Below are positions 1-64,000 of a stretch of 64,000 bases of DNA, in pieces (the stretch's first letter is position 1; the number at the start of each line of letters is the position of its first letter). A program made the translations under genes and the position numbers. A model generated the notes under the pieces. That model saw nothing but the letters and a program-made list of their open reading frames with translations. It searched no databases and was not told where the DNA came from. The DNA comes from Guptibacillus hwajinpoensis (lineage in GTDB: Bacteria; Bacillota; Bacilli; Bacillales; Guptibacillaceae), in NCBI RefSeq assembly GCF_001039475.1, contig NZ_LELK01000004.1, positions 960,330 to 1,024,329 of the forward strand, given 5' to 3'.

Positions 1-1
1 A

Positions 2-247
2 TCAGAGGAAACAGCCGAATGGTTGAGAGCTGCACTTGAACGTAAATATCCTGATCGAAAGATAGCTGTTCGGTATATAGATATTCATAGTGAACTTTCA
101 GGAACGGAAGCTGCATTCGCTGCAAAAGTTATTGATGAAGATTTGTTCTATCCTGTCGTTGTTGTCCGAAATGAGATCGTATCTGAAGGAAATCCGAAAT
201 TGAAAGACTTATATGCTGTGTTAGAAGATCATTCTGCAACAGCGTGA
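2..247 (+). CDS. yuzD: YuzD family protein (DUF1462), 5' end cut by window edge
   Basis: The frame is open from the first bases of the window (residues SEETAEWLRAALERKYP), so the gene starts outside and only its last 81 residues are seen. The TTG at 23 is an internal codon rather than the start. The spacing of the conserved stretch YIDIH and the closing GNPKLKDLY match Bacillus YuzD, a protein of about 108 residues with a thioredoxin-like look and no established function. It lies head-to-head with neighbours that also flank it in B. subtilis (yutJ, yuzB). A strong terminator follows its stop codon. Confidence 0.85.
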   Translation, partial: SEETAEWLRAALERKYPDRKIAVRYIDIHSELSGTEAAFAAKVIDEDLFYPVVVVRNEIVSEGNPKLKDLYAVLEDHSATA

Positions 248-252
248 ATCGT

Positions 253-289
253 AAAAAGCCAGCAAGCGATTTTAGCTTGCTGGCTTTTT
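253..289 (+). terminator. Intrinsic terminator after yuzD
   Basis: A 15-bp perfect stem (253-267 with 275-289) begins in an A run and ends in a T run, so it could work in both directions. It lies 5 nt after the yuzD stop codon. Confidence 0.9.
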
Positions 290-297
290 GAGTGGCT

Positions 298-576
298 CAA
301 GTGCTGGTCATTCCAATATCTGCGTTTCTAAACGCTCGTCTCCAGCTGCAGTGGGCAGACACTCGGTCACTTCACCTTGCAAAATGAACACAAAGACCGT
401 GTTCATTTTGCAAGGCTCCAGTGCCTGCCGTGTCTAACCGCCCACTTCCGCTTTTCGTGATCCAGCTACGACTCGCAGAAACTCCGATATTTCACTCTTT
501 CACCGGAACACAAAGAACGTGTTCCAGTTCAAGAGTTCCAATATCTGCGTTTCTAAACGCTCGTCTCCGCTTTTCT
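298..576. repeat. Modular intergenic repeat, family 1 (copy 1)
   Basis: This gene-free stretch is made of repeated modules. The phrase CCAATATCTGCGTTTCTAAA occurs twice (from 314 and from 538), and CCGCTTTTC occurs twice (448 and 567). Between them lie variable hairpins, one of them CCTTGCAAAATGAACAC paired with GTGTTCATTTTGCAAGG (374-417). The same phrase set (CGCTTTTCGTGATC, AACACAAAGAACGTGTTC) recurs at 40258-40575. The repeat ends exactly at the stop codon of the minus-strand yutJ. It resembles dispersed non-coding repeats common in Bacillaceae. I see no coding capacity. Confidence 0.75.
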
Positions 577-1639
577 AGCCATTATGATTCTTATACATCC
601 ATAATATCCCGGATTTCAAAAGTCTTGGAACTCTGCCGGTTAGTGGGCGGTTGGCCATTACTCCGAAGCCGTGTTTGCTTCCGAGGGATCCTAGTGTGCC
701 TTTGATTTTAATTGGTGGAAGAGCAGGTGGTGCTTCTTGTTTCCATTGTTTTTGTAGAACTAGAGCGATTTGTTCAGCTTGTTCTTCTGCAACCTGTGCA
801 CTTGGTGCATGTGGTAGGCTTGCGCAGTCTCCTACAACAAATACGTTGTTGTAATCTGACATCGCATGGTAGTCATTAAGGATGATACGCTGTTGTGCGT
901 CTTTCTCTACATCTAATTCTCTTACAACTTTGTTTGGCTGAATACCGGCTGTCCATACAATCGAGTCACAATGAACGGGTTCGCCATGGTTATAGAGGGT
1001 TTGTGGTTCCACTTTTGTGATATTCGATTCACTTACTACTTCTACATTGCGTTCTTCAAACCAGGATTGAACATATTTACCGAGCCGTTCTGGAAAGGCA
1101 GAAAGAATGGTGTGTCCTCGGTCAAATAATTTAATTTGAAGATCCGGTCGACTTTCGTGAAGCTCACTAGCGAGTTCAACACCGCTTAACCCAGCTCCAA
1201 CAATTCCAACGATCGAGCGAGGGCCGAGATTGTTTAATACTTCATACGTTCGTCTGGACGAATCAATGGTTTGAATGCTGAGGGTATGAACATCTGCCCC
1301 AGGCACGTTATGGTATTTGTCTTCACAGCCTAATCCAATAACGAGTGTATCGTATGGAAGATCGTCATCGTCTTTAAAACTGACTACATTTTGTTCTAAA
1401 TCAATGCCTGAAATTTCTCCGTACTTCATTTCAAGCTTCTCATTGACGGGGAATTGAACACGTATATGGTGATCACTCGCTGTCCCTGCAGCAAGGGCAT
1501 AATATTCTGTTTTCATACTATGATAGGGATTGCGGTCAACAAGCGTAATGGTGAGGTCTTCTGGGAGTTCAGATGCAAATAATTTCTGTAGGATGCGCAT
1601 ACCACCGTACCCGCCGCCTAAAAGCACTAGCCTTTTCAT
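575..1639 (-). CDS. yutJ: Type II NADH dehydrogenase-like flavoprotein YutJ
   Basis: This 354-residue protein belongs to the single-subunit FAD-dependent NAD(P)H dehydrogenase family, which acts at the inner face of the membrane and passes electrons to quinone. The N-terminus has the Rossmann FAD motif LGGGYGGMR. A second nucleotide-binding motif, GIVGAGLSGVE, lies near residue 145, and the family's closing FAD motif [12 protein letters not shown] lies near 265-276. Length and context (yuzD, yuzB) match B. subtilis YutJ. A second relative is at 21684-22886. The stop codon abuts the family 1 repeat, so the 3' UTR has been replaced by repeat sequence. The quinone acceptor and physiological role are inferred from the family. 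Confidence 0.85.
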   Translation of the reverse strand: MKRLVLLGGGYGGMRILQKLFASELPEDLTITLVDRNPYHSMKTEYYALAAGTASDHHIRVQFPVNEKLEMKYGEISGIDLEQNVVSFKDDDDLPYDTLVIGLGCEDKYHNVPGADVHTLSIQTIDSSRRTYEVLNNLGPRSIVGIVGAGLSGVELASELHESRPDLQIKLFDRGHTILSAFPERLGKYVQSWFEERNVEVVSESNITKVEPQTLYNHGEPVHCDSIVWTAGIQPNKVVRELDVEKDAQQRIILNDYHAMSDYNNVFVVGDCASLPHAPSAQVAEEQAEQIALVLQKQWKQEAPPALPPIKIKGTLGSLGSKHGFGVMANRPLTGRVPRLLKSGILWMYKNHNG

Positions 1640-1853
1640 GATAAGAGGTCCCCTTTGGTAAAATTCGATAACGCTGTGTCCGTTTAAGATTTGAATAGCA
1701 CGAAGAATTTAGAATTTAATATGAAAAAAGAAAGCGACACGCGCTATAATGATACTAACTATTCTTTCAGTTCTGACAGTTAAAAGTATAGCGAAACTGC
1801 TACATATGTACAATATAATTTCTAAAATGAGTATCAAAAGGAGTTGCTTTCAT

Positions 1854-2078
1854 TTGACTACAATTGAGTTTTGTGCCGGCAACCTTAGAGAAAATATGGT
1901 TGTTTGGAGAGAATTGGAAAAGATACCGAATACGAATTTAGTGGACTATGGATGTCTTGGTTATTGTGGAAATTGTTACTCTGAAGCCTTTGCCATTGTG
2001 GCAGGCGTTCTCATTCATGCGGATAGCGCTGAAGCGTTAATCGATAAAATAATTGGCTATCTTAATGAACAATGTTGA
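1854..2078 (+). CDS. yuzB: YuzB family protein (DUF1450)
   Basis: This is a 74-residue small protein with the YuzB pattern: IEFC near the start, then YGCLGYCGNC in the middle, giving five cysteines including a CxxxCxxC-like cluster. That hints at metal or iron-sulfur binding, but the function is unknown. The reading frame is open from 1749, but the start chosen is TTG 1854, which has AAAAGGAG at 1836-1843 and an N-terminus matching the family. The last codon and stop (TGT TGA) lie inside the terminal repeat of a cloverleaf element, so the C-terminus appears to have been rewritten by that insertion. B. subtilis YuzB is about 78 residues. Confidence 0.85.
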   Translation: MTTIEFCAGNLRENMVVWRELEKIPNTNLVDYGCLGYCGNCYSEAFAIVAGVLIHADSAEALIDKIIGYLNEQC

Positions 2079-2178
2079 TTTTTTGCTCATTTACGCCCTG
2101 TGGTGACCATTCAGCAGAGCTGAAAGGCGCGTGAAACTGAGGTTTCACTCGAATGAGCCAAAAATTGAGAAATCAACA
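2073..2178. repeat. Cloverleaf palindromic repeat, collapsed copy A
   Basis: This copy shares TGTTGATTTTT...GCTCATTTACGCCCTGTGGTGACC with copy B at 37961-38119, and its right part (TTCAGCAGAGCTGAAAGG, GTGAAACTGAGGTTTCAC, AATGAGCCAAAAAT, TCAACA) is nearly identical. The whole right arm of the long hairpin is missing. The join falls at a GACC present on both sides in copy B, as expected for deletion between short direct repeats. The outer ends TGTTGATT and AATCAACA still pair. Confidence 0.85.
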
Positions 2179-2232
2179 ATATGAGGTAACATAGCCAAAT
2201 AATTAGAATATTAGATGAACGTAATTAAGGGC

Positions 2233-2308
2233 TTTCATTCATTTTTTTCTGTGTTATAATAACTAAGGTTCGGAAGTCTGATAGAGAGAGAGCAGACTTT
2301 TTATTTTC
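2233..2308 (+). promoter_or_regulatory. Promoter followed at once by a terminator (leader of the nucleoside transporter)
   Basis: A perfect -10 box TATAAT (2255-2260) with a weak -35 (TTTCAT, 2233-2238) is followed about 14 nt later by a hairpin: AAGTCTG (2274-2280) pairs with CAGACTT (2293-2299), then a T-rich tail. A transcript would be only about 40 nt unless it reads through. The element sits 150 nt before the transporter gene. That suggests attenuation or a tiny RNA, but I recognise no known riboswitch. Confidence 0.45.
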
Positions 2309-2354
2309 CGCATGTGTGCGAAAAATGTCGAATTTTCAGACACAAAAGACTGTT

Positions 2355-2368
2355 TGTAAGCGCTATAT
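2355..2368 (+). promoter_or_regulatory. Candidate cre site (CcpA)
   Basis: TGTAAGCGCTATAT matches the catabolite-responsive element consensus TGWAANCGNTNWCA except at one position. It lies about 95 nt before the start codon of the nucleoside transporter, consistent with carbon catabolite control. Confidence 0.5.
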
Positions 2369-2461
2369 TTAGCTGATTGCTATAATATTTCTATTTTAAA
2401 TCTGGTAATGGGGTAGTCTAAGCTTATAAACGGATTCAATAATTCACGAGGGGTGTAAAAT

Positions 2462-3685
2462 ATGCAAATTCTATGGGGATTAGGTGGTATGGCAGTCCTA
2501 TTTGCCATCGCACTTATCTTTTCTACAAACCGCAAAGCGATTAATCTCCGTACGGTTCTTGGTGCACTTGCTATTCAGGTAGCGTTCGCATTCGTAGTAT
2601 TAAAATGGGAAGCGGGTAAAGCTGGACTGAAATGGCTCTCATTAAGAGTGCAAGATATTATAAATTATGCGAATGACGGAATAGCTTTCCTATTCGGTGG
2701 ACTAATTGGGAATGAGAGCATCGGTTTTATATTTGCTTTTCAAGTATTAACCATCATTATTTTCTTCTCATCTTTAATCTCCGTCCTCTATTACCTGGGT
2801 ATTATGCAGTGGGTAATTAAAATTCTTGGTGGAGCGATTTCAAAAGCACTTGGAACAAGTAAAGCTGAGTCACTCTCTGCAACAGCTAATATCTTTGTCG
2901 GTCAAACGGAAGCACCACTAGTCATCAAACCTTATATTGATAAAATGACGAAATCTGAGTTATTTGCAGTTATGACAGGTGGACTTGCTTCAGTAGCGGG
3001 TTCAGTACTTATTGGATATTCTCTTCTAGGTGTTCCACTTGAGTACTTGCTTGCTGCAAGTTTCATGGCAGCTCCAGCTGGTCTATTGATGGCGAAGTTA
3101 ATCATGCCTGAAACGGAAGAATCTGAAACAGCAAATGAGATTAAAATGGAACGTAACGAAGATCACGTTAACGTAATTGATGCAGCAGCACACGGTGCAT
3201 CTGATGGTCTTAAACTTGCATTAAACGTAGGGGCAATGCTTCTCTCGTTTATCGCACTTATTGCACTTTTCAACGGATTACTTGGTGGAATTGGTGGACT
3301 CTTCGGATACGGAGATATTACGATTGAACAAATTCTTGGTTATGTTTTCTCTCCATTAGCATTTGTCATTGGAGTTCCATGGCAGGATGCAGTTCAAGCT
3401 GGTAACTATATCGGTCAGAAACTTATTCTTAACGAATTCGTTGCTTTCTCTGCATTCGGTCCTGAAATTGGTGCAGGAACTCTTACTGATAAATCAGTCG
3501 CTATTATCAGTTTCGCTCTTTGTGGATTCGCGAACTTCTCATCTCTTGCAATCCTTCTTGGAGGACTTGGTGGACTTGCACCAAGCCGTCGCCCTGAAAT
3601 TGCGAAATTTGGAATGCGCGCGATCCTTGCAGGTACGCTTGCTAACCTGTTAAACGCAGCGATTGCTGGTATGCTTATCTTCTAA
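2462..3685 (+). CDS. Concentrative nucleoside transporter (NupC/YutK family)
   Basis: This 407-residue, very hydrophobic membrane protein has the features of cation-coupled CNT nucleoside importers: an N-terminal hairpin of membrane helices, a gating-domain segment [15 protein letters not shown]-like near residue 145, the helix [14 protein letters not shown], and a C-terminal [17 protein letters not shown] motif. It most likely imports nucleosides with protons or sodium. ATG 2462 is preceded by GAGGGG. The gene stands alone between a leader with promoter/terminator and cre-like elements and its own terminator. It corresponds in position to B. subtilis yutK. Exact substrate preference cannot be read from sequence. 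Confidence 0.88.
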
Positions 3686-3689
3686 ATTG

Positions 3690-3717
3690 AAAGCCTCTTA
3701 TATAGAGGCTTTTTTTT
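3690..3717 (+). terminator. Intrinsic terminator
   Basis: AAAGCCTC pairs with GAGGCTTT around a short loop and is followed by a T run, just after the nucleoside transporter stop codon. Confidence 0.88.
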
Positions 3718-3860
3718 ATTGGCTCTTTTCGTATACTTTGTTGCAATGAGAGGGTGGGTGATTTGCACTCCAATCATCGAGGACTGAAAAATAAGAACAT
3801 AAAAAAAGCAGAAGTCCAAAAATTCTAGTTCCTGTTAACGTCAAAAGAGAGAGATTTTAA

Positions 3861-3930
3861 GCGCCAACTTCGGCAAGATCCGGAGGAGGCTCAGCGCATG
3901 CCCCGCGGAAAGCGAGTCATCCCCCGGAGG
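3861..3930. repeat. Degenerate GC-rich repeat, family 2
   Basis: This GC-rich stretch contains CCCCGCGGAAAGCGAG, the core of the family 2 repeats at 17912, 28103 and 36206, but its ends have diverged (GATCCGGAGGAGGCTCAGCGC on the left, CCCCCGGAGG on the right). The rest of the 3718-4049 gap holds nothing I can support. Confidence 0.55.
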
Positions 3931-4049
3931 ACCTTATCTCCTAACAATCATCTCAATAATACTAAACGAATTAATATAGGCAAAGGAATGTTGTTTTTTC
4001 GTTTGATTACGGTATACTTGTCTAAATAAAAGACAGGAGGGGATCACTG

Positions 4050-4289
4050 TTGAGTAGCTTTGAACATACACTGCCATACGATCGTATGATGGGTGACGTC
4101 TATATTCCGCAATGCCCGTTTTGTCATAGTGAGAACGTTCTAACACCTATGACGGAGAGAGATTACAAACAGGGTTGTGAAGAAATTAAAACGAGGCTCG
4201 TGATGCCTTGCTGTAACGGAAAGCTTGTAATTGAAAAAATAGATCATGATTATTTCTGGACAACAGAAGCTGTTCGGAAGAGCCATTAA
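4050..4289 (+). CDS. Small cysteine-rich protein, possible zinc ribbon
   Basis: A 79-residue protein of unknown function. The TTG start at 4050 is supported by AGGAGGGG 8 nt upstream. It carries CPFC (about residues 22-25) and CC near residues 54-55 in the order expected of a four-cysteine metal site. It ends with the aromatic stretch DHDYFWTTE. The stop codon is directly followed by the dapF start, so the two are almost certainly co-transcribed and translationally coupled. A metal-binding or regulatory role is only inference. Confidence 0.7.
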   Translation: MSSFEHTLPYDRMMGDVYIPQCPFCHSENVLTPMTERDYKQGCEEIKTRLVMPCCNGKLVIEKIDHDYFWTTEAVRKSH

Positions 4290-5171
4290 ATGACAGAAAG
4301 AGTGAAAGCATTGCGTGAAATAACTTATACAAAAATGCACGGATTAGGAAATAATTATATTTATATAAACCAATTTGAAGAACAATTGCCAGAAGAGAAG
4401 CTTCCACAGTACGCGATTGAAGTTTCAAATCTCTATACTGGCATTGGTTCAGACGGAATGATTCTAATTTGTCCGTCTGAGCTTGCTGAGGTTAAAATGA
4501 GGATTTTTAATAAAGACGGATCTGAAGGTAAAAACTGTGGAAATGGATTACGCTGTGTGGCGAAATATGCTTATGAGAATGGCATTGTATCTGCTGAGAA
4601 ATTCGCCATTGAAACACTAGGTGGAATTGTACAGGCAGAAGTTCATCTCAAATATGATCGCGTTGATACGGTTACGATTGATATGGGGAAACCACAGTGG
4701 ACAAGAGGCAGTCTCCCAATGAGTGGTGAATCAAATGATAAAGTGATTAACGAATCAGTTCAATTTGAGGAAAACGTATTTCATATGACTGGTGTTTCAA
4801 TGGGGAACCCACATATGGTGATGTTTGTAGACGAGATTGAAGCAGCACCCCTTACAACTGCCGGACCTTATTTTACAGATCATGAGATGTTCCCAGAAAG
4901 CATTAACGTAGAATTTGTAGAAGTGGTTTCGGACAAGGAATTTCATTTCCGCGTATGGGAACGTGGCTCAGGAATCACACAGGCTTGTGGTACTGGTGCT
5001 TGTGCTGCTGTTGTGGCTGGCGTATTAAATGAGAAAACGTCTAAAGGAACTGAAGTAACGGTTCATCTTGCTGGTGGTGACCTTTTCATTACTTGGGCCA
5101 AAGATGATCATGTTTGGATGACAGGTCCTGCTGTAACGATCACGACAGGAGTCTTTTATTCACAAGGTTAG
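4290..5171 (+). CDS. dapF: Diaminopimelate epimerase
   Basis: DapF converts LL- to meso-diaminopimelate in lysine and peptidoglycan precursor synthesis. The 293-residue protein shows the family hallmarks: [10 protein letters not shown] at the N-terminus, the first catalytic cysteine in [17 protein letters not shown] in the middle, and the second catalytic cysteine in [12 protein letters not shown] 4290 directly follows the preceding stop codon (TAAATG). TTG 4311 with GAAAGAG upstream would give an N-terminus closer to family length and cannot be excluded. The role is housekeeping. Confidence 0.95.
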
Positions 5172-5243
5172 GTAATGGTTTGTAAATAAAAGGATAATCA
5201 TGTAGAATAATAGGAGGAAGTGATTAGAGAGGGGACTCAAGTC

Positions 5244-5441
5244 TTGGACTGTGAAACAATGCAGCGATACAACAATGAAATTGAAATTCTACGAGCAAAA
5301 ATGACACAATCTGCTATGGTCCTCGGTTTAAATCATCCCGATGTACTAGAGTATAGTCAAAAACTCGATGAGACGCATAATCTAATATTGCAGTTGAAAT
5401 ATAAATACCAGGCTAAAGAATTGAGCACAGCTGTAAGATAA
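5244..5441 (+). CDS. Spo0E-like aspartyl-phosphate phosphatase
   Basis: The roughly 65-residue protein has the Spo0E-family signature YSQKLDETHNLIL (compare the SQELD motif), preceded by HPDVLE and an N-terminal helix. Family members dephosphorylate Spo0A~P and restrain entry into sporulation. The frame opens with GTG 5220, but that codon is only 2 nt after AGGAGG. TTG 5244, preceded by GAGAGGGG, gives the usual family N-terminus and is preferred. It lies between dapF and erpA, on the same strand, with a 72-nt gap to the next start. Confidence 0.72.
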   Translation: MDCETMQRYNNEIEILRAKMTQSAMVLGLNHPDVLEYSQKLDETHNLILQLKYKYQAKELSTAVR

Positions 5442-5513
5442 GTGTCATCTGTTGAGCTCAATTAAAAGGCGCGGTATACTAATAGTAGCAATACGGTGAT
5501 TGGAGGGATTTAT

Positions 5514-5870
5514 ATGATCCATTTATCTGAAGCTGCAGCAGCACAGGTAAAAGAAATGATGAAGCAAGAAGAAGGCGATAGTCTATATCTTCGTGTAGGT
5601 GTTAAAGGTGGAGGTTGTACAGGCTTAAGCTACGGCATGGGTTTTGACACAGAAATCAATGACGACGATGAAGCACTTGATGCTCAGCACGGCGTTACAA
5701 TCATTATGGATAAAGAAAGTGCGCCGGTCTTAAACGGTGTGAATATTGATTATAAACAAAACATGATGGGCGGCGGATTCACAATCGACAATCCGAACGC
5801 GATCGCATCATGCGGCTGTGGTTCTTCGTTTAAAACAGCGACGAACGCTGGTACGCCGGAGAATTGTTAA
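5514..5870 (+). CDS. erpA: Iron-sulfur cluster carrier protein, HesB/IscA type
   Basis: This 118-residue A-type carrier binds an Fe-S cluster and hands it to apoproteins. The three ligand cysteines are visible: GGGCTGLSY near residue 37, and CGCGSSF near residue 103. ATG 5514 has TTGGAGGG at good distance; an upstream in-frame ATG at 5496 has no such site. The length matches B. subtilis YutM/ErpA. It is transcribed alone and followed by a terminator. Confidence 0.93.
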   Translation: MIHLSEAAAAQVKEMMKQEEGDSLYLRVGVKGGGCTGLSYGMGFDTEINDDDEALDAQHGVTIIMDKESAPVLNGVNIDYKQNMMGGGFTIDNPNAIASCGCGSSFKTATNAGTPENC

Positions 5871-5882
5871 TCACGCTTTAGT

Positions 5883-5937
5883 AAAGCCTTCTCGAAAGTA
5901 ATGGAACGTACATTACGACTAGAGAAGGCTTTTTTTG
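5883..5937 (+). terminator. Intrinsic terminator after erpA
   Basis: AAAGCCTTCTC (5883-5893) pairs with GAGAAGGCTTT (5922-5932), with a 28-nt loop and a T7 tail. The loop itself contains a TAATG...CATTA pairing. Confidence 0.85.
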
Positions 5938-6018
5938 TTTCTAGAACACTGGATCTGAATCAACAAGCGGAAAGAGGGTATGAAGTGAAAAGAAACGACT
6001 ATTACAGGAGTGAGTGAA

Positions 6019-6906
6019 ATGAATCAACATACGCCTAACTTATCACCATCCAAGATGAGCATCGCAAAATCCCTACTTAAACGAGCTATTGATTATCAAA
6101 AGGAGATTAGTGAATCGCCTTTTGATAATGAGTTCATTAAACGATCTACACCTGTACTGTGGCGTGGTGAAAACGTGCCAGGAAATATCGTGACGGTTGG
6201 CACAAATCCCTCTGCTAAAGAGTTTTTGAATCAACATAACGAGCTTTTAGAAAACGAAAAAGCCAGGTTCTTTATTAGAGAGAATCATGTGAATCTAGAA
6301 GAATATCGTTATGATGATTCGAAGTTAGAGAAAACGATTGATTACTATCGTACGTATTTCGAACGGGACACCGCTTATAGGAGTTGGTTTGGAAGAAAAG
6401 GTGGCGGTAAGCTCGAAGCGTTCATGAATGGCATGGGAGGATCGTTTTATGATGCTAATGCATATACCCCTGTAATTCACATGGATTTATTCCCTTTTCC
6501 AACTCAAAAGCAGATAGGGCGAATGAAGGAAAAAGAAGAATTGCTTAACTCAGACTTCGTAAAGAATTCGGTAGTCGATCTCTTGGCTTTTCTAGAGCCA
6601 TCACTGATTATCATATTAGGAAAAGAACACTGTGAAAGGATTGAGCGTATTGAAAAGGAGACATACCTTGGAGAGGTTCAGTTTTTGAGTGAGTTTCCAG
6701 ACGCTGCTTATCAAATAGGCTATTACTCATCAAAGAAAATTCCATTGTTAGGTCTATACTTTAAACCATCTGAACAGTTTATCGGTCTCGGAAGCAAACG
6801 GGATGAAAATGGTTTAAGTCATGGAACATATGGATCAAGTGCTTCGCTAAAATACATCGGTGAACAAATTCGACAGAATACAGAGAAAGTTCATAATGAA
6901 ACGTAG
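6019..6906 (+). CDS. Uncharacterised protein with uracil-DNA-glycosylase-like fold
   Basis: A 295-residue soluble protein I cannot assign to a named family. Three segments resemble the uracil-DNA glycosylase superfamily: VTVGTNPSAKEF near residue 55 (like the substrate-binding motif 1), HMDLFPFP near residue 155, and PSLIIILGKEH near residue 195 (like the strand before motif 3). The 6010 GTG in frame overlaps the AGGAG site, so ATG 6019 is preferred. No neighbour suggests a function. It may be a DNA-repair-like or nucleotide-binding protein; catalytic activity is unproven. Confidence 0.6.
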   Translation: MNQHTPNLSPSKMSIAKSLLKRAIDYQKEISESPFDNEFIKRSTPVLWRGENVPGNIVTVGTNPSAKEFLNQHNELLENEKARFFIRENHVNLEEYRYDDSKLEKTIDYYRTYFERDTAYRSWFGRKGGGKLEAFMNGMGGSFYDANAYTPVIHMDLFPFPTQKQIGRMKEKEELLNSDFVKNSVVDLLAFLEPSLIIILGKEHCERIERIEKETYLGEVQFLSEFPDAAYQIGYYSSKKIPLLGLYFKPSEQFIGLGSKRDENGLSHGTYGSSASLKYIGEQIRQNTEKVHNET

Positions 6907-7027
6907 GTTTTTTTGTAATAAAAAAGGGTTTCAAGTCGTTTTATCGAAACATGTGGAGTAGGTCACCACTGGACCTTTGCATTGAGCAATTTCTAATTGT
7001 AACGTTATTGAAAAAGGAGAGAGACAA

Positions 7028-7780
7028 ATGAACGAAATAGGTGTTGGTTTACAGCTTTATACATTGAGAAATGAATGTGAGAAAAATTTCTTTGGAACTC
7101 TTGAGAGAGTTGCAGGGATTGGGTATGAAGGAGTAGAGTTAGCGGGCTTATACAACTATAATCCTGAAGAAGTGAAGGAGAAATTGGATGCACTTGATTT
7201 AGCTGTTATTGGGCATCATATTCCAATTGAGCGAATAGAGAATGATTTAGACGAAGTGATTAAGGAGCAAGTTGCGCTTGGTAATTCTCGTATCGTTTGT
7301 CCGTGGTTGCCACCTGAAAGAAGAACAAGTGAAGATTTTAAAGAAGTGGCTAACATCATGAAAAAGGCAGCTGCCATTTGTGCTGAGCATAACCTTGAGC
7401 TGTGTTATCACCATCATGATTTTGAACTTGGACGTAATCTAGATGGAAGCGAACTGTATTACATTCTTAAAGCAGATGAATCTATTCAAGCTGAGTTTGA
7501 TATTTATTGGCTTAATATGGTCGGACATGATCCTGTTGAATGGATGAAGAAATTTGCTGGAAGAACGCCAATCGTTCATCTGAAAGATCGCTCGGATGAT
7601 GAGAGGGAAGAGACTGTCATTCTTGGTACGGGTAACATACCGATTGACGAAGTCCTTGAGCAAGGTAAGGAAAGTGGCGTTAAGTGGTGGGTTGTTGAGC
7701 AGGATAATTGTGACTACGATCCAATCGAGAGTGTTACACAAAGCTACCAGTATCTAAGGAAACTTCAGCTTCAGAAATAA
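7028..7780 (+). CDS. Sugar phosphate isomerase/epimerase (AP-endonuclease 2 TIM barrel)
   Basis: This 250-residue protein begins GVGLQLYTLRNE, typical of the xylose-isomerase-like TIM barrel family. It carries likely metal ligands in LCYHHHDFEL, FDIYWLNMVGHD and HLKDR, and ends in VEQDNCD. Such enzymes isomerise, epimerise or act on 3-keto forms of sugars and inositols. AAAAAGGAGAG precedes ATG 7028. It is read in the same direction as the LacI-type gene and the ABC operon but is separated from them by a weak AT-rich hairpin (7780-7803), and has no copy of the LacI operator upstream. Substrate unknown. Confidence 0.82.
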   Translation: MNEIGVGLQLYTLRNECEKNFFGTLERVAGIGYEGVELAGLYNYNPEEVKEKLDALDLAVIGHHIPIERIENDLDEVIKEQVALGNSRIVCPWLPPERRTSEDFKEVANIMKKAAAICAEHNLELCYHHHDFELGRNLDGSELYYILKADESIQAEFDIYWLNMVGHDPVEWMKKFAGRTPIVHLKDRSDDEREETVILGTGNIPIDEVLEQGKESGVKWWVVEQDNCDYDPIESVTQSYQYLRKLQLQK

Positions 7781-7807
7781 ATTTTTAGAAAAATTCTAAA
7801 AATAATG

Positions 7808-7867
7808 TTGAACATTTTGTGAACTTGAGCTAAGATAAATGTAATCGATTTCATGAAATCGATTACA
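7808..7867 (+). promoter_or_regulatory. Promoter and double operator of the LacI-type regulator gene
   Basis: TTGAAC (7808-7813), a 17-nt spacer and TAAGAT (7831-7836) form a good sigma-A promoter. Directly after it lie two abutting 14-bp operators, TGTAATCGATTTCA (7840-7853) and TGAAATCGATTACA (7854-7867). They are mirror images, so the 28 bp form one perfect palindrome. The same operator type precedes the ABC operon, which indicates autoregulation. Confidence 0.8.
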
Positions 7868-7909
7868 AAAGAAGGGAGGGTCTTTTGAACTTTCGGGGGA
7901 GGATTTAAC

Positions 7910-8899
7910 ATGGCTACAATTGCTGATGTCGCAAAGTATACAGGTTTATCAAGTGCAACTGTGTCACGCGTCATTAATGATTATCCACACGTATCTGAAG
8001 ACAAGCGCAAGTTAGTACATGATGCAATGAAAGAGCTTGGGTATTTTCCCAACACATCTGCTAGAAATCTACGTAATCGCAAGACGAATGTAGTAGCTGT
8101 CTTAATTCCAAGATTGACTAATCCATTTTTCACTTTAATCCTAGATGGAATTGAGAGAGTAGCTGAAGCAAATGGGTTTCAGCTGATTATCTGTCAGACT
8201 AAATCAAGTAAGAAGAAGGAAATTGACTTTCTTAACTTGCTCCAAACAAAACAAGTTGATGGCGTTATTTTTACTTCTATTGAAAATGAGTGGGAGTATA
8301 TTCAGCCTTATACAGCATATGGACCAATTATCTTGTGCAATGAATACCATCACGAAGCGACTGTTCCAATGGTTCGTCTGGATCAGATACAGGGTAGCTA
8401 TTTAGGTACTCGGCATCTGATAGAGAAAGGCCACAAGAAAATCGCATACTGCATGGGCTCAACGAGTGGCTTGTCCTTTGACAGACGCCTTGGATTCTTC
8501 AAAGCGATAGAAGAAGCTGGAATTGACATGAAGTCAGATTGGATCTTCCGTGATACATACACGATGGAAGATGGTAAACGAGTATTTCAGCAAATCCTTC
8601 AGCTTTCCGATCGACCAACTGCTATTTTTACTGGTGGGGACGAGGTTGCATCAGCAATGGTGAAGGAAGCTAGAACACATGGTCTTCATGTACCGCGGGA
8701 TATAGCTATTCTCGGTTTTGATGATCAACCGATCGCGAGTTTAATTGAACCAGAACTAACAACCATCTATCAACCAGGTGACGAAATCGGCGCAAGAGCG
8801 ATGACCGTTTTCATTGAGTGTTTGAATGGTATACGGGAACGAATGAGTCAAGCCGTTATTGAACTGCCTCTATCACTAGTTATTCGTGATTCAACATAA
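7910..8899 (+). CDS. LacI/GalR family transcriptional regulator
   Basis: The 329-residue protein has an N-terminal LacI helix-turn-helix and hinge (ATIADVAKYTGLSSATVSRV, then NTSARNLR) and a periplasmic-binding-protein-like effector domain (AVLIPRLTNPFFTLIL to the end, with GHKKIAYCMG and AILGFDDQPIA). It most likely represses the sugar uptake and catabolic operon downstream and itself. The operator TGWAATCGATTWCA occurs twice before this gene and twice before the binding-protein gene. The central CG within AT-rich arms is standard for LacI-family sites. The effector is unknown and should be the imported sugar or its 3-keto or phosphate derivative. Confidence 0.92.
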   Translation: MATIADVAKYTGLSSATVSRVINDYPHVSEDKRKLVHDAMKELGYFPNTSARNLRNRKTNVVAVLIPRLTNPFFTLILDGIERVAEANGFQLIICQTKSSKKKEIDFLNLLQTKQVDGVIFTSIENEWEYIQPYTAYGPIILCNEYHHEATVPMVRLDQIQGSYLGTRHLIEKGHKKIAYCMGSTSGLSFDRRLGFFKAIEEAGIDMKSDWIFRDTYTMEDGKRVFQQILQLSDRPTAIFTGGDEVASAMVKEARTHGLHVPRDIAILGFDDQPIASLIEPELTTIYQPGDEIGARAMTVFIECLNGIRERMSQAVIELPLSLVIRDST

Positions 8900-8908
8900 T
8901 AACAACAT

Positions 8909-8960
8909 TGTAAGCGCTATCTTTATTGTAATCGATTACAACTTATTGAAATCGATTACA
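8909..8960 (+). promoter_or_regulatory. cre site plus two LacI-type operators before the ABC operon
   Basis: TGTAAGCGCTATCT (8909-8922) fits the cre consensus at every position, suggesting CcpA control. It is followed by TGTAATCGATTACA (8927-8940) and TGAAATCGATTACA (8947-8960), spaced 20 bp centre to centre, so two turns apart on the same helix face. They match the operators at 7840-7867. I cannot pick a single confident -35/-10 pair here. Confidence 0.8.
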
Positions 8961-8986
8961 ACCAAACTTAAGGGGGACAAACTGTT

Positions 8987-10303
8987 ATGAGAATTTTGAA
9001 GAATAGTAAGCTTCTTTTTATCGTATTGGCTCTAATTCTAGTACTATCTGCCTGTAGCTCTTCAAACAATTCATCTTCAAACAGCAACACTAATTCAGGA
9101 GACGAAAATGCGAGTTCTGGAGAAGGAGAAAAGGTCACAATCGTTTATGCACGTGGTAAAGATGCAACAGGTGCAACTGATGCGATGATTGAAGAATTTG
9201 AGAAACAGAATCCTAATATCGATGTAGAATTCCGTGAAATGCCAACTGATACAGGTGCACAACACGATGCATATGTAACGATGCTGAACGCAGAATCATC
9301 TGAGATTGATGTATTCGATATCGATGTAATCTGGCCAGCTGAGTTCGCACAAGCAGGTTATGTATTACCTCTTGATCGCTTCATCCAGAAAGATAGCATT
9401 AACATGGACGACTATAACCAGGGTCCAGTTTCTGCAGCAACATTTAATGGTAAGCAGTGGGCAATGCCGAAGTTTATTGATGCAGGTATGCTGTTCTACC
9501 GTACTGATTTAGTGTCTGAAGCTCCAAAAACATGGGACGATCTTATGACTCAAGCTTCTGAACTAAAAGGTCAAGATGGTACGAAGTTTGGTTACCTTAT
9601 GCAAGCGAAGCAATATGAAGGTCTTGTTACAAATGCTGTAGAATTCGTAGCTTCTTATGGTGGCGCGTTCATCGATGAGAATGGCGAAGTTGTAATCAAT
9701 AGCCCTGAAGCAATTAAAGGACTTTCTAAGTTGGTTGAAATTGCAAACTCAGATTTCGTTCCAGGAAACATTAACACGTTCACTGAAGTAGAATCTCACA
9801 CTGCATTTATTGAAGGTCAATCTCCATTTATCCGTAACTGGCCTTACCAGTACGCACTTGCTAATGATGAAGAGCAATCTAAAATTGTTGGTAACGTAGA
9901 AGTAGCTCCTCTTCCTGAAGGTGACGCAGGTTCTGCAGCGGCTCTTGGTGGTTGGATGTCAGCTATCAACAACTTCTCTGAGCATCCACAAGAAGCTTGG
10001 GAACTATTGAAGTTCATGACTAGTGAAGAAGGACAGAAAATTGATGCAATTGTAGGTTCACACGCACCAACACTTCCAGCTCTATTCGATGACCAAGAAA
10101 TCATTGATGCAAACCCATTCTTTGGTGAAGAAGGGTTCCAAACTGCTCTTGAAGCAGCTGTTTCCCGACCAGTAGCACCGAACTATCCTGAAATTTCTGA
10201 AATCATTCAAATCCATGTATCAAAAGCAATCGCAGGAGAAGAAACACCTGAAGAAGCTGCTGCTGCAATGGAGAAAGAAATGAATGAGAAATTAGAAAAG
10301 TAA
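8987..10303 (+). CDS. ABC sugar transporter, extracellular solute-binding lipoprotein
   Basis: A 438-residue family 1 (MalE/UgpB-like) binding protein anchored to the outer face of the membrane. It has a lipoprotein signal with lipobox LSAC near residues 19-22, followed by a Ser/Asn-rich linker. The mature part shows DVFDIDVIWPAEFAQAG, AMPKFIDAGMLFYRTD, GGAFIDENGEVV and ALGGWMSAINNFSEHP, characteristic of the oligosaccharide-binding class. It is the first gene of an operon with two permeases and catabolic genes, under a cre site and paired operators. A hairpin follows the stop codon, probably to raise its mRNA level over the permeases. Confidence 0.92.
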   Translation: MRILKNSKLLFIVLALILVLSACSSSNNSSSNSNTNSGDENASSGEGEKVTIVYARGKDATGATDAMIEEFEKQNPNIDVEFREMPTDTGAQHDAYVTMLNAESSEIDVFDIDVIWPAEFAQAGYVLPLDRFIQKDSINMDDYNQGPVSAATFNGKQWAMPKFIDAGMLFYRTDLVSEAPKTWDDLMTQASELKGQDGTKFGYLMQAKQYEGLVTNAVEFVASYGGAFIDENGEVVINSPEAIKGLSKLVEIANSDFVPGNINTFTEVESHTAFIEGQSPFIRNWPYQYALANDEEQSKIVGNVEVAPLPEGDAGSAAALGGWMSAINNFSEHPQEAWELLKFMTSEEGQKIDAIVGSHAPTLPALFDDQEIIDANPFFGEEGFQTALEAAVSRPVAPNYPEISEIIQIHVSKAIAGEETPEEAAAAMEKEMNEKLEK

Positions 10304-10313
10304 ATGTGATATA

Positions 10314-10346
10314 CATTAGCCTTCTAACCGAAGGCTAATGTTTTTT
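10314..10346 (+). terminator. Intercistronic hairpin after the binding-protein gene
   Basis: CATTAGCCTTC (10314-10324) pairs perfectly with GAAGGCTAATG (10330-10340) around TAACC, followed by six T. The position between a binding-protein gene and its permease genes is typical of a leaky terminator or mRNA-stabilising stem that lowers permease expression relative to the binding protein. Confidence 0.8.
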
Positions 10347-10366
10347 CCTAAGAGAGGAGCGGTGGT

Positions 10367-11710
10367 ATGCAAACGGAAATCGATCCGAAAGAGCCGATCA
10401 AAGTTGAGAAGCGGCCTAAGAAGAAGAAGAAGAATGATTCTGTTGTAGGTTACTTACTTGTAGCGCCAGCACTTATCCTAATTCTAGCCATTTCCATTTG
10501 GCCAGTTATTCAATCCTTTTATTTTAGTCTTTTCGACCTTCAGCTCAATGAGCCGACTAAATCAGAAGTTCATCTAGATTACCAAATCGATTTAGATCGT
10601 TATTTACAGAACTTCCCTTTTCTAGTCGGAGCCATTGACTCTGAAATTGATAAAGGTAATTCAAGTGAGGAATTAACAACGATTAAATCAACGCTTGAGA
10701 ACCTCGATGAAGGTATTAAAGAAAAGCCTGAAGCACAAGAGAACTACGACACAATTAATGCAAAATTAGATAACTTTGAGAATATCCCAGCCGACATGAA
10801 GTATATTGAAATCGAAGAAGATGTTGCACAAGAATTTACTACGTCTGTTAAAGAAATTAATGCTGATTTAAGAACGATTAACGAGAACGGCAATCTAGAA
10901 CAAGGTGACAAAATCGTTGGGTTATCATCAGCACTTACTGAGATTGTGGTAGAGCCTAACTTTGTCGGATTTGAACACTATAAAGAGAATTTAACTGACC
11001 AACGGATGTGGCGCTCTCTTTGGAACACAAGCGTGTTTACATTTATCTCCGTGTTAGCAGAGCTTATTCTTGGTCTTGCTATTGCCCTCCTTATTAACAA
11101 AGCTTTCCTTGGAAGAGGATTAATTCGAGCGAGTATTCTTATTCCATGGGCGATCCCGACTGCAGTTGCGGCCCTTATGTGGAAGTTTCTATATGATGGT
11201 CAAAACGGGATTGTCGCAAAGCTATTTGAAGATGTTGGACTTGTTGACAGAATGGCGATGCTATTAACAACTGATACAGGTGCGATGTTCTCTGTTATCT
11301 TTGCGGATGTTTGGAAGACAACGCCATATATGGCATTACTTCTTCTTGCAGGATTACAGACAATATCTGGATCCCTTTATGAAGCAGCATCCATTGATGG
11401 AGCAAATAAATGGAAGCAGTTTGTTACGATTACGTTGCCGCTACTGAAATCAAGCCTTCTTGTAGCTCTATTATTCCGTACGCTTGATGCATTCCGAGTG
11501 TTCGACTTAATTTACGTATTAACTGGTGGAGGTCCAGCGAACTCAACTGAAACCATATCCATGTACGCTTATACCCTTATGTTTAAGCAAACGAACTTTG
11601 GAGAGGGATCAGCTATTTCAGTTGTCGTCTTTATCTGTGTGGCCATCATTTCAGGAATCTTTATTAAACTTCTTGGATCTGATTTGATCAAAGATGGTTC
11701 TGGAAAATAA
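10367..11710 (+). CDS. ABC sugar permease, MalF type, with a large extracytoplasmic insert
   Basis: A 447-residue membrane subunit, against about 290-310 for usual Gram-positive relatives. A Lys-rich N-terminus (residues 16-22) leads into helix 1 (about 27-52). Then comes an insert of about 140 charged, mainly helical residues (about 58-197), before the conserved NFVGFEHYKENL where the family sequence resumes. Later segments include WAIPTAVAALMWKFLYD and the EAA loop YEAASIDGANKWKQF that docks the ATPase. The insert lies outside the cell by topology, in the place of the MalF P2 domain, and may contact the binding protein. It pairs with the next gene; no ATPase gene is present. Confidence 0.9.
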   Translation: MQTEIDPKEPIKVEKRPKKKKKNDSVVGYLLVAPALILILAISIWPVIQSFYFSLFDLQLNEPTKSEVHLDYQIDLDRYLQNFPFLVGAIDSEIDKGNSSEELTTIKSTLENLDEGIKEKPEAQENYDTINAKLDNFENIPADMKYIEIEEDVAQEFTTSVKEINADLRTINENGNLEQGDKIVGLSSALTEIVVEPNFVGFEHYKENLTDQRMWRSLWNTSVFTFISVLAELILGLAIALLINKAFLGRGLIRASILIPWAIPTAVAALMWKFLYDGQNGIVAKLFEDVGLVDRMAMLLTTDTGAMFSVIFADVWKTTPYMALLLLAGLQTISGSLYEAASIDGANKWKQFVTITLPLLKSSLLVALLFRTLDAFRVFDLIYVLTGGGPANSTETISMYAYTLMFKQTNFGEGSAISVVVFICVAIISGIFIKLLGSDLIKDGSGK

Positions 11711-11749
11711 TGATAATGTATTTTATGATGAAGAAGGAGGGTCTGCCAG

Positions 11750-12577
11750 ATGAATAAGAAAGCTGGACCGATGTTTTATGTTTTTCTAGTCGTGTTTGTT
11801 TTCTTGGTTATGTTTCCATTTCTATGGATGCTTGCAAGCTCGATTAAGCCGCTGTCTGAGCTATTTGGAGACAGAGCGTTCAATCCATTCACATCGAACC
11901 CAACACTACAAAACTATGTATCCGTTTTCGTAGATTATCCGTTCATGCGCTATCTTTGGAATAGTACTGTTGTCGCTACGATTACAACCGTTTATACCGT
12001 TCTTGTAGCATCTTTCGCAGCTTATGCGATTGCGCGTCTTAATTTTAAAGGAAAACCAATTATTCTTGGAGTGGTCCTTTCAGTATCGATGTTTCCACAG
12101 GTTGCAACGATTTCACCAATCTACATCTTTCTTAAAAACTTAGGTCTTACGAATAGCTACCTGGGACTTATTATCCCGTATACGACAATCACGCTTCCAT
12201 TATCCATTTGGTTACTCGTGACGTTCTTTAGAAAAATTCCATTTGATCTTGAAGAAGCAGCAAGAATTGATGGTGCATCACTATGGCAAACGTATTGGAA
12301 AGTCATTATGCCGCTAGCGGTACCAGGGATTTTCACAACAGCTATACTCGTGTTTATCGCTGCATGGAACGAATTTCTCTTTGCCCTTACGATCAACACA
12401 GCTGATAAGTTCAAAACCGTACCAGTCGGAATTGCTCTATTCCAGGGACAATATACAATTCCATGGGGCGAGATCTCAGCAGCAACTGTTGTTGTAACGG
12501 TTCCGCTTGTTATTATGGTACTCATTTTCCAACGTAGAATTGTTTCTGGCTTAACATCAGGTTCAGTAAAAGAATAG
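11750..12577 (+). CDS. ABC sugar permease, MalG type
   Basis: A 275-residue carbohydrate permease of the MalG class with six predicted membrane helices. It shows the N-terminal [26 protein letters not shown], and the EAA loop [22 protein letters not shown], ending with [25 protein letters not shown] precedes ATG 11750. It forms the heterodimeric channel with the MalF-type subunit just upstream. As the operon lacks an ATP-binding subunit, a shared MsmX-type ATPase encoded elsewhere is expected, as in B. subtilis. Confidence 0.93.
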
Positions 12578-12597
12578 ATATAATAGGAGTGGATCAT

Positions 12598-13317
12598 ATG
12601 CTTAACGTTACTGTATGGAATGAAAATCGACACGAACAAAAAAGTGAAGAAGTAAGAAGTGTCTATCCGAACGGCATTCATGGAGCGATTGCTGAATTTA
12701 TGAAAGAAGATTTCGAAGTAAGAACAGCGACGCTAGACGAGCCAGAACACGGTTTATCAGAAGAAGTATTAAATAGTACCGATGTTCTTCTTTGGTGGGG
12801 CCATATTGCCCATGAAGAGGTATCAGATGAAATTGTTGAACGTGTTCATCAGCGCGTTCTTGATGGAATGGGTCTCATCGTACTTCACTCAGGTCACTTC
12901 TCCAAAATCTTCAAAAAGCTAATGGGGACAGGCTGTGATCTCAAGTGGCGTGAAGCGGATGAGAAGGAAAGAATGTGGGTTATCGATCCTACTCACCCTA
13001 TTGCAGAAGGAATTGGAGAGAAGATCGAACTTGAAAAAGAAGAAATGTATGGAGAGCATTTTGATATTCCTGCGCCGGACGAGCTTGTATTTGTTAGCTG
13101 GTTCGAAGGCGGAGAGGTTTTCAGAAGCGGTTGTACATATAAACGTGGACAAGGCAAAGTATTCTACTTCAGACCTGGACACGAAACGTACCCGACTTAT
13201 TATCACAAAGATATTCAGAGAGTGATGAAGAACGCTGTTGCTTGGGCAAAGCCTACAACAATAGCAAAGCCAGTCTATGGAAATGCAAAACCACTCGAAA
13301 CTATTACATCTAAATAA
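12598..13317 (+). CDS. ThuA-like trehalose utilization family protein
   Basis: A 239-residue protein of the ThuA family, a glutamine-amidotransferase-like flavodoxin fold. Visible features are [11 protein letters not shown] at the start, [29 protein letters not shown], and the C-terminal [19 protein letters not shown]. In rhizobia ThuA works with the dehydrogenase ThuB in oxidation of trehalose and related disaccharides to 3-keto forms. The ATG at 12598 is preferred because AGGAG lies 8 nt before it; the in-frame GTG 12589 overlaps that site. Its place beside Gfo/Idh/MocA genes supports a 3-keto-sugar route. Confidence 0.88.
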
Positions 13318-13341
13318 AAGAAAGATAGAGGAGGAGAAACC

Positions 13342-14370
13342 ATGAAAAAACTACAAGTTGGTGTAATCGGATGCGGAAGCATCGCACAACATCGTCATCT
13401 TCCAGAATACGCAGCAAACAAACAAATAGAAGTTGCTGCTGTTTGTGACATCGTTAAAACGCGAGCTGATGAAATTGCGGCACTTTATGGAGCAGTCTCT
13501 TATGAAAGTGTGGAAGAATTGCTTCAGAACAAAGAAATTAATGCAGTGAGCGTATGTACGCCAAACTATTTGCACGCCCCGATTTCCATTGCTGCATTAA
13601 AAGCGGGTAAGCATGTTCTTTGTGAGAAGCCGATGGCAACCTCACGAGAAGATGCAGAACAGATGATTGAAGCAGCCCGAGAGAGCGGTAAGAAGCTAAT
13701 GATTGCTCATAACCAACGATTTGTGCCTTCCCACGCAAAAGCAAGAGAGATTCTAGCTAGTGGTGAAGTAGGGAAAGTCTATAGTTTCCGTACAGCTTTC
13801 GGTCATCCTGGACCAGAAGCATGGAGCGTTGATGGGAAAGATAGCTGGTTCTTCGAGAAAGAGAAGGCATTTATTGGAGCAATGGGAGATCTTGGTGTTC
13901 ACAAAACGGACCTTATTCGTTATGTACTAGGTGAAGAAATCGTAGAAGTAGGTTCTTTTGTTGAAACGAGTGCAAAGGAATTTGCAACGGTTGATGACAA
14001 TGCAGTTTGCATTTTGAAATCAGAAAGCGGCATCATTGGCACGCTTGCAGCAAGCTGGGCTTATACAGCAAAAGAAGATAACTCGACGATCATTTATGCT
14101 GAGAAAGCCATCTTACGACTTGAAGATGATCCAGTAAATTCACTAGTCGTTCAGTATCAAACAGGCGAAATTGTGAAGTATGAACTAGGTGGAATCCAAT
14201 CGAATGACGAAGGTGGTCAGTCGAATTCGCAGGTGATTGATCGTTTTGTAGATAGTATCGCTTCTGATAAAGAGTCACCTGTAAGTGGTCTTGAAGGAAT
14301 GAATTCACTTCAAGTTGTCCTAGCGGCTCTTGAATCAAATGAAACGAAGAAAATGATTAGTTTGAGGTGA
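13342..14370 (+). CDS. Gfo/Idh/MocA family oxidoreductase (first)
   Basis: A 342-residue NAD(P)-dependent sugar dehydrogenase. The N-terminal Rossmann motif is VGVIGCGSIAQHRHLPEY, followed by VSVCTPNYLHAP and the family's catalytic lysine region HVLCEKPMA (about residues 92-100). A second domain carries FIGAMGDLGVHKTDLIRY with the likely catalytic histidine. GAGGAGGAG precedes the start. It is 24 nt after the ThuA gene and only 4 nt before a second family member, so it is operonic. It probably oxidises or reduces a glycoside or sugar at C3 or C1; ThuB-type function is an inference. Confidence 0.9.
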   Translation: MKKLQVGVIGCGSIAQHRHLPEYAANKQIEVAAVCDIVKTRADEIAALYGAVSYESVEELLQNKEINAVSVCTPNYLHAPISIAALKAGKHVLCEKPMATSREDAEQMIEAARESGKKLMIAHNQRFVPSHAKAREILASGEVGKVYSFRTAFGHPGPEAWSVDGKDSWFFEKEKAFIGAMGDLGVHKTDLIRYVLGEEIVEVGSFVETSAKEFATVDDNAVCILKSESGIIGTLAASWAYTAKEDNSTIIYAEKAILRLEDDPVNSLVVQYQTGEIVKYELGGIQSNDEGGQSNSQVIDRFVDSIASDKESPVSGLEGMNSLQVVLAALESNETKKMISLR

Positions 14371-14374
14371 TTAC

Positions 14375-15412
14375 GTGACTAAATTACGAATGGGAATTAT
14401 CGGGTCTGGTGGAATCGCTCAGTCACGTCATATCCCTTCATACCAACAACTCACTGAACAGGTAGAGTTGTTTGGTGTTTATGACGTTGACTATGAGAGA
14501 GCAAAGGAAGCTTCAGTGTTATTTAACATCACAAATGTGTACGAGCAAGTGTCAGATATGCTAAAAGACGTAGATGCTGTAACGATTTGCACACCGAACA
14601 AATTCCATGCAGATCTTGCTGTTCAGGCGTTAGAAGCGGGCGTACATGTGCTTTGTGAGAAGCCTATGGCGATGAGCGTAGAAGAATGTGATCGTATGAT
14701 CGAAGCAGAAAAAGAGTCAGGAAAAGTCCTTTCGATCGCTTATCATTATCGTTTCATGAAAGAGCCGCGCGCAGCACATCAGGTTATTCAAGAAGGAGAA
14801 ATTGGCGATCCAATGGTAGCAAGAGTACAGGCGCTTCGCCGTCGTAAAGTACCAGGTTGGGGCGTATTTACGAATAAACAGCTACAAGGTGGCGGTAGCT
14901 TAATCGACTATGGTTGTCATTTTCTCGACTTAAGTATGTGGCTTATGGGAAATCCAAAGCCAGTAGAAGTATCAGGAACAACGTATAATCGATTAAGTAA
15001 AACGCCTGAACAAGTTAATTTATGGGGTGCTTTTGATCATGAGACATTCGATGTGGATGATCATGTGACGGCGTATATTAAATTTGATAACAATGTTTCG
15101 ATGCTATTTGAAACGTCGTGGTCAGCTAATATTGCAGAAGATAAAGAGTCAGTTAGTCTTTCTGGTAGCAATGGTGGCCTAGAGGTATTTCCGTTTCAAC
15201 TGAACCAAGCAAAGTATGGCATGCTGTTAAACAGCAGTAGCGAGTGGGTTCCCGGTGACGAAGATCCAGGACTGCCTCAGGCTGCAAACTTTGTAAACAG
15301 TTGTCTCGGTCTTGAGGAACCTATTGTGAGTTCAGAAGAAGCACGCACTGTTTCACAGGTGATTGAAGCAATCTATGAAAGCTGTGCTACAGGAAAAAGC
15401 GTTCAATTATAA
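14375..15412 (+). CDS. Gfo/Idh/MocA family oxidoreductase (second)
   Basis: A 345-residue paralogue of the preceding gene. It starts with GTG 14375, 4 nt after the previous stop, with GAGGTGA inside the upstream gene's end. The NAD-binding motif is MGIIGSGGIAQSRHIPSY and the catalytic-lysine segment is HVLCEKPMAMS. The second domain has GGGSLIDYGCHFLDLSMWLMG. Two different dehydrogenases of this family in one operon often act in sequence, one oxidising the glycoside to its 3-keto form and one reducing the released keto-sugar. Confidence 0.9.
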   Translation: MTKLRMGIIGSGGIAQSRHIPSYQQLTEQVELFGVYDVDYERAKEASVLFNITNVYEQVSDMLKDVDAVTICTPNKFHADLAVQALEAGVHVLCEKPMAMSVEECDRMIEAEKESGKVLSIAYHYRFMKEPRAAHQVIQEGEIGDPMVARVQALRRRKVPGWGVFTNKQLQGGGSLIDYGCHFLDLSMWLMGNPKPVEVSGTTYNRLSKTPEQVNLWGAFDHETFDVDDHVTAYIKFDNNVSMLFETSWSANIAEDKESVSLSGSNGGLEVFPFQLNQAKYGMLLNSSSEWVPGDEDPGLPQAANFVNSCLGLEEPIVSSEEARTVSQVIEAIYESCATGKSVQL

Positions 15413-15438
15413 TAACTAGAAAGTATAGGAGTGAGAAG

Positions 15439-16407
15439 ATGAAACTTGGCGTATTTACGGTTCTATTTTCGGATAAATCATTTGAAGAAATGCTCGATCA
15501 TGCGAAAGCATCCGGTCTAAAAGCGGTTGAGATTGGAACGGGAGGCTATCCTGGTAATGCTCATTGTAATGTTGATGAGTTGTTGGATAGCGAAGAAAAA
15601 CGCGCAGAATATCTTGAGAAAATACAGTCGAGAGGTCTAGAAATTAGTGCTTTTAGCTGTCATGGTAACCCTATTTCTCCTGATAAAGAGTTTGCACAGC
15701 AGTGTCACGATGCGTTCGTGAAAACAGTGAAGCTTGCTTCTCTTATGAATGTACCAGTCGTAAACTGTTTCTCAGGAACACCTGGTGATCATGAGGAAGC
15801 GAAGTTTCCGAATTGGCCAGTTACACCATGGCCTGCTGAGTATTCTGACGTACTAACGTGGCAGTGGGAAGAGAAGCTTGTTCCATATTGGAAAGAGTGG
15901 GGACAGTTTGCTAAAGATCACAATGTGAAGATCGGTCTTGAGCTTCATGGAGGATTCCTAGTACATACACCGTACACGATGTTGAAGCTTCGTGAACTTA
16001 CGTGTGATGCCGTTGGAGCGAACCTTGATCCAAGTCATATGTGGTGGCAGGGAATTGATCCTGTCGCAGCCATTAAGATTCTAGGTAAAGAGAATGCGAT
16101 TCATCATTTCCATGCGAAGGACACGTATATCGATCAAGATAATGTGAACATGCATGGATTAACAGATATGCAACCTTATGGAGAAGTGAAATCTCGCGCT
16201 TGGACGTTCAGATCTGTTGGCTGTGGCCACAGCAATCAAGAATGGTCGAATATGATGAGCGCACTTCGCATGTTTGGTTATGATCATGTGGTTAGTATTG
16301 AACACGAAGATCCACTGATGTCGATTGAAGAAGGTTTCCAGCGCGCTGTGAAGAACCTTCAATCTGTATTAATTGAAGACCAGCCAACTGAGATGTGGTG
16401 GGCTTAA
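15439..16407 (+). CDS. Sugar phosphate isomerase/epimerase (second)
   Basis: A 322-residue TIM-barrel enzyme of the xylose-isomerase-like family. The metal ligands expected of the family can be placed: Glu in KIGLELHGG, Asp/His in NLDPSHMWW, His in HHFHAKD and Glu in VSIEHED. Relatives commonly sit next to ThuA and Gfo/Idh/MocA genes and act on keto-sugars. It is the last gene of the operon starting at 8987 and is followed by a strong terminator. It differs in length and sequence from the 250-residue relative at 7028. Confidence 0.88.
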   Translation: MKLGVFTVLFSDKSFEEMLDHAKASGLKAVEIGTGGYPGNAHCNVDELLDSEEKRAEYLEKIQSRGLEISAFSCHGNPISPDKEFAQQCHDAFVKTVKLASLMNVPVVNCFSGTPGDHEEAKFPNWPVTPWPAEYSDVLTWQWEEKLVPYWKEWGQFAKDHNVKIGLELHGGFLVHTPYTMLKLRELTCDAVGANLDPSHMWWQGIDPVAAIKILGKENAIHHFHAKDTYIDQDNVNMHGLTDMQPYGEVKSRAWTFRSVGCGHSNQEWSNMMSALRMFGYDHVVSIEHEDPLMSIEEGFQRAVKNLQSVLIEDQPTEMWWA

Positions 16408-16414
16408 TAGTTAG

Positions 16415-16445
16415 AAAACCCCGTATCCATAGGATGCGGGGTTTT
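16415..16445. terminator. Bidirectional terminator between convergent genes
   Basis: AAAACCCCGTATCC pairs with GGATGCGGGGTTTT around ATA, with one internal mismatch. The A run on the left and T run on the right let it serve both the sugar operon and the minus-strand SDR gene. Confidence 0.88.
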
Positions 16446-16454
16446 CACTAGGTT

Positions 16455-17276
16455 TTATTCTGTTTCTTCTTTCCATTCCTTATCAATTAACATCTTACCT
16501 GGCCACGTATAAGCCATAATTCCTCCATCAGCTGTAATATCCTCACCTGTTACGTAGGAGCTATCGTCTGAAGCAAGGAAGAGAGCTACTTTGGCCATTT
16601 CATCTGGTCGACCTAGGCGTCCCATAGGAGTGACCCATTTATTCGCATCTCTAAACTTCTGACCCATCTCCTCATCTTTTGATCCTGCGAGCTTATCAAT
16701 TAACGGTGTTTCAATCGTTCCAGGAGAGATTGAATTTACTCTAATGCCTTGTCTAGCGTAATCAATTGCCATCGCTTTCGTAAAGTTTGTAATGCCACCT
16801 TTAGCTGCATTATAACCAGATCGATCAAGGTCAGCTGCTCGCCCTGACATAGAAGAAGTGTTAATGATTGAACCGCCATGATCAAGCATAAGTGGTATTA
16901 AGTATTTACTCGTTAAGAAAGTCCCGCGTAGGTCGACTGAAATAATACGGTCAAACAGTTCAACAGGATACTCGTGAACTTTTCCACCTTCTTGATCCAC
17001 ACCTGCGTTATTGAATAACACATCAATCGTGCCGTACTCTTCTTTTACTTGATTGGCAAAACGGGTGACGCTATCTTCATTAGAAACATCTAGTTGAAAC
17101 GGTTTAACGTTGCCTCCGTCTTTGTTTAATTCCTCTACTGTCTTATCCAGTTCTTCTGTATTAACATCTGCACATAGAACTGTCGCACCTTCTTTTGAGA
17201 AAAGCTCGACCGTTGCTTTCCCGATCCCTGTTGCAGAGCCAGTGACAACGGCAATTTTGTTTTGTAATCTATTCAT
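16455..17276 (-). CDS. SDR family dehydrogenase
   Basis: A 273-residue classical short-chain dehydrogenase/reductase. The cofactor motif is VVTGSATGIGKA, NNAGVD follows, and the catalytic Ser, Tyr and Lys lie in NTSSMSG and SGYNAAKGG. Asp after the second strand (LCADV) suggests preference for NAD over NADP. The C-terminus SDDSSYVTGEDITADGGIMAYTW is of the glucose-dehydrogenase/3-oxoacyl-reductase type. GAGGAGG lies before ATG 17276. It converges with the ABC operon and may help its pathway, but it has no copy of the LacI operator upstream that I can see. Confidence 0.88.
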   Translation of the reverse strand: MNRLQNKIAVVTGSATGIGKATVELFSKEGATVLCADVNTEELDKTVEELNKDGGNVKPFQLDVSNEDSVTRFANQVKEEYGTIDVLFNNAGVDQEGGKVHEYPVELFDRIISVDLRGTFLTSKYLIPLMLDHGGSIINTSSMSGRAADLDRSGYNAAKGGITNFTKAMAIDYARQGIRVNSISPGTIETPLIDKLAGSKDEEMGQKFRDANKWVTPMGRLGRPDEMAKVALFLASDDSSYVTGEDITADGGIMAYTWPGKMLIDKEWKEETE

Positions 17277-17395
17277 GATTTATCCTCCTCAGTAAAGTCT
17301 TATATCAACTAATATGGCTAGTACCCGCTACTGCGTAAGAATAATCTTTTTGAAAGGCTATTTTCGTAGACACTGTTGTTATTGCAGTAGGGGGG

Positions 17396-17450
17396 GTATT
17401 TCCGCTCCAGGAGTCGAGCATCCTTCCGCTCCAATCAACGAAGTGTGGTT
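17396..17450. repeat. GC-rich repeat, family 2, solo deletion copy
   Basis: TTTCCGCTCCAGG is joined directly to AGTCGAGCATCC and TTCCGCTCCAATC, then CGAAGTGTGGTTTTT. In the full copy at 28103 the same two ends are separated by about 90 nt, both with CAGGA at the junction, so this looks like a deletion between short direct repeats. A G7 run precedes it. I see no other feature in 17277-17582. Confidence 0.7.
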
Positions 17451-17582
17451 TTTATTCAAATCAGTAATATGAAATTAGTTCTGATGGAAAATAGTGGACT
17501 TATTGTAAACTATTTTTCATATCTCAGGATCCCTCCTGGTGATAAAATGAACGTATAAATTCTTGTTATGGGGGGATATATT

Positions 17583-17777
17583 GTGTACTTATTAAAGATA
17601 CGTGAGGAAGATTCAGGTGATCTTGAAACCGAGAATATCGAGGTGCGCTATCGTGCTAATGTTGAATTTAAGAAGCAAACGCTAGCCTATTCAAATAAGC
17701 CTGGACGTTATGAAATTTCGTTGCAAGAAAATTCAGGTGAATTGATTCTTACAACTAAAGTTGGACTCGGTTGGTAA
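17583..17777 (+). CDS. Small hypothetical protein
   Basis: A 64-residue protein I do not recognise. GTG 17583 is chosen because a GGGGGGAT Shine-Dalgarno sequence lies 7 nt before it; an ATG at 17568 is in frame but overlaps that site. The sequence is acidic in its N-terminal third (REEDSGDLETENIE) and has alternating hydrophobic residues toward the end (ELILTTKVGLGW), suggesting a small beta-rich soluble protein. There is no signal peptide. It stands alone with its own terminator. Confidence 0.55.
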   Translation: MYLLKIREEDSGDLETENIEVRYRANVEFKKQTLAYSNKPGRYEISLQENSGELILTTKVGLGW

Positions 17778-17850
17778 TACATATCAAGCAATGCTTCTGT
17801 AAATAAAAATAGAAGTAATCGATTTGATGGATAATTGCATAAAGGGATAT

Positions 17851-17892
17851 AAAAAGAGTGCGTTTACGATTATGTAAATGCACTCTTTTTGT
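17851..17892 (+). terminator. Intrinsic terminator
   Basis: AAAAAGAGTGCGTTTAC pairs, with one mismatch, with GTAAATGCACTCTTTTT (17851-17867 and 17874-17890). It follows the small hypothetical gene. Confidence 0.85.
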
Positions 17893-17911
17893 TAACTATT
17901 AGAGTGAGGTT

Positions 17912-18047
17912 AATTTCCGCTCCAGGATGCTCGCTTTCCGCGGGGCGGGCGGTGAGCCTCCTCGGCTTTGCCTGTGGGGTCTCACCTGTCCCGCTAGTCC
18001 TGCAGGAGTCGAGCATCCTTCCGCTCCAATTAGCGAAGTGTGGTTTT
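17912..18047. repeat. GC-rich repeat, family 2, full copy
   Basis: The element starts TTTCCGCTCCAGGATGCTCG, contains CCGCGGGGCGGGCGGTGAGCC, and closes with CGAGCATCCTTCCGCTCCAA and CGAAGTGTGGTTTTTT. GGATGCTCG near the left end is inverted as CGAGCATCC near the right end, while TTCCGCTCCA is directly repeated at both ends. It is close to the copy at 28103. It is much more GC-rich than the surroundings and non-coding. Confidence 0.8.
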
Positions 18048-18170
18048 TTAAAAATAATTGTCTCAAGAGCCACATTCTGCAATAACAGTTCAAACGTATT
18101 CATTTACAGGTCAATTACGACCGTGCTACTATTCAACCATTGAGTTGAATAGAAGGAAGGAGATGTTTCT

Positions 18171-18827
18171 ATGGATTCAAGAGAGTTTAAAGATAATGTT
18201 TATGGTGAGTTTTCACGTATTGGGAAAGTATTATCAAGTCCTAAGCGCTTGGAGTTATTGGATTTGATCTCTCATTCTCCTAAGTCCGTTGAATCACTTT
18301 CGCAAGCTACGAAGATGAGTGTTTCTAATACTTCTAAACATTTACAAGCACTTCTTGATGCTCGTTTGGTTACATTTTACAAAGAAAAAAACTTTGTGTT
18401 TTATAAATTAGCAAGTCCAATGGTAGTATCCTTACTTCTTTCGATAAAAGCGGTTGGTGCAGAACAAATCGACGAGGTTAATACGTTACGAAATGAATTC
18501 ATTTTAAGATCCGATGAGCTAGAAACTCTTGAACTTGCAGAGTTGATGGAGCGGATGGAAGAAGGTAATCACATACTAGTTGATGTTAGACCTAGAAACG
18601 AATACGAAACTGGTCACATTACTGGAGCGATTTCAATGCCTATACATGAAATAGAGAAGCATCTAAGCAATTTACCAAAAGATCAAGAAGTGATTGCTTA
18701 TTGTCGTGGACCATACTGTGTATATGCGACAGAGGCTGTAGAGTTTCTTAGAGCAGAAGGTTACAACGCGAAACGGTTAGAAGCTGGTATCCATGAATGG
18801 AACCAAAGGCGCAGCAATTTTCAGTGA
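18171..18827 (+). CDS. ArsR-type helix-turn-helix regulator fused to a rhodanese domain
   Basis: A 218-residue fusion. Residues about 10-95 form an ArsR-family winged helix (SPKRLELLDLISHSPKSVES and NTSKHLQALLDARLVTFYKE). Residues about 115-215 form a rhodanese domain (VDVRPRNEYETGHITGAIS) with the active-site cysteine loop YCRGPYCVYA, which has two cysteines. Such proteins sense reactive sulfur or persulfide or a metalloid and control a nearby transporter. AAGGAGAT precedes ATG 18171. An MFS gene starts 43 nt downstream and is its probable partner and target. Confidence 0.9.
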   Translation: MDSREFKDNVYGEFSRIGKVLSSPKRLELLDLISHSPKSVESLSQATKMSVSNTSKHLQALLDARLVTFYKEKNFVFYKLASPMVVSLLLSIKAVGAEQIDEVNTLRNEFILRSDELETLELAELMERMEEGNHILVDVRPRNEYETGHITGAISMPIHEIEKHLSNLPKDQEVIAYCRGPYCVYATEAVEFLRAEGYNAKRLEAGIHEWNQRRSNFQ

Positions 18828-18870
18828 TGAAAAAATAGATTCGTGATTTTTAGGTGTGGAGGTGAGTGAA

Positions 18871-20097
18871 ATGGAAAGGTCGTTAAATAACGTACAAGTA
18901 GGCGTTAAAGAAAATCTTATGCAATTTTCATTATTAGTCGTTATCAACTTATTTGTAGGTTCTATGGTTGGTCTTGAGAGGACCATCTTGCCGATTATAG
19001 GAGAAGAACAATTCGGAATAGCTTCGGCGAGTGCTGCTCTATCGTTCATTGTTAGCTTCGGCTTCTCGAAAGCTGTTTTTAACTTTATTGCTGGTAATCT
19101 TGCAGATCGAATTGGGAGGAAACAGGTTCTTTTATTAGGTTGGGGAATCGGATTATTCGTACCCTTACTTGTCATCTTCGCACACTCCTGGTGGGTTATT
19201 GTTGTTGCTAACGTTCTTTTAGGGGTTAATCAGGCGTTAACATGGTCGATGACTGTTAACATGAAGGTGGATCTGGCAAAGCCTACCCAGCGAGGGTTAG
19301 CTGTAGGATTTAATGAATTTGCCGGATATCTTGGTGTTGCTCTAATGGCCGTTATATCTGGGTATGTCGCTTCAACGTATTCAATGAGCCCGGAACCGTT
19401 TTATATTGGTATTGGGATCGTTATTCTAGGATTTGTCTTTTCCATGTTCGTGAAAAATACTGAGAAACAAGTAAAGGTTCAAGCTCAGCAAAAAGGCACT
19501 ATTGAACGTATTGATTCAAAAGAAGTGTTCAAAAAGACAACATGGAAGGACAAGAACCTTTCTAGTATTAGTTTTGCGGGATTATCAACAAATTTAAAAG
19601 ATGGGATGGCCTGGGGACTCTTTCCGATCTTCCTAGCTGCTCAAGGCTTGTCAGTCGGTCAAATTGGAACCATTGTAGCTGTTTATCCAGCCTCCTGGGG
19701 ATTCTTTCAACTTTTTACAGGAGTATTGAGTGATCGAATAGGTCGTAAATGGCTTATTACATTCGGAATGTGGCTACAAGCTCTCTCACTTTGGTGGATA
19801 TTAGTTGTAGATAGTTATTCATTGTGGATGATCGGGGCTATTCTATTAGGGATAGGTACAGCTATGGTATATCCCACGCTTATGGCATCTATTGGTGACG
19901 TTGCGCATCCGGATTGGAGAGCAACATCAATGGGTATTTACCGTTTTTGGCGTGACAGTGGCTATGCCTTTGGTGCAATTATGGCTGGGGTAATTACTGA
20001 TCTTCTAGACGTTAATTGGGCCATTGGTTTAGTCGCACTATTACCTCTTTTTGCAGGGTTATTAACTGCTGTACGCTTAAGAGAAACGTTAAAGTAA
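18871..20097 (+). CDS. MFS transporter
   Basis: A 408-residue 12-helix major facilitator. The signature loop between helices 2 and 3 is GNLADRIGRKQVLLLG, and a related loop SDRIGRKWLITFG appears in the second half, supporting the internal duplication of MFS proteins. WMIGAILLGIGTAMVYPTLM follows. ATG 18871 is preferred because GGAGGTGA precedes it; GTG codons at 18856 and 18862 are in frame. It is co-transcribed with the ArsR-rhodanese gene, so a substrate linked to sulfur, metalloid or redox stress is plausible but not shown. Confidence 0.88.
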   Translation: MERSLNNVQVGVKENLMQFSLLVVINLFVGSMVGLERTILPIIGEEQFGIASASAALSFIVSFGFSKAVFNFIAGNLADRIGRKQVLLLGWGIGLFVPLLVIFAHSWWVIVVANVLLGVNQALTWSMTVNMKVDLAKPTQRGLAVGFNEFAGYLGVALMAVISGYVASTYSMSPEPFYIGIGIVILGFVFSMFVKNTEKQVKVQAQQKGTIERIDSKEVFKKTTWKDKNLSSISFAGLSTNLKDGMAWGLFPIFLAAQGLSVGQIGTIVAVYPASWGFFQLFTGVLSDRIGRKWLITFGMWLQALSLWWILVVDSYSLWMIGAILLGIGTAMVYPTLMASIGDVAHPDWRATSMGIYRFWRDSGYAFGAIMAGVITDLLDVNWAIGLVALLPLFAGLLTAVRLRETLK

Positions 20098-20101
20098 TAA
20101 C

Positions 20102-20136
20102 AAAAATCGCCCTGTGGATTCACAGGGCGATTTTGA
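20102..20136. terminator. Bidirectional terminator
   Basis: AAAATCGCCCTGTG pairs perfectly with CACAGGGCGATTTT around GATT. It separates the MFS gene from the convergent small gene at 20151-20279. Confidence 0.9.
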
Positions 20137-20150
20137 ATGAATTATTACCT

Positions 20151-20279
20151 TTAATGTGTAGAATGGAAGAGGTTTTGCTTAACAGATTTCCAATCAGGTT
20201 TAGGCGTTTCTTTCAAGCTTCGGAATAGGGAATAACCAAGACCTGCAGCCATGACTATAATAAAAATAATTTCGTCCAT
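20151..20279 (-). CDS. Small single-span membrane protein downstream of yumC
   Basis: A 42-residue open frame with a strong Shine-Dalgarno sequence (GGGAGGAAGGG) before ATG 20279. The product has a short acidic start, a hydrophobic stretch IIFIIVMAAGLGYSLF (residues 4-19), then a basic tail ending FHSTH. It lies 24 nt after the yumC stop codon on the same strand and ahead of the shared terminator, so it is probably co-transcribed. The function is unknown. The RBS, spacing and sequence composition argue for a real gene. Confidence 0.65.
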   Translation of the reverse strand: MDEIIFIIVMAAGLGYSLFRSLKETPKPDWKSVKQNLFHSTH

Positions 20280-20303
20280 ATCTATCCCTTCCTCCCGTTT
20301 AAA

Positions 20304-21311
20304 TTACTTCTTCTTATCGAACAAGCTTGTGCTGTGAAGAGGTTGAACTTTCGCATCTGGATCCATATAGGATTTTGCATTGTTAACTGCGGTTGGTGCT
20401 TCACCAAATCCTGAGGCGATCAACTTCACTTTACCATCGTATGTAGCTACATCTCCAGCAGCATAGATTCCTGCAACATTGGTTTCCATTTTAGAATTAA
20501 CAACGATGGAGTTCTTCTGGATATCAAGGCCCCATTCTTTAATTGGTCCAAGAGAAGAGATAAAGCCATAGTTTACAATAACGGCATCAACGTCTTTCGT
20601 GATCGTTTCTTCGCCTTTAACTTGTTCCAGAACAACCTGATTGATTTTCTCGCCATCTCCAATGAACTCACTGATGTTATAAGGAGTCTGGATGTTGACG
20701 GAGGAATTCATAAGTTGTTCAACACTGTGTTCATGTGCTCTGAACTTATCACGGCGGTGAATGAGCGTTACTTCTTCAGCGATTGGTTCTAGCATGTTAG
20801 CCCAGTCTACGGCAGAATCTCCACCACCAGCAATGAGAACTTTCTGTCCAGCGAATTTCGTAAGGTCATTTACGAAATAGTGAAGGTTTTTCCCCTCATA
20901 CTGATCTGCGCCTTCTACTTTAAGACGACGAGGTTGGAATGCACCAACGCCAGCCGTAATAATGACCGCGCGTGTGTAATGCTCCTCACCTGTATTCGTG
21001 CGCAAGTAAAGTGTGCCATCTTCAAGCTTTTTAACTTCTTCTACCGATTGCTCTAGAGCCACTTCTGGATTAAATTGATTCGCTTGCTCTTTTAAATTAT
21101 CAACAAGCTCTTGAGCGAGTACTTTCGGAAAGCCCGCAACATCATAAATATATTTTTCAGGATAAAGAGCAGAGAGCTGCCCTCCAAGCTGTGGCATACT
21201 TTCAATAATTTTGACGCGAAGCTGGCGCATACCACCGTAGAAAGCAGTGAATAATCCGACAGGACCTCCGCCAATAATTGTAATATCATATAGTTCTTGC
21301 TGGTCTGTCAT
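20304..21311 (-). CDS. yumC: Ferredoxin--NADP(+) reductase, thioredoxin-reductase-like (YumC)
   Basis: A 335-residue flavoprotein of the TrxR-like FNR type that moves electrons between NADPH and ferredoxin or flavodoxin. The FAD motif is [18 protein letters not shown] and the NADPH motif is [13 protein letters not shown]. It lacks the CxxC of true thioredoxin reductases, as expected. [12 protein letters not shown] near residue 275 closes the FAD site. AGGGGGA precedes ATG 21311. It is divergent from the type II NADH dehydrogenase gene at 21684. Confidence 0.93.
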
Positions 21312-21683
21312 TGTCAGTCCCCCTTAAATTTAATCGATGTGCTTTCATTATTATAATCATAATAAAAACGGAACTAAACCCCTAACGTGAAAACACGTCT
21401 AGAAGTTTCATTATAAGGGTTGAAAAACAAAATAAAAAAGAATATGATTAAAATTGAGCGTCAGATTTGAAAAATTTATGACAAAGTGCGTATTAGATCG
21501 TCTTTTTTTTGATCTAGAACGTGAAATCCTTAACAATGTCTCTCAATCTTTCCTATTATTATCTATTATATGAGGGATAATATCCTTATTCTTAACGTTT
21601 ATGACGTTTCACGGTTGGACACATAAGGGAATTTCCTTACTATGTCCTAAAAAATATCGGTAAAAAAGGTGGATGTGATACTA

Positions 21684-22886
21684 GTGAGTAGACCAAAAAT
21701 TGCGATCTTAGGTGCAGGTTACGGCGGTATTATGACAGCGGCTCGTCTTCAAAAGGAAATGGGTACAAACGAAGTTGAAGTAACCCTCGTAAACAAGCAT
21801 GATTATCACTATCAAACAACATGGCTTCATGAGCCAGCAGCTGGAACAATGCATCATGATAAAACACGTATCATGATCAATGACGTAATTGACACGAACA
21901 AAATTAAATTCGTTAAAGATACAGTAGTTGAAGTGAAGCCAGATGAGAAACGTGTGATTCTCTCAAAAGGTGAGCTTGTATATGACTATCTTGTACTTGC
22001 ACTAGGTTTTGAACCGGCAACGTTTGGTATTAAAGGTCTTAAAGAAAACGCCTTCAGCATTCGTAGTGTGAATTCTGTTCGCAAAATTCGTGAGCACATT
22101 GAATACCAATTCGCTAGCTATAACAACGAATCAGAGCGTCGTGACGACCTTCTAACAATTATCGTTGGTGGTGCAGGTTTCACAGGAATTGAATTCGTAG
22201 GTGAGCTTGCTGAGCGTGTTCCTGAACTTTGTAAAGAGTTCGATATCCCACGCGACCGCGTTAAGATCATTAACGTTGAAGCTTCTCCAACGGTTCTTCC
22301 AGGATTTGATGAAGAGCTAGTTGAATATGCAATGAACCTTCTTGAGCGTAAAGGCGTTGAGTTCCGTACGAACACAATGATTAAAGAAGTGACAGAAGAT
22401 GGCGTTATCCTAGGTGAAGATGAAGAAGTGAAATCTGCAACTGTTGTATGGACAGGTGGCGTTCAAGGTAACTCCATCGTTGCAAATTCAGGCTTCGAAA
22501 CGAATCGTGGTCGAGTACCTGTTCGTAAAGACCAGCGTACACCTGATTACGATAACGTATTTGTTGTAGGTGACTGTGCGCTCTTAATCAACGAAGAGAT
22601 CAATCGTCCATATCCTCCAACTGCACAAGTAGCCATTCAAGCTGCTGGAACGGTTTCTAAGAACCTACTTAGCCTTGTGCGTGGTAATGAGCTTGAGAGC
22701 TTTACTCCAGACATTAAGGGTACAGTCGCTTCACTTGGTAAAGGCGAAGCAATCGGTAAAGTTGGAAACAAGAAACTTTACGGTTCTACAGCTTCAGCAA
22801 TGAAGAAAATTATCGATAACCGTTATTTATTCATGCTGGGTGGACCAGGGCTTGTCTGGAAAAAAGGTAAGCTAAAGTTATTTTAA
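21684..22886 (+). CDS. yumB: Type II NADH:quinone oxidoreductase-like protein (YumB/Ndh)
   Basis: A 400-residue, non-proton-pumping NADH dehydrogenase of the respiratory chain, associated with the membrane inner face. FAD motif [18 protein letters not shown] motif [13 protein letters not shown], and FVVGDCALL near residue 300. The quinone-site feature AQxAxQ appears as [12 protein letters not shown] 21684 is chosen over GTG 21669 because it gives the usual family N-terminus and leaves AAGGTGG upstream. A relative, yutJ, is at 575. The 21312-21683 divergent control region has no motif I can name. Confidence 0.9.
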
Positions 22887-22903
22887 GATTGCAGGATAAA
22901 GAG

Positions 22904-22932
22904 GGCAAAGACGCTATGTCTTTGCCTTTTTT
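22904..22932 (+). terminator. Intrinsic terminator
   Basis: GGCAAAGAC (22904-22912) pairs with GTCTTTGCC (22918-22926), followed by a T run. Confidence 0.9.
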
Positions 22933-23100
22933 ATACTTTACAAAAGCTTGTATTCTTTGGAATGACAGCATTAGAAAAACCAAGGCTATCGCCAGAATCG
23001 AAATGGCGATATGCCAGTTTTTCTAATCTATTCAAAGGAATAGGGGCTATGGTACAGCTTATGTTCAAACGATATAGAATATGCCAGGGAGGAATAGATC

Positions 23101-23580
23101 TTGACTGAAAGAGGAAAGGTTTGGCTTGCCGCTGCTGGCATTGTTGAATCTGATGGGAAATACCTAGTTGTAAAGAAGAGATACGGTGGACTGAAGGGAA
23201 AGTGGTCATTTCCTGCCGGCTTCGTAGATCCAGGTGAGACAGTCGACGAAGCAGCTGTCCGAGAAGTATTCGAAGAAACGGGTATCATTGCTGAGACGGT
23301 AGGAATTGCAGGTATCAGATCGGGTGTTATTAACAACGACATAAGTGATAACTTAGTTGTGTTTCATATGCGTAGAGTCGGAGGTCAACTCTCGTCTGCC
23401 ACAACTGAGATCGAAGAGAGCTCATTTCAAACGAAGGATGAGTTATTAACAGATACAAGAACGTCGTCTATGATTCCTCCCTTTATAAATGGATTAGAGA
23501 AATACAAGACCGAAATGGACCCCGGAGCTCAATTTGGCTACACTTCCTATAAATTGTTATCAAATCAGAGAAATGATTAG
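23101..23580 (+). CDS. NUDIX hydrolase
   Basis: A 159-residue hydrolase of nucleoside-diphosphate-linked compounds. The Nudix box is complete: a glycine in AGFVDPGE, then REVFEETGI with the metal-binding glutamates. The start is TTG 23101, preceded by GGGAGGA at good distance; no ATG fits. The segment WSFPAGFVDPGE is typical of the ADP-ribose/NADH-pyrophosphatase-like group, but the substrate is not determinable. It is followed by a nested inverted-repeat structure. Confidence 0.88.
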   Translation: MTERGKVWLAAAGIVESDGKYLVVKKRYGGLKGKWSFPAGFVDPGETVDEAAVREVFEETGIIAETVGIAGIRSGVINNDISDNLVVFHMRRVGGQLSSATTEIEESSFQTKDELLTDTRTSSMIPPFINGLEKYKTEMDPGAQFGYTSYKLLSNQRND

Positions 23581-23595
23581 AAAAAGGACGAAATA

Positions 23596-23687
23596 TTCTG
23601 ATAATATATCATGTATCCGCTTACACAAGCAATCCCGAGGTAATTTGGGGTTTTTCTTTTTCTGTCATTCTTGATATATTATCAGAA
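23596..23687. repeat. 16-bp perfect inverted repeat enclosing a terminator-like stem
   Basis: TTCTGATAATATATCA (23596-23611) is repeated in inverted form at 23672-23687. The 60-nt interior holds AATCCC...GGGGTT followed by TTTTTCTTTTTC, a plausible terminator for the NUDIX gene. The right arm lies directly before the ribosome binding site of yuiA, so folding could affect yuiA expression. Confidence 0.7.
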
Positions 23688-23712
23688 AATTGAAACAAAA
23701 GGAGTGGTTGAA

Positions 23713-23841
23713 TTGAGAAGACAGCAGGATAAGGGTAAAGCAACGGACTGTCCTTATTGCCAGGGGAAGGGGTATTTTCAACTGCTTCTAGGCGGATCAG
23801 AAACATGTGATAGCTGTTCAGGAAGTGGAGCTAAAGCCTAA
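23713..23841 (+). CDS. yuiA: YuiA, small DnaJ-like zinc-finger protein
   Basis: A 42-residue protein with two CxxCxGxG-type repeats: CPYCQGKG and CDSCSGSG, as in half a DnaJ zinc domain, so one zinc ion bound by four cysteines is likely. TTG 23713 is the only start with a good site (AAAGGAGTGG). B. subtilis yuiA, next to yuiB and yuiC, is of similar size, and the same neighbours follow here. The function is unknown. Confidence 0.82.
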   Translation: MRRQQDKGKATDCPYCQGKGYFQLLLGGSETCDSCSGSGAKA

Positions 23842-23848
23842 TTTAACA

Positions 23849-23877
23849 AGCTAAGCGCAATGTGCGCTTAGCTTTTC
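23849..23877 (+). terminator. Intrinsic terminator after yuiA
   Basis: AGCTAAGCGCA pairs perfectly with TGCGCTTAGCT around ATG, followed by a short T run. Confidence 0.85.
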
Positions 23878-23958
23878 TGTTGGAACCGTTCACCTTCCGT
23901 TCATTGACTAACTGGATACAATCCAGTAAACTAACAATGATTACAAGGGGGTGAAGCA

Positions 23959-24276
23959 ATGGCTATTCCACAGCTAATTATCTCAATGCTATTATTTATA
24001 GTGCTTTTCTTTGGAATTGGATTTCTGCTTAATATGTTGTTACGTTCAACATGGGTTATGGCGGTTGCCTATCCAATTATCGTCATAATGATTATTGATA
24101 ACGTTTCATTTTTCCAATACTTCTCAATGCCAGGCGCTGCATTTAAAGCGTTGGGAACTGATCTTCTTTCACTTGGTAGTGCAGATGCCATTATTTTATC
24201 AGCAGGACTTGTTGGAGCTGTTTTTGCGGGTGTTGCGATACGTATGCTGCGTGTTAGAGGGTATCAGATGTTCTAA
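23959..24276 (+). CDS. yuiB: YuiB family membrane protein
   Basis: A 105-residue protein with three predicted membrane helices (about residues 5-26, 33-50 and 73-95) and a positively charged C-terminus. It matches YuiB in size and neighbours (yuiA before, yuiC after). AAGGGGGTG precedes ATG 23959. No catalytic motif is visible. It is a conserved Bacillus membrane protein of unknown role. Confidence 0.82.
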   Translation: MAIPQLIISMLLFIVLFFGIGFLLNMLLRSTWVMAVAYPIIVIMIIDNVSFFQYFSMPGAAFKALGTDLLSLGSADAIILSAGLVGAVFAGVAIRMLRVRGYQMF

Positions 24277-24312
24277 AAGCTTCGCCAATAGCTGGCAGAA
24301 GCTTTTTTTATT
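24277..24312 (+). terminator. Intrinsic terminator after yuiB
   Basis: AAAGCTTC and CCA pair with TGG and GAAGCTTT around a small loop with a T7 tail, directly after the stop codon. Confidence 0.85.
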
Positions 24313-24419
24313 TGGCTCAAACTCTGTGGTTTTTACTAGACAAGCTTGTTGTGATCCGAAATGGATGAATAGCATCACTGTTCTCTGGAAATGAATAGAC
24401 CATGAGAGGAGTGAAGAAC

Positions 24420-25022
24420 GTGCGTGTTATCGTGCTGATGGTAAAAGGCTTGTTTTTCACAGGTCTATTTGCAGCAGCTTTGTTATCTACGTATTTGTTA
24501 TTATCCGGTGTGTCATTAAACGAGGCGACAAAGTGGATGTTTCGAGATCAGGTAGTACTAAGTGAGGAAGATAAGCCTGAAAGTCTTGATTCATCTCAAG
24601 ATTGGACGCAGTATCCTGCACTTGAGGTGACAGCAACAGGATATACTGCGGGAAAAGAATCAACCGGTAAAACGCCAGATCATCCTGCATATGGTATCAC
24701 GTATTCTGGTGTGAAAGTAAAACGAGATTTATATTCTACCATTGCAGCAGATACGTCGGTTTTTCCAATTGGAAGTGTCTTGTTTATTCCTGAATATGGA
24801 TTTGGTGTAGTCGCAGATACAGGAAGTGCTATAAAGGGAAATCGAATTGATTTATACTACGATACGGTTCAAGATGTGTACAATGAATGGGGTAAAAAGA
24901 CGCTAAACGTGTACCTTATACAAAAAGGAAAGGGTACGCTAACAGAAGAAGCACTACAAGTTATGAATGAAGAAGAATCGATGCAGGTGTTCAGGCAGGA
25001 GCTACTGAAAGAGGTAGAATAA
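24420..25022 (+). CDS. yuiC: YuiC, 3D-domain membrane-anchored protein
   Basis: About 200 residues with an N-terminal signal or anchor helix ([19 protein letters not shown]) and a C-terminal 3D domain. The three conserved aspartates are visible in ATGYTAG...[21 protein letters not shown] and NRIDLYY. 3D domains are double-psi beta-barrels shared with lytic transglycosylases (MltA) and stationary-phase Sps/Rpf-like proteins, so cell-wall cleavage is likely. GTG 24420 is preferred to ATG 24402, because GAGAGGAG lies between them. Confidence 0.87.
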
Positions 25023-25060
25023 CAATAGGTTCGGTTAGGTATGTTACTATGTAAAAAAGA

Positions 25061-25090
25061 AACGACGGAGCTCTAGCTCCGTCGTTTTGT
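25061..25090. terminator. Bidirectional terminator between yuiC and the BtuF-like gene
   Basis: AACGACGGAGCTCTAGCTCCGTCGTT is a near-perfect palindrome with an A run on the left and TTTTGTT on the right, between convergent genes. Confidence 0.88.
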
Positions 25091-25099
25091 TGTATGTGA

Positions 25100-25903
25100 T
25101 TAACTTTGAAGCAATGATTCTTCACTCTTATAAGCGGGATAGCGATCAGGATGAAGAATGGATGCGAGCTTAATGAGACCTGTGAGAAGACGCGGAGAAG
25201 GTCTACAGTAAAGCCACTCTTCGAGAACGTGAATAGGACAATCATTGAGCTTTTCCCAACCTTCACGTTTCTTTACAATGGCGGGATTCACTTTATTCTT
25301 CCTCACGCCAACCCATGCAAGACAAATATGGTCAGGCTTTCTGTTCACAACATCGTTCCAGTCGGTTTGAACAGATGCAAGCTCAACATCACGGAAACAA
25401 TTTCTAGCTCCAGCAAGTTCACTGATTTCAGTAAGCCAGTTTGTTTGGCCAGGTGTAAAAATAGGCTTTGGCCACCATTCCCAGTATATCTCAGGCTTGC
25501 TTTCAATCGAATCACTAATGTCTTTGTATTCTTTGAGGACGTTTCTGAAACGCTGCGATAAGGTGGTCGCTTCCTCACGTTTATTCGTTAATTCACCAAG
25601 CGTAACAATATCGTTACAAATATCGTCTAGTGAGTTAGGGTTCAAAACCGTATAAGAAAGTCCTAAACGATCAAGGGCTTCAATGTTTTTCTCCATACCA
25701 GGTACGCTTAGTGAGGCAAGGATTAAGTCAGGATTCAAATCTGCAACCTTGTTCATATCAATTGAAAGATCGGGACCGAGTCGCGGTAATGTATGAATCT
25801 GTTCAGGCCAATCTGAGAAATCATCAACGCCAACAAGTTGATCTGTGATTCCTAGAAAAGCACAAAGCTCCGTGTTACTAGGACAGAGAGAAACAATACG
25901 CAT
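25100..25903 (-). CDS. Cobalamin-binding-like (BtuF/TroA superfamily) protein without signal peptide
   Basis: A 267-residue protein of the class III periplasmic-binding fold. It begins RIVSLCPSNTELCAFLG, and DWPEQIHTLPRLGPDLSID and ADLNPDLILAS follow, all typical of BtuF-like cobalamin-binding domains. There is no signal peptide or lipobox, so it is probably cytoplasmic. The cytoplasmic subgroup is widespread and its role is unsettled; cobalamin trafficking or a sensor role is possible. It is read together with yuiD upstream (15-nt gap). Confidence 0.8.
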   Translation of the reverse strand: MRIVSLCPSNTELCAFLGITDQLVGVDDFSDWPEQIHTLPRLGPDLSIDMNKVADLNPDLILASLSVPGMEKNIEALDRLGLSYTVLNPNSLDDICNDIVTLGELTNKREEATTLSQRFRNVLKEYKDISDSIESKPEIYWEWWPKPIFTPGQTNWLTEISELAGARNCFRDVELASVQTDWNDVVNRKPDHICLAWVGVRKNKVNPAIVKKREGWEKLNDCPIHVLEEWLYCRPSPRLLTGLIKLASILHPDRYPAYKSEESLLQS

Positions 25904-25917
25904 GAAATGTCTCCTTT

Positions 25918-26400
25918 CTAACCAAGTTGAAGGGCATAATAAAGAATAATCGTTGCGATAATACCAAGTAAACCACCTACGAGAACCTCAATTGGTTTAT
26001 GGCCTAATAGCTCTTTTAATTCTTCGATCTTTTCGCGCTCCTGCTTTTGTTGCCAGTTCTTCGCTTCAGAAACAAATCTATTGAAATTCATAACAAGCTG
26101 ATTTAGTACAATTGCCTGTTCACCAGTTTGTCTTCTAACGCCGGTTGAATCAAACATTACAATAATACTAAACATGGCTGCTACTGCAAAAACGGGAGAA
26201 TCAAGTCCAGATTCAAGTGCGACGCCTGTTGCGAGCGAGGTTGTCGCAGCAGAGTGAGAACTTGGCATACCACCAGTAGCATTGAATAGTGACCAATTAA
26301 TTTGTTTTGTTGCAATAAAATAAATGGGTACTTTAAGAAATTGGGCAAAGAAGACGCCAAATAACGCTGCCCAAAGTGGGAAGTTAAACAAAATATCCAT
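25918..26400 (-). CDS. yuiD: YuiD family divergent PAP2 membrane protein
   Basis: A 160-residue membrane protein of the divergent PAP2 (DUF212) family. The PAP2-like motif GGMPSSHSAA is clear near residue 45 with the catalytic histidine, and FDSTGVRRQTGEQA carries the second conserved region. Family members may be lipid-phosphate or polyprenyl-phosphate phosphatases. The frame opens at 26412, but ATG 26400 matches the family N-terminus (M-x-LFxNFPL). The C-terminal ELLGHKPIEVLVGGLLG is also conserved. The gap 26401-26714 shows nothing beyond its two gene starts. Confidence 0.87.
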   Translation of the reverse strand: MDILFNFPLWAALFGVFFAQFLKVPIYFIATKQINWSLFNATGGMPSSHSAATTSLATGVALESGLDSPVFAVAAMFSIIVMFDSTGVRRQTGEQAIVLNQLVMNFNRFVSEAKNWQQKQEREKIEELKELLGHKPIEVLVGGLLGIIATIILYYALQLG

Positions 26401-26714
26401 GAGTGACAACATCTTCCTTTCTAAATTGAACCTTTGTGTGATTTACCCTAAGTTACTCCAGTTTAATCGGTGTAAGAGCATATGTAGGACAGATTCTTCT
26501 TAACCCTTTATACATAGTGGAGTAAGCATTTTCTATAGAAATTATCAGTCAATTATACCATATTGTGTAGACGCTGTACTTTAAAGACCTACGAATTTGC
26601 TGAGTTATCTGAACTCAAACCAAGATTGGGTCCTTCCATTGACACTCTCGCTCCTACATGTTAACTTATTAGTGATTTACCAAACTAAAGGATTTGTTGA
26701 AAGGTTGTTACGTT

Positions 26715-28037
26715 ATGAATGCCGTTATTATAGCTGTTCTCATTATGCTAGGTCTTAGCTTATTTCGTATACATGTCGTTATTGCTCTTGTGATAGGAGC
26801 GATTGCTGGAGGCTTGCTTGGCGGTTTGTCTCTTGACGCTACAATTACCGCATTTAGTTCGGGTCTCGGAGGAGGAGCCACAGTTGCTCTAAGCTATGCA
26901 TTACTTGGGAGCTTTGCAGTTGGTCTAACCCGTACAGGTTTACCAGAACTAATTGTTGAACGTGCACTTAAGTTAGTGAATCGCCAGGGAGGCGATCGTA
27001 AGAAAGGACTTGCGAAGGTTCTTATTCTATTCATTATTCTATTGATCTCATGTTTCTCTCAAAATCTCGTACCAGTTCATATTGCTTTTATTCCAATTCT
27101 TATTCCACCGATCTTGCAAGTACTAAATGAACTTGGTATCGATCGTCGGGCAGTTGCTGCTGTACTAACATTCGGTTTAACTGCACCCTATATTCTACTA
27201 CCTGCTGGATTCGGGAAGATATTTCACGAAATTCTTCAGTCAAACATGGCTGATAGTGGAATGCAGATCGAATTATCTTCTATTCCAACAGCCATGTTAC
27301 TACCAACAGCTGGGTTAGTCGTAGGTCTATTGATCGCCGTGTTCATTTCATATCGTGGTGAGAGGTCGTACAAACAGCTTTCTATCTCACAAGAAGATTT
27401 TCCGGAGAAACATGTCTATTCCAGACGTTCCATTCTATTTGCTGCTATTTCTGTTATCGTAACGCTAGCGGTGCAAATTCCGACGGAGTCTATGATTCTA
27501 GGTGCTCTTTCAGGAATTATTGTTCTATATGTAACCGGAAGTATTCGTCTAAAAGAATCTGAAGCTGTCTTAACAGAAGGTATGAAAATGATGGCATTTA
27601 TCGGATTCGTCATGCTTGCGGCTAATGGCTTTGCAGAAGTACTAAGGGAAACAGGTGAAGTACAAACGCTAGTCACACAAGCTTCCGATATTATTGGTGA
27701 TAATAAAGCACTTGCTGCCATGCTTATGTTGATTGTTGGTTTGTTCATCACAATGGGAATCGGTTCATCATTTTCAACCATTCCGATTATCGCAGCGATT
27801 TATGTACCTCTCGCAATCGAGCTTGGCTTTAGTCCGATGGCAACCATTGCGCTTGTTGGAACAGCTGCTGCGCTTGGTGATGCAGGTTCACCTGCCTCTG
27901 ATAGTACGCTTGGACCAACTTCAGGATTGAATGCGGATGGACAGCACAATCACATTTGGGACTCAGTTGTTCCGACGTTTCTTCACTACAATATTCCATT
28001 GATCCTATTTGGTTGGATTGCAGCCATGATCTTTTAA
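26715..28037 (+). CDS. yuiF: Na+/H+ antiporter family protein YuiF
   Basis: A 440-residue membrane protein of about twelve helices in the NhaC/ArsB-like ion transporter superfamily. Its features include RIHVVIALVIGAIAGGLLGGLS at the start, a charged central loop (around residues 215-240), FITMGIGSSFSTIPIIA, and DAGSPASDSTLGPTSGLNADGQHNHIWDS near the end, conserved in YuiF. ATG 26715 is preferred over TTG 26694 and gives the family length. It probably exchanges sodium for protons or a carboxylate. A terminator follows. Confidence 0.87.
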   Translation: MNAVIIAVLIMLGLSLFRIHVVIALVIGAIAGGLLGGLSLDATITAFSSGLGGGATVALSYALLGSFAVGLTRTGLPELIVERALKLVNRQGGDRKKGLAKVLILFIILLISCFSQNLVPVHIAFIPILIPPILQVLNELGIDRRAVAAVLTFGLTAPYILLPAGFGKIFHEILQSNMADSGMQIELSSIPTAMLLPTAGLVVGLLIAVFISYRGERSYKQLSISQEDFPEKHVYSRRSILFAAISVIVTLAVQIPTESMILGALSGIIVLYVTGSIRLKESEAVLTEGMKMMAFIGFVMLAANGFAEVLRETGEVQTLVTQASDIIGDNKALAAMLMLIVGLFITMGIGSSFSTIPIIAAIYVPLAIELGFSPMATIALVGTAAALGDAGSPASDSTLGPTSGLNADGQHNHIWDSVVPTFLHYNIPLILFGWIAAMIF

Positions 28038-28044
28038 GGTAACG

Positions 28045-28076
28045 AACACAGGGGATGTTTACCCTGTGTTTTTTTA
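28045..28076 (+). terminator. Intrinsic terminator after yuiF
   Basis: AACACAGGG (28045-28053) pairs with CCCTGTGTT (28062-28070), followed by a T run. Confidence 0.88.
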
Positions 28077-28102
28077 ATTAAGCTGTTTTCGTAGACAGCG
28101 GT

Positions 28103-28230
28103 TGATTTCCGCTCCAGGATGCTCGCTTTCCGCGGGGCGGGCGGTGAGCCTCCTCGTCGCTTACGCTCCTGCGGGGTCTCACCTGTCCCGCTAGTCCCGC
28201 AGGAGTCGAGCATCCTTCCGCTCCAATCCA
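28103..28230. repeat. GC-rich repeat, family 2, full-length copy
   Basis: This is the longest copy: TTTCCGCTCCAGGATGCTCG at the left, GGCGGGCGGTGAGCCTCC, TCGCTTACGCTCCTGCGGGG and GTCCCGCAGGAGTCGAGC, then CATCCTTCCGCTCCAATC at the right. Inverted GGATGCTCG/CGAGCATCC lies inside directly repeated TTCCGCTCCA. TTTTCGTAGACAG precedes it, and the same words precede the solo copy at 17396. It is non-coding. Confidence 0.82.
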
Positions 28231-28333
28231 ATTTTATATGAGGTTTTTTTAAAAAAACATATTATAAAAAACAATCTTCTAAAAAAGGGTATTTGCTCAT
28301 CATTGAATCCAGTTAGCCATCTGGTAAACTAGA

Positions 28334-28368
28334 GAAACGAAACGAAACGAAACGAAAAGAAATGAAAT
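28334..28368 (+). repeat. Pentanucleotide repeat tract before yuiH
   Basis: Four perfect GAAAC units (28334-28353) run into GAAAA, GAAAT, GAAAT and then GAGGTG, the ribosome binding site of yuiH. The tract ends 10 nt before the start codon. Confidence 0.8.
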
Positions 28369-28378
28369 GAGGTGCTGT

Positions 28379-28975
28379 ATGTATTTTGGGAAAGTAAAGC
28401 ATCAAAATCATGATCGCCTACCGCCAAATCAGCAAGTTACATCTGGTTGGCCTGTCCTGCATGTAGGTGATGTTCCTTACTACAACAAAGATTTATCGAA
28501 TTGGGATTTACGCATAGGAGGATTAGTTGATCGTCCTACTGTTCTAACATTTGAGCAATTGCTCTCCTTACCTGAAACGTCCCAACAAAATGACATTCAT
28601 TGTGTAACGGGGTGGTCGAAGTTCGATAATGAATGGCAAGGCATTTCAACCCGTGCGATAGCGGATCATGTAGGAATTCGAGAAGAAGCAAAATTTGTGA
28701 TGGTAGAAGCGGAAGAGGGATGGACCACAAACGTGCCGCTTGAAGATTTTCTAGCTGAAACGAGTCTCCTCGCATATAAACATAATGGAGAATCGTTAAC
28801 ACCAGAACACGGGTATCCATTACGTGTCGTGATCCCGCATCTTTATTTCTGGAAAAGCGCCAAATGGGTAAGAGCGATTAAATTCCGATCGGTAAATCAG
28901 CAAGGATTCTGGGAACGAAATGGCTATCATATGTATGGCGACCCGTGGAAAGAACAGCGATTTGCTTGGGATTAA
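28379..28975 (+). CDS. yuiH: Sulfite-oxidase-like molybdopterin protein YuiH
   Basis: A 198-residue protein with only the molybdopterin-binding SUOX fold. The cysteine that ligates molybdenum is in DIHCVTGWSKFDNEW. GLVDRPTVLTFEQLLSLPE and HGYPLRVVIPHLYFWKSAKW are typical of the family. There is no haem or dimerisation domain, and no Tat signal, so it is cytoplasmic. ATG 28379 gives the B. subtilis YuiH length. It needs molybdenum cofactor; molybdate uptake genes (modAB) lie 3 kb away. The substrate is unknown. Confidence 0.88.
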   Translation: MYFGKVKHQNHDRLPPNQQVTSGWPVLHVGDVPYYNKDLSNWDLRIGGLVDRPTVLTFEQLLSLPETSQQNDIHCVTGWSKFDNEWQGISTRAIADHVGIREEAKFVMVEAEEGWTTNVPLEDFLAETSLLAYKHNGESLTPEHGYPLRVVIPHLYFWKSAKWVRAIKFRSVNQQGFWERNGYHMYGDPWKEQRFAWD

Positions 28976-28982
28976 TCATAAG

Positions 28983-29014
28983 AAAACGTTCAGCTCAATG
29001 AGCTGAACGTTTTT
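28983..29014. terminator. Bidirectional terminator
   Basis: AAAACGTTCAGCTC pairs with GAGCTGAACGTTTT around AAT, between the convergent yuiH and amidase genes. Confidence 0.9.
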
Positions 29015-29025
29015 GGTGTAGCATA

Positions 29026-30420
29026 CTAAATTTCGATTTCGAGATTATCTTTAGTCGATTGAAGTGTTCCTTGTTGCTTAACCAATTCATTAATCGAGAA
29101 CTCTAGCATTCGTTCATAGTGCTTTAATATGAGTTGTCCGTACGTTGTTCCAGGAACAGCCCACTTACCGTTTAAAGCTTGCCATGTTGTTGCAGATCCT
29201 CTTTGAACGAGTGAGAAGCGCGGGTCAACTAGTTTGTTACCCTCTGGTAAAGGCTTCGTTGAAGTATAGGCGTACAAATGCTGTAGTTGAGCGGTAACAC
29301 CTGTTGAAGCATCAGGGAATGATGCACCAGCAGCGCCACCACCAGTCGCGCCTATACCGGCAAAGTTGTTTTGCTCTGGTTTAACATCGCCTGTAAAGCG
29401 GAAGAAGTTCGTTTCGTGAATGGCTTGAGCGAATGCAATATCTCCGCTAATACCATAGCGTTTACTGTGAGAAAGATAGAGTGCTCCAAGGGCTGGAGCT
29501 TTTGGATTAACCGAACGAACATAGGCATTCATTTGAGCTGCTGTTAAGATCGTAGATCCTTCAATAGGATGTCCTTTGTCTGGTTCAGGCTCCGGCTTAG
29601 GCGGTTCTTCTGGTGGCGCAATTGTTTCAATTAATATAAACGTTTCGAAGCCTGCTTTGTTCAATCTTTCGACAAGGGCTTCTGCATTTTCCATTTCTTT
29701 AAATGCGCCTGCTTGTACCCGGTAAACGGTTTGACCATTTACAACTGCGGATGCAACAAAAGCGTTAAATCCTTTTTGAATCAGACGATTTAGTTGGTCG
29801 TCAGCCAATTCCCGTTTACTGAATGAACCTGCAATTACCTTATACAATGAACCTTCTGGTGGAGCAGGTTTGAGTGGCAAATTCATAGCAACGGCTGTTG
29901 CATCTGCAATGCTCGTTGACATGTCCGTAATAAAGGCTGGATTCGTGAGAAGCTTAAGGTCTGAAGCATTATCGACAAACAACACTTCAATCAGCAAGGC
30001 GCTCATGTTTGTTTCGCGTAGGACATGGAAATTTGCACGTTTTCTTCCGCGATTCAAAACTTGATACTTCTTGAGAACTGAGTTTGCGATTCTGTCGTGA
30101 ATCGTCGCTTGAAGTTGTACCGTTTCTTTTGGAATTGTTCCATTGTAAATATAGCTCTCAAATCCACTTCCCCCAGCAGCGTTATTGTGAATGCTTAAGA
30201 AGAAATCTGGTTTTAATGCATTCGCAAGGTCTGTTCTTTCTTTTAATGAAATGGTTTTGTCAGAATCTCGAGTGAGAACAACTTTTACATCATATTTAGA
30301 TAGAAGACGATCTCTAACCATACTTGAAATAAGAAAGTTGAAATTTTTCTCTTTGTAAGTCTGGTATGTCGCACCTGGGTCAGAACCACCGTGACCAGGG
30401 TCAATAACTATTAATTTCAA
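29026..30420 (-). CDS. N-acetylmuramoyl-L-alanine amidase with SPOR and glucosaminidase domains
   Basis: A 464-residue three-domain cell-wall hydrolase. Residues 1-175 are an Amidase_3 domain with zinc ligands His10 (DPGHGG), Glu24 and His78 (SIHNN). Residues about 190-265 are a SPOR peptidoglycan-binding domain (YKVIAGSFSKREL, YRVQAGAFKEMENA). Residues about 290-445 are a glucosaminidase domain with likely catalytic Glu in AIHETNFFRF. There is no signal peptide: the first residue is followed at once by the catalytic core. That is the layout of the mother-cell amidase CwlC, which suggests a role in lysis after sporulation. The start is TTG with GGAGGGAG upstream. A proline/glutamate-rich linker joins the last two domains. 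Confidence 0.88.
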   Translation of the reverse strand: MKLIVIDPGHGGSDPGATYQTYKEKNFNFLISSMVRDRLLSKYDVKVVLTRDSDKTISLKERTDLANALKPDFFLSIHNNAAGGSGFESYIYNGTIPKETVQLQATIHDRIANSVLKKYQVLNRGRKRANFHVLRETNMSALLIEVLFVDNASDLKLLTNPAFITDMSTSIADATAVAMNLPLKPAPPEGSLYKVIAGSFSKRELADDQLNRLIQKGFNAFVASAVVNGQTVYRVQAGAFKEMENAEALVERLNKAGFETFILIETIAPPEEPPKPEPEPDKGHPIEGSTILTAAQMNAYVRSVNPKAPALGALYLSHSKRYGISGDIAFAQAIHETNFFRFTGDVKPEQNNFAGIGATGGGAAGASFPDASTGVTAQLQHLYAYTSTKPLPEGNKLVDPRFSLVQRGSATTWQALNGKWAVPGTTYGQLILKHYERMLEFSINELVKQQGTLQSTKDNLEIEI

Positions 30421-30520
30421 TATACTCCCTCCATCTATGTCGAATACTAGTAGTATATTAGAAAAACGAGAATTGGTATGGACAAACCCGAATAAATTGG
30501 AGGTTTTTGGAATAAATAGG

Positions 30521-31108
30521 CTATTCAGGAATTAACTCATATAAAGGTTGCACGGATGGATCCTTTGAGATGTGCTTAGGATAGATGAAACCTCGACCAT
30601 CATCTTGGAAAAAAATCCCCGCTTTTTTATAGCACTCTTGTATAAATTCTGAACAAATGTATTTATCATTTGGGATGGATGTAAGGTCACCGATCACTAC
30701 GCTTGCGAGGATCTTGACGATTTCTTCAATATCATAGGGTTGACCTGTTAAGTCAGCTCCGCGCCTCAACATGGCGTTCATTTTGATAGGACCTAGATTT
30801 TTGACGGCTGAATGCCTTGCAAGAAAAAGGTTCCCTTTGTATGGTTGATCTGAATTTCGATAGTCAGTGAAATAATGAGAAAGCGGCACAATTCGTACAC
30901 CATAGCTTTCCACGCTTTCTAGAATCATCATGCGATCTACCCATTGGAAAATAAGGGCGACGTGGCTAAACCGAGACTGTGAGACCTTCTTGATAATTTT
31001 ACTAACAGGGTAATTGCCACTACAAAGAAGGAGATCGCCTGTTTGAATCTCACCTCGAACGGATTGGTAGTTGTGTATGGGTAAACCTGTATAACGATCA
31101 GTCGACAT
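30521..31108 (-). CDS. Permuted papain-like amidase (YiiX/NlpC-P60 clan)
   Basis: A 195-residue protein of the circularly permuted NlpC/P60-like family. GEIQTGDLLLCSG opens the fold, the catalytic histidine is in SRFSHVALIFQW (about residue 50), and the catalytic cysteine is in YICSEFIQECY (about residue 154). This His-before-Cys order marks the permuted type. No signal peptide is seen. Members act on peptidoglycan peptides or lipid conjugates. GGAGGTAACC precedes ATG 31108. It lies upstream of the amidase on the same strand. Confidence 0.8.
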   Translation of the reverse strand: MSTDRYTGLPIHNYQSVRGEIQTGDLLLCSGNYPVSKIIKKVSQSRFSHVALIFQWVDRMMILESVESYGVRIVPLSHYFTDYRNSDQPYKGNLFLARHSAVKNLGPIKMNAMLRRGADLTGQPYDIEEIVKILASVVIGDLTSIPNDKYICSEFIQECYKKAGIFFQDDGRGFIYPKHISKDPSVQPLYELIPE

Positions 31109-31282
31109 GGTTACCTCCTTAAGGTCAGTCTACCATTCTAGTTAGATACATAATCCTGTTTTTCCTTTATTAGAATTGTAAATGATTAGTTAAATGGGTC
31201 GTAAGGTATAGTTGTTTCAGTTAAATAAACTGTTGTGCTTTCAGAATGATTGGTTTTATAGTAAGAAGTGAGGTGAATCGTA

Positions 31283-31996
31283 ATGGACTTTTTTGAATTT
31301 ATTGTTTTGCTTGCTTTTCTAATCATGACTGCAAATGTGATTAAACCTTTTATTGCTTCTCTCACAAGAAAAAGAGCAGCAATCTTTGCGATTTTGTGGC
31401 TTGCTTTGTACATAGCTGTTTGGGGCATTCCTTCCTTCGGTTCCACGCCTGATGAAGTAAGTGGTGGCGGGAATGAAGCGATATCTGAGAATCAACAAAA
31501 TCAAGATGAAGCACCGATTGAAGAGAAAGAAGAGCTAGCAAAGATTGAGGAAGAAATTGATTTTGATCCAGCTTCCATTGAAGTAATTGTAAATGCCCAA
31601 GAAGTACTAGGGTTATCACGAGAAGAATTTCTATCAAACTTCCCGAAGGAGATTAATCCTGATAAAAAGGATCCTATGAAAATGGTTTTTGAGAATGGTG
31701 AGGTAACGTTTCAAAACAACATTGCCATTTCTATGACCTATTATCCAGAAGCGTTACAATATCCAGGAGACAATCGACTGTTACTTGCAAGTCTTGGTTA
31801 TGAAGTTCAAGAGTTGAGGAAGGGTTCCAATCCATTCGAAACACCAGTTACCATTTATTTAATTGATGGCTTTTCTGATGTTACGATCTATGGGGAAAAA
31901 GAGGTTGAAGAGAATCCAAAAATCGAGAAAATTTATATCAAGAAAGAATATTATAAGCCTACCATTCAATCAGACGATGAAGAGGCAGAAGATTAA
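31283..31996 (+). CDS. Membrane-anchored protein of unknown function
   Basis: A 237-residue protein I do not recognise. It has two membrane helices (about residues 5-22 and 33-50), then a Glu/Gln-rich acidic linker (65-100), then a soluble domain of mixed alpha/beta character (VIVNAQEVLGLSREEFLSNF, SMTYYPEALQ, TIYLIDGFSDVTIYG). The soluble domain would lie on the same face as the N-terminus. AAGTGAGGTG precedes ATG 31283. It is a single gene with a bidirectional terminator shared with modB. Confidence 0.72.
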   Translation: MDFFEFIVLLAFLIMTANVIKPFIASLTRKRAAIFAILWLALYIAVWGIPSFGSTPDEVSGGGNEAISENQQNQDEAPIEEKEELAKIEEEIDFDPASIEVIVNAQEVLGLSREEFLSNFPKEINPDKKDPMKMVFENGEVTFQNNIAISMTYYPEALQYPGDNRLLLASLGYEVQELRKGSNPFETPVTIYLIDGFSDVTIYGEKEVEENPKIEKIYIKKEYYKPTIQSDDEEAED

Positions 31997-32023
31997 AAAA
32001 CTCGCAGAGTATGCGAGTTTTTT
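31995..32023. terminator. Bidirectional terminator
   Basis: AAAAAACTCGCA pairs with TGCGAGTTTTTT around five bases, between convergent genes. It touches the modB stop codon. Confidence 0.9.
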
Positions 32024-32682
32024 CATGTTCTAACAGCAATCCTGTAAGAAAGGAGAAGCATTAGTGTAGAGATGAAGACGGTGACCGCTACCCATGACCA
32101 GGCGAGCGTCATTTGTCCGGAATCAATCGCAACATAAATGGCTGTTGGCATGGTTTGTGTTTTCCCCGGGAGATTGCCAGCGAACATTAACGTCGCTCCG
32201 AATTCTCCCAGTGCCCGAGCAAAACTCAAGATGATGCCAGATAGTAAAGCGTTAGAAGCAAGCGGAATCGACACTTTTTGAAGCACTCTCCATCTTCCTG
32301 CCCCGTCGACGCGGGCTGCATCTTCAATATCTGAATCGACTGATTCAAAACCGACCTTCGCTGATTGGTACATGAGTGGAAAGGCGACAACGCTCGCAGC
32401 GATAACACCAGCCTGCCATGTAAAGACAAGGGGGTGGTTGAAGATTTCTTCAATCCACTGTCCAATGGGGCTTGAGGCTCCGAAAAGAACAAGTAGTAAG
32501 AAACCCACCACCGATGGTGGGAGTACGAGAGGGAGCATGATAATCGTATCTATGATGCTTTTTCCTCTAAACTTCCTCCCGGCCATATATCTGCTAAGGG
32601 TGATCCCAAGTACGGTCACAATAACACTTGCTACAAGTGAGATTTTCAGTGATATCCAGATGGGATCAAGAAAGGTAGCCAT
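32023..32682 (-). CDS. modB: Molybdate ABC transporter permease
   Basis: A 219-residue permease with five or six helices. The EAA-type loop is DIEDAARVDGAGRWRVLQKVS, and the family signature LGEFGATLMFAGN follows. The N-terminus MATFLDPIWISLKISLVAS is typical. It lies 6 nt after modA and is co-transcribed. No modC ATPase gene follows: the next thing downstream is the terminator. B. subtilis yvgL-yvgM shows the same arrangement, so the ATPase is presumably supplied from elsewhere. Confidence 0.92.
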   Translation of the reverse strand: MATFLDPIWISLKISLVASVIVTVLGITLSRYMAGRKFRGKSIIDTIIMLPLVLPPSVVGFLLLVLFGASSPIGQWIEEIFNHPLVFTWQAGVIAASVVAFPLMYQSAKVGFESVDSDIEDAARVDGAGRWRVLQKVSIPLASNALLSGIILSFARALGEFGATLMFAGNLPGKTQTMPTAIYVAIDSGQMTLAWSWVAVTVFISTLMLLLSYRIAVRT

Positions 32683-32688
32683 CTACTA

Positions 32689-33441
32689 TCACTTCTTTCC
32701 TTGAAATCCATATTTCTTAAATATAGTCATAGCTTCTTCACTTTGTAGATAGGTAAAGAAGGTCTTGGCTTCTTCTTGCGCATCGTTCACAACGCCTGCC
32801 GGATAAGTGATCGGTGAGTTAGCATCAAGAGGAGCCTCTGCTACTAGACTTACTTTGTTTGATGTTAAGTAGTCCGTTTGATACACGATACCAGCATCAG
32901 CATTGCCTGTCTCGACATAGGTTAGCACCTGGCGAACATCTTTGGCGAAGATCAGTTGCTCATCTAGCTTGTCCATCATTTGCAGGGATTGCAATGCTTC
33001 TTTCGCATAAGCGCCCGCTGGAACGGTTTCAGGTGTTCCAATTGCAATTCGGTCAACACGATCTGACAGTAAGTCATCCCACCCCGCGAGTGATGTCGCT
33101 TCATTTGAAATCAAAACGAGCTTATTGCTTAGTAAGTTTGTATGTAGTTCGGGGTCAATTAGATCACTTTTCACTAGCTCGTTATAGTGGTCCTTGGAAG
33201 CTAATAGAAAGACATCGATTGGTGCACCCTGCTTTATTTGATTCGCTAGAACGCCAGAAGATGCAAAGTTAAGTACAATCTCTGTGTCAGGATGTTCTAC
33301 TTCGTATGCTGCACTCAGTTCCTCCATAGCATCACTTAAACTCGAAGCTGCAGCGATCGTTAAAGTCGTCTGTTCCTCTCCATTTGTCCCACAAGCGGAA
33401 AGAATAAATAGGAGAAGAGAGAGTGTTAGAAATTGCCTCAT
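32689..33441 (-). CDS. modA: Molybdate-binding lipoprotein
   Basis: A 250-residue substrate-binding protein with a lipoprotein signal (FLTLSLLLFILSAC, lipobox LSAC). TIAAASSLSDAMEEL, FASSGVLANQIKQGAPIDV and FAKDVRQVLTYVETGNADAGIVY are hallmark ModA segments that bind the oxyanion. The reading frame is open farther upstream, but ATG 33441 is preceded by AAAGGA and begins the signal peptide, so it is chosen. A TATAAT box on the minus strand (33476-33481) fits a promoter. It feeds molybdenum to cofactor for enzymes such as YuiH. Confidence 0.92.
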   Translation of the reverse strand: MRQFLTLSLLLFILSACGTNGEEQTTLTIAAASSLSDAMEELSAAYEVEHPDTEIVLNFASSGVLANQIKQGAPIDVFLLASKDHYNELVKSDLIDPELHTNLLSNKLVLISNEATSLAGWDDLLSDRVDRIAIGTPETVPAGAYAKEALQSLQMMDKLDEQLIFAKDVRQVLTYVETGNADAGIVYQTDYLTSNKVSLVAEAPLDANSPITYPAGVVNDAQEEAKTFFTYLQSEEAMTIFKKYGFQGKK

Positions 33442-33663
33442 ATGTAAGGTCCTTTCATCATCTAATCTTCCATCTATTATAACGGAGAATAAGATTTTTG
33501 CACGGAATGAATGCCTAAAATAACGGCCCATTTCCTCGTACATACATTGGGAAATATACCATTCTATTATTATGGGATTTCCATTTTCTTAGAATATAAC
33601 TCCCAAATCACAATTCCTTTTAATAACTAACGACCTAGAAGGAGGAGGTGCAAAAAGCGAGAC

Positions 33664-34305
33664 TTAACGTGTTAGACCATTCCGAATAGCATATACAGCA
33701 GCTTGTGTTCGATCTTGTACATTGAGCTTACTTAGAATATTGCTAACGTGAGTTTTAACTGTTTTTAAACCGATAAATAATTCTTCTGCAATTTGACTAT
33801 TTGTCTTGCCCTGACCAATGAGTAGAAGGACTTCTTTTTCTCTTCTCGTTAATTCATCATGTAGCTTTGATTGCTGTTTCGTACGAAGTTGATTCATCAT
33901 TCGTTGAGCTACTTTTTGTTCAATCACGCTTTCATCTAGAACGGCTTTATGTATTGTGGAAATGATTTCATCTGCTGAAGCTGTTTTCAGAAGATAGCTG
34001 AATGCTCCAGCTTCAATGGCAGGAAAAACCTGTTCATCATCGTAAAAGCTTGTAATGATAATAATCTTTATGGATGGATGATTTGCCATGATTTCACGTG
34101 TTGCTTCAATTCCAGTCATCTCAGGCATAATCAAGTCCATTAAAATAACGTCAGGTTTAAGCTCGTTAGCCACCGTAACGGCTTCCTTTCCATTACTCGC
34201 TTCACCTGTTATAAGTAAATCTGACTCTGTTAACAAATAAGCTTTCAAGCCTTTTCTGACCATATCGTGGTCATCGACAATCATGACATTAATAGTGTTC
34301 CCCAT
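33664..34305 (-). CDS. liaR: Response regulator LiaR
   Basis: A 213-residue NarL/FixJ regulator. The receiver domain shows acidic residues MIVDDHDM, phosphoacceptor Asp in DVILMDLIMPE, and Lys in SYLLKTAS. The C-terminal LuxR-type helix-turn-helix is LTRREKEVLLLIGQGKTNSQ through TVKTHVSNILSKLNV. It overlaps liaS by 17 nt and forms the LiaFSR cell-envelope stress system with it. The promoter of the usual target liaIH is not in this window. Confidence 0.92.
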   Translation of the reverse strand: MGNTINVMIVDDHDMVRKGLKAYLLTESDLLITGEASNGKEAVTVANELKPDVILMDLIMPEMTGIEATREIMANHPSIKIIIITSFYDDEQVFPAIEAGAFSYLLKTASADEIISTIHKAVLDESVIEQKVAQRMMNQLRTKQQSKLHDELTRREKEVLLLIGQGKTNSQIAEELFIGLKTVKTHVSNILSKLNVQDRTQAAVYAIRNGLTR

Positions 34306-35335
34306 GTTTTGAACCCTCCAATGGAACGCGAACTTCGACTAGCGTTCCTTCCTCAATGCGTGAAACAATGCGCAGCTTACTTCCTATTTCGTCACAGCGT
34401 TCTTGCATAGAGCCAAGCCCGTATGCGCCTTTTCGATCTTGCTCAATCGTGAATCCTGTACCATTATCTTTAATTTGTAGTAACAATTGATTGTTTTTTA
34501 ATTTCCCTGTGATGTGAATATCCGATGCATTAGCATGCCTTAATGCATTACCAAGACTTTCTTGAACAATTCGGAATAAATTATCTTCAATTCCTTTTGA
34601 GAGTTCAGGTAGATCGTCTAATAGGAGGTGAAAGTCTACTCCTGACTTCTTCTGTAATTCCTCTACAAGTTTCTCAATTCCATCACCTAATGAATCATCT
34701 GAAAGTTGCACGGGTCTTAGGTGAAGAAGAAGTGCTCGCATTTCCACTTGAGCTTTACTTGCAAGGTCAGCAACATCAACCATCTGAGTTTTAGCTGTTT
34801 CCATATCTCTGTCCATTACTTTAATGGCAGCTGAGGACATCATGTTCAATGCAAAAAGCTGCTGACTTACTGCATCATGGAGGTCGCGTGCGAACCTTTG
34901 GCGCTCTTCGATAATTGCTGCTCCTCTAGCTTGATCGGCTAGATCAGCTTTTTGATTTACAAGGTTTTGTAAGGATGTCACTTGCTTTTGAAGTTTCTCA
35001 GCAAGCTCATTTAATTCTTCACTAATGGTTCCAATCTCGTCTTGCTCTACCATTTCCACTCTTTCTGAAAATTTCCCGTTTGATAAACTTTTAATGTGCA
35101 TGGAAAGATCTTCAAGTCGATCTTTAATGGAACTTGTATCTCTGTAACTGAAATAGCTTCCTGCGATAAAGACAATAATCATAATAATAATCGGGAAGAC
35201 TAGACTAAGAATGAGCTTTGAAACTGGTGAGAAGAAAAGCCAGATTTGTACAAATAGAAAAAAGATAAGGCCAGCAAATACTGCTAGATAAAGAGTGGAT
35301 TTGAGAAACTTCCACCTTAACGTTAAGGTTTTCAC
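34289..35335 (-). CDS. liaS: Sensor histidine kinase LiaS
   Basis: A 348-residue membrane kinase with two N-terminal helices and a very short outer loop between them (intramembrane-sensing type). A HAMP domain (about residues 70-120) follows, then the HisKA_3 segment EERQRFARDLHDAVSQQLFA with the phosphorylated histidine, and an ATP-binding domain (RIVQESLGNALRHANA, IKDNGTGF, YGLGSMQERCDEIG). It is stimulated by cell-wall antibiotics in B. subtilis, with LiaF as inhibitor. It lies 16 nt after liaF and overlaps liaR. Confidence 0.93.
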   Translation of the reverse strand: MKTLTLRWKFLKSTLYLAVFAGLIFFLFVQIWLFFSPVSKLILSLVFPIIIMIIVFIAGSYFSYRDTSSIKDRLEDLSMHIKSLSNGKFSERVEMVEQDEIGTISEELNELAEKLQKQVTSLQNLVNQKADLADQARGAAIIEERQRFARDLHDAVSQQLFALNMMSSAAIKVMDRDMETAKTQMVDVADLASKAQVEMRALLLHLRPVQLSDDSLGDGIEKLVEELQKKSGVDFHLLLDDLPELSKGIEDNLFRIVQESLGNALRHANASDIHITGKLKNNQLLLQIKDNGTGFTIEQDRKGAYGLGSMQERCDEIGSKLRIVSRIEEGTLVEVRVPLEGSKHGEHY

Positions 35336-35351
35336 ACTTGTGTATCCTCCT

Positions 35352-36071
35352 TTATATTCGATCCACTCTTACATCAAGTACCGAGAAGTCTAATTGAAAA
35401 ACGAGACGCTGTAGTGAATCTTCGAAATCAACTGTGCTGTAATTGATTCCGTGCCCGCGTCCAACGGTATCCTGGTTATGTTTATCAATCTTTGCTGAAA
35501 GAACATGAGCACTTCCTTCAACTTTGAACGGAATATCTTCTGGGATGAGAATGGAAATGTCACCTACAAAGCCGGATAGGTTAATAACCGTTTCTTCCTC
35601 AGGAATAAACGTAGTCGAAAAGTCGAAGTCATAATCGCAAACAAAGCTCCAATCATGAATGGCTTCAACTTTCCAATTGGCTTTCTTAAACGAGTGTGAA
35701 CGAACGAGACTGAACCCCTGGTTGTGTCGAAATTTCCCAAGCAATTTAATCCCGATTAACACAAATACAAGTGGCCAAAGTTTCCATATGCTCCAAAGAC
35801 TAAAGTTGATAATTTGAAAGCGATCCATAACAAGGAGTGAACCAAGTGTTAGGAGTAGTATTCCTTGGAACAACTTATTTCGTTTCGTTGAAGGTAAAAT
35901 GGCGTCTACAACGTACTTTCCTCCGAGTAAAAGCAACAGAAAAGGATAAAAAAAGACAAAGGCTTCCGTCATTTCCATGGAAATAATGCCGATATTTATA
36001 AAAAGAAGAAAAATACCAAGCGCTACAAATGACATAGCGACCAGGAATTGTCCTGTTGGAAAATGTTTCAT
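35352..36071 (-). CDS. liaF: LiaF, inhibitor of the LiaSR two-component system
   Basis: A 239-residue protein with four N-terminal membrane helices (about residues 8-30, 34-56, 65-82 and 90-108) and a C-terminal soluble domain (about 125-239) with the LiaF/DUF2154 beta-strand repeats, including ETVINLSGFVGDISILIPED. It restrains LiaS in the absence of stress. It is first in the liaF-liaS-liaR operon. No liaI, liaH or liaG gene precedes it; instead the upstream region holds a family 2 repeat. Confidence 0.92.
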   Translation of the reverse strand: MKHFPTGQFLVAMSFVALGIFLLFINIGIISMEMTEAFVFFYPFLLLLLGGKYVVDAILPSTKRNKLFQGILLLTLGSLLVMDRFQIINFSLWSIWKLWPLVFVLIGIKLLGKFRHNQGFSLVRSHSFKKANWKVEAIHDWSFVCDYDFDFSTTFIPEEETVINLSGFVGDISILIPEDIPFKVEGSAHVLSAKIDKHNQDTVGRGHGINYSTVDFEDSLQRLVFQLDFSVLDVRVDRI

Positions 36072-36205
36072 ACGATCTCCTCAATTCATTCTGTCTCCTA
36101 GGAAACATATTTGACAGTAATATTCATTAATCCTGCTCTTCATAAGAATCGTGTAATATTCTTTAGTAAAGCCTTTTGTTCTTTTTTAAGTGGTATTGAA
36201 AAAAA

Positions 36206-36295
36206 GCCACACTTAGCTGATTGGAGCGGAAGTATGCTCACCGCCCGCCCCGCGGAAAGCGAGCATACTGGAGCGGAAATCAACCACTACCTTTA
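36206..36295. repeat. GC-rich repeat, family 2, inverted short copy
   Basis: Read in the opposite orientation to 28103: GATTGGAGCGGAAGTATGCTC, CCGCCCGCCCCGCGGAAAG, then CGAGCATACTGGAGCGGAAATC. The inner stem is GTATGCTC/GAGCATAC, whereas the full copies have GGATGCTC/GAGCATCC. Both sides changed together, which keeps the pairing. The remainder of 36072-36539 shows nothing I can support. Confidence 0.78.
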
Positions 36296-36539
36296 TAAAA
36301 ACAACGATTACTAAAACAGTGCTTCTTAAAAGATTCAGGGATTAAATGTTACTATTAGTATAGTAGATTTTCAGAAACATGAACTGTAGTTTAAGATTGA
36401 TTTTTTCTCCGTCTAGAGACTGAAATTTCATGTTAAAATGTAGAAGATTAGTGGAAAGTCTCAATTTTGAGAAGGATGAAAGGTAAATGAAATCGAATAG
36501 AGTATAATGAGTAAGGTTTTCAATGAGAGAGGGAATAGA

Positions 36540-36869
36540 ATGAAACAAAAACGCATGTTTAAACTGGCTCTTGCAGGATGTGTTCTAGGCATCGTAGCAG
36601 CAGTGCTCTCGCGGTTTAGTGTGGTACCTCTAATACAGGTCAGAGATATATCGTTTCTAACTGCTTTTATCTTTCCTATAGTTGCAATAGTAGGCTGTTA
36701 TTTAATGAAAGCAAGACCGATTGTTGGTGGATTCAGTTTACTCGTATCAGCAGCAGGCGGAATTATTTTTCTATCTATTTTCTATATCATTCCAGCTGCT
36801 TTTCTTGTTATATCCGGATTCTTTAGCATTCTCCTAAAAGAAGAAACGCAATTGGTAGCGAACAAATAA
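36540..36869 (+). CDS. Small four-helix membrane protein (DUF4064-like)
   Basis: A 109-residue protein with a basic start (MKQKRMFK) and four hydrophobic segments covering most of its length (LALAGCVLGIVAAVL, FLTAFIFPIVAIVGCYLM, GGFSLLVSAAGGIIFLSIF, IIPAAFLVISGFFSILL). ATG 36540 has GAGAGGGA before it; an in-frame ATG at 36507 lacks such a site. It resembles DUF4064-type membrane proteins. Function unknown. Confidence 0.7.
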   Translation: MKQKRMFKLALAGCVLGIVAAVLSRFSVVPLIQVRDISFLTAFIFPIVAIVGCYLMKARPIVGGFSLLVSAAGGIIFLSIFYIIPAAFLVISGFFSILLKEETQLVANK

Positions 36870-36896
36870 ACCGCTCTTATATAAGAGCGGTTTTGC
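36868..36896. terminator. Bidirectional terminator
   Basis: AAACCGCTCTTAT pairs with ATAAGAGCGGTTT, a perfect palindrome with flanking A and T runs, between convergent genes. Confidence 0.9.
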
Positions 36897-37726
36897 TATG
36901 TTTTAGATAGGAATTCGCGAATTGCTTTTGTCGTTTCCTTAGGTCTTTCTTCTGGAATGAGATGACCTGTATGAGAGAAAACAAGAAGATCTGCATCCGG
37001 CAGATCTTTTTTCATGCGCTCACCAACTCGGATCGGTACGAGCCGATCGTCACTTCCCCAAATTAATAAAGTTGGGAAATTAATTTTGTTTAATGCTTTT
37101 GTTGATAAGTCTTCTTCACGTTCTCGGATGAGGCGACAAAGAGCTAGGTAGAAGCCCTTCTCATTAAAGGATGTTGTGTAGCCATCAATAACCTTTTTTG
37201 TTAGAAGCGTTTTGTCATAAACCAGATGTTCAAAATTCTTCTGCATGTTAATCGCACTCATGGAAAGGCTCAAGCAATAAGGGAAAAAGGGAAGGTAAGA
37301 GCATAGTCTAAGTGCTGCTGAAGATGACTTGATGTAACTTGAGCTACATAAAAGAATCAACTTCTCAATTCGTTCGGGATGTTGAATACACGTACGAAGC
37401 GCAATTTGACCGCCCATCGAGTGACCAACTAGAACGGCTTTATCAATGCTCATTTCTTCAAGTAGTGTATTCGTAAGAACGGCATACTCATGAAGGGAAT
37501 AATGAATATCGCAGCTCTTTTCACTTTCACCGAAACCAGGTAAATCGAAACAGAGGAGATTGTACTCTTTTTGTAGAAGCGGAAGTAGTTTACGGAAGCT
37601 AAAAGATGATGAAAGAAAGCCGTGTATGAAGACAAGTGTAGGAGCGCTTTTGTTCGGCCGCCTGTAATACTCATACGAAATTGTGACATTTCCAATTTTT
37701 CTCTTTTCTTTCATGTGGGCAAACAC
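36896..37726 (-). CDS. Alpha/beta hydrolase
   Basis: A 276-residue hydrolase with the complete triad: nucleophile Ser in LVGHSMGGQIA, Asp in IWGSDDRLVP, His in SHTGHLIPEE. The oxyanion motif FIHGFLSSSFSF appears near residue 33. Its cap region (about 145-200) is helical. The start GTG 37726 has GAGAGGAG nine nt upstream; the ATG at 37714 is an alternative. The protein resembles YugF-type hydrolases of Bacillus. The substrate cannot be determined. Confidence 0.88.
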   Translation of the reverse strand: MFAHMKEKRKIGNVTISYEYYRRPNKSAPTLVFIHGFLSSSFSFRKLLPLLQKEYNLLCFDLPGFGESEKSCDIHYSLHEYAVLTNTLLEEMSIDKAVLVGHSMGGQIALRTCIQHPERIEKLILLCSSSYIKSSSAALRLCSYLPFFPYCLSLSMSAINMQKNFEHLVYDKTLLTKKVIDGYTTSFNEKGFYLALCRLIREREEDLSTKALNKINFPTLLIWGSDDRLVPIRVGERMKKDLPDADLLVFSHTGHLIPEERPKETTKAIREFLSKT

Positions 37727-37830
37727 GAATCAACGCTCCTCTCCAACGGTCTGTCTATCTAAAGTTTGGCTTAAATTCGAGAAGATTATCCGACAGAGCG
37801 TGTGAAGATTACACATGGTGGTGTAGGCAC

Positions 37831-37859
37831 AAAAAAAAGACGAGGCATGTGCCTCGTCT
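37831..37859 (-). terminator. Minus-strand intrinsic terminator
   Basis: GACGAGGCA pairs with TGCCTCGTC (37839-37858) and, on the minus strand, is followed by an eight-T run. It would end minus-strand transcripts coming from the transporter at 38139-39479 after they cross the cloverleaf element. Confidence 0.8.
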
Positions 37860-37960
37860 ATCAAAAGGGGGAATATAGATAGCTTACTACTCCTGTTATT
37901 CCCATAGTTAATAAAATATATACCTTTTTTATTAAAATTAATGACTATACTAATTAACAG

Positions 37961-38119
37961 TGTTGATTTTTGGCTCATTTACGCCCTGTGGTGACCAATC
38001 GCTTCGAGCAAATCAATTTGCTCAGGCGATTGGTCACCACAGGGCGACCTTTCAGCAGAGCTGAAAGGCGAGTGAAACTGAGGTTTCACTCGAATGAGCC
38101 AAAAATCGAGGATTCAACA
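37961..38119. repeat. Cloverleaf palindromic repeat, intact copy B
   Basis: Ends TGTTGA/TCAACA pair. The outer stem is GATTTTTGGCTCATT (37965-37979) with AATGAGCCAAAAATC (38093-38107). It closes three hairpins: a 20-bp perfect stem 37983-38002/38026-38045 capped by GAGCAAAT/ATTTGCTC; CCTTTCAGC/GCTGAAAGG with loop AGA (38048-38068); and GAGTGAAAC/GTTTCACTC with loop TGAG (38070-38091). Every stem is perfect. It lies 20 nt beyond the stop codon of the minus-strand transporter. Confidence 0.92.
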
Positions 38120-38138
38120 ATATAGCTAATTAGCAAAA

Positions 38139-39479
38139 TTAATAAGCAAGTAATGATGTAATTAATACAATGACGATTGCCGCGGGAACGATGTAGCGAA
38201 TTAAGATATACCAGATTGGGAAAATGACTCGTCCAATTTTGGATGACATCATGACTTCGCTTGAAAGAATGTCTCGTTTCATCTTACGTGAGACAAAGAT
38301 TGAGATGAAGAGGGCACCGACTGGCATCAATACATTACTTGCAAGAAAGTCCATCGCATCAAAAATTGTTCTTCCGAAGATCGATACATCCGCTAATGTT
38401 CCGAAAGATAGGGCTGAAGGAATACCAAGTAAGAAAACAAAAAAGCCGGCGATCCATGCTACTTTTTTACGGTTTCCTTTGCCACGTGTTACTGTCGACA
38501 CGATGATTTCCATAAGTGAGAAAGCTGACGTTAACGTGGCGAAAAGTAGAAGCGCCATAAAAATGGTAAAGAACAATCCACCAAATGCCATCTGGTTAAA
38601 TACAGCAGGTAATACTGTGAAAATCAATCCAGCACCACCTGAAGGTTCAAATCCAAATGCGAAAACAGCAGGGAAAATCGCAAGCCCAGCAAGAAACGAA
38701 ATAAACACGTTCAGGGAAACGACAGAAATGACAGATCCTGTTAGGTCAGCACTCTTATCAAGATAAGAGCTGTACGTAACCATTAACGATATTCCGACGC
38801 TAAGCGCGAAGAATGATTGTCCTAGTGCGTCAAGGACGCCTTCAGCTGTGAGCTTTGTTAAATCTGGTTGTAAGAAGAATGCGACTCCTTCCATTGCACC
38901 ATCAAGTGAAAGAGAACGAGCAACGAGAACTATGAAGAGCACAAATAGTGCTGGCATCATATAGCGACTTGCTTTTTCAATCCCTTTCTGAACACCGAAT
39001 TGTACAATCGCGATCGTGATTGCGAGAAAAGCCGCCTGTGTAAGGAGTGAGGTAGAAGGGCTACCGATAATCTCACCGAATAATTCTGCGTATCTGCTGT
39101 TAGAAAGCCCCGTCAAGGATCCTGAAAAGCTTCTAAGCAAATAGGTGATTACCCAACCTCCAATAACGCTATAAAAGGAAAGAATAATAAAGGAAGCCGT
39201 CACGCCTAGGTAACCTAACCACTTCCATTTCGGATTTCCTGAAATGGATTCGTATGAAGATACAGCGTTTTGTTGTGAGTGTCGACCGACTACAAATTCA
39301 GCGAGTAACATCGGTGCACCAACGGCAAATGTGAAAAGTAGAAAAACAAGGAAAAAGGCGCCTCCACCGTTCGTGCCAGCCATGTATGGGAATTTCCAAA
39401 GTGCACCAAGTCCAATTGCAGATCCTGCTGAAGCAAGTATAAATCCGAACCTGGATGACCATTGATCATTTGATTTCAT
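38139..39479 (-). CDS. Sodium-dependent transporter of the NSS family
   Basis: A 446-residue neurotransmitter:sodium symporter-type protein (LeuT fold) with about 11-12 helices. The sodium/substrate motif ASAGSAIGLGALWKFPY follows the N-terminus, then GTNGGGAFFLVFL; the unwound helix 6 region includes FFALSVGISLMVTYSSYL. ATG 39479 is preceded by AGAGGTGA; the frame extends further upstream without a better start. It most likely takes up an amino acid with Na+. The terminator for its transcript is at 37831. Confidence 0.9.
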   Translation of the reverse strand: MKSNDQWSSRFGFILASAGSAIGLGALWKFPYMAGTNGGGAFFLVFLLFTFAVGAPMLLAEFVVGRHSQQNAVSSYESISGNPKWKWLGYLGVTASFIILSFYSVIGGWVITYLLRSFSGSLTGLSNSRYAELFGEIIGSPSTSLLTQAAFLAITIAIVQFGVQKGIEKASRYMMPALFVLFIVLVARSLSLDGAMEGVAFFLQPDLTKLTAEGVLDALGQSFFALSVGISLMVTYSSYLDKSADLTGSVISVVSLNVFISFLAGLAIFPAVFAFGFEPSGGAGLIFTVLPAVFNQMAFGGLFFTIFMALLLFATLTSAFSLMEIIVSTVTRGKGNRKKVAWIAGFFVFLLGIPSALSFGTLADVSIFGRTIFDAMDFLASNVLMPVGALFISIFVSRKMKRDILSSEVMMSSKIGRVIFPIWYILIRYIVPAAIVIVLITSLLAY

Positions 39480-39726
39480 TGTTTCACCTCTTATGTAATA
39501 AGTCCTAATGCATTTTATCACTATAGCGAGCAGAAAGTATTCAGTCAATATCAAATATTCTTGTATTTATTTACCACTAGTTGTAAGCCTTGATGGGACT
39601 GGTTTTTCAAGAGTTTCCATGGTTAATTTTATTTTCAAAGTAAATCCTTATAAAGACAGTGATAATTATTCTTGCTATTCCTATAGTGGAGATGTATGAT
39701 TTTAAAAAAAGGTCTAGTAGGATGCT

Positions 39727-39755
39727 TTGTCTTGACACAATATCTATGTTATACT
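39727..39755 (+). promoter_or_regulatory. Sigma-A promoter of yugI
   Basis: TTGTCT (39727-39732), a 17-nt spacer, and TATACT (39750-39755) form a good match to the housekeeping promoter, 35 nt before the start codon of yugI. Confidence 0.7.
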
Positions 39756-39789
39756 AGTTAAGTTGAAAAAATTTGTTAGGAGTGTTTTC

Positions 39790-40209
39790 ATGGCAGAACA
39801 ATATAACGTCGGTGATATCGTAGAAGGGAAGGTAACTGGTATTAAGCCTTTTGGCGCATTTGTTGCAATTGACGACCAAAAGCAAGGTCTAGTTCACATT
39901 TCTGAAATCTCTCACGGATACGTAAAAAATATCGAAGACCAACTTACTGTTGGAGACGAAGTAAAAGTTAAAATCCTTAACGTTGAAGAGGGTTCTGGTA
40001 AAATCTCTCTATCAATCCGTGCTACTCAGCCTAAGCCTGAGCGTCCGGAAAGAAAGCCTCGCCCAGCAGCACCAAGCGGCGGTGGAAACAAGAAGCCACA
40101 ACAGACTTCTTCTCCACAAGGCTTCAACACGCTTGAAGATAAGCTTAAAGACTGGTTGAAAGAGTCTAACGACCGTCAAGCACAGTTGAACAAACGTCTT
40201 AAGAAGTAA
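39790..40209 (+). CDS. yugI: S1-domain RNA-binding general stress protein 13 (YugI)
   Basis: A 139-residue protein. Residues 4-73 form an S1 OB-fold RNA-binding domain (YNVGDIVEGKVTGIKPFGAF, LVHISEISHGYV, KVKILNVEEGSGKISLSIRA). A Pro/Lys/Arg-rich linker follows (about 77-105), then a basic C-terminal helix (LKDWLKESNDRQAQLNKRLKK). It binds ribosomes in relatives. ATG 39790 with TTAGGAG is chosen. It has its own promoter and terminator. Confidence 0.93.
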   Translation: MAEQYNVGDIVEGKVTGIKPFGAFVAIDDQKQGLVHISEISHGYVKNIEDQLTVGDEVKVKILNVEEGSGKISLSIRATQPKPERPERKPRPAAPSGGGNKKPQQTSSPQGFNTLEDKLKDWLKESNDRQAQLNKRLKK

Positions 40210-40216
40210 GTGATGA

Positions 40217-40248
40217 AAGAAGGCAGCCTTATGGCTGCCTTCTTTTTT
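40217..40248 (+). terminator. Intrinsic terminator after yugI
   Basis: GAAGGCAGCC pairs with GGCTGCCTTC around TTAT, followed by a T run. Confidence 0.9.
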
Positions 40249-40257
40249 GTTGATAAA

Positions 40258-40575
40258 ATTCTGATGAACATAAATAATGTGTTCACTTGAAAGTCTTCCA
40301 GCGCTTGTCGAACCTATTGGGCGCTTACGCTTTTCGTGATCTAGCTTCAGCGCCTACCCGCTCGAGGTCTTAAGTCAATCCTCATTGTGGCAAAAAGCGC
40401 CACATTGAGGTTCGCCTTAAGCTTGTCGCGGGTGAACAAGCGCTTGCGCTTTTCGTGATCTAGCTCCAGCGCCCAGGTTCTCGAGTCGCTTCAGTCTTTC
40501 CGATGAACACAAAGAACGTGTTCACCGGAAAGCCTTCCAGCGCTTGTCGAACCTTTCGGGGCGCTTCCGCTTTTC
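40258..40575. repeat. Modular intergenic repeat, family 1 (copy 2)
   Basis: Three modules in tandem share CTTCCAGCGCTTGTCGAACC (two near-perfect copies from 40296 and 40525), CGCTTTTCGTGATCTAGCT (two, from 40330 and 40454) and GGCGCTT. Between them lie different hairpins: CTTTCCgatGAACAC...GTGTTCaccGGAAAG and CCTCATTGTGGC...GCCACATTGAGG (one mismatch). The element ends 5 nt before the stop codon of the minus-strand yuzA, as its counterpart does at yutJ. Confidence 0.78.
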
Positions 40576-40579
40576 TTAA

Positions 40580-40810
40580 TTATGTTGTTGCTCGATCTGG
40601 TTCATGTGAAAGCTCTTCAGTGGGCTTGAATAGTAAAGTTAGGCAATAAAGTCCGCTTAACCCAACAAGACCATATACAATTCGAGCAAGCGCAGCGTTT
40701 TGCCCGCCGAAAATAGCAGCTACAAGGTCAAATTGGAAAAATCCAATGAGGCCCCAGTTGATTGCACCAATGATAACTAATGCAAGAGCAACCCTTTGTA
40801 ATGTGCTCAT
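40580..40810 (-). CDS. yuzA: DUF378 membrane protein (YuzA)
   Basis: A 76-residue protein with two membrane helices. The family pattern is clear: RVALALVIIGAINWGLIGFF with the GAINWGL motif, then ARIVYGLVGLSGLYCL. ATG 40810 is preceded by AAAGGAGG; the frame continues upstream without a better start. It is a conserved small membrane protein of unknown function, near yugI as in B. subtilis. Its stop codon abuts a family 1 repeat. Confidence 0.88.
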   Translation of the reverse strand: MSTLQRVALALVIIGAINWGLIGFFQFDLVAAIFGGQNAALARIVYGLVGLSGLYCLTLLFKPTEELSHEPDRATT

Positions 40811-41105
40811 GAGACTACCTCCTTTTATTAGGAAACATAGCGGTTCATTCATAAGATAACTCACAAAGTCATTCATTATGCACAGCGAATTAAAAAGTTT
40901 TGCCAATCAGATTACTTTATTTTAAAAAGAGAATGAGACATAATAAGGTGAAACTTCCACCAGAGATATTTATTCTGATGGTTAGTTGAACGAATCGCAC
41001 CTTTGGGTAGTTAACGCTCATTTAAACTTCTTGAAAGGTAAAGGTGAGTGTTTACTGCGCCTTAGGCTGGGGTATACCTGATTTGAATTGAAAGGGGACA
41101 TAACA

Positions 41106-42269
41106 TTGAATAATTTTACTTTCCAAAATCCAACAAAATTGATCTTCGGTAAAGGGCAACTTGAAGCACTGAAGAATGAAATTCCACAATACGGGAAGAA
41201 AGTCCTCGTTGTTTACGGCGGAGGAAGCATTAAGAAAAACGGTGTTTACGATAGCGTAATGAATACCTTGAACGAAATCGGTGCAGAAGTATCTGAGCTT
41301 AGTGGAGTGGAACCGAATCCACGACTAACTACCGTTCATAAAGGTGTTAATATTTGTAAAGAGAACGATATTGATTTCATCCTAGCAGTAGGTGGCGGAA
41401 GTGTAATTGACTGCACAAAAGCTATTTCTGCAGGTGCTAAATATGATGGAGACGCATGGGACTTCGTAACGAAGAAAGCAGCTCCTAAAGCAGCTCTTCC
41501 ATTCGGTACAGTTCTAACGCTAGCAGCAACTGGTTCTGAAATGAATCCAGGTTCTGTTATCACAAACTGGGAGACACAAGAGAAATACGGCTGGGGACAC
41601 CCACTTGTACACCCTAAATTCTCTATTCTTGATCCTGAAAACACGTACACTGTACCAAAGAACCACACCGTTTACGGTATGGTAGATATGATGTCTCACG
41701 TACTTGAGCAGTACTTCCACCCTGAAACAGAAACTGAGCTTCAAGAAAACATGCAGTTCTCTGTTCTTGAAACGGTAATGGATACAGCTCCGAAACTTCT
41801 TGAAGATATGGAAAACTACGATCACCGTGCAACAATCATGCTAAGTGGTACAGTAGCTCTTAACCAATCTCTACAGATGGGTGTTCGCGGTGACTGGGCT
41901 TCTCATAACATCGAGCACGCAGTATCAGCTGTATATGATATTCCACACGCTGGTGGTCTAGCGATCCTGTTCCCGAACTGGATGAGACACAACCTTGATG
42001 TCAATGTAGGTAAGTTCAAGCGTCTTGCTGTTAAGGTTCTTGGTGTAAGCGAAGAAGGCAAAACAGATCGTGATATCGCACTTGAAGGTATCGATAAGCT
42101 AAGCGCGTTCTGGAGCAGCCTAGGTGCACCTAACCGTCTTGCTGATTACGATATTGATGATAGCAAAATTGATCTAATGGCAGATCGTGCAATGGCTAAT
42201 GGTGCTTTTGGTAATTTCAAGTCCCTTGAGCGCGACGATGTTATTGCGATTTTGAAAGCTTCTCTATAA
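41106..42269 (+). CDS. yugJ: Iron-containing alcohol dehydrogenase (YugJ type, butanol dehydrogenase-like)
   Basis: A 387-residue group III dehydrogenase. The NAD(P) motif [11 protein letters not shown] lies near residue 95. Metal ligands fit the family order: Asp in [13 protein letters not shown] (with His), and His in [24 protein letters not shown] 41106 has AAAGGGGA upstream and gives exactly the length of B. subtilis YugJ; TTG 41088 is an earlier in-frame codon. It is likely an NADPH- or NADH-dependent aldehyde/alcohol reductase. Confidence 0.92.
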
Positions 42270-42285
42270 GAAGAATGTAGTTAAG

Positions 42286-42315
42286 GACCGTTCCGTTTGG
42301 AGCGGTCTTTTTTTG
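42286..42315 (+). terminator. Intrinsic terminator after yugJ
   Basis: GACCG.TCC pairs with GGA.CGGTC around GTTT, followed by seven T, directly after yugJ and before the cloverleaf repeat. Confidence 0.85.
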
Positions 42316-42329
42316 CATTAGCTGGGAAT

Positions 42330-42472
42330 GATTTTTAGCTCATTTACGCCATGTGTGACAGCCACGGTTAGAGCAAATGAATTTGCTCACCGTGGCTGTC
42401 ACACATGGCGACCTTTCAGCTCTGCTGAAAGGCGATTGAAACGAAGCGTTTCAATCGAATGAGCTAAAAATC
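42330..42472. repeat. Cloverleaf palindromic repeat, intact copy C
   Basis: The outer stem GATTTTTAGCTCATT (42330-42344) pairs with AATGAGCTAAAAATC (42458-42472). Inside are a 20-bp perfect stem (42348-42367/42390-42409) capped by the same GAGCAAAT/ATTTGCTC as copy B, then CCTTTCAGC/GCTGAAAGG with loop TCT, then GATTGAAACG/CGTTTCAATC with loop AAG. Compared with copy B the long stem has mostly different sequence but the same length and perfect pairing, and the other stems carry matched two-sided changes. The terminal TGTTGA/TCAACA is missing. Confidence 0.92.
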
Positions 42473-42640
42473 GAGCGAAGAAATTTGTCTCATGAAGTTA
42501 AAAAGAATAAATGTCAAAAGAGTTTAGAAAGAAATTGATAAGGTATACGCTTACATGGGTCGGTGTTCTTGATTTCGAATAGTTCTTGGGCTAAAGTAAA
42601 ATGTGAGAGAAGAACAAAAATTGATAATTGGAGGCTAACT

Positions 42641-44002
42641 ATGACTTCAAAAGTAAGTTTTGACTATTCAAAAGCATTGTCGTTTGTTGGCGAACATGAA
42701 GTAACATACATGACGGATGCAGTGAAGGCTGCACATGACGCGCTACATAATTCAACAGGAGCGGGCAGCGATTTTCTTGGCTGGCTGACTCTTCCACACG
42801 ATTACGATAAAGAAGAATTTTCACGTATTCAGAAATCTGCTGAGAAAATCAAATCAGATTCTGACGTTCTTCTTGTTGTAGGGATTGGTGGATCTTATCT
42901 AGGAGCACGTGCAGCGATTGAAATGCTTAACCATTCTTTCTATAACGTTCTTACAAAAGAAGAACGCAAGACTCCACAGGTCTTCTTCGTAGGTAACAAC
43001 ATTAGCTCTACTTACGTGAAAGATCTCTTCAGCGTACTTGAAGGAAAAGACGTTTCTGTTAACGTAATTTCAAAATCAGGTACAACGACAGAGCCTGCAA
43101 TCGCGTTCCGTATTTTCCGTAAGTTCCTTGAAGAGAAATACGGTGTGGAAGAAGCAAGACGCCGCATCTATGCTACAACTGACAAGTCCAAAGGTGCTCT
43201 TAAGACACTTGCTGACGAAGAAGGATACGAAAGCTTCGTAATTCCTGATGATGTTGGTGGACGCTATTCTGTTCTAACTGCAGTAGGACTTCTTCCAATC
43301 GCAGCTAGCGGAATCTCCATTGAAGAGATGATGAAAGGTGCACAAGATGCTCAAGATGACTTGAACACACCTGATCTTGCATCAAACCAGGCGTACCAGT
43401 ATGCAGCTGTTCGTAATGCTCTTTACAACAAAGGCAAGAACATCGAGCTACTTGTGAACTACGAGCCATCTCTACACTATTTCTCTGAGTGGTGGAAGCA
43501 GCTATTCGGCGAAAGTGAAGGAAAAGACAACAAAGGTCTATTCCCAGCTTCAGTTGATTTCTCAACGGATCTTCATTCAATGGGTCAATACGTTCAAGAT
43601 GGCCGTCGTAGCCTATTCGAAACAGTATTGAACGTTGAGAATGCACGCCATGAAATCACAATCGAAGAAGACGACAAGAACTTGGACAAGCTGAACTACC
43701 TTGCTGGTGAAACAATGGACTTTGTAAACCAGAAAGCATTCGAGGGTACAATGCTTGCACATACAGATGGTGACGTTCCGAACTTGATCGTGAACATTCC
43801 AGAAATGACAGCTTATCACTTCGGTTACCTTGCATTCTTCTTTGAAAAAGCATGTGCGGTATCTGGATACCTTCTAGGCGTGAATCCATTTGATCAGCCA
43901 GGAGTTGAAGCTTATAAGACGAACATGTTCGCTCTTCTAGGCAAGCCAGGTTTCGAGAAAGAAAAAGCAGAACTTGAGGATCGCCTTAAGTCCCACGAAT
44001 AG
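42641..44002 (+). CDS. pgi: Glucose-6-phosphate isomerase
   Basis: A 453-residue enzyme of glycolysis and gluconeogenesis interconverting glucose 6-phosphate and fructose 6-phosphate. Signature segments: [33 protein letters not shown] (phosphate-binding loop), [17 protein letters not shown] (PGI signature), the active-site glutamate in [10 protein letters not shown], and [21 protein letters not shown] with the catalytic base region. ATG 42641 has TTGGAGGC; the frame extends farther upstream without support. Confidence 0.96.
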
Positions 44003-44010
44003 AAGTTAGA

Positions 44011-44042
44011 AGAGAGTGCCGAGGGCACTCTCTTTTCTTTTT
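44011..44042 (+). terminator. Intrinsic terminator after pgi
   Basis: AGAGAGTGCC pairs with GGCACTCTCT around GAG, followed by a T-rich tail. Confidence 0.9.
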
Positions 44043-44112
44043 GCTTTATTCATGAAATAACCCTGTTTGGACACGATAAGAATAGAATATGTAAAACAGG
44101 GAGGAAGCACTT

Positions 44113-44523
44113 ATGATTACAATGGATTCCGTGCTCGAAGGCAAAACGATTGAACTTAGTATTATGGAAGACAAGCTCCGACAATTAGGGTATAGCTATG
44201 GAGGCGGTTGGGAATACGATCATGGCTATTTTGACTATAAAATCGATGACGAGGACGGCTATCTTTTTCTACGAGTGCCGATTAAGGCTGTCAAAAAAGA
44301 GCTTGATGCGGATGGCGCGATCGTTGAAATCGGTCAGCCGTTCATGCTCTCTCATATGTATCAGGCAGGAGTCGATCCAAAAGGAAATATCACAAATATC
44401 ACCGCTTCTTTTAATCAGTTTCAGGAGCCAACCGATAAAGATGCTGAAATCGATGAGAAATGGTTGAAATACGGTGAGCGCTATCTAAAAGAACTCGACG
44501 CAGCGCTCATGCCTTATGTGTGA
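44113..44523 (+). CDS. yugN: YugN-like protein
   Basis: A 136-residue soluble protein of the YugN family. Visible conserved stretches: GGGWEYDHGYFDYKID, LFLRVPIKAVKKELD, QPFMLSHMYQAGVD, and EKWLKYGERYLKELD near the C-terminus. No catalytic residues are known for the family. AGGGAGGAAG precedes ATG 44113. Its last ten bases overlap the convergent yugO gene, so no terminator separates them. Confidence 0.88.
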   Translation: MITMDSVLEGKTIELSIMEDKLRQLGYSYGGGWEYDHGYFDYKIDDEDGYLFLRVPIKAVKKELDADGAIVEIGQPFMLSHMYQAGVDPKGNITNITASFNQFQEPTDKDAEIDEKWLKYGERYLKELDAALMPYV

Positions 44524-45506
44524 ATAACAAGCAAATAGTCATCGGGTTGAATGATAAACGAAGGGGAGGGGTTCATGACGAGTTCCTCCCCTCTTTTAAC
44601 TCCAATCATGAGAATGTCCTTTTCATTTAGGCGCTGTGCCACATCACAAAATGAATCGTCGCTGAACGCTTCCGCACTCATAAAATCAATTTGATTTGGC
44701 TTCAAATGTGTCAGTATCTCGAGTAGTGTTGTTGAAATCCCGTGTGAGAAAACACTATTCGTCATCACGGTACTGAGTAGATGGGCACTTTCAATAATTT
44801 CATCAGCGCCAGCACGTTCAGCATTCACGATTTGTTCTGGAGATAGAATCTCGACAATCGTATAAACCGTAGGATTAATCCCCTTTACGGTCAAAAGCGT
44901 CAGGATCGTTTGCATATCAACTTCGAGCTCACTTTTGTACTGATCCGCAGTAATCAGAACGGTATGAGCCTCTTCTACATTCGCGTTCTTTAACGTCCTG
45001 TCTTCACCAGGATTCCCTTTTACAAAATGAATCCCTTCTTTCTGAAGAGGATTTTCAGTTAACGATTGGTCGACCAAAACAATTGACCTTTCCGGCTGGT
45101 TAGCTAGCAGGTCACTGATTGTATACCTGCTTCGCGAATTCCATCCAATAATAACCACATGATTGCTACGGGTGTAACCTCGCTCACCTCGCCCGATTGA
45201 ACCTTGCTTCACCACAAAAGTCGAAGCGAGCTTTGCCATATAGAAAGTCATGAAGCCCGCACCGAACATGATAAACACGATTGCAATCGCTTTTCCTTTC
45301 ACGGATTCAGGTGAAGCATCCCCATACCCAATAGTGGATGCCGTCACAATTGCAAACCAGACCCCATCAAATACAGTAGGGAACATGTCCGGCTCAACAA
45401 GATGCATGATAAAGCCCATGGAAATAAGAATAAGTGCAGTTAAAACGCCGAGTTGTAATATAGGTGGATACCGCGATATATAATAAACTAAGTTACGTAA
45501 CCTCAA
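44514..45506 (-). CDS. yugO: Potassium channel with TrkA-N (RCK) domain, YugO type
   Basis: A 330-residue ion channel. Two membrane helices flank the pore, with the K+ filter TIGYGD in VTASTIGYGDASP. The cytoplasmic RCK/TrkA-N domain begins VVIIGWNSRSRYT and binds nucleotide or ions. The C-terminal region (MIGVKRGEELVMNPSPSFII) is TrkA-C-like. TTG 45506 preceded by AAAGGAG gives about the size of B. subtilis YugO; ATG codons further upstream are in frame but lack a good site. In B. subtilis YugO is linked to biofilm signalling by potassium waves. Confidence 0.9.
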   Translation of the reverse strand: MRLRNLVYYISRYPPILQLGVLTALILISMGFIMHLVEPDMFPTVFDGVWFAIVTASTIGYGDASPESVKGKAIAIVFIMFGAGFMTFYMAKLASTFVVKQGSIGRGERGYTRSNHVVIIGWNSRSRYTISDLLANQPERSIVLVDQSLTENPLQKEGIHFVKGNPGEDRTLKNANVEEAHTVLITADQYKSELEVDMQTILTLLTVKGINPTVYTIVEILSPEQIVNAERAGADEIIESAHLLSTVMTNSVFSHGISTTLLEILTHLKPNQIDFMSAEAFSDDSFCDVAQRLNEKDILMIGVKRGEELVMNPSPSFIIQPDDYLLVIHT

Positions 45507-45627
45507 ACTAAACGCTCCTTTCTCTATTTCCATTATGTCCATCAAACACTGGAAAAAAACGACACGTGTTTGATCAATCACAATAGGGTAAAGAAAGGGT
45601 ATGACAGTTTAAAAAAGGGTGATCAAC

Positions 45628-45936
45628 ATGAGAGCTATTTCATCATTCCTCGTATCGATCGTTCGCCTCATTTTCGGCATCATCGAAGCGATTCTAGGAA
45701 TTCGTATATTATTGAAACTATTCAGCGCAAACCCAGCTGCACCATTTGTGCAGTGGATCTATGATTTCTCAGATCCATTGTTATCTCCATTCAGAAACAT
45801 TTTTCCTACAACAGAATTCGCCGGACAATATGTCGTTGAATTCTCTGCGGTGTTTGCACTGATTGTGTATAGTATTGTGGCATCATTGATTGTAAGGTTT
45901 GTTGCAATGGGATTGACTGAACGGGAGAGAAGATAA
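45628..45936 (+). CDS. YggT family membrane protein
   Basis: A 102-residue protein with two or three membrane helices. It has the YggT pattern ILLKLFSANPAAPFVQWIYDFSDPLLSPFRNIFP, of which the DPLL.P.R core is diagnostic. The C-terminus is basic (LTERERR). ATG 45628 has AAAGGGTGATC upstream. YggT proteins are implicated in osmotic tolerance or assembly of membrane complexes; no activity is known. Confidence 0.87.
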   Translation: MRAISSFLVSIVRLIFGIIEAILGIRILLKLFSANPAAPFVQWIYDFSDPLLSPFRNIFPTTEFAGQYVVEFSAVFALIVYSIVASLIVRFVAMGLTERERR

Positions 45937-45943
45937 GGTAGAG

Positions 45944-46029
45944 GGAACGCCTGAGAAGGGCGTTTCTTTTAATATGTAATAAATATACGAAGAAGCCCTC
46001 TTGCATTTGCATGAGGGTTTTTTCGTATA
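45944..46029. terminator. Two terminator hairpins after the YggT gene
   Basis: GAACGCC pairs with GGGCGTTTC and is followed by TTTT (45944-45970). A second, symmetrical hairpin, ATACGAA...CCCTC...GAGGG...TTCGTAT (45985-46029), has T runs on both strands and can act in both directions. Confidence 0.8.
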
Positions 46030-46233
46030 CTGGATAAGGGCATCTCTCATGAAAGTCTTCTCCCTTATCAAAAATTGTATTTACACGTAAGTATTTCAAT
46101 AATAAACAGGTAGAGGTAAGGCGGGCTATAACATCATATTTAACTAACGAAACAAATTCGCAAAAAAATAAACATGATGTTTATACTCATTAGTATACTT
46201 AATGAACAAAGGTAAATTAAGGAGGAGATCTGT

Positions 46234-46413
46234 TTGACTCTATTTTTCTTCATTTCAGTAATTGTGGGTATGACTTATATCTTTTTATATTTTGTACTCA
46301 ATTTTGACTTGAAAAAGAAAAAATTAGAGATAGAAGAAAAGAAACTAGATTTGGAAAAGAGAAAGTTAGAGCTCAATGAAGAATCTCAAGAGCCAGAAGA
46401 AGAAATGCTTTAA
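46234..46413 (+). CDS. Small membrane-anchored coiled-coil protein
   Basis: A 59-residue open frame starting with TTG 46234, preceded by AAGGAGGAG at ideal spacing. One N-terminal membrane helix (about residues 3-22, LFFFISVIVGMTYIFLYF) is followed by a highly charged helix with a heptad-like KKLEIEEKKLDLEKRKLEL pattern and an acidic tail. This is the layout of small Bacillus proteins that brace or regulate a membrane complex; the function is unknown. It lies just before tRNA-Ala and has no close partner gene. Confidence 0.72.
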   Translation: MTLFFFISVIVGMTYIFLYFVLNFDLKKKKLEIEEKKLDLEKRKLELNEESQEPEEEML

Positions 46414-46563
46414 AAAGAGTCCAATGTTTAATAGGTCCTCAATATAGATTTATTCTTTGAGTATGTTGAGGACCACTTTCACATATTTCAAAAAACAAGT
46501 TGCCCTCACATTAAAAGCTATGATAAAATAAATTTTGTCGACAGGAAATCGCTGTCATTATAC

Positions 46564-46636
46564 GGGGCATTAGCTCAGCTGGGAGAGCGCTACACTGGCA
46601 GTGTAGAGGTCAGCGGTTCGAGCCCGCTATGCTCCA
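46564..46636 (+). tRNA. tRNA-Ala (anticodon GGC)
   Basis: A 73-nt tRNA folds fully: acceptor stem GGGGCAT/ATGCTCC, D arm GCTC...GAGC, anticodon stem CTACA/TGTAG with loop CTGGCAG (anticodon GGC), and T arm AGCGG/CCGCT with TTCGAGC. The CCA end is not encoded. A terminator follows. It marks the left border of the accessory region. Confidence 0.95.
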
Positions 46637-46641
46637 TCGAT

Positions 46642-46678
46642 GAAACCCTTTTGCGTATGCAAGAGGGTTTCTTTTTTA
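46642..46678 (+). terminator. Intrinsic terminator after tRNA-Ala
   Basis: GAAACCCTTTTGC pairs with GCAAGAGGGTTTC (with wobble) around GTAT, followed by six T. Confidence 0.88.
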
Positions 46679-47522
46679 TAAATCGTACTGATTATCCTTA
46701 TACTTTATATATGAAATAACAAATCTTGATCTTCGTTGTGTTAAAGGTTAGTGAAAGAATAAAAAATAACGATGAATCGTGAGAACTGTCCCCACTTTCC
46801 AAGACCCTCAACCTGCAGTATTAATCAAAAAAACCGAAATGTGCGCTAGGAATCACGGGGACGGTTCTAGTGATGCTATCTAGAAATAACAATGGTGGCG
46901 TTGTAGATCGAGATCAGATATAGCAGCATACTAGTATCATTAACGGTTCTCAAGATTAACTTTAAATAGATACTCCGCAAATATATTTAAAGAAAACCGG
47001 GATGAACTAATCATATCGATTAGATCATCTGGGTTTCTTTTTATGTATATGAGTGAACCAGTAGACCCGGCCCGCTGATTCCTTAGTTTTCTATATTAAG
47101 GAAAAAAATCGAGAATTCTTCGGATTAAAGGCGGGCCGAGTAAATCAATAAAAAATTAATAGGCAATGAATCACGAGAACCGTCCTTATTATTCTAAAAC
47201 TTTTCCTGTTTTCTTTATATGATCCTGAAGGAGCACTTGAACGGGATCTACCTTTTTATTCGAAGAGCTTTCGAACATGCTTTTCCCAAGAAGTAGGATA
47301 AGTAATGTTGATTAATTTTATCTTCGTACTTAATAAATAGGTTGTAATTTGATGGTACAAATTGTCACTTCCTATCTAAGGTAGTTATGTGTGTGGTAAC
47401 CTTAATTATCCTTAGATTTAAATTTCAGGGGGGGGATTGATTATAAAACCCCAACAATAGGATTCTATAACTTATTTCTTATAAATGTTTTGAAAATACG
47501 AGAATGATATTGGGGAGAGAAT
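46679..47522. other. Gene-free border region with REP-like motifs
   Basis: This 840-nt stretch has no supportable gene. It holds three copies of a motif like GAATCACGAGAACCGTCCCC: 46774-46793 direct, 46857-46874 inverted, and 47168-47187 direct. It also has the hairpin at 46989-47043, a GC arm pair GGCCCGC/GCGGGCC (about 47080-47140) that encloses about 45 nt, and a G8 run at 47428-47435. The composition is AT-rich like the following helicase gene. It looks like a site of repeated insertion and decay. Confidence 0.65.
46989..47043 (+). terminator. Orphan terminator-like hairpin
   Basis: AAAGAAA/TTTCTTT, ACC/GGT, GATGA/TCATC and CTAATC/GATTAG nest into one long stem with loop ATATC, followed by TTTTTAT. 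No gene ends upstream within 310 nt, so it may terminate an unannotated small RNA or readthrough from tRNA-Ala. Confidence 0.6.
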
Positions 47523-50500
47523 ATGAATAGAAGGAAAGATATTTTAAATGCTTGGATTACTATAGAGCAACTATCAGAAGGTTCTATTAATAAAAAAGAC
47601 AAATCACTAAAGTCTATACATATAAAAGAGGAAGACTGGAATGAATTTTTTTCAGACTTTTTAACCGAACAAAAAGAACAACAAAATGTATCAGATAAGT
47701 TCTTTAAGAAATCGGGTTTAGTATTATATTTTGATATTTTCAATTTTCAAGAAGTTGTTGATATATTGAGGGAGAAATACAATATTACTAAAACTTACGA
47801 AGAAGTTAGTAACTCTGACAATTTCACCTTCTCTATATATTTTGATAACCAATTAAATTTTATAGCAGACAAATTGTTCTTTACAATGAGTGGTTATATC
47901 CACCAGCATGGTTATTTTCCGAAAGATATTATAAAAGTTGAAAACTCATTTAGAGAAGATTTAAATAGGAAATTTAATGAGGATTTTAATACCACACTTT
48001 CTGAAATTTTACAAAAGTATAATATTTCTACAGAAAATTTTCGCTATGCATTTGTGAAAAACTTGGATAATGGAGATGCAAATTTACATTCGTTTTTTAT
48101 TGAAGATCTAAATAGAGCAAAGACAATTACTAATAAAAATTTGAATCGATATTTTAATGGCTTTTCTGGAAATAAGAAAAATCTGGATGGTAATAATGAA
48201 TCAATTCATTTTAACTCACATATTTTCGAGACAATTTTACAACCTAAGTTTTATCCGTTGGGTCGGTTCCCAAGTAAACCAGATTATGCGCTTTCGTTCA
48301 TGCAACAGGTTGCGGTAAATCTAGCTTTAAATGATAAAAATGATATTCGAAGTGTCAATGGGCCACCAGGAACAGGGAAAACAACACTTTTAAAAGACAT
48401 ATTTGCTGATTTAGTAGTACAACAGGCAGTAGAAATTTTGCAGCTTTCTGATAAAAGTATTCAAGGTAGTCTAGTTTATTGGCGAAATGCTAAACTTGGT
48501 GTTTTACCGCATACCATTTCAGATAAGAATATTATTGTTGCAAGTTCAAACAATGGAGCAGTTCAAAACATTGTTAAGGAGTTGCCAAAAAAGGAAGAGA
48601 TTGCTGACAATTTTCAAAGTCAACTTGAGGAAGCGAATTATTTTAAAGATATTTCTAATTCTAAACTAACCGGTGAAGGTTTCGGAAAGAATCGAGAGAT
48701 TAAAAGTGAGCTTTTAAATGAGGAAAATTGGGGTGCATTCTCGTTAGAAGGTGGAGCATCAACAAACATTAACAAGTTACTTTTAAATATTGAAGTAATT
48801 GAAAAAGATTTAGAAGAAAATTATCAAGCAAATGCAGGTGTAAGTGTATATCAGGAATTCTCACGTCTCTACGATGAATTAATAATTGAAAGAGAAAAAA
48901 TTCAAGAATATAATGAGAAAATGTATTCTCTTAGAAAATTAAAAACCAAGCATAAGGAGCAAGCAGTTGCTGTTGAACAAGAAGAAAAGAAGAAAAAAAC
49001 AAATTTGATTTCACAGCAAGAAGAAGCGAATCGTGAACTTGAAAGACTGAGACATGAAAGCGTAAATCTCCAAAAAGATTTATCGAATGGTTCCATTAAA
49101 ATAAAAGAATTAACTAATGTACAAGCTCAAGCTGAAAGGAATTATCATGTAGTTATTTCACAAAAGCCAAGTTTTTTATGGTTTCAGAAAATATTTAATA
49201 GGTCGAGAGTTAAGCATTATTTTAAAAATCTCAATAATACTAATTATCATTTAAACTATCTTTTTCAACAAAAGACTAAATTGTTGAATGATCATATGCA
49301 ACTCGAAAAAAAGTTAAAAGGGATTGTTGCAAAAAGTGAGTATGCTCAAAAACAAATTCAGGAAACCAAAGCTGACTTTGACCGGTGGAGGACTACTCAA
49401 CAAAATGAAATGAAGAAATTGGAACAAGAAATTGCGTTTTTGGAAAAACTCAAACTCCAAAGTGATATAAATGAACTAGATTTTTCACTTTCATATGACG
49501 AACTTCAAAAGGCTAATCCATGGTTTACCAAGCAGATACGTATTTTACAATCAGAGTTATTTATTTCGGCCTTAAAAGTTAGAAAGCAATTCCTGTATGA
49601 AAATAGAAAGAGTTTGAAAGCAGCAAGGATTATTTGGAATAAACAGTCTGAATACATTGGAAAAGAGAATGGACATCAGTTGATTTCAGAATCTTGGCAA
49701 TGGTTAAATTTCACTATCCCTGTTGTCAGTACTACTTTTGCTAGTTTTGGTAGAATGTTTAAAAACCTAAATGAAAATTCAATTGGTAATCTATTCATAG
49801 ATGAGGCTGGTCAAGCATTACCACAAGCCAGTGTTGGCGCAATTTTTAGAAGTAAGAAGGTTATGGTTGTTGGAGATCCATCACAAATAAAACCAGTAAT
49901 GACGTTAGACTCAAATGTTCTGAGCTTGATAAGAAGATTTTACAAAGTTGATGAAATGTTTGTCTCTGCTGATGCATCTACTCAAACAATTGTGGATGCC
50001 ACAAGTCAGTATGGTTTCCTAAAAAATGATGATGAATGGATTGGTATACCACTTTGGGTACACAGACGTTCGAACTATCCAATGTTTACGATTTCAAATG
50101 AAATCTCTTATGATGGGCTGATGGTACAAGGTAAGTTAGAAGATGAATCACAAGGTAAATCGCAATGGTACGATTCAATCGGCAAAGCAAATGACAAATT
50201 TGTTAAAGAACAAGCTGACTTACTGAAAAGTCTCATTGATAAACGTTTGCAGGGAGATCCAGGTTTAGCAGAAGAAATCTATGTTATATCCCCATTCAGA
50301 AATGTGGCTTATAAACTTGCACAAGTTTTAGACAGTATTAACTTCACCAAACGAGAAAACGATAAAATAACAAATATTGGAACTGTTCATACTTTTCAAG
50401 GGAAGGAAGCAAAAATTGTCTATTTTGTTCTTGGAGCGGACTCTAATAACAGTGGATCAGCAAGATGGGCTGTTGCTGATCCAAATATGATGAATGTTGC

Positions 50501-50618
50501 AGCTACAAGAGCTAAAGAAGAATTTTATGTTATAGGCGACAAGAAATTGTATGCTTCACTTGGAAGTGATGTGGCAAATAAAACGATTTCGATTATGCAT
50601 GATTATAATAGTAATTAA
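47523..50618 (+). CDS. Large superfamily 1 helicase-like ATPase with internal coiled coil
   Basis: A 1031-residue protein of the Upf1/Dna2 (AAA_11/AAA_12) helicase type. Walker A is GPPGTGKTT at about residue 280. A long charged coiled-coil region (about 420-660, rich in E, K and Q) splits the ATPase core. Walker B is LFIDEAGQ at about 757, motif III GDPSQIKPV at about 785, motif V TVHTFQGKE at about 954 and motif VI NVAATRAKEE at about 990. The N-terminal 230 residues match nothing I know. GGGGAGAG precedes ATG 47523. It is clearly AT-richer than the core genes, with frequent AAA/AAT/TTA codons, which suggests horizontal gain. A role in phage defence or nucleic-acid repair is plausible, not shown. 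Confidence 0.85.
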   Translation: MNRRKDILNAWITIEQLSEGSINKKDKSLKSIHIKEEDWNEFFSDFLTEQKEQQNVSDKFFKKSGLVLYFDIFNFQEVVDILREKYNITKTYEEVSNSDNFTFSIYFDNQLNFIADKLFFTMSGYIHQHGYFPKDIIKVENSFREDLNRKFNEDFNTTLSEILQKYNISTENFRYAFVKNLDNGDANLHSFFIEDLNRAKTITNKNLNRYFNGFSGNKKNLDGNNESIHFNSHIFETILQPKFYPLGRFPSKPDYALSFMQQVAVNLALNDKNDIRSVNGPPGTGKTTLLKDIFADLVVQQAVEILQLSDKSIQGSLVYWRNAKLGVLPHTISDKNIIVASSNNGAVQNIVKELPKKEEIADNFQSQLEEANYFKDISNSKLTGEGFGKNREIKSELLNEENWGAFSLEGGASTNINKLLLNIEVIEKDLEENYQANAGVSVYQEFSRLYDELIIEREKIQEYNEKMYSLRKLKTKHKEQAVAVEQEEKKKKTNLISQQEEANRELERLRHESVNLQKDLSNGSIKIKELTNVQAQAERNYHVVISQKPSFLWFQKIFNRSRVKHYFKNLNNTNYHLNYLFQQKTKLLNDHMQLEKKLKGIVAKSEYAQKQIQETKADFDRWRTTQQNEMKKLEQEIAFLEKLKLQSDINELDFSLSYDELQKANPWFTKQIRILQSELFISALKVRKQFLYENRKSLKAARIIWNKQSEYIGKENGHQLISESWQWLNFTIPVVSTTFASFGRMFKNLNENSIGNLFIDEAGQALPQASVGAIFRSKKVMVVGDPSQIKPVMTLDSNVLSLIRRFYKVDEMFVSADASTQTIVDATSQYGFLKNDDEWIGIPLWVHRRSNYPMFTISNEISYDGLMVQGKLEDESQGKSQWYDSIGKANDKFVKEQADLLKSLIDKRLQGDPGLAEEIYVISPFRNVAYKLAQVLDSINFTKRENDKITNIGTVHTFQGKEAKIVYFVLGADSNNSGSARWAVADPNMMNVAATRAKEEFYVIGDKKLYASLGSDVANKTISIMHDYNSN

Positions 50619-50799
50619 ATGAGAATTTAATGTATTGAATATGCAATTAACACTGGAGTAGAAATAGATTTTCATCTTACATATGGAGTTATATAGGTAG
50701 TTGTTTCCGAATTAAATTCTTATACCTAGCATCTTTTTGAGGTGAACTAATTGAGCAATATCTAGGTTATTTGAGACCAAAATCTTAAGTCAAACATAT

Positions 50800-50839
50800 A
50801 AGAAAAGAGTAACTGTGACGTTACAGTTACTCTTTTCTT
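50800..50839. terminator. Bidirectional terminator
   Basis: A 17-bp perfect stem, AAGAAAAGAGTAACTGT (50800-50816) with ACAGTTACTCTTTTCTT (50823-50839), lies between the convergent helicase and MazG genes. Confidence 0.9.
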
Positions 50840-51060
50840 ATTAGATAGTAATTTGTGAAATTTGCAACACTTGGAAAATAGAAAACTTATTTAGATACAC
50901 CACAGAGAGCCATATCACAAGTTATGATGATGGTAAACAAGACAGGTTACTAGTCCCGCCAAGGATTATGGTATAAATCATAGTGGGAACGGTCTCCCTG
51001 TGTTTCTCCGTGCCTTGTTTAATAGGAATTGAAACACATTAGAGAGGAAGTATCCACCTC
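50840..51060. other. Structured non-coding remnant between the convergent defence-like genes
   Basis: The stretch has partly self-complementary arms: AAACAAG (50935) with CTTGTTT near 51020, and ATTATG...CATA in the centre. GGGAACGGTCTC (50985-50996) is a degenerate form of the REP-like motif. GAAGTATCC near 51050 pairs with GGATACTTC at 51068-51076, overlapping the mazG stop codon. I see no gene. Confidence 0.45.
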
Positions 51061-51363
51061 TTAACCAACCGGATACTTCTTGCCATTCTTAACCATCTTC
51101 TCTTCTACAATTTCTATAACATCTAAGTCTAAATCAGAACAAAGCATCAACGAATAGATCAAGACATCCGCGATTTCTTCACGGATGTTTTCTTTGTTTT
51201 CTTTTAGAGCCTCTTCGCTATTGATCCATTGAAAGTCTTCTAGTAATTCGGCAGCTTCAATGGATATAGAAATGGCGAGATCTTTAGGGTTATGATACTG
51301 TCTCCAGTTTCGCTCGTCTCTAAATTCGTTAACTAAAGTAATTAATTTTTGTATATCGCTCAT
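51061..51363 (-). CDS. MazG-like nucleotide pyrophosphohydrolase
   Basis: A 100-residue all-alpha NTP pyrophosphohydrolase of the small MazG/dCTPase type, probably acting on canonical or modified (d)NTPs. The metal-binding motif is present: EAAELLEDFQW and then NIREEIADVLIYSLML (the ExxE...ExxD pattern). ATG 51363 shares ATGA with the stop codon of the upstream GIY-YIG/DUF2075 gene, so translation is coupled. Some such enzymes deplete or sanitise nucleotides during phage or stress response. The frame is open further upstream but the ATG at the overlap is the best start. Confidence 0.88.
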   Translation of the reverse strand: MSDIQKLITLVNEFRDERNWRQYHNPKDLAISISIEAAELLEDFQWINSEEALKENKENIREEIADVLIYSLMLCSDLDLDVIEIVEEKMVKNGKKYPVG

Positions 51364-53009
51364 GATTTTTTGCACCTTTCTAAATCGAATAATCGTTTTC
51401 TCAATGCAGGGTCGGTTGCGTAAATGTAAAGACCATGAATTCCTCTTTTCATCAATACATTGATGGAATTTAAGATGATTTCTTCCTTTATTTCTTGATT
51501 TTTTTCAATTGAAAAGTCCTGGCGTGAGGTGAACGCGCCGGTATCTTTATATTTGGAAGGGTGTATGACTAGCTCGTCTTTTTCTTCATCATAGCCAACG
51601 GAAGGCCCAAGTACAACTCCTACATAGTTCAGGTCAAATCCTTGAACAGTATATATGGAGCCGACTTCTTTAATGGAATCTTGGTTTTCTGCCCAAGCAA
51701 CATTATTCTGTGTGTTGTTCCAAGGCATGTTAATGCCTTCTTTATCCACTATGTAAATTTCCTTATCTTTTTTGTGTAAGTAATCAAAAGTTGAGACAAT
51801 ACGAGATAAACCAACTTTGTTATTTTTATTTTGAATCGCCGTTTTAAACGATTCAGCATCATTAAATATTTTTAGCTCAAAAGAAGACTCGGTCTCTGTA
51901 GTCGGCAATGCAATGATTTTTTTGGCTACAAATTGATCAATCCAGTTGATGGTTTCAGGAGGAGCGTTCATTCTCATTTGGTCTGTTAGCTTTACGGTTT
52001 TACTAGAATACTGGTTTGAAATTTCCTCAAGTAATCCGTCGTTCCAGTAACTTTTAATTTTCAATACTTGTTTTGGATCAAAAATGACAATCGTTATTTT
52101 ACTTCTTTTAATGATTTCATCGAGGTGATTATTATAATTGAAATTATTATAGGTGTCTTCTTTCGTCAACAGCAGATGAGCTTCATCTATTAATGCAATA
52201 TCAGCTGTTGTCCCTTGTCTAGTTTTCTCATTAATAAACGGTGTTGGTCTCATAAGACTCTTTTTCTTAATGTTTGGCAAGCTGTTGGCAATACTTTTAT
52301 AAGTCTTCAGCATCTCACCATTATTCACTAGTAAGTAATTATCAGTTCCAAATAAAAGAGAGCTATTATCCTTGGATAAATCCTGAAGAGTATTAAACAA
52401 AGAACTTAATAGTACACTTTTACCTGTCCCAGCATCACCTTCAATAGTAATAACATGGTTGCCTTCCTTTTGGATATATTCCTTACAGAAGTCAAGGACT
52501 TCGCTCTTAATATCAAGTTGCAAATGCGAAAGTTCCTTATAAGGAGATAGTTTATAAATATCTTTATTTCTAAGATTCTCAAGTGTATCGCTTACTATAT
52601 TTTCATTGAGAAGCTTCTCCCAAATATCGTGAAAAAGATCCTCGTTATAAAAGGGTTTCTCATAGTAATTGTGCATTACTCTAGAGCTAGTCTGGCTTAC
52701 ATTTTGTAATTGGAAGTGGTTATCAGCGATAAAATAGTTAATTAAATTTGTTTCGATATTATAAGTTGCTGATTGATTAAACTTCTTATGGCCAATTAAA
52801 ATAGAGCGATTCAAATTCTTTCTTTTTTTATTCTCTAAATGAGTTTTTATCCTTCTTCTAGCTTGTACAGTTTGACCAATATATGCTGAAGGTCTCTTTT
52901 TTTCGTTGTATAGAATATATACAATTGGAAAATTATTTAGGTGTACTGACTTCATGATAGTATCAGAATTAGGAGTGAAATCGTCCTTCTCAAATATTAA
53001 TTCATTCAT
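51360..53009 (-). CDS. GIY-YIG nuclease fused to a DUF2075 (Schlafen-like) ATPase/helicase
   Basis: A 549-residue fusion. Residues about 28-100 form a GIY-YIG nuclease-type domain: VYIL (30-33), AYIGQT (42-47), basic RRRIK after it, and a candidate catalytic Glu86 in NIETN. Residues about 155-545 form a DUF2075 P-loop NTPase: Walker A GDAGTGKS (191-198), Walker B ALIDEAHLLL (DEAH 275-278), LTDQMRMN, and VGSIYTVQGFDLNYVGVVLG. This architecture occurs in phage-defence contexts. It ends in an ATGA overlap with MazG. AT-rich codon use matches the helicase gene. The nuclease activity is inferred. Confidence 0.87.
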   Translation of the reverse strand: MNELIFEKDDFTPNSDTIMKSVHLNNFPIVYILYNEKKRPSAYIGQTVQARRRIKTHLENKKRKNLNRSILIGHKKFNQSATYNIETNLINYFIADNHFQLQNVSQTSSRVMHNYYEKPFYNEDLFHDIWEKLLNENIVSDTLENLRNKDIYKLSPYKELSHLQLDIKSEVLDFCKEYIQKEGNHVITIEGDAGTGKSVLLSSLFNTLQDLSKDNSSLLFGTDNYLLVNNGEMLKTYKSIANSLPNIKKKSLMRPTPFINEKTRQGTTADIALIDEAHLLLTKEDTYNNFNYNNHLDEIIKRSKITIVIFDPKQVLKIKSYWNDGLLEEISNQYSSKTVKLTDQMRMNAPPETINWIDQFVAKKIIALPTTETESSFELKIFNDAESFKTAIQNKNNKVGLSRIVSTFDYLHKKDKEIYIVDKEGINMPWNNTQNNVAWAENQDSIKEVGSIYTVQGFDLNYVGVVLGPSVGYDEEKDELVIHPSKYKDTGAFTSRQDFSIEKNQEIKEEIILNSINVLMKRGIHGLYIYATDPALRKRLFDLERCKKS

Positions 53010-53396
53010 TTTCGCAGCCTCAGTATCTTTTTTATGACCATAATATCATAGATATTAAAGAAGAATTAACCATTTTTGGATGTATGTCCCTATTCTTTTC
53101 ATAGGGACAACTTATGTTCAATCATTTAATCTAAACGCAATTGGTTAGTTGAGAATCGTCCCACGATTCTAGAGGAACTAGATACATGAGGGGAAGATTT
53201 TTTGCATAGACCTGTATCCAGTAGAAACTAGTGAAGCAGTTTTTTCAGAGATCTTCACATAATCAAATCCACGAAACGTGCACTATTAATACCAAATTAC
53301 AGTTATCACCATGCTAATACGGTTTTATCATGTATAGTTAAAGCATAATGTAGGAAGAGTGAAGGTGGCCTTAAATACAACCAAGGGGGAAATAGA
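53010..53396. other. Intergenic region with hairpins and a REP-like motif
   Basis: No gene is seen. TGTCCCTAT (53086-53094) pairs with ATAGGGACA (53102-53110), a hairpin, and AGAATCGT (53153-53160) pairs with ACGATTCT (53164-53171) around CCC, matching the REP-like motif of the left border. The degV ribosome binding site AAGGGGGAAA lies at the right end. Confidence 0.6.
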
Positions 53397-54248
53397 ATGC
53401 GTAGAATCATCTTATCGACTGAAAGCGGAGCAGACTTACCGGGTGATTTAGCTGAAAAGTACGATGTTCAAGTCGTTCCTATGCATATTATTATGGACGG
53501 AAAAGATTATTTAGACGGTTCATTGCCGGTCCAGGATATTTATGACTATTACGGACGTACGAAGAAAATACCTTCTACCACCTCTACAAATGCTCATGAG
53601 TATCAAGAGTTTTTCGCAACTATAAGAGAGAATTTCCCAGACTGCATCATCATACATATTGGTTATACCTCAAAAGCGTCTTCTTCTTTTCAGAATGCTG
53701 TCATTGCTGCGAAAGAATTTGAAGACGTTTTTCTTATTGATGCACTAAACGTGACTGGTGGATTAGCTGCGATTGTATTGTATGCGGCTAAATCTCTAGA
53801 AAAAGAACCTGATATCGAACCGGAAACCCTAGTCGAAAAAATAGAGGCAATCGTTCCTAAATCAAGACTGGCTTTCATCCCAGGCAGCCTGGAGTTTCTT
53901 AAAGCAGGAGGACGGGTAAGCAATATGGCTTCTCTAATTGGAGCTCTATTGAAAATTAAGCCATGCATCGAGTTGAAGGATGGAAAGCTTATGTCTACAA
54001 AGAAGTACCGCGGGAAAATGAGTGGAGCTAGTGAAAAACTCTTGAGTGATTACTTAAATGAATTCAACATCGATCGAGAGCAGCTTTATTTTATCTACTC
54101 TATTGGACTCGATGAAACGATCAAGCAGCGGATGGATGAAGTTGCCAAAGAAAACGGATTCCAAAATATAAAATGGATCCAAGCGGGAGGTATGATTTCG
54201 ACTCATTCTGGAGCCGGGGGCTTTGGGATTGCGGGGTTAGAGGAATAG
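53397..54248 (+). CDS. DegV family fatty-acid-binding protein
   Basis: A 283-residue protein that binds a fatty acid or fatty acyl phosphate and partners with a fatty acid kinase (FakA) in related systems. Visible features: ILSTESGADLPGDLAEKY at the N-terminus, TSTNAHEYQEFF, IHIGYTSKASSSFQNA with the ligand-contact serines, GSLEFLKAGGRVSN, and SGAGGFGIAGLEE near the end. AAGGGGGAAA precedes ATG 53397. It stands alone on the right side of the accessory region; no FakA gene is nearby. Confidence 0.9.
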   Translation: MRRIILSTESGADLPGDLAEKYDVQVVPMHIIMDGKDYLDGSLPVQDIYDYYGRTKKIPSTTSTNAHEYQEFFATIRENFPDCIIIHIGYTSKASSSFQNAVIAAKEFEDVFLIDALNVTGGLAAIVLYAAKSLEKEPDIEPETLVEKIEAIVPKSRLAFIPGSLEFLKAGGRVSNMASLIGALLKIKPCIELKDGKLMSTKKYRGKMSGASEKLLSDYLNEFNIDREQLYFIYSIGLDETIKQRMDEVAKENGFQNIKWIQAGGMISTHSGAGGFGIAGLEE

Positions 54249-54571
54249 TACGGGCTAGACTATGATTGAGTGAAGAATACATTCATTTAGAGTTTCCCAC
54301 CGGAATCAGTGGGGGGTTCTCCTCATTCTATATTAAATAGAAAAACAAGGATGCTTAGAGCATTTATGAGATTGAAATTCTGTACAAATGATTGGACTAT
54401 GAATTGCGAGAACCGTCCCGATGATTTGCCCATAAAACAAACAAAAGACACTCCCAAAAAGGTAGTGTCTTATGTTTGTTCTAAACCTTAACTACAATGC
54501 ACGTCAAGCTTTCCCATTATTATATGGTACATGGTTCACCTAATTCATTTGATATAATTTTCTAAAAACTG
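54249..54571. other. Gap after degV with REP-like motifs and an unpaired-loop terminator
   Basis: GAATTGCGAGAACCGTCCCG (54401-54420) is a copy of the REP-like motif, and GGGGGGTTCTCCTCATTC (54311-54328) is a degenerate inverted one. AACAAAC...AGACACT (54437-54451) pairs with AGTGTCT...GTTTGTT (54464-54480), a bulged hairpin that may end the degV transcript. No gene is supportable here. Confidence 0.55.
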
Positions 54572-54601
54572 TTGCAATTATGTATGCGGTTACAATATAA
54601 T
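54572..54601 (+). promoter_or_regulatory. Sigma-A promoter of the sulfoquinovose operon
   Basis: TTGCAA (54572-54577), an 18-nt spacer, and TATAAT (54596-54601) precede the first gene by 58 nt. Confidence 0.65.
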
Positions 54602-54624
54602 GTGTTAAAAGGTTATGATGTTTT

Positions 54625-54644
54625 CGTAAACGTTATTACTTATG
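54625..54644 (+). promoter_or_regulatory. Candidate operator of the sulfoquinovose operon
   Basis: GTTATTACTTATG (54632-54644) is repeated exactly at 59230-59242, upstream of the isomerase gene. The 5' side here, CGTAAACGTTATTA (54625-54638), resembles a cre site with two mismatches. It lies between promoter and ribosome binding site, where a repressor would block elongation. The GntR protein of the operon is the natural candidate. Confidence 0.5.
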
Positions 54645-54659
54645 GGTGGAGGGATTAAT

Positions 54660-55349
54660 ATGATTGATGTGTTAAAAGAATTGAATCAGCATCTCGAGTT
54701 AGAAAGCGTACATAATCATTCATTCTTACCTTATGGTGGAGTTCTTTATGATTTTCCTTATGATGAAATGGCCAAACGAATGGATATGACAGTTATCCCT
54801 GAAGAAGGTAACCAATACGTTCCTTCTTTTAAAGAGCTAGAAGATGAAGCTCTCAAAAGATTCGTTGAAAAACGCTATTATGGTGGGATGCCTGTTCAAA
54901 TAGGTTACTGTAATGGAAAAAATTCTTCGCTCGGCGGTCTTGAGTTTCACAAAGGAAGTGAAATAAACGTAGCCGTAACCGATTTCGTGTTATTACTTGG
55001 TCATACAAATGATATTGTCGACAATAGCTACGATGTGAGGAAGATCAAGGCATTCTTTGTTCCATCAGGAACTGCGATTGAAATGTATCAAACCACACTT
55101 CATCTTGCGCCTTGCAAAGTGAGGGAAGATGGTTTTAAATGTGCGGTGATTCTGCCAAAGGGAACAAACATGCCTCTACAAGAAGAAGAAAAAGCATTCG
55201 ACCCACTTCTCTTCATGAGGAATAAGTGGCTACTTGCCCATCGAGAACATGAGCGGTTCATGAATCAGGGAGCACATGACGGCATTATCGGTGAAAACCT
55301 AACTCTTGCATACCCGAGTAAAGAACAAAGGAGGAAATTGAATGTCTAG
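54660..55349 (+). CDS. DUF4867 cupin-like protein of the sulfoquinovose operon
   Basis: A 229-residue soluble protein of the DUF4867 family. Two segments look like cupin metal sites: LEFHKGSEINVAVTDFVLLLG (about residues 99-119) and FFVPSGTAIEMYQTTLHLAPC (about 138-158). Family members occur in sugar and sulfosugar clusters; the biochemical role is not settled, and an isomerase, mutarotase or lyase step is possible. ATG 54660 with GGTGGAGGGA is chosen over the in-frame ATG 54642. It overlaps the symporter start by 8 nt, so it belongs to the operon. Confidence 0.82.
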   Translation: MIDVLKELNQHLELESVHNHSFLPYGGVLYDFPYDEMAKRMDMTVIPEEGNQYVPSFKELEDEALKRFVEKRYYGGMPVQIGYCNGKNSSLGGLEFHKGSEINVAVTDFVLLLGHTNDIVDNSYDVRKIKAFFVPSGTAIEMYQTTLHLAPCKVREDGFKCAVILPKGTNMPLQEEEKAFDPLLFMRNKWLLAHREHERFMNQGAHDGIIGENLTLAYPSKEQRRKLNV

Positions 55350-57123
55350 CATCACTTTTACACTAGTCTCATGCGTTTTTTTCATGGCACTCGTCGCCTG
55401 GGTCTCTTATTTAAAAACAAGAAATTCAGTTGATGATTCGGATGGGTATTTTCTGGCAGGTCGTGGGTTAACAGGGGGGTTCATCGCTGGTTCTCTCCTA
55501 CTTACAAACTTATCAGCTGAACAGCTCATCGGATTAAATGGACAAGCTTATCGAACCAATTTATCCAATATGGCATGGGAAGTTACGGCAGCTTTTGCAA
55601 TTGTAATTATGGCTCTGATTTTACTTCCGCGTTATTTAGGCGGTGCCTTCTCTACGCTTCCTGAATTTCTAAGTAAACGATATGATGAAAGCGTTCGTAG
55701 ATACACAGTAATTCTATTTATGCTAGGATACGTGTTCGTCACGATCCCTTCTGTTTTATACTCTGGTGCACTTGCGATCTTGAGATTGTTTGATGTTCCT
55801 GGCCTGTTTGGAATCTCATTCGAATCATCTGTTTGGGTCGTTATTTGGGTGATTGGAATTATCGGTGCTATCTACGCAATCTTTGGTGGATTGAAAGCGG
55901 TTGCGGTTTCGGATACGCTAAATGGAATCGGCCTTCTTTTCATAGGTTTAATTGTTCCTGTGTTAGGGTTCTTCGCTCTAGGTGATGGAGATTTTCTACA
56001 AGGAATGAAGACGATTGCAACTGAAAATCCTGAGAAGTTAAACTCAATCGGATCGAGTACCGACTCCGTTCCGTTCTCAGCGATCTTTACCGGTATGATT
56101 TTTATGAACATGTTCTACTGGGGCACAAATCAGTACGTAATTCAACGTACACTTGGTGCGAAGAACCTTGCTGAAGGACAAAAAGGTGTACTCCTTTCAG
56201 GTTTCTATAAGCTAACCGTTCCGTTCATGATGATGATTCCTGGTGTCATTGCATTTCATCTATATGGAAGTTCGATGGACCCTGTCGATCTTGCGTATCC
56301 AACTGTCGTATCGAACTTGCTACCAACCTTTATGTCGGGTTTATTCTTAGCTGTTCTTCTTGGTGCGGTATTCTCAAGTTTTAATTCACTATTAAATAGT
56401 GCAGCAACAATGTTTGCACTTGATGTGTACAAAGCTGGCATTAACAAAGACGCGACTGATCGTCAGCTTATCAATGTAAGTAAATATTTTGGAAGCGTTC
56501 TCGCGCTCGTGTCGTTCTTCATCGCACCGATGTTGATGAACGCGCCAGATGGTCTATGGGACCTCATCCGACGCTTTACTGGATTCTTTAACATTCCGAT
56601 CATTGCGATCGTACTTGTAGGTATCATGTCAAAACGCATTCCAGCGCTAGGTGCTAAGATTGCAATCATATTCCACGTCATCACATATTACATGCTCGTG
56701 TGGGGCTTAACGCAGCTGTTCGGTATCGAAATTACTATGAACTTCATTCACATCTCAGCGATTCTCTTCCTAATCGAGGTAGCAATCATGATGGTTGTTG
56801 GTCGCATTCGTCCGCTTAAAGAAGCGTATCAGTTCCGTGCGAATCCGAAGGTCGACATGGTGCCATGGAAATACACCATGCCCGTTGCGGTTGTTCTTAT
56901 CAGTCTTGTCGTGATGGTTTATATCCTGTTCTCACCAATCGGTGTTGCGTATGCTGATGGGATCGTATCAGGTTGGTTCTGGCCATCTATTATTGGAACA
57001 ACGATCGTAGGAACATTGTGCTACGTACTTGCTCTCAAATCTTGGAACAAAAAATATACAGGCTATGTAACGCGTAAGCACGAAGAAGCCGTTGAAGTAG
57101 ATAAAAAGTTTAGAAGTGCATAA
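55342..57123 (+). CDS. Solute:sodium symporter, SSS family (predicted sulfoquinovose/sulfoquinovoside uptake)
   Basis: A 593-residue transporter with about 14 helices. Features of the SGLT/YidK group include GYFLAGRGLTGGFIAGSLLLTN with the Na+-site region, NLSAEQLIGLNGQAY, FGGLKAVAVSDTLNGIGL, and the sodium motif ending GAVFSSFNSLLNSAATMF. Its position between DUF4867 and the sulfoquinovosidase points to import of sulfoquinovose or its glycosides with sodium. AAAGGAGG precedes ATG 55342. Specificity is inferred from context. Confidence 0.88.
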   Translation: MSSITFTLVSCVFFMALVAWVSYLKTRNSVDDSDGYFLAGRGLTGGFIAGSLLLTNLSAEQLIGLNGQAYRTNLSNMAWEVTAAFAIVIMALILLPRYLGGAFSTLPEFLSKRYDESVRRYTVILFMLGYVFVTIPSVLYSGALAILRLFDVPGLFGISFESSVWVVIWVIGIIGAIYAIFGGLKAVAVSDTLNGIGLLFIGLIVPVLGFFALGDGDFLQGMKTIATENPEKLNSIGSSTDSVPFSAIFTGMIFMNMFYWGTNQYVIQRTLGAKNLAEGQKGVLLSGFYKLTVPFMMMIPGVIAFHLYGSSMDPVDLAYPTVVSNLLPTFMSGLFLAVLLGAVFSSFNSLLNSAATMFALDVYKAGINKDATDRQLINVSKYFGSVLALVSFFIAPMLMNAPDGLWDLIRRFTGFFNIPIIAIVLVGIMSKRIPALGAKIAIIFHVITYYMLVWGLTQLFGIEITMNFIHISAILFLIEVAIMMVVGRIRPLKEAYQFRANPKVDMVPWKYTMPVAVVLISLVVMVYILFSPIGVAYADGIVSGWFWPSIIGTTIVGTLCYVLALKSWNKKYTGYVTRKHEEAVEVDKKFRSA

Positions 57124-57147
57124 TTAATTAGGTTGTAGGAGGCGTTT

Positions 57148-59193
57148 ATGTTGAGAACACAAGAAGTTCAAAATGTATTTGAAGTGAATCAACAGGGAGA
57201 AGAGTTCAACGTTCAACTCGATGGTCGTTTATTGTTCAAGCATTCTCCAGCAAAACCATTCATATTTGTTGGCAGTGGTGAAGAGACGATCGATATGTAC
57301 AGAGGAAATTTCAAAATAAAAGATTACGTGGTTGAGAGAGTTGCACTTCGTTATGCAACAGTAAGACATGAGGGAGAAACGTGCCGGATCGCATTCCGTC
57401 ACTTCTCCCACGATCACGAACTCCTTACGATGGTACTGAAAAAAGATGGAGAAGGTCTACGCGTTTCGTTTGAGCTAGTCGATCCTCTATTTAATCGTTT
57501 CTGGGTCCGGGTCGCTGCAGACGAGAGCGAGAAAATCTATGGCTGTGGTGAACAGCTTTCCTACTTTAACCTGCGAGGAAAGAACTTTCCACTGTGGACC
57601 TCAGAGCCTGGGGTTGGAAGAAACAAATCAACGTACACGACTTGGCAGGCTGACGTGAAAGATCAGGCTGGAGGAGATTACTATAATACGAACTATCCTC
57701 AGCCAACCTACGTATCTACGAATAAATACTTCTGTCATGTTGAGACAACAGCGTTTGCAGATTTCGATTTTCAGCGAGGTGATTTCCACGAGCTACACAT
57801 TTGGGAAGCACCAGCGTCGATTCTTTTTGAAACGGGTGAGTCGTATAAAAGTTTAGTAGAGAAGCTAACCGCTCGTCTGGGAAGACAGCCTGAGCTTCCA
57901 GACTGGACGTTCGATGGTATCTGGCTTGGTATGCAGGGTGGAACGGAGATCGTTCAGGAAAAAATTGATCGCGCGCTAGAGAAAGGGATGAAGATCGGGG
58001 CGCTGTGGTGCCAGGACTGGCAAGGGAAACGTGAAACTTCGTTCGGTAAGCGCCTTATGTGGAATTGGAAATGGAACCCTGAGATGTATCCTGAACTAGA
58101 CCAGAAAATCAAAGAGTGGAAGCAGCAAGGAATCAAATTTCTCGGCTACATTAATCCGTATGTTGCAGTTGAAGGACACCTTTATAAAGAAGCATATGAA
58201 AAAGGATACCTTGCGACATCACTCGATGGAAGCGATTATGTTGTAGACTTCGGTGAGTTCGATTGTGGCGTGGTAGATTTTACGAATGAAGATGCGTGTG
58301 AATGGTATCAGAACGTAATCAAAGAAAATATGATTGATTTTGGTATGGACGGCTGGATGGCTGACTTTGGTGAGTATCTCCCGACAGACCTTAAGCTTCA
58401 TAGCGGAGAGTCCGCAACAATGATGCATAATGCATGGCCAGTGATGTGGGCGAAGGTCAATCATGACGCTGTAAAGAAAGCCGGTCGCTGGGGCGATATC
58501 GTTTACTTCATGCGTGCGGGTTATTCCGGAACGCAAGGATATTGTCCACTGCTTTGGGCAGGAGATCAGAGTGTGGATTGGAGTCTTGATGATGGTCTCG
58601 CATCCGTTATTCCGGCTGCACTTTCTGCTGGGATGAGTGGAAACGGAGTTCATCATAGTGACATCGGTGGCTACACCAGCCTTCATGGGAACAAGCGAGA
58701 CAAAGAGCTTCTGCTTCGCTGGGTCGATATGGCTGCCTTTACACCAGTGATGCGTTCACATGAAGGAAATCGCCCGGGTGATTGCTGTCAGTATGATCAT
58801 GACGAGGAAACGCTGAATCATTTTGTGAAGATGACGAACGTATTCACGACGTTAAAGCCTTATTTAAAAGCACTCACGAAAGAAAATGCTGAGAAAGGAA
58901 TTCCGATGCAGCGTCCATTATTTATGGAATATGAAAACGACAAGAAAGCTTATGATATCAAGTATCAATACATGCTCGGATCTGATCTTGTGGTCGCACC
59001 TGTTTATGAAGAAGGAAAGGACAAGTGGAGTGTCTATTTGCCTGAAGATGAATGGGTTCACTTCTGGAGCGGAAAAGAGACGAATGGCGGAACGGTTGAA
59101 GTTGATGCACCGCTTGGAGAAACGCCAGTCTTTTATCGTAAAAACTCTTCATATGGGGAGCTTTTTAAAGAAGCTGCCAAAAGGAAATGGTGA
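57148..59193 (+). CDS. Sulfoquinovosidase (GH31)
   Basis: A 681-residue glycoside hydrolase family 31 enzyme that releases sulfoquinovose from its glycosides. Known E. coli YihQ residues, as I recall them, map here with an offset of one: Gln289 (CQDW), Arg302 and Trp305 (KRLMW, sulfonate recognition), nucleophile Asp406 (MADFGE), acid/base Asp473 (WAGDQS) and Tyr509 (GGYTS). Ordinary GH31 alpha-glucosidases lack the Arg/Trp pair. No signal peptide is seen, so cleavage is cytoplasmic after uptake. AGGAGGC precedes ATG 57148. Confidence 0.93.
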   Translation: MLRTQEVQNVFEVNQQGEEFNVQLDGRLLFKHSPAKPFIFVGSGEETIDMYRGNFKIKDYVVERVALRYATVRHEGETCRIAFRHFSHDHELLTMVLKKDGEGLRVSFELVDPLFNRFWVRVAADESEKIYGCGEQLSYFNLRGKNFPLWTSEPGVGRNKSTYTTWQADVKDQAGGDYYNTNYPQPTYVSTNKYFCHVETTAFADFDFQRGDFHELHIWEAPASILFETGESYKSLVEKLTARLGRQPELPDWTFDGIWLGMQGGTEIVQEKIDRALEKGMKIGALWCQDWQGKRETSFGKRLMWNWKWNPEMYPELDQKIKEWKQQGIKFLGYINPYVAVEGHLYKEAYEKGYLATSLDGSDYVVDFGEFDCGVVDFTNEDACEWYQNVIKENMIDFGMDGWMADFGEYLPTDLKLHSGESATMMHNAWPVMWAKVNHDAVKKAGRWGDIVYFMRAGYSGTQGYCPLLWAGDQSVDWSLDDGLASVIPAALSAGMSGNGVHHSDIGGYTSLHGNKRDKELLLRWVDMAAFTPVMRSHEGNRPGDCCQYDHDEETLNHFVKMTNVFTTLKPYLKALTKENAEKGIPMQRPLFMEYENDKKAYDIKYQYMLGSDLVVAPVYEEGKDKWSVYLPEDEWVHFWSGKETNGGTVEVDAPLGETPVFYRKNSSYGELFKEAAKRKW

Positions 59194-59209
59194 TGAAGAA
59201 GAATGAAAG

Positions 59210-59249
59210 GTAATAACCTATTTAAAAAGGTTATTACTTATGATATAGT
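59210..59249 (+). promoter_or_regulatory. Inverted repeat and candidate operator before the isomerase gene
   Basis: GTAATAACCT (59210-59219) is a perfect inverted repeat of AGGTTATTAC (59228-59237) across 8 nt. The right arm starts the 13-nt word GTTATTACTTATG shared with 54632-54644, and TATAGT (59244-59249) is a possible -10 box. It may be an internal promoter controlled by the operon's GntR regulator. Confidence 0.5.
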
Positions 59250-59286
59250 GTGTGTAACGAACAGCTAAGAAAGGTTGTGACCAATC

Positions 59287-60633
59287 ATGCCAAAAACGAG
59301 CATTTTATACGTACCGATCGGAAGAAAAACATTTGATCTTGAAGCGGGTGAAGTTCAGAGAAAGAAAAGCTCTGAATTTCTCCACAGCGTAACAGAGAAC
59401 GTTATTGAACCAGAGGGAATCATCACGTCTCCGGAGGATCTTGAAAAGTTTCTTGAAACCGTTAACAGTGAAGAAATTATCGCAAGCATCTATCAAAGCG
59501 TCACATTCGCGGATGGGGAATTTGTTGAAGCGCTCATTAAAAAGGTAGACGACGCACCAGTTATCGTTTGGTCTGTTAGAGAACCGAGTGTTGGCGGAAG
59601 GTTAAGACTGAATTCACTTACTGGTGGAAACAGCACAAGCCATGTTCTCCGCTGTGCGAAACACCCGTTCAGCTTTGTATTTGGAAATGCAGACGAAGCA
59701 CAGGTTCAAAAGCGTGTGAAGGTTCAACTCAAAGTTCAGAAAGTAATCGAAGATCTGAAAGGCCTACGCATCGGTGTTATCGGAGAGCATCCTCCAGGCT
59801 TCTTCTTCTCAGGAACAGATGAAGAAGCGCTTCATAAACAGCTTGGGGTAACGGTGAAAAATTTTGATCTCAACAAAGCGTTTGAAGAATGTGTGAAGCT
59901 TCCTCGTGAAAAATGGGAAGGGGCGATTGAACGAGCTGAGCAACAGGTAATCGGCCTTAACCGCAATGAAGAAACGGTTCAACGTTTCGCTCAGTTCACT
60001 ACATATGTTCAGGAGAAGATCGATGAAGCAGATGTATCGGCACTTGCGATACGCTGCTGGCCAGACTTTTTCAATGAACTTGGCGCAGCTGCTTGTTCGA
60101 CACTTTCTCAGTTCACCGAAGATGGTGTGGTGTCGTCATGTGAATCAGATATTCACGGCTCTGTTTCCATGTTCATCCTTCAGCAGTTAACAGGAAGCGC
60201 ACCGTATCTTGGTGACATGGTACATGTGAATGAAGCAAGTAACTCTGTTGTGTTCTGGCACTGCGGGGCAGGAGCATATTCACTAGCACACCCTGATCAA
60301 GGAGCAAAACCAGGGGTGCATCCGAACCGTAAGCTTGGCTTTACGATGGAATTTGGTTTAAAGCCAGGTCGCGTGACGATGTTCCGTGTTGGGTACACAC
60401 CAGATGGTTACCGCCTTCTCGTAATGAGAGGAAACGCACTCGATACACCGCAGCGTTTCAACGGAACGTCAGTAGAAGTAGAGCTAGAAACAGAAATTAA
60501 CGATACGTTGTACGGATTGATGGAAGAAGGCTTCGAACCGCACTATGCGATCGTTTATGATGATGTGGCTGACGAGTTAGTCGAGCTTGGAAAACAGCTA
60601 GGACTAAAGACCACTGTCTATACAAAGAACTGA
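59287..60633 (+). CDS. Fucose/arabinose-isomerase-family protein, predicted sulfoquinovose isomerase
   Basis: A 448-residue protein with the L-fucose isomerase architecture: an N-terminal domain, a central domain and a C-terminal catalytic domain. GLRIGVIGEHPPGFFFSG, ALAIRCWPDFFNELGAAACS, SSCESDIHGSVSMFIL (candidate metal ligands Glu and Asp in the CESD segment) and VVFWHCGAGAYSLAHP (His) are typical. In this operon it most likely converts sulfoquinovose to 6-deoxy-6-sulfofructose. That job is done in E. coli by the unrelated YihS, so this would be the sulfo-EMP2-type isomerase. Preceded by the 59210 inverted repeat. Confidence 0.82.
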   Translation: MPKTSILYVPIGRKTFDLEAGEVQRKKSSEFLHSVTENVIEPEGIITSPEDLEKFLETVNSEEIIASIYQSVTFADGEFVEALIKKVDDAPVIVWSVREPSVGGRLRLNSLTGGNSTSHVLRCAKHPFSFVFGNADEAQVQKRVKVQLKVQKVIEDLKGLRIGVIGEHPPGFFFSGTDEEALHKQLGVTVKNFDLNKAFEECVKLPREKWEGAIERAEQQVIGLNRNEETVQRFAQFTTYVQEKIDEADVSALAIRCWPDFFNELGAAACSTLSQFTEDGVVSSCESDIHGSVSMFILQQLTGSAPYLGDMVHVNEASNSVVFWHCGAGAYSLAHPDQGAKPGVHPNRKLGFTMEFGLKPGRVTMFRVGYTPDGYRLLVMRGNALDTPQRFNGTSVEVELETEINDTLYGLMEEGFEPHYAIVYDDVADELVELGKQLGLKTTVYTKN

Positions 60634-60647
60634 AGGGAGTGGGGTGC

Positions 60648-61811
60648 ATGAAGAAGGTTGCCGTTGGCCAGGCCGGGGGACCTACGGCCGTAATCAATGC
60701 TACTCTCGCAGGGTTTGTAAAAGAGGTTGAACGCGATCACTCCCTGCTTTTTATTAAGAATGGCTATGAAGGATTAGCAAAAGGAAGCTACTATGAATGC
60801 GATAAGGAGATGTTGAAGAGCATTTCCCTTCATCGCGATGTACCAGGTGCGTGCCTCGGTTCAGGACGCTTCCCTCTTACGGATGACCACATTGAAAGTG
60901 GCGTTCGTCGACTGAAAAAAGAGGGTGTAGATGCGCTCGTTTTTATTGGCGGGAACGGCACGATGGAGGCACTGAAAAAAATAGATAGAGAAGCAAAAAA
61001 GCAACAATACCCTTTGCAGGTGTTAGGACTTCCGAAAACGGTCGACAATGATCTCGGTGAAACGGATCATGCACCTGGATTCGGAAGTTCGGCAAGGTAT
61101 GTTGCACAGGCGACGAGAGATATGAGTCGTGATCTTGCATCGATGAAGAATTTTGAAAAGGTACGCGTGCTCGAGACGATGGGAAGAAATGCTGGCTGGT
61201 TAGCTGCTGCCTCAGGGCTACTTCAACAGTATGATGAAGAAGGCCCGCACGTTATCGCGATTCCAGAACGCCCGCTAAAGAAGGAGACCCTTTTAGAAGG
61301 TGTAACGAATGCCCTTAGTCGCTACGGCCATGCGACTGTTGTTGTGAGTGAAGGCGTGACTTGGAGTGAAGGGTCACAGGTACAACGAGAAATCGTCGAT
61401 GGGAGACCGGTTCTTGGTGGTATCTCAAATGAAATCGCAGCGTTTTTGAAAAAAGAATGCAATGTGATGACGAGAGCAGAGCTTCTCGGAATGAATCAGC
61501 GCAGCTTTTCAGCCGTTGTATCTGACATCGATCGCGAAGAAGCTTATACTGTAGGTAGAGTTGGTGCAGAATGGATTCGTGATGGATTGTCCAATGTGAT
61601 GGTTTCGATCACTCGTCATTCCCACCATCGATATACTGCTCGTATGATTCCCGTTCAGCTTGAGGATGTTGTAAAAGCGGGCGAACGTGTCATGCCAGAG
61701 CAGTTCATCCAGAATCGAAAGCTGTACTATGAGTGGTTGAAGCCGCTGATAGGAGAGGATGTGTCAATCTATCCTCCACCGCTAAAAGGAGACGAAGTAT
61801 ATGTCGAATGA
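60648..61811 (+). CDS. PFK-family kinase, predicted sulfofructose kinase
   Basis: A 387-residue protein of the phosphofructokinase (PfkA) superfamily. AVGQAGGPTAVINATLAG starts the fold, ALVFIGGNGTMEALK is the nucleotide-site loop, PKTVDNDLGETDH holds the catalytic Asp region, and ETMGRNAGWLA is the signature of the family. Where ATP-dependent enzymes have GGDGS, this has GGNGT: the metal-contacting Asp is replaced by Asn. It likely phosphorylates 6-deoxy-6-sulfofructose at C1. ATG 60648 (RBS AAGGGAG) is chosen over GTG 60639. It overlaps the regulator gene by 11 nt. Confidence 0.85.
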   Translation: MKKVAVGQAGGPTAVINATLAGFVKEVERDHSLLFIKNGYEGLAKGSYYECDKEMLKSISLHRDVPGACLGSGRFPLTDDHIESGVRRLKKEGVDALVFIGGNGTMEALKKIDREAKKQQYPLQVLGLPKTVDNDLGETDHAPGFGSSARYVAQATRDMSRDLASMKNFEKVRVLETMGRNAGWLAAASGLLQQYDEEGPHVIAIPERPLKKETLLEGVTNALSRYGHATVVVSEGVTWSEGSQVQREIVDGRPVLGGISNEIAAFLKKECNVMTRAELLGMNQRSFSAVVSDIDREEAYTVGRVGAEWIRDGLSNVMVSITRHSHHRYTARMIPVQLEDVVKAGERVMPEQFIQNRKLYYEWLKPLIGEDVSIYPPPLKGDEVYVE

Positions 61812-62529
61812 ACAGTTTACTAAAGGTGAAGCACTCTACCTACAAATAAAAGATATCTTAATCGATCGTATTCAAAATGGCTCGTGGAAAGCAAACGAAT
61901 TGATTCCTACCGAACAGGAATTAATTAAAGAATTTGGGGTGAGTCGGACAACGATACGCCAGGCAATCACGGTCCTTGTACAAAACGGTCTACTTGAAAA
62001 GAAACAGGGGCGAGGTACGGTCGTGAAACCGCAACAGCTCGTTGGAAATCTCGGGCAGCTAAAAGGTTTCGCAGAGGAAGTGATGGAGCGCGGATCTGTT
62101 CCACGATCGAAACTGATTCGAGCTGAATTCAAAACGAACCTTTATCACGAAAGGGAAATGCTTCAAGTGCCTGAAGATGCGCCTATACTATTAATAGAAA
62201 GAATCCGTTTTTCAGATGATACGCCTGTTGCACTCGAGCGAAGCTGCTGGCCAGAAGAAATTGGGCAACTTTTAATGAAGCATGATTTAAATGAAGCGAA
62301 GTATTATGAAATCTTGGAGAACGATCAAATCTACTTAAATCGCGCAAACGAACGCATCGCGGCTATGAATGCGACGATCGATGAAGCAGATTTGCTTGCG
62401 ATTCGACCTGGGGAAGCGTTGCTCGAGATGACGCGTCTAAGCTACGGACTAAATGATCATCCGATGGAATACACAAGAACGAAATATAGAAGTGATCAGT
62501 ACCACTATCATATTGAACTGAAACGATAA
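61801..62529 (+). CDS. GntR/HutC family transcriptional regulator
   Basis: A 242-residue regulator. The N-terminal GntR winged helix (LIPTEQELIKEFGVSRTTIR and QAITVLVQNGLLEKKQGRGT) is followed by a UTRA effector domain (LLIERIRFSDDTPVALERSCWP, ending HPMEYTRTKYRSDQYHYHIELKR). HutC-type members usually repress carbohydrate genes and release on binding a phosphorylated sugar; sulfofructose phosphate or free sulfoquinovose would be logical here. It is embedded in the operon it probably controls, overlapping the kinase gene. Candidate operators lie at 54632 and 59230. Confidence 0.92.
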   Translation: MSNEQFTKGEALYLQIKDILIDRIQNGSWKANELIPTEQELIKEFGVSRTTIRQAITVLVQNGLLEKKQGRGTVVKPQQLVGNLGQLKGFAEEVMERGSVPRSKLIRAEFKTNLYHEREMLQVPEDAPILLIERIRFSDDTPVALERSCWPEEIGQLLMKHDLNEAKYYEILENDQIYLNRANERIAAMNATIDEADLLAIRPGEALLEMTRLSYGLNDHPMEYTRTKYRSDQYHYHIELKR

Positions 62530-62545
62530 GAAGGGAGCATATCAC

Positions 62546-63439
62546 ATGCCATTTATTGATGGAAAAACGATGCTTGACCACGCTTTTCAAAACGGATACG
62601 GAGTAGGTGCGTTCAGCGCACATAACGCAGAGACGGTTGTTGCAATCTTGGAGGCGGCGCATGAAGAAAAAGCCCCTATCATGATTCAGGTGGGGCAAAA
62701 GGTCATCCAAACACTTGGAATGGAAGCTTTGAAAGGACTTATCGATACGTACGAAAAAGACTACAACGTGCCGGTCGCAATCCACCTCGATCATAGTCGT
62801 CAGTTCGAACAAACGATGCAAGCTGTTCAAATGGGCTTTCAGTCTGTTATGTTCGATGGCTCTGGTCTTTCATTCGAAGAGAATACCACTACAACGAAAA
62901 AAGTTGTTGATATCGCACGAGCACTTGGCATTGGATCAGAAGGTGAAATTGGTAAGATCGGTGGTACTGAGGATGACATCACGGTCGATGAAAAAGATGC
63001 ACTAATCACGTCGACTGAAGAAGCGGTTTCATTCGTTGAGGCAACGGATGTTGATTATCTTGCTGTCTCGATCGGAACGGCACATGGCATCTATAAACAA
63101 ACGCCGAACCTTCGCTTTGATCGCTTAAAAGAAATCGTAGACGCGGTAAAACGCCCGGTTGTTCTTCACGGAGGCTCTGACGTACCAGATGCGCAAGTAC
63201 AACGTGCGATTTCACTTGGAATTGCGAAGATTAACGTGGATACAGAACTTCGTCAGGCATTTACAAGAGGCGTACAAGAAGCATTTGCTGAGAATCGTGA
63301 TGATATCGTACTTGCAAGCACACTGGGACGCGGTCGAGAGCGTATGAAGGAGAAAGTTCAGGAGAAGATTCGTGTATTTGGTAGCCAGAACAAGGCAGAA
63401 GAACTTTTAACAAACAAAAAGGTCATTACCATTTCCTAA
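62546..63439 (+). CDS. Class II aldolase, predicted sulfofructose-1-phosphate aldolase
   Basis: A 297-residue zinc-dependent TIM-barrel aldolase of the fructose/tagatose-bisphosphate type. Zinc ligands are in HLDHSRQFEQ, SIGTAHGIYK and VVLHGGSDVP, and the conserved EGEIGKIGGTEDD follows. Within this operon it would split 6-deoxy-6-sulfofructose 1-phosphate into dihydroxyacetone phosphate and 3-sulfolactaldehyde. E. coli does this with a class I enzyme (YihT), so the family differs. AGAAGGGAG precedes ATG 62546. A tagatose- or fructose-bisphosphate role is the alternative. Confidence 0.87.
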   Translation: MPFIDGKTMLDHAFQNGYGVGAFSAHNAETVVAILEAAHEEKAPIMIQVGQKVIQTLGMEALKGLIDTYEKDYNVPVAIHLDHSRQFEQTMQAVQMGFQSVMFDGSGLSFEENTTTTKKVVDIARALGIGSEGEIGKIGGTEDDITVDEKDALITSTEEAVSFVEATDVDYLAVSIGTAHGIYKQTPNLRFDRLKEIVDAVKRPVVLHGGSDVPDAQVQRAISLGIAKINVDTELRQAFTRGVQEAFAENRDDIVLASTLGRGRERMKEKVQEKIRVFGSQNKAEELLTNKKVITIS

Positions 63440-63455
63440 GGAGGATGATGAATCG

Positions 63456-64000
63456 ATGAGTACACAAACTTCAGTACGTACATATGGCTTGTACATTAAT
63501 GGCGAATGGCGGGAGAAATCACAGACGGACGATGTATTGAATAAGTACACACAAGAAGTAAGTGCAAAAACAGCGGCAGCTGAAAAACAGGATGTAATTG
63601 ACGCAGTTGACTCGGCTAAAAAAGCATTAAAGATACCTTTCTCACCATATGATCGCTATAGTGTATTGATTAAGGCAGCGGCTACGCTTCGTGCACGTCA
63701 AGATGAGCTTGGTGAAGTACTCGCGAAAGAAGTTGGAAAACCACTTGCTGAGTGTAAGGGGGAAGTCGGACGTGCGGCCCTGACGCTTGAAGTATCTGCT
63801 GAGGAAGCAAAACGCATCCACGGTGAAGGCGTTCCTGTTGAAGCAGCACCAGGATCTGAGAAGCGTCAGGCATTTACAAGACGTTTTCCGATCGGTGTTG
63901 TAGCCGCAATCACACCATTTAATGTTCCACTAAATCTTGTTTGTCATAAGATTGGACCAGCAATCGCAGCTGGAAACAGTGTTGTATTGAAACCAGCAGA
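63456..64000 (+). CDS. Aldehyde dehydrogenase, 3' end cut off (predicted sulfolactaldehyde dehydrogenase)
   Basis: The frame is open from ATG 63456 (preceded by AAGGAGGATG) to the window end, 181 codons without a stop. The start GLYINGEWREKS, then FPIGVVAAITPFNVPLNL and HKIGPAIAAGNSVVLKPA are characteristic of the ALDH superfamily. Following the aldolase in a sulfosugar operon, it most likely oxidises 3-sulfolactaldehyde to sulfolactate with NAD(P). The catalytic cysteine lies beyond the window. Substrate is inferred from context. Confidence 0.88.
   Translation, partial: MSTQTSVRTYGLYINGEWREKSQTDDVLNKYTQEVSAKTAAAEKQDVIDAVDSAKKALKIPFSPYDRYSVLIKAAATLRARQDELGEVLAKEVGKPLAECKGEVGRAALTLEVSAEEAKRIHGEGVPVEAAPGSEKRQAFTRRFPIGVVAAITPFNVPLNLVCHKIGPAIAAGNSVVLKPA

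Follow-up and report, generated by a model that had tools for sequence, protein, structure and literature searches.

The window considered here, i.e., the whole 64,000-nucleotide stretch of DNA that was analysed, carries on its forward strand a nine-gene operon that starts at 54,660 and runs beyond the window end at 64,000. Its genes are, in order: sqvB (or sftX; 54,660-55,349), encoding a DUF4867 cupin (PF16161, E=7e-76); an SSF-family Na+/solute symporter gene (55,342-57,123; PF00474); the gene of a GH31 sulfoquinovosidase of the YihQ/SftG type (57,148-59,193), assigned by family models, alignment to YihQ and residues; sqvD (or sftI; 59,287-60,633), for a sulfoquinovose isomerase with a FucI/AraA fold; sqiK (60,639-61,811), for a PFK-family sulfofructose 1-kinase (PF00365) whose substrate is assigned by orthology and position; a GntR/UTRA (HutC-type) regulator gene, predicted to encode a repressor (61,801-62,529); sqiA (62,546-63,439), for a class II sulfofructose-1-phosphate aldolase (PF01116, E=3e-97); slaB, for a sulfolactaldehyde dehydrogenase (PF00171), of which the 5' part occupies 63,456-64,000; and an AEC-family permease gene (PF03547). 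When the genome contig is read past the window, slaB completes to 477 aa (L003:13786-15219) and is followed in the same direction by the permease gene (L003:15288-16202). An earlier interpretation made from the letters alone (hereafter the sequence-only reading) had named the first eight genes, and all of them are present on the forward strand in the order it gave. It had also started the first gene at 54,660, and this ATG, preceded by a ribosome-binding site (GGTGGAGGG, 54,645-54,653), is most likely the true start of sqvB; the ATG at 54,642 proposed by the ORF lister overlaps that site.

Regarding entry into the pathway, the SSF symporter (NF007790, 729 bits; the top-scoring named model is a general one) is a probable importer of sulfoquinovose (SQ) or SQ-glyceride, a substrate suggested by the position of its gene. 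Across the 51 SqvD-bearing loci that we surveyed from named genomes, 26 carry an SSF symporter and 47 a GntR gene. Contrary to the sequence-only reading, neither the Na+ symport nor the control by a GntR encoded in the operon is therefore distinctive for a Bacillaceae host. The GH31 protein aligns to YihQ without gaps in the rows covering 214-674 (YihQ 213-673), in agreement with the uniform offset of one first noticed for the YihQ residues, and it contains Q263, Q289, R302, W305, D406, D473 and Y509, all invariant in 33/33 aligned sequences (that of the window and those of 32 loci). We take D406 and D473 to be the catalytic Asp pair and R302, W305 and Y509 to be the sulfonate-binding Arg/Trp/Tyr, and the YihQ residue numbers other than that of Asp405 are likewise presumed. 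Asp405 itself is numbered in the available part of PMC11968277. A GH31 of the glucosidase or xylosidase type lacking the Arg/Trp pair, which would have spoken against the sequence-only reading, is not what the scores indicate, since six YihQ-type matches reach 819-1,080 bits and the next GH31 172 bits.

SqvB has putative metal ligands E101, H103, E107 and H154 (numbered from the ATG at 54642) that are invariant in 45/45 sequences, and it is a putative ring-opening or mutarotase protein for SQ or sulfofructose (SF); others have sought mutarotation by DUF4867 and detected none (excerpt of PMC11968277). SqvD exceeds the cut-off of the sulfoquinovose isomerase equivalog NF048012 (810 bits vs. 700) and that of PF02952 (31.2 bits vs. 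29.3). As a phmmer search against solved structures returned no match up to E 0.1, its fold was compared instead: the AlphaFold model (pLDDT 89.7) matches L-arabinose and L-fucose isomerases in Foldseek. The L-arabinose isomerases rank above the L-fucose isomerase in that search.

At the other end of the operon, SlaB features F155, N156, V157, H164, N280 and C286, among which H164 and N280 (with F155-N156-V157) fill the proposed sulfonate positions with His/Asn, not Arg/Arg, a replacement also reported for B. megaterium SlaB (PMC10599462, in part). The AEC gene occurs in 35/44 loci with SlaB (adjoining it in 33 of the 35) and in 0/7 without, and the permease is thus probably a sulfolactate exporter, even if we infer both the direction of transport and the substrate. 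An apparent SlaB-AEC gene fusion in L040 was rejected, as the run of unknown residues between its halves is an assembly gap; had it been genuine, such a fusion would have strongly supported export.

Upstream of sqvB, a consensus scan whose overall yield of promoter-like sites (14) stays below that of shuffled sequences (20.5) places a main promoter on the forward strand (TTGCAA, 54,572-54,577; 18-nt spacer; TATAAT, 54,596-54,601; 10/12 matches), the TATAAT of which is conserved in an upstream alignment with 11 close loci, while TTGCAA is less so in L013-L015. A 28-bp palindrome, candidate operator 1 (54,612-54,639), lies between this -10 box and the ribosome-binding site of sqvB, and a second one, candidate operator 2 (59,210-59,237), in the gap between the GH31 gene and sqvD. 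The same gap holds an internal promoter candidate on the forward strand (TTTAAA-17-TATAGT, 59,221-59,249; a consensus match of 9/12 with TG before the second hexamer), whose first hexamer falls within operator 2; we rate it as weak because the same scan finds 14 promoter-like matches in the region, fewer than the 20.5 that shuffled sequences give on average. Within its own genome (4.26 Mb), the palindrome is matched with fewer than three mismatches only by the two operon sites, and within the genus it is found in 12 of 14 genomes, which are exactly the 12 carrying SqvD. A second site at no more than one mismatch occurs in only 2 of these 12, a looser matrix being needed to detect it in the remaining members (named loci). 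All 11 close loci have both sites at the same two places, where they are the two best matches of the locus, with the counterpart of operator 2 located 77-95 nt before sqvD. When a matrix built from site 1 was applied to 40 held-out loci, which like all loci compared here are kin and not independent samples, the top site fell in front of a listed gene, anywhere between 150 nt before it and 60 nt into it, in 23, for 2.8 expected by area and 3.9 (maximum 8) with 50 column-permuted palindromic matrices; in the other 17, the best palindrome lay outside this zone. The strict pattern is absent from all genomes searched outside the genus, including G020, G044 and G050, even though these bear SqvD, which argues that the palindrome drifts.

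Altogether, the operon very probably encodes a complete sulfo-EMP2 pathway. SqvD (PF02952), SqiK (PF00365), SqiA (PF01116) and a SlaB with His/Asn, the dehydrogenase of this pathway in aerobic Bacilli, are all there, while the Pfam search of the nine proteins yields neither the families of the E. coli sulfo-EMP pathway (PF07221, PF00294, class I aldolase) nor the SF transaldolase of sulfo-TAL (PF00923). The route from sulfoquinovosides to sulfolactate put forward in the sequence-only reading thus agrees with our tests, which are themselves sequence-based, as does its remark that isomerase, kinase and aldolase belong to other families than those of the E. coli sulfo-EMP pathway. Briefly, with substrates that we infer throughout, the Na+ symporter would probably import SQ or SQ glyceride, the GH31 enzyme would hydrolyse the glycoside to alpha-SQ, and SqvB may accelerate SQ ring opening before SqvD converts SQ to SF. 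SqiK would then produce SF-1-phosphate, probably at the expense of ATP, and SqiA would split it into DHAP, which would enter glycolysis, and sulfolactaldehyde (SLA), the latter being oxidised to sulfolactate by SlaB with a gain of NAD(P)H and probably exported by the AEC permease. The GntR/UTRA protein would most likely repress the operon from both palindromes, one just past the main -10 box and the other ahead of sqvD, and be released from them when SQ or SF binds to its UTRA domain.

That the operon might instead degrade a related sulfosugar or its glycoside, such as sulfofucose, and still end in the same sulfonate is conceivable insofar as FucI-family isomerases presumably accept several sugars. 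A sulfofucose pathway is reported from Paracoccus (PMC12421959). We nevertheless consider it highly improbable in view of the YihQ residue set of the GH31 protein, the SqvD score above the equivalog cut-off and the orthology to the characterised Alkalicoccus urumqiensis set. SqiK (PF00365, 182 bits) has the PPi-PFKs 3hno and 3k2q as closest solved relatives, passes the PPi-PFK subfamily model NF010675 (340 bits for a cut-off of 273) and shares Lys133 with both structures (Gly107 and Lys133 are kept in 40/40 SqiK), all of which would fit pyrophosphate as the donor. However, the site aligned with Gly104 of E. coli PfkA (a numbering that we presume) is Gly in 40/40 SqiK and Asp in 3hno and 3k2q; assuming that this position determines the donor, pyrophosphate is rather improbable, and SqiK looks like a descendant of PPi-type phosphofructokinases, yet with an ATP-type glycine. 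SqiA (PF01116, 326 bits) counts H80, D82, D104, E134, H180 and H208 among the residues invariant in 37/37 sequences.

As for regulation, the GntR protein combines a GntR HTH (PF00392) with a UTRA domain (PF07702), as in GntR/HutC repressors, and the palindromes are likely to be its operators. It is unlikely, though less so than the two preceding alternatives, that GntR is an activator or has another target and that the palindromes belong to a different regulator: 4/51 loci lack a GntR above threshold, and the assignment of the palindromes to GntR is a prediction from DNA and protein comparisons. On the other hand, the palindrome accompanies the operon throughout the genus and, in its own genome, is restricted to it, operator 1 sits in a repressor-type position downstream of the -10 box, and GntR is the sole regulator encoded among the nine genes.

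Returning to GntR as the repressor acting on these sites, we moderately favour a joint reading in which GntR/UTRA serves as a sensor devoted to sulfosugars, with a defined two-site operator kept alongside the operon across Bacillaceae genera and through the change between EMP2 and TAL, sulfolactate is exported by the AEC permease, and SqiK has changed from a PPi-type into an ATP-type phosphofructokinase. If the sensor part is true, a single GntR family serves both pathways, and the effector should therefore be common to both (SQ, SF, SLA or sulfolactate) rather than SF-1-phosphate. Sulfoquinovose is the sulfur sugar of plant leaves. PMC12890257 describes it as one of nature's most abundant organosulfur compounds, and knowing the complete route, the switch and the product exit for each of the Bacillaceae would help to predict sulfolactate releasers, while the palindrome offers a testable handle on sulfoglycolysis regulation in Firmicutes. 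The new elements of this study are the candidate on/off DNA switch site, i.e., the 28-bp palindrome pair, and the likely exporter of the waste product, i.e., the AEC-family permease. The portions available of the literature pairing sulfoquinovose and GntR (including PMC10991401) show no Firmicutes GntR site, and in those of PMC13219744, PMC13372026, PMC8397734, PMC11659671 and PMC11489063 neither an SSF importer nor an AEC exporter nor a GntR site is named; the exporters in this latter set are of other or unstated families, and it includes an SQ-induced repressor candidate in Faecalicatena.

Compared to known systems, the operon shares with the E. coli sulfo-EMP (yih) cluster a homologous GH31 sulfoquinovosidase and the intermediates as far as SLA, whereas its isomerase, kinase and aldolase are of other families than YihS (PF07221), YihV (PF00294) and YihT (class I aldolase) (PMC9594981, in part), and SLA, reduced to DHPS in E. 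coli, would here be oxidised to sulfolactate. The sulfo-TAL clusters of Bacillaceae (L034, L035, L039 and others) have DUF4867, GH31, SqvD, GntR, SlaB and AEC in common with it, but a transaldolase (PF00923) replaces SqiK and SqiA; such a cluster is found in 11/51 SqvD loci but in none of the close kin L005-L015, and the GntR of 10 sulfo-TAL loci is 62-71% identical to that of the window. The identical nine genes in identical order recur in 18/51 loci, among them Halobacillus faecis NBRC 103569 (L019), which differs in having an ABC importer close by, along with a Gfo/Idh/MocA (SqgA-like) gene. Reportedly, Liu et al. described the sulfo-EMP2 cluster of Bacillus (Alkalicoccus) urumqiensis in 2021. 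The DUF4867 neighbourhood of H. faecis figures among sulfoglycolytic ones in Figure 4C of PMC11968277, the legend of which names no pathway, and sulfo-EMP2 itself is already described from A. urumqiensis in the accessible parts of PMC9594981 and PMC12890257. The locus of A. urumqiensis BZ-SZ-XJ18 (L046) has DUF4867, GH31, SqvD, SqiK, GntR, SqiA, SlaB and AEC in the same order (40%, 64%, 60%, 45%, 66%, 67%, 59% and 44% identity, respectively), but its AEC gene is about 800 nt off, with an ABC importer beyond on the other strand, whereas the window has an SSF symporter within the operon. Since sulfo-EMP2 is published and the two loci are orthologous, the operon is a further instance of a known system.

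The plus-strand operon crosses the end of the window (G000:C7:960,330–1,024,329, from a genome of 4.26 Mb in 14 contigs). Behind a promoter at 54,572–54,601 (+), it comprises sqvB, encoding the DUF4867 protein (54,660–55,349), an SSF-family Na+/solute symporter gene (55,342–57,123), a GH31 gene (57,148–59,193), sqvD (59,287–60,633), sqiK (60,639–61,811), gntR (61,801–62,529), sqiA (62,546–63,439) and slaB, which starts at 63,456 and is completed beyond the window (L003:15,219, in the numbering of this genome's own locus). The sequence-only reading had proposed inspecting the sequence past 64,000 for sulfolactate export or further genes; the rest of slaB lies there, followed by an AEC-family permease gene (L003:15,288–16,202, +) and then, on the opposite strand, by a gene for a PIG-L domain protein. 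The G+C content of the operon is 44.6%, versus 39.8% in the remainder of the window. Upstream lie three genes (47523–50618 on the plus strand, 51061–51375 and 51360–53009 on the minus strand) that possibly form a defence island. They encode a large AAA protein of helicase-like type, whose best PADLOC match is MkoC (228 bits), a protein combining GIY-YIG with a Schlafen-group-3 helicase, and a MazG-like protein.

In an alignment of the region upstream of the operon with those of 11 close loci, a conserved promoter was followed by a palindrome, candidate operator 1 (54,612–54,639, GTTATGATGTTT-TCGT-AAACGTTATTAC), which is separated from the −10 box by 10 bases and ends ahead of the ribosome-binding site; judging from this placement, a protein bound there would block transcription. 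Candidate operator 2 (59,210–59,237, GTAATAACCTAT-TTAA-AAAGGTTATTAC) is a copy located before sqvD. Allowing up to three mismatches, the palindrome matches this genome without mismatch at the two operon places and with three mismatches at three others; reading the pattern backwards as a control returned 3 and 3 matches. At one mismatch or fewer, it occurs in 12 of the 14 genomes of the genus, exactly the 12 with SqvD (this genome included), and is absent from the two without SqvD; both sites are visible in only 2 of the 12, and the control pattern has no match in the genus. Of 299 genomes of the order, 10 contain the strict pattern without any mismatch, and every one of them belongs to this genus; outside it, only a looser matrix detects the palindrome.

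Such a palindromic matrix, built from the 12 first sites (window and close loci L005–L015), was tested on 40 held-out loci, which are related and hence not independent: the best site fell between −150 and +60 nt of a listed gene start in 23 of them, versus 2.8 expected by area and, with 50 permuted palindromic matrices, 3.9 on average and never more than 8. The remaining 17 had no top palindrome site in the 150-nt zone; with 350 nt allowed, 28 best sites fell in the zone (5.7 expected). A refined matrix (56 sites, none of them a second site of L005–L015) placed its two best hits before the first gene and 77–95 nt before sqvD in all 11 close loci, with scores of at least 20.2, versus at most 16.3 for the next best.

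The GntR proteins of 10 sulfo-TAL-type loci, in which a transaldolase replaces SqiK and SqiA, are 62–71% identical to that of the window, and in five such loci (L036, L039, L041, L042, L052) the three top-scoring sites include palindromes that lie upstream of the transaldolase gene. Since the TAL route does not pass through sulfofructose-1-phosphate, a shared GntR effector should be sulfoquinovose (SQ), sulfofructose, sulfolactaldehyde or sulfolactate. Sugars and their phosphates are frequent ligands of UTRA domains, so that SQ or sulfofructose is the most likely effector.

Scanning named genomes for SqvD yielded 51 loci, in which genes were counted within about 10 kb of SqvD. The counts are lower bounds, some loci ending at contig ends: GntR 47, DUF4867 44, SlaB 44, SqiK 39, SqiA 36, AEC 35, GH31 32, SSF 26, ABC importer 21, Gfo/Idh/MocA 21 and transaldolase 11. 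In one locus (L028), the Gfo/Idh/MocA protein scored highest against 8qc2, 8qc3 and 8zn9, which we take to be NAD-dependent sulfoquinovosidases (SqgA). The parts of the locus are swapped as modules. Of the transporters, 22 loci have SSF only, 17 ABC only, 4 both and 8 neither; of the putative glycoside-cleaving enzymes, 28 have GH31 only, 17 an SqgA-like gene only, 4 both and 2 neither. SqiK plus SqiA is the sole set in 35 loci and transaldolase in 10, whereas 1 locus has both. Three Paenibacillus loci without AEC have an SBF-family permease instead (Pfam-tested in L031 only). The closest named SqvD is that of Alkalihalobacillus algicola AmN0-13 (99%).

Several loci combine or reduce these parts. 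L032 (Paenibacillus alkaliterrae) brings TAL and EMP2 parts together, with a transaldolase-cluster gene, SqiK and SqiA, while L017, L018, L019 and L021 hold SSF and GH31 in the main operon and adjoining ABC and SqgA-like genes. In Virgibacillus and Lentibacillus (L024, L027, L028, L048), SqvD-SqiK-GntR clusters carry an ABC importer and an SqgA-like gene, without DUF4867 or SlaB above threshold; SqiA is also missing from L027 (which ends at a contig end) and L048. Each of these four also carries a gene from one and the same protein cluster, represented in L028 by a threonine-synthase-like protein of the PALP family. In L053, a Dysgonamonadaceae MAG from a non-Firmicutes bin, SqvD (41%) adjoins DUF4867, with an SqgA-like gene and, in the available stretch, no SqiK, SqiA or transaldolase cluster.

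AEC is present in 35 of the 44 SlaB-bearing loci versus none of the 7 without SlaB (Fisher p 1e-4, kinship ignored), and it adjoins SlaB in 33 of the 35, which suggests that the permease is a sulfolactate exporter, both substrate and direction being putative. An apparent SlaB-AEC fusion (L040:12168-14591) was rejected, since the two parts are joined only by an assembly gap made up of unknown bases.

The top solved matches of SqiK are the PPi-dependent phosphofructokinases 3hno and 3k2q. Taking as reference what we assume to be the E. coli PfkA numbering, the position of Gly104 is Gly in 40/40 proteins (window and 39 loci) versus Asp in 3hno and 3k2q, that of Gly124 is Lys in 40/40 as in both structures, and that of Asp103 is Asn in 39/40. 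Because the Gly104 and Gly124 positions set the phosphoryl donor of phosphofructokinases, SqiK is probably an ATP user of PPi-type ancestry.

The catalytic and sulfonate-binding residues already recognized in GH31 are present and invariant in 33/33 aligned proteins (window and 32 loci), their roles and numbers being for the most part presumed. Its top solved matches are 8r56 (1,080 bits), 6pnr, i.e., the E. rectale SftG of PMC11968277, and YihQ 5aed (906 bits), versus 172 bits for the best-scoring non-YihQ GH31. SqvD reaches 810 bits against NCBIfam's model for sulfoquinovose isomerase, whose cut-off is 700. The structural matches of its AlphaFold model (pLDDT 89.7, from 20 sequences) are L-arabinose isomerases, with TM values of up to 0.84, and the E. 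coli L-fucose isomerase 1fui, with 0.79.

DUF4867 accompanies GH31 in 32/32 loci versus 12/19 loci without GH31 (a post hoc count, some loci being truncated), which fits a role on the alpha-SQ released by GH31. Its residues E101, H103, E107 and H154, invariant in 45/45 aligned proteins, are spaced like Glu97, His99, Glu103 and His150, which bind the metal in B. megaterium SqvB according to PMC11968277, where no mutarotation by a DUF4867 protein was detected; ring opening is its proposed role in section 9 of PMC9594981. SlaB (F155-N156-V157, H164, N280, C286; H164 in 45/45 and N280 in 42/45 aligned proteins) resembles the B. megaterium enzyme, which is reported in PMC10599462 to have an equivalent residue set, with His and Asn where the Rhizobium enzyme has its Arg pair.

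The sulfo-EMP2 pathway is already described in PMC9594981 and PMC12890257, and a figure of PMC11968277 shows a DUF4867 neighbourhood from Halobacillus faecis, so the operon belongs to a known type of system. Within the available text of the literature searched, no mention was found of the candidate operator, of AEC as a putative exporter or of the proposed SqiK donor switch.
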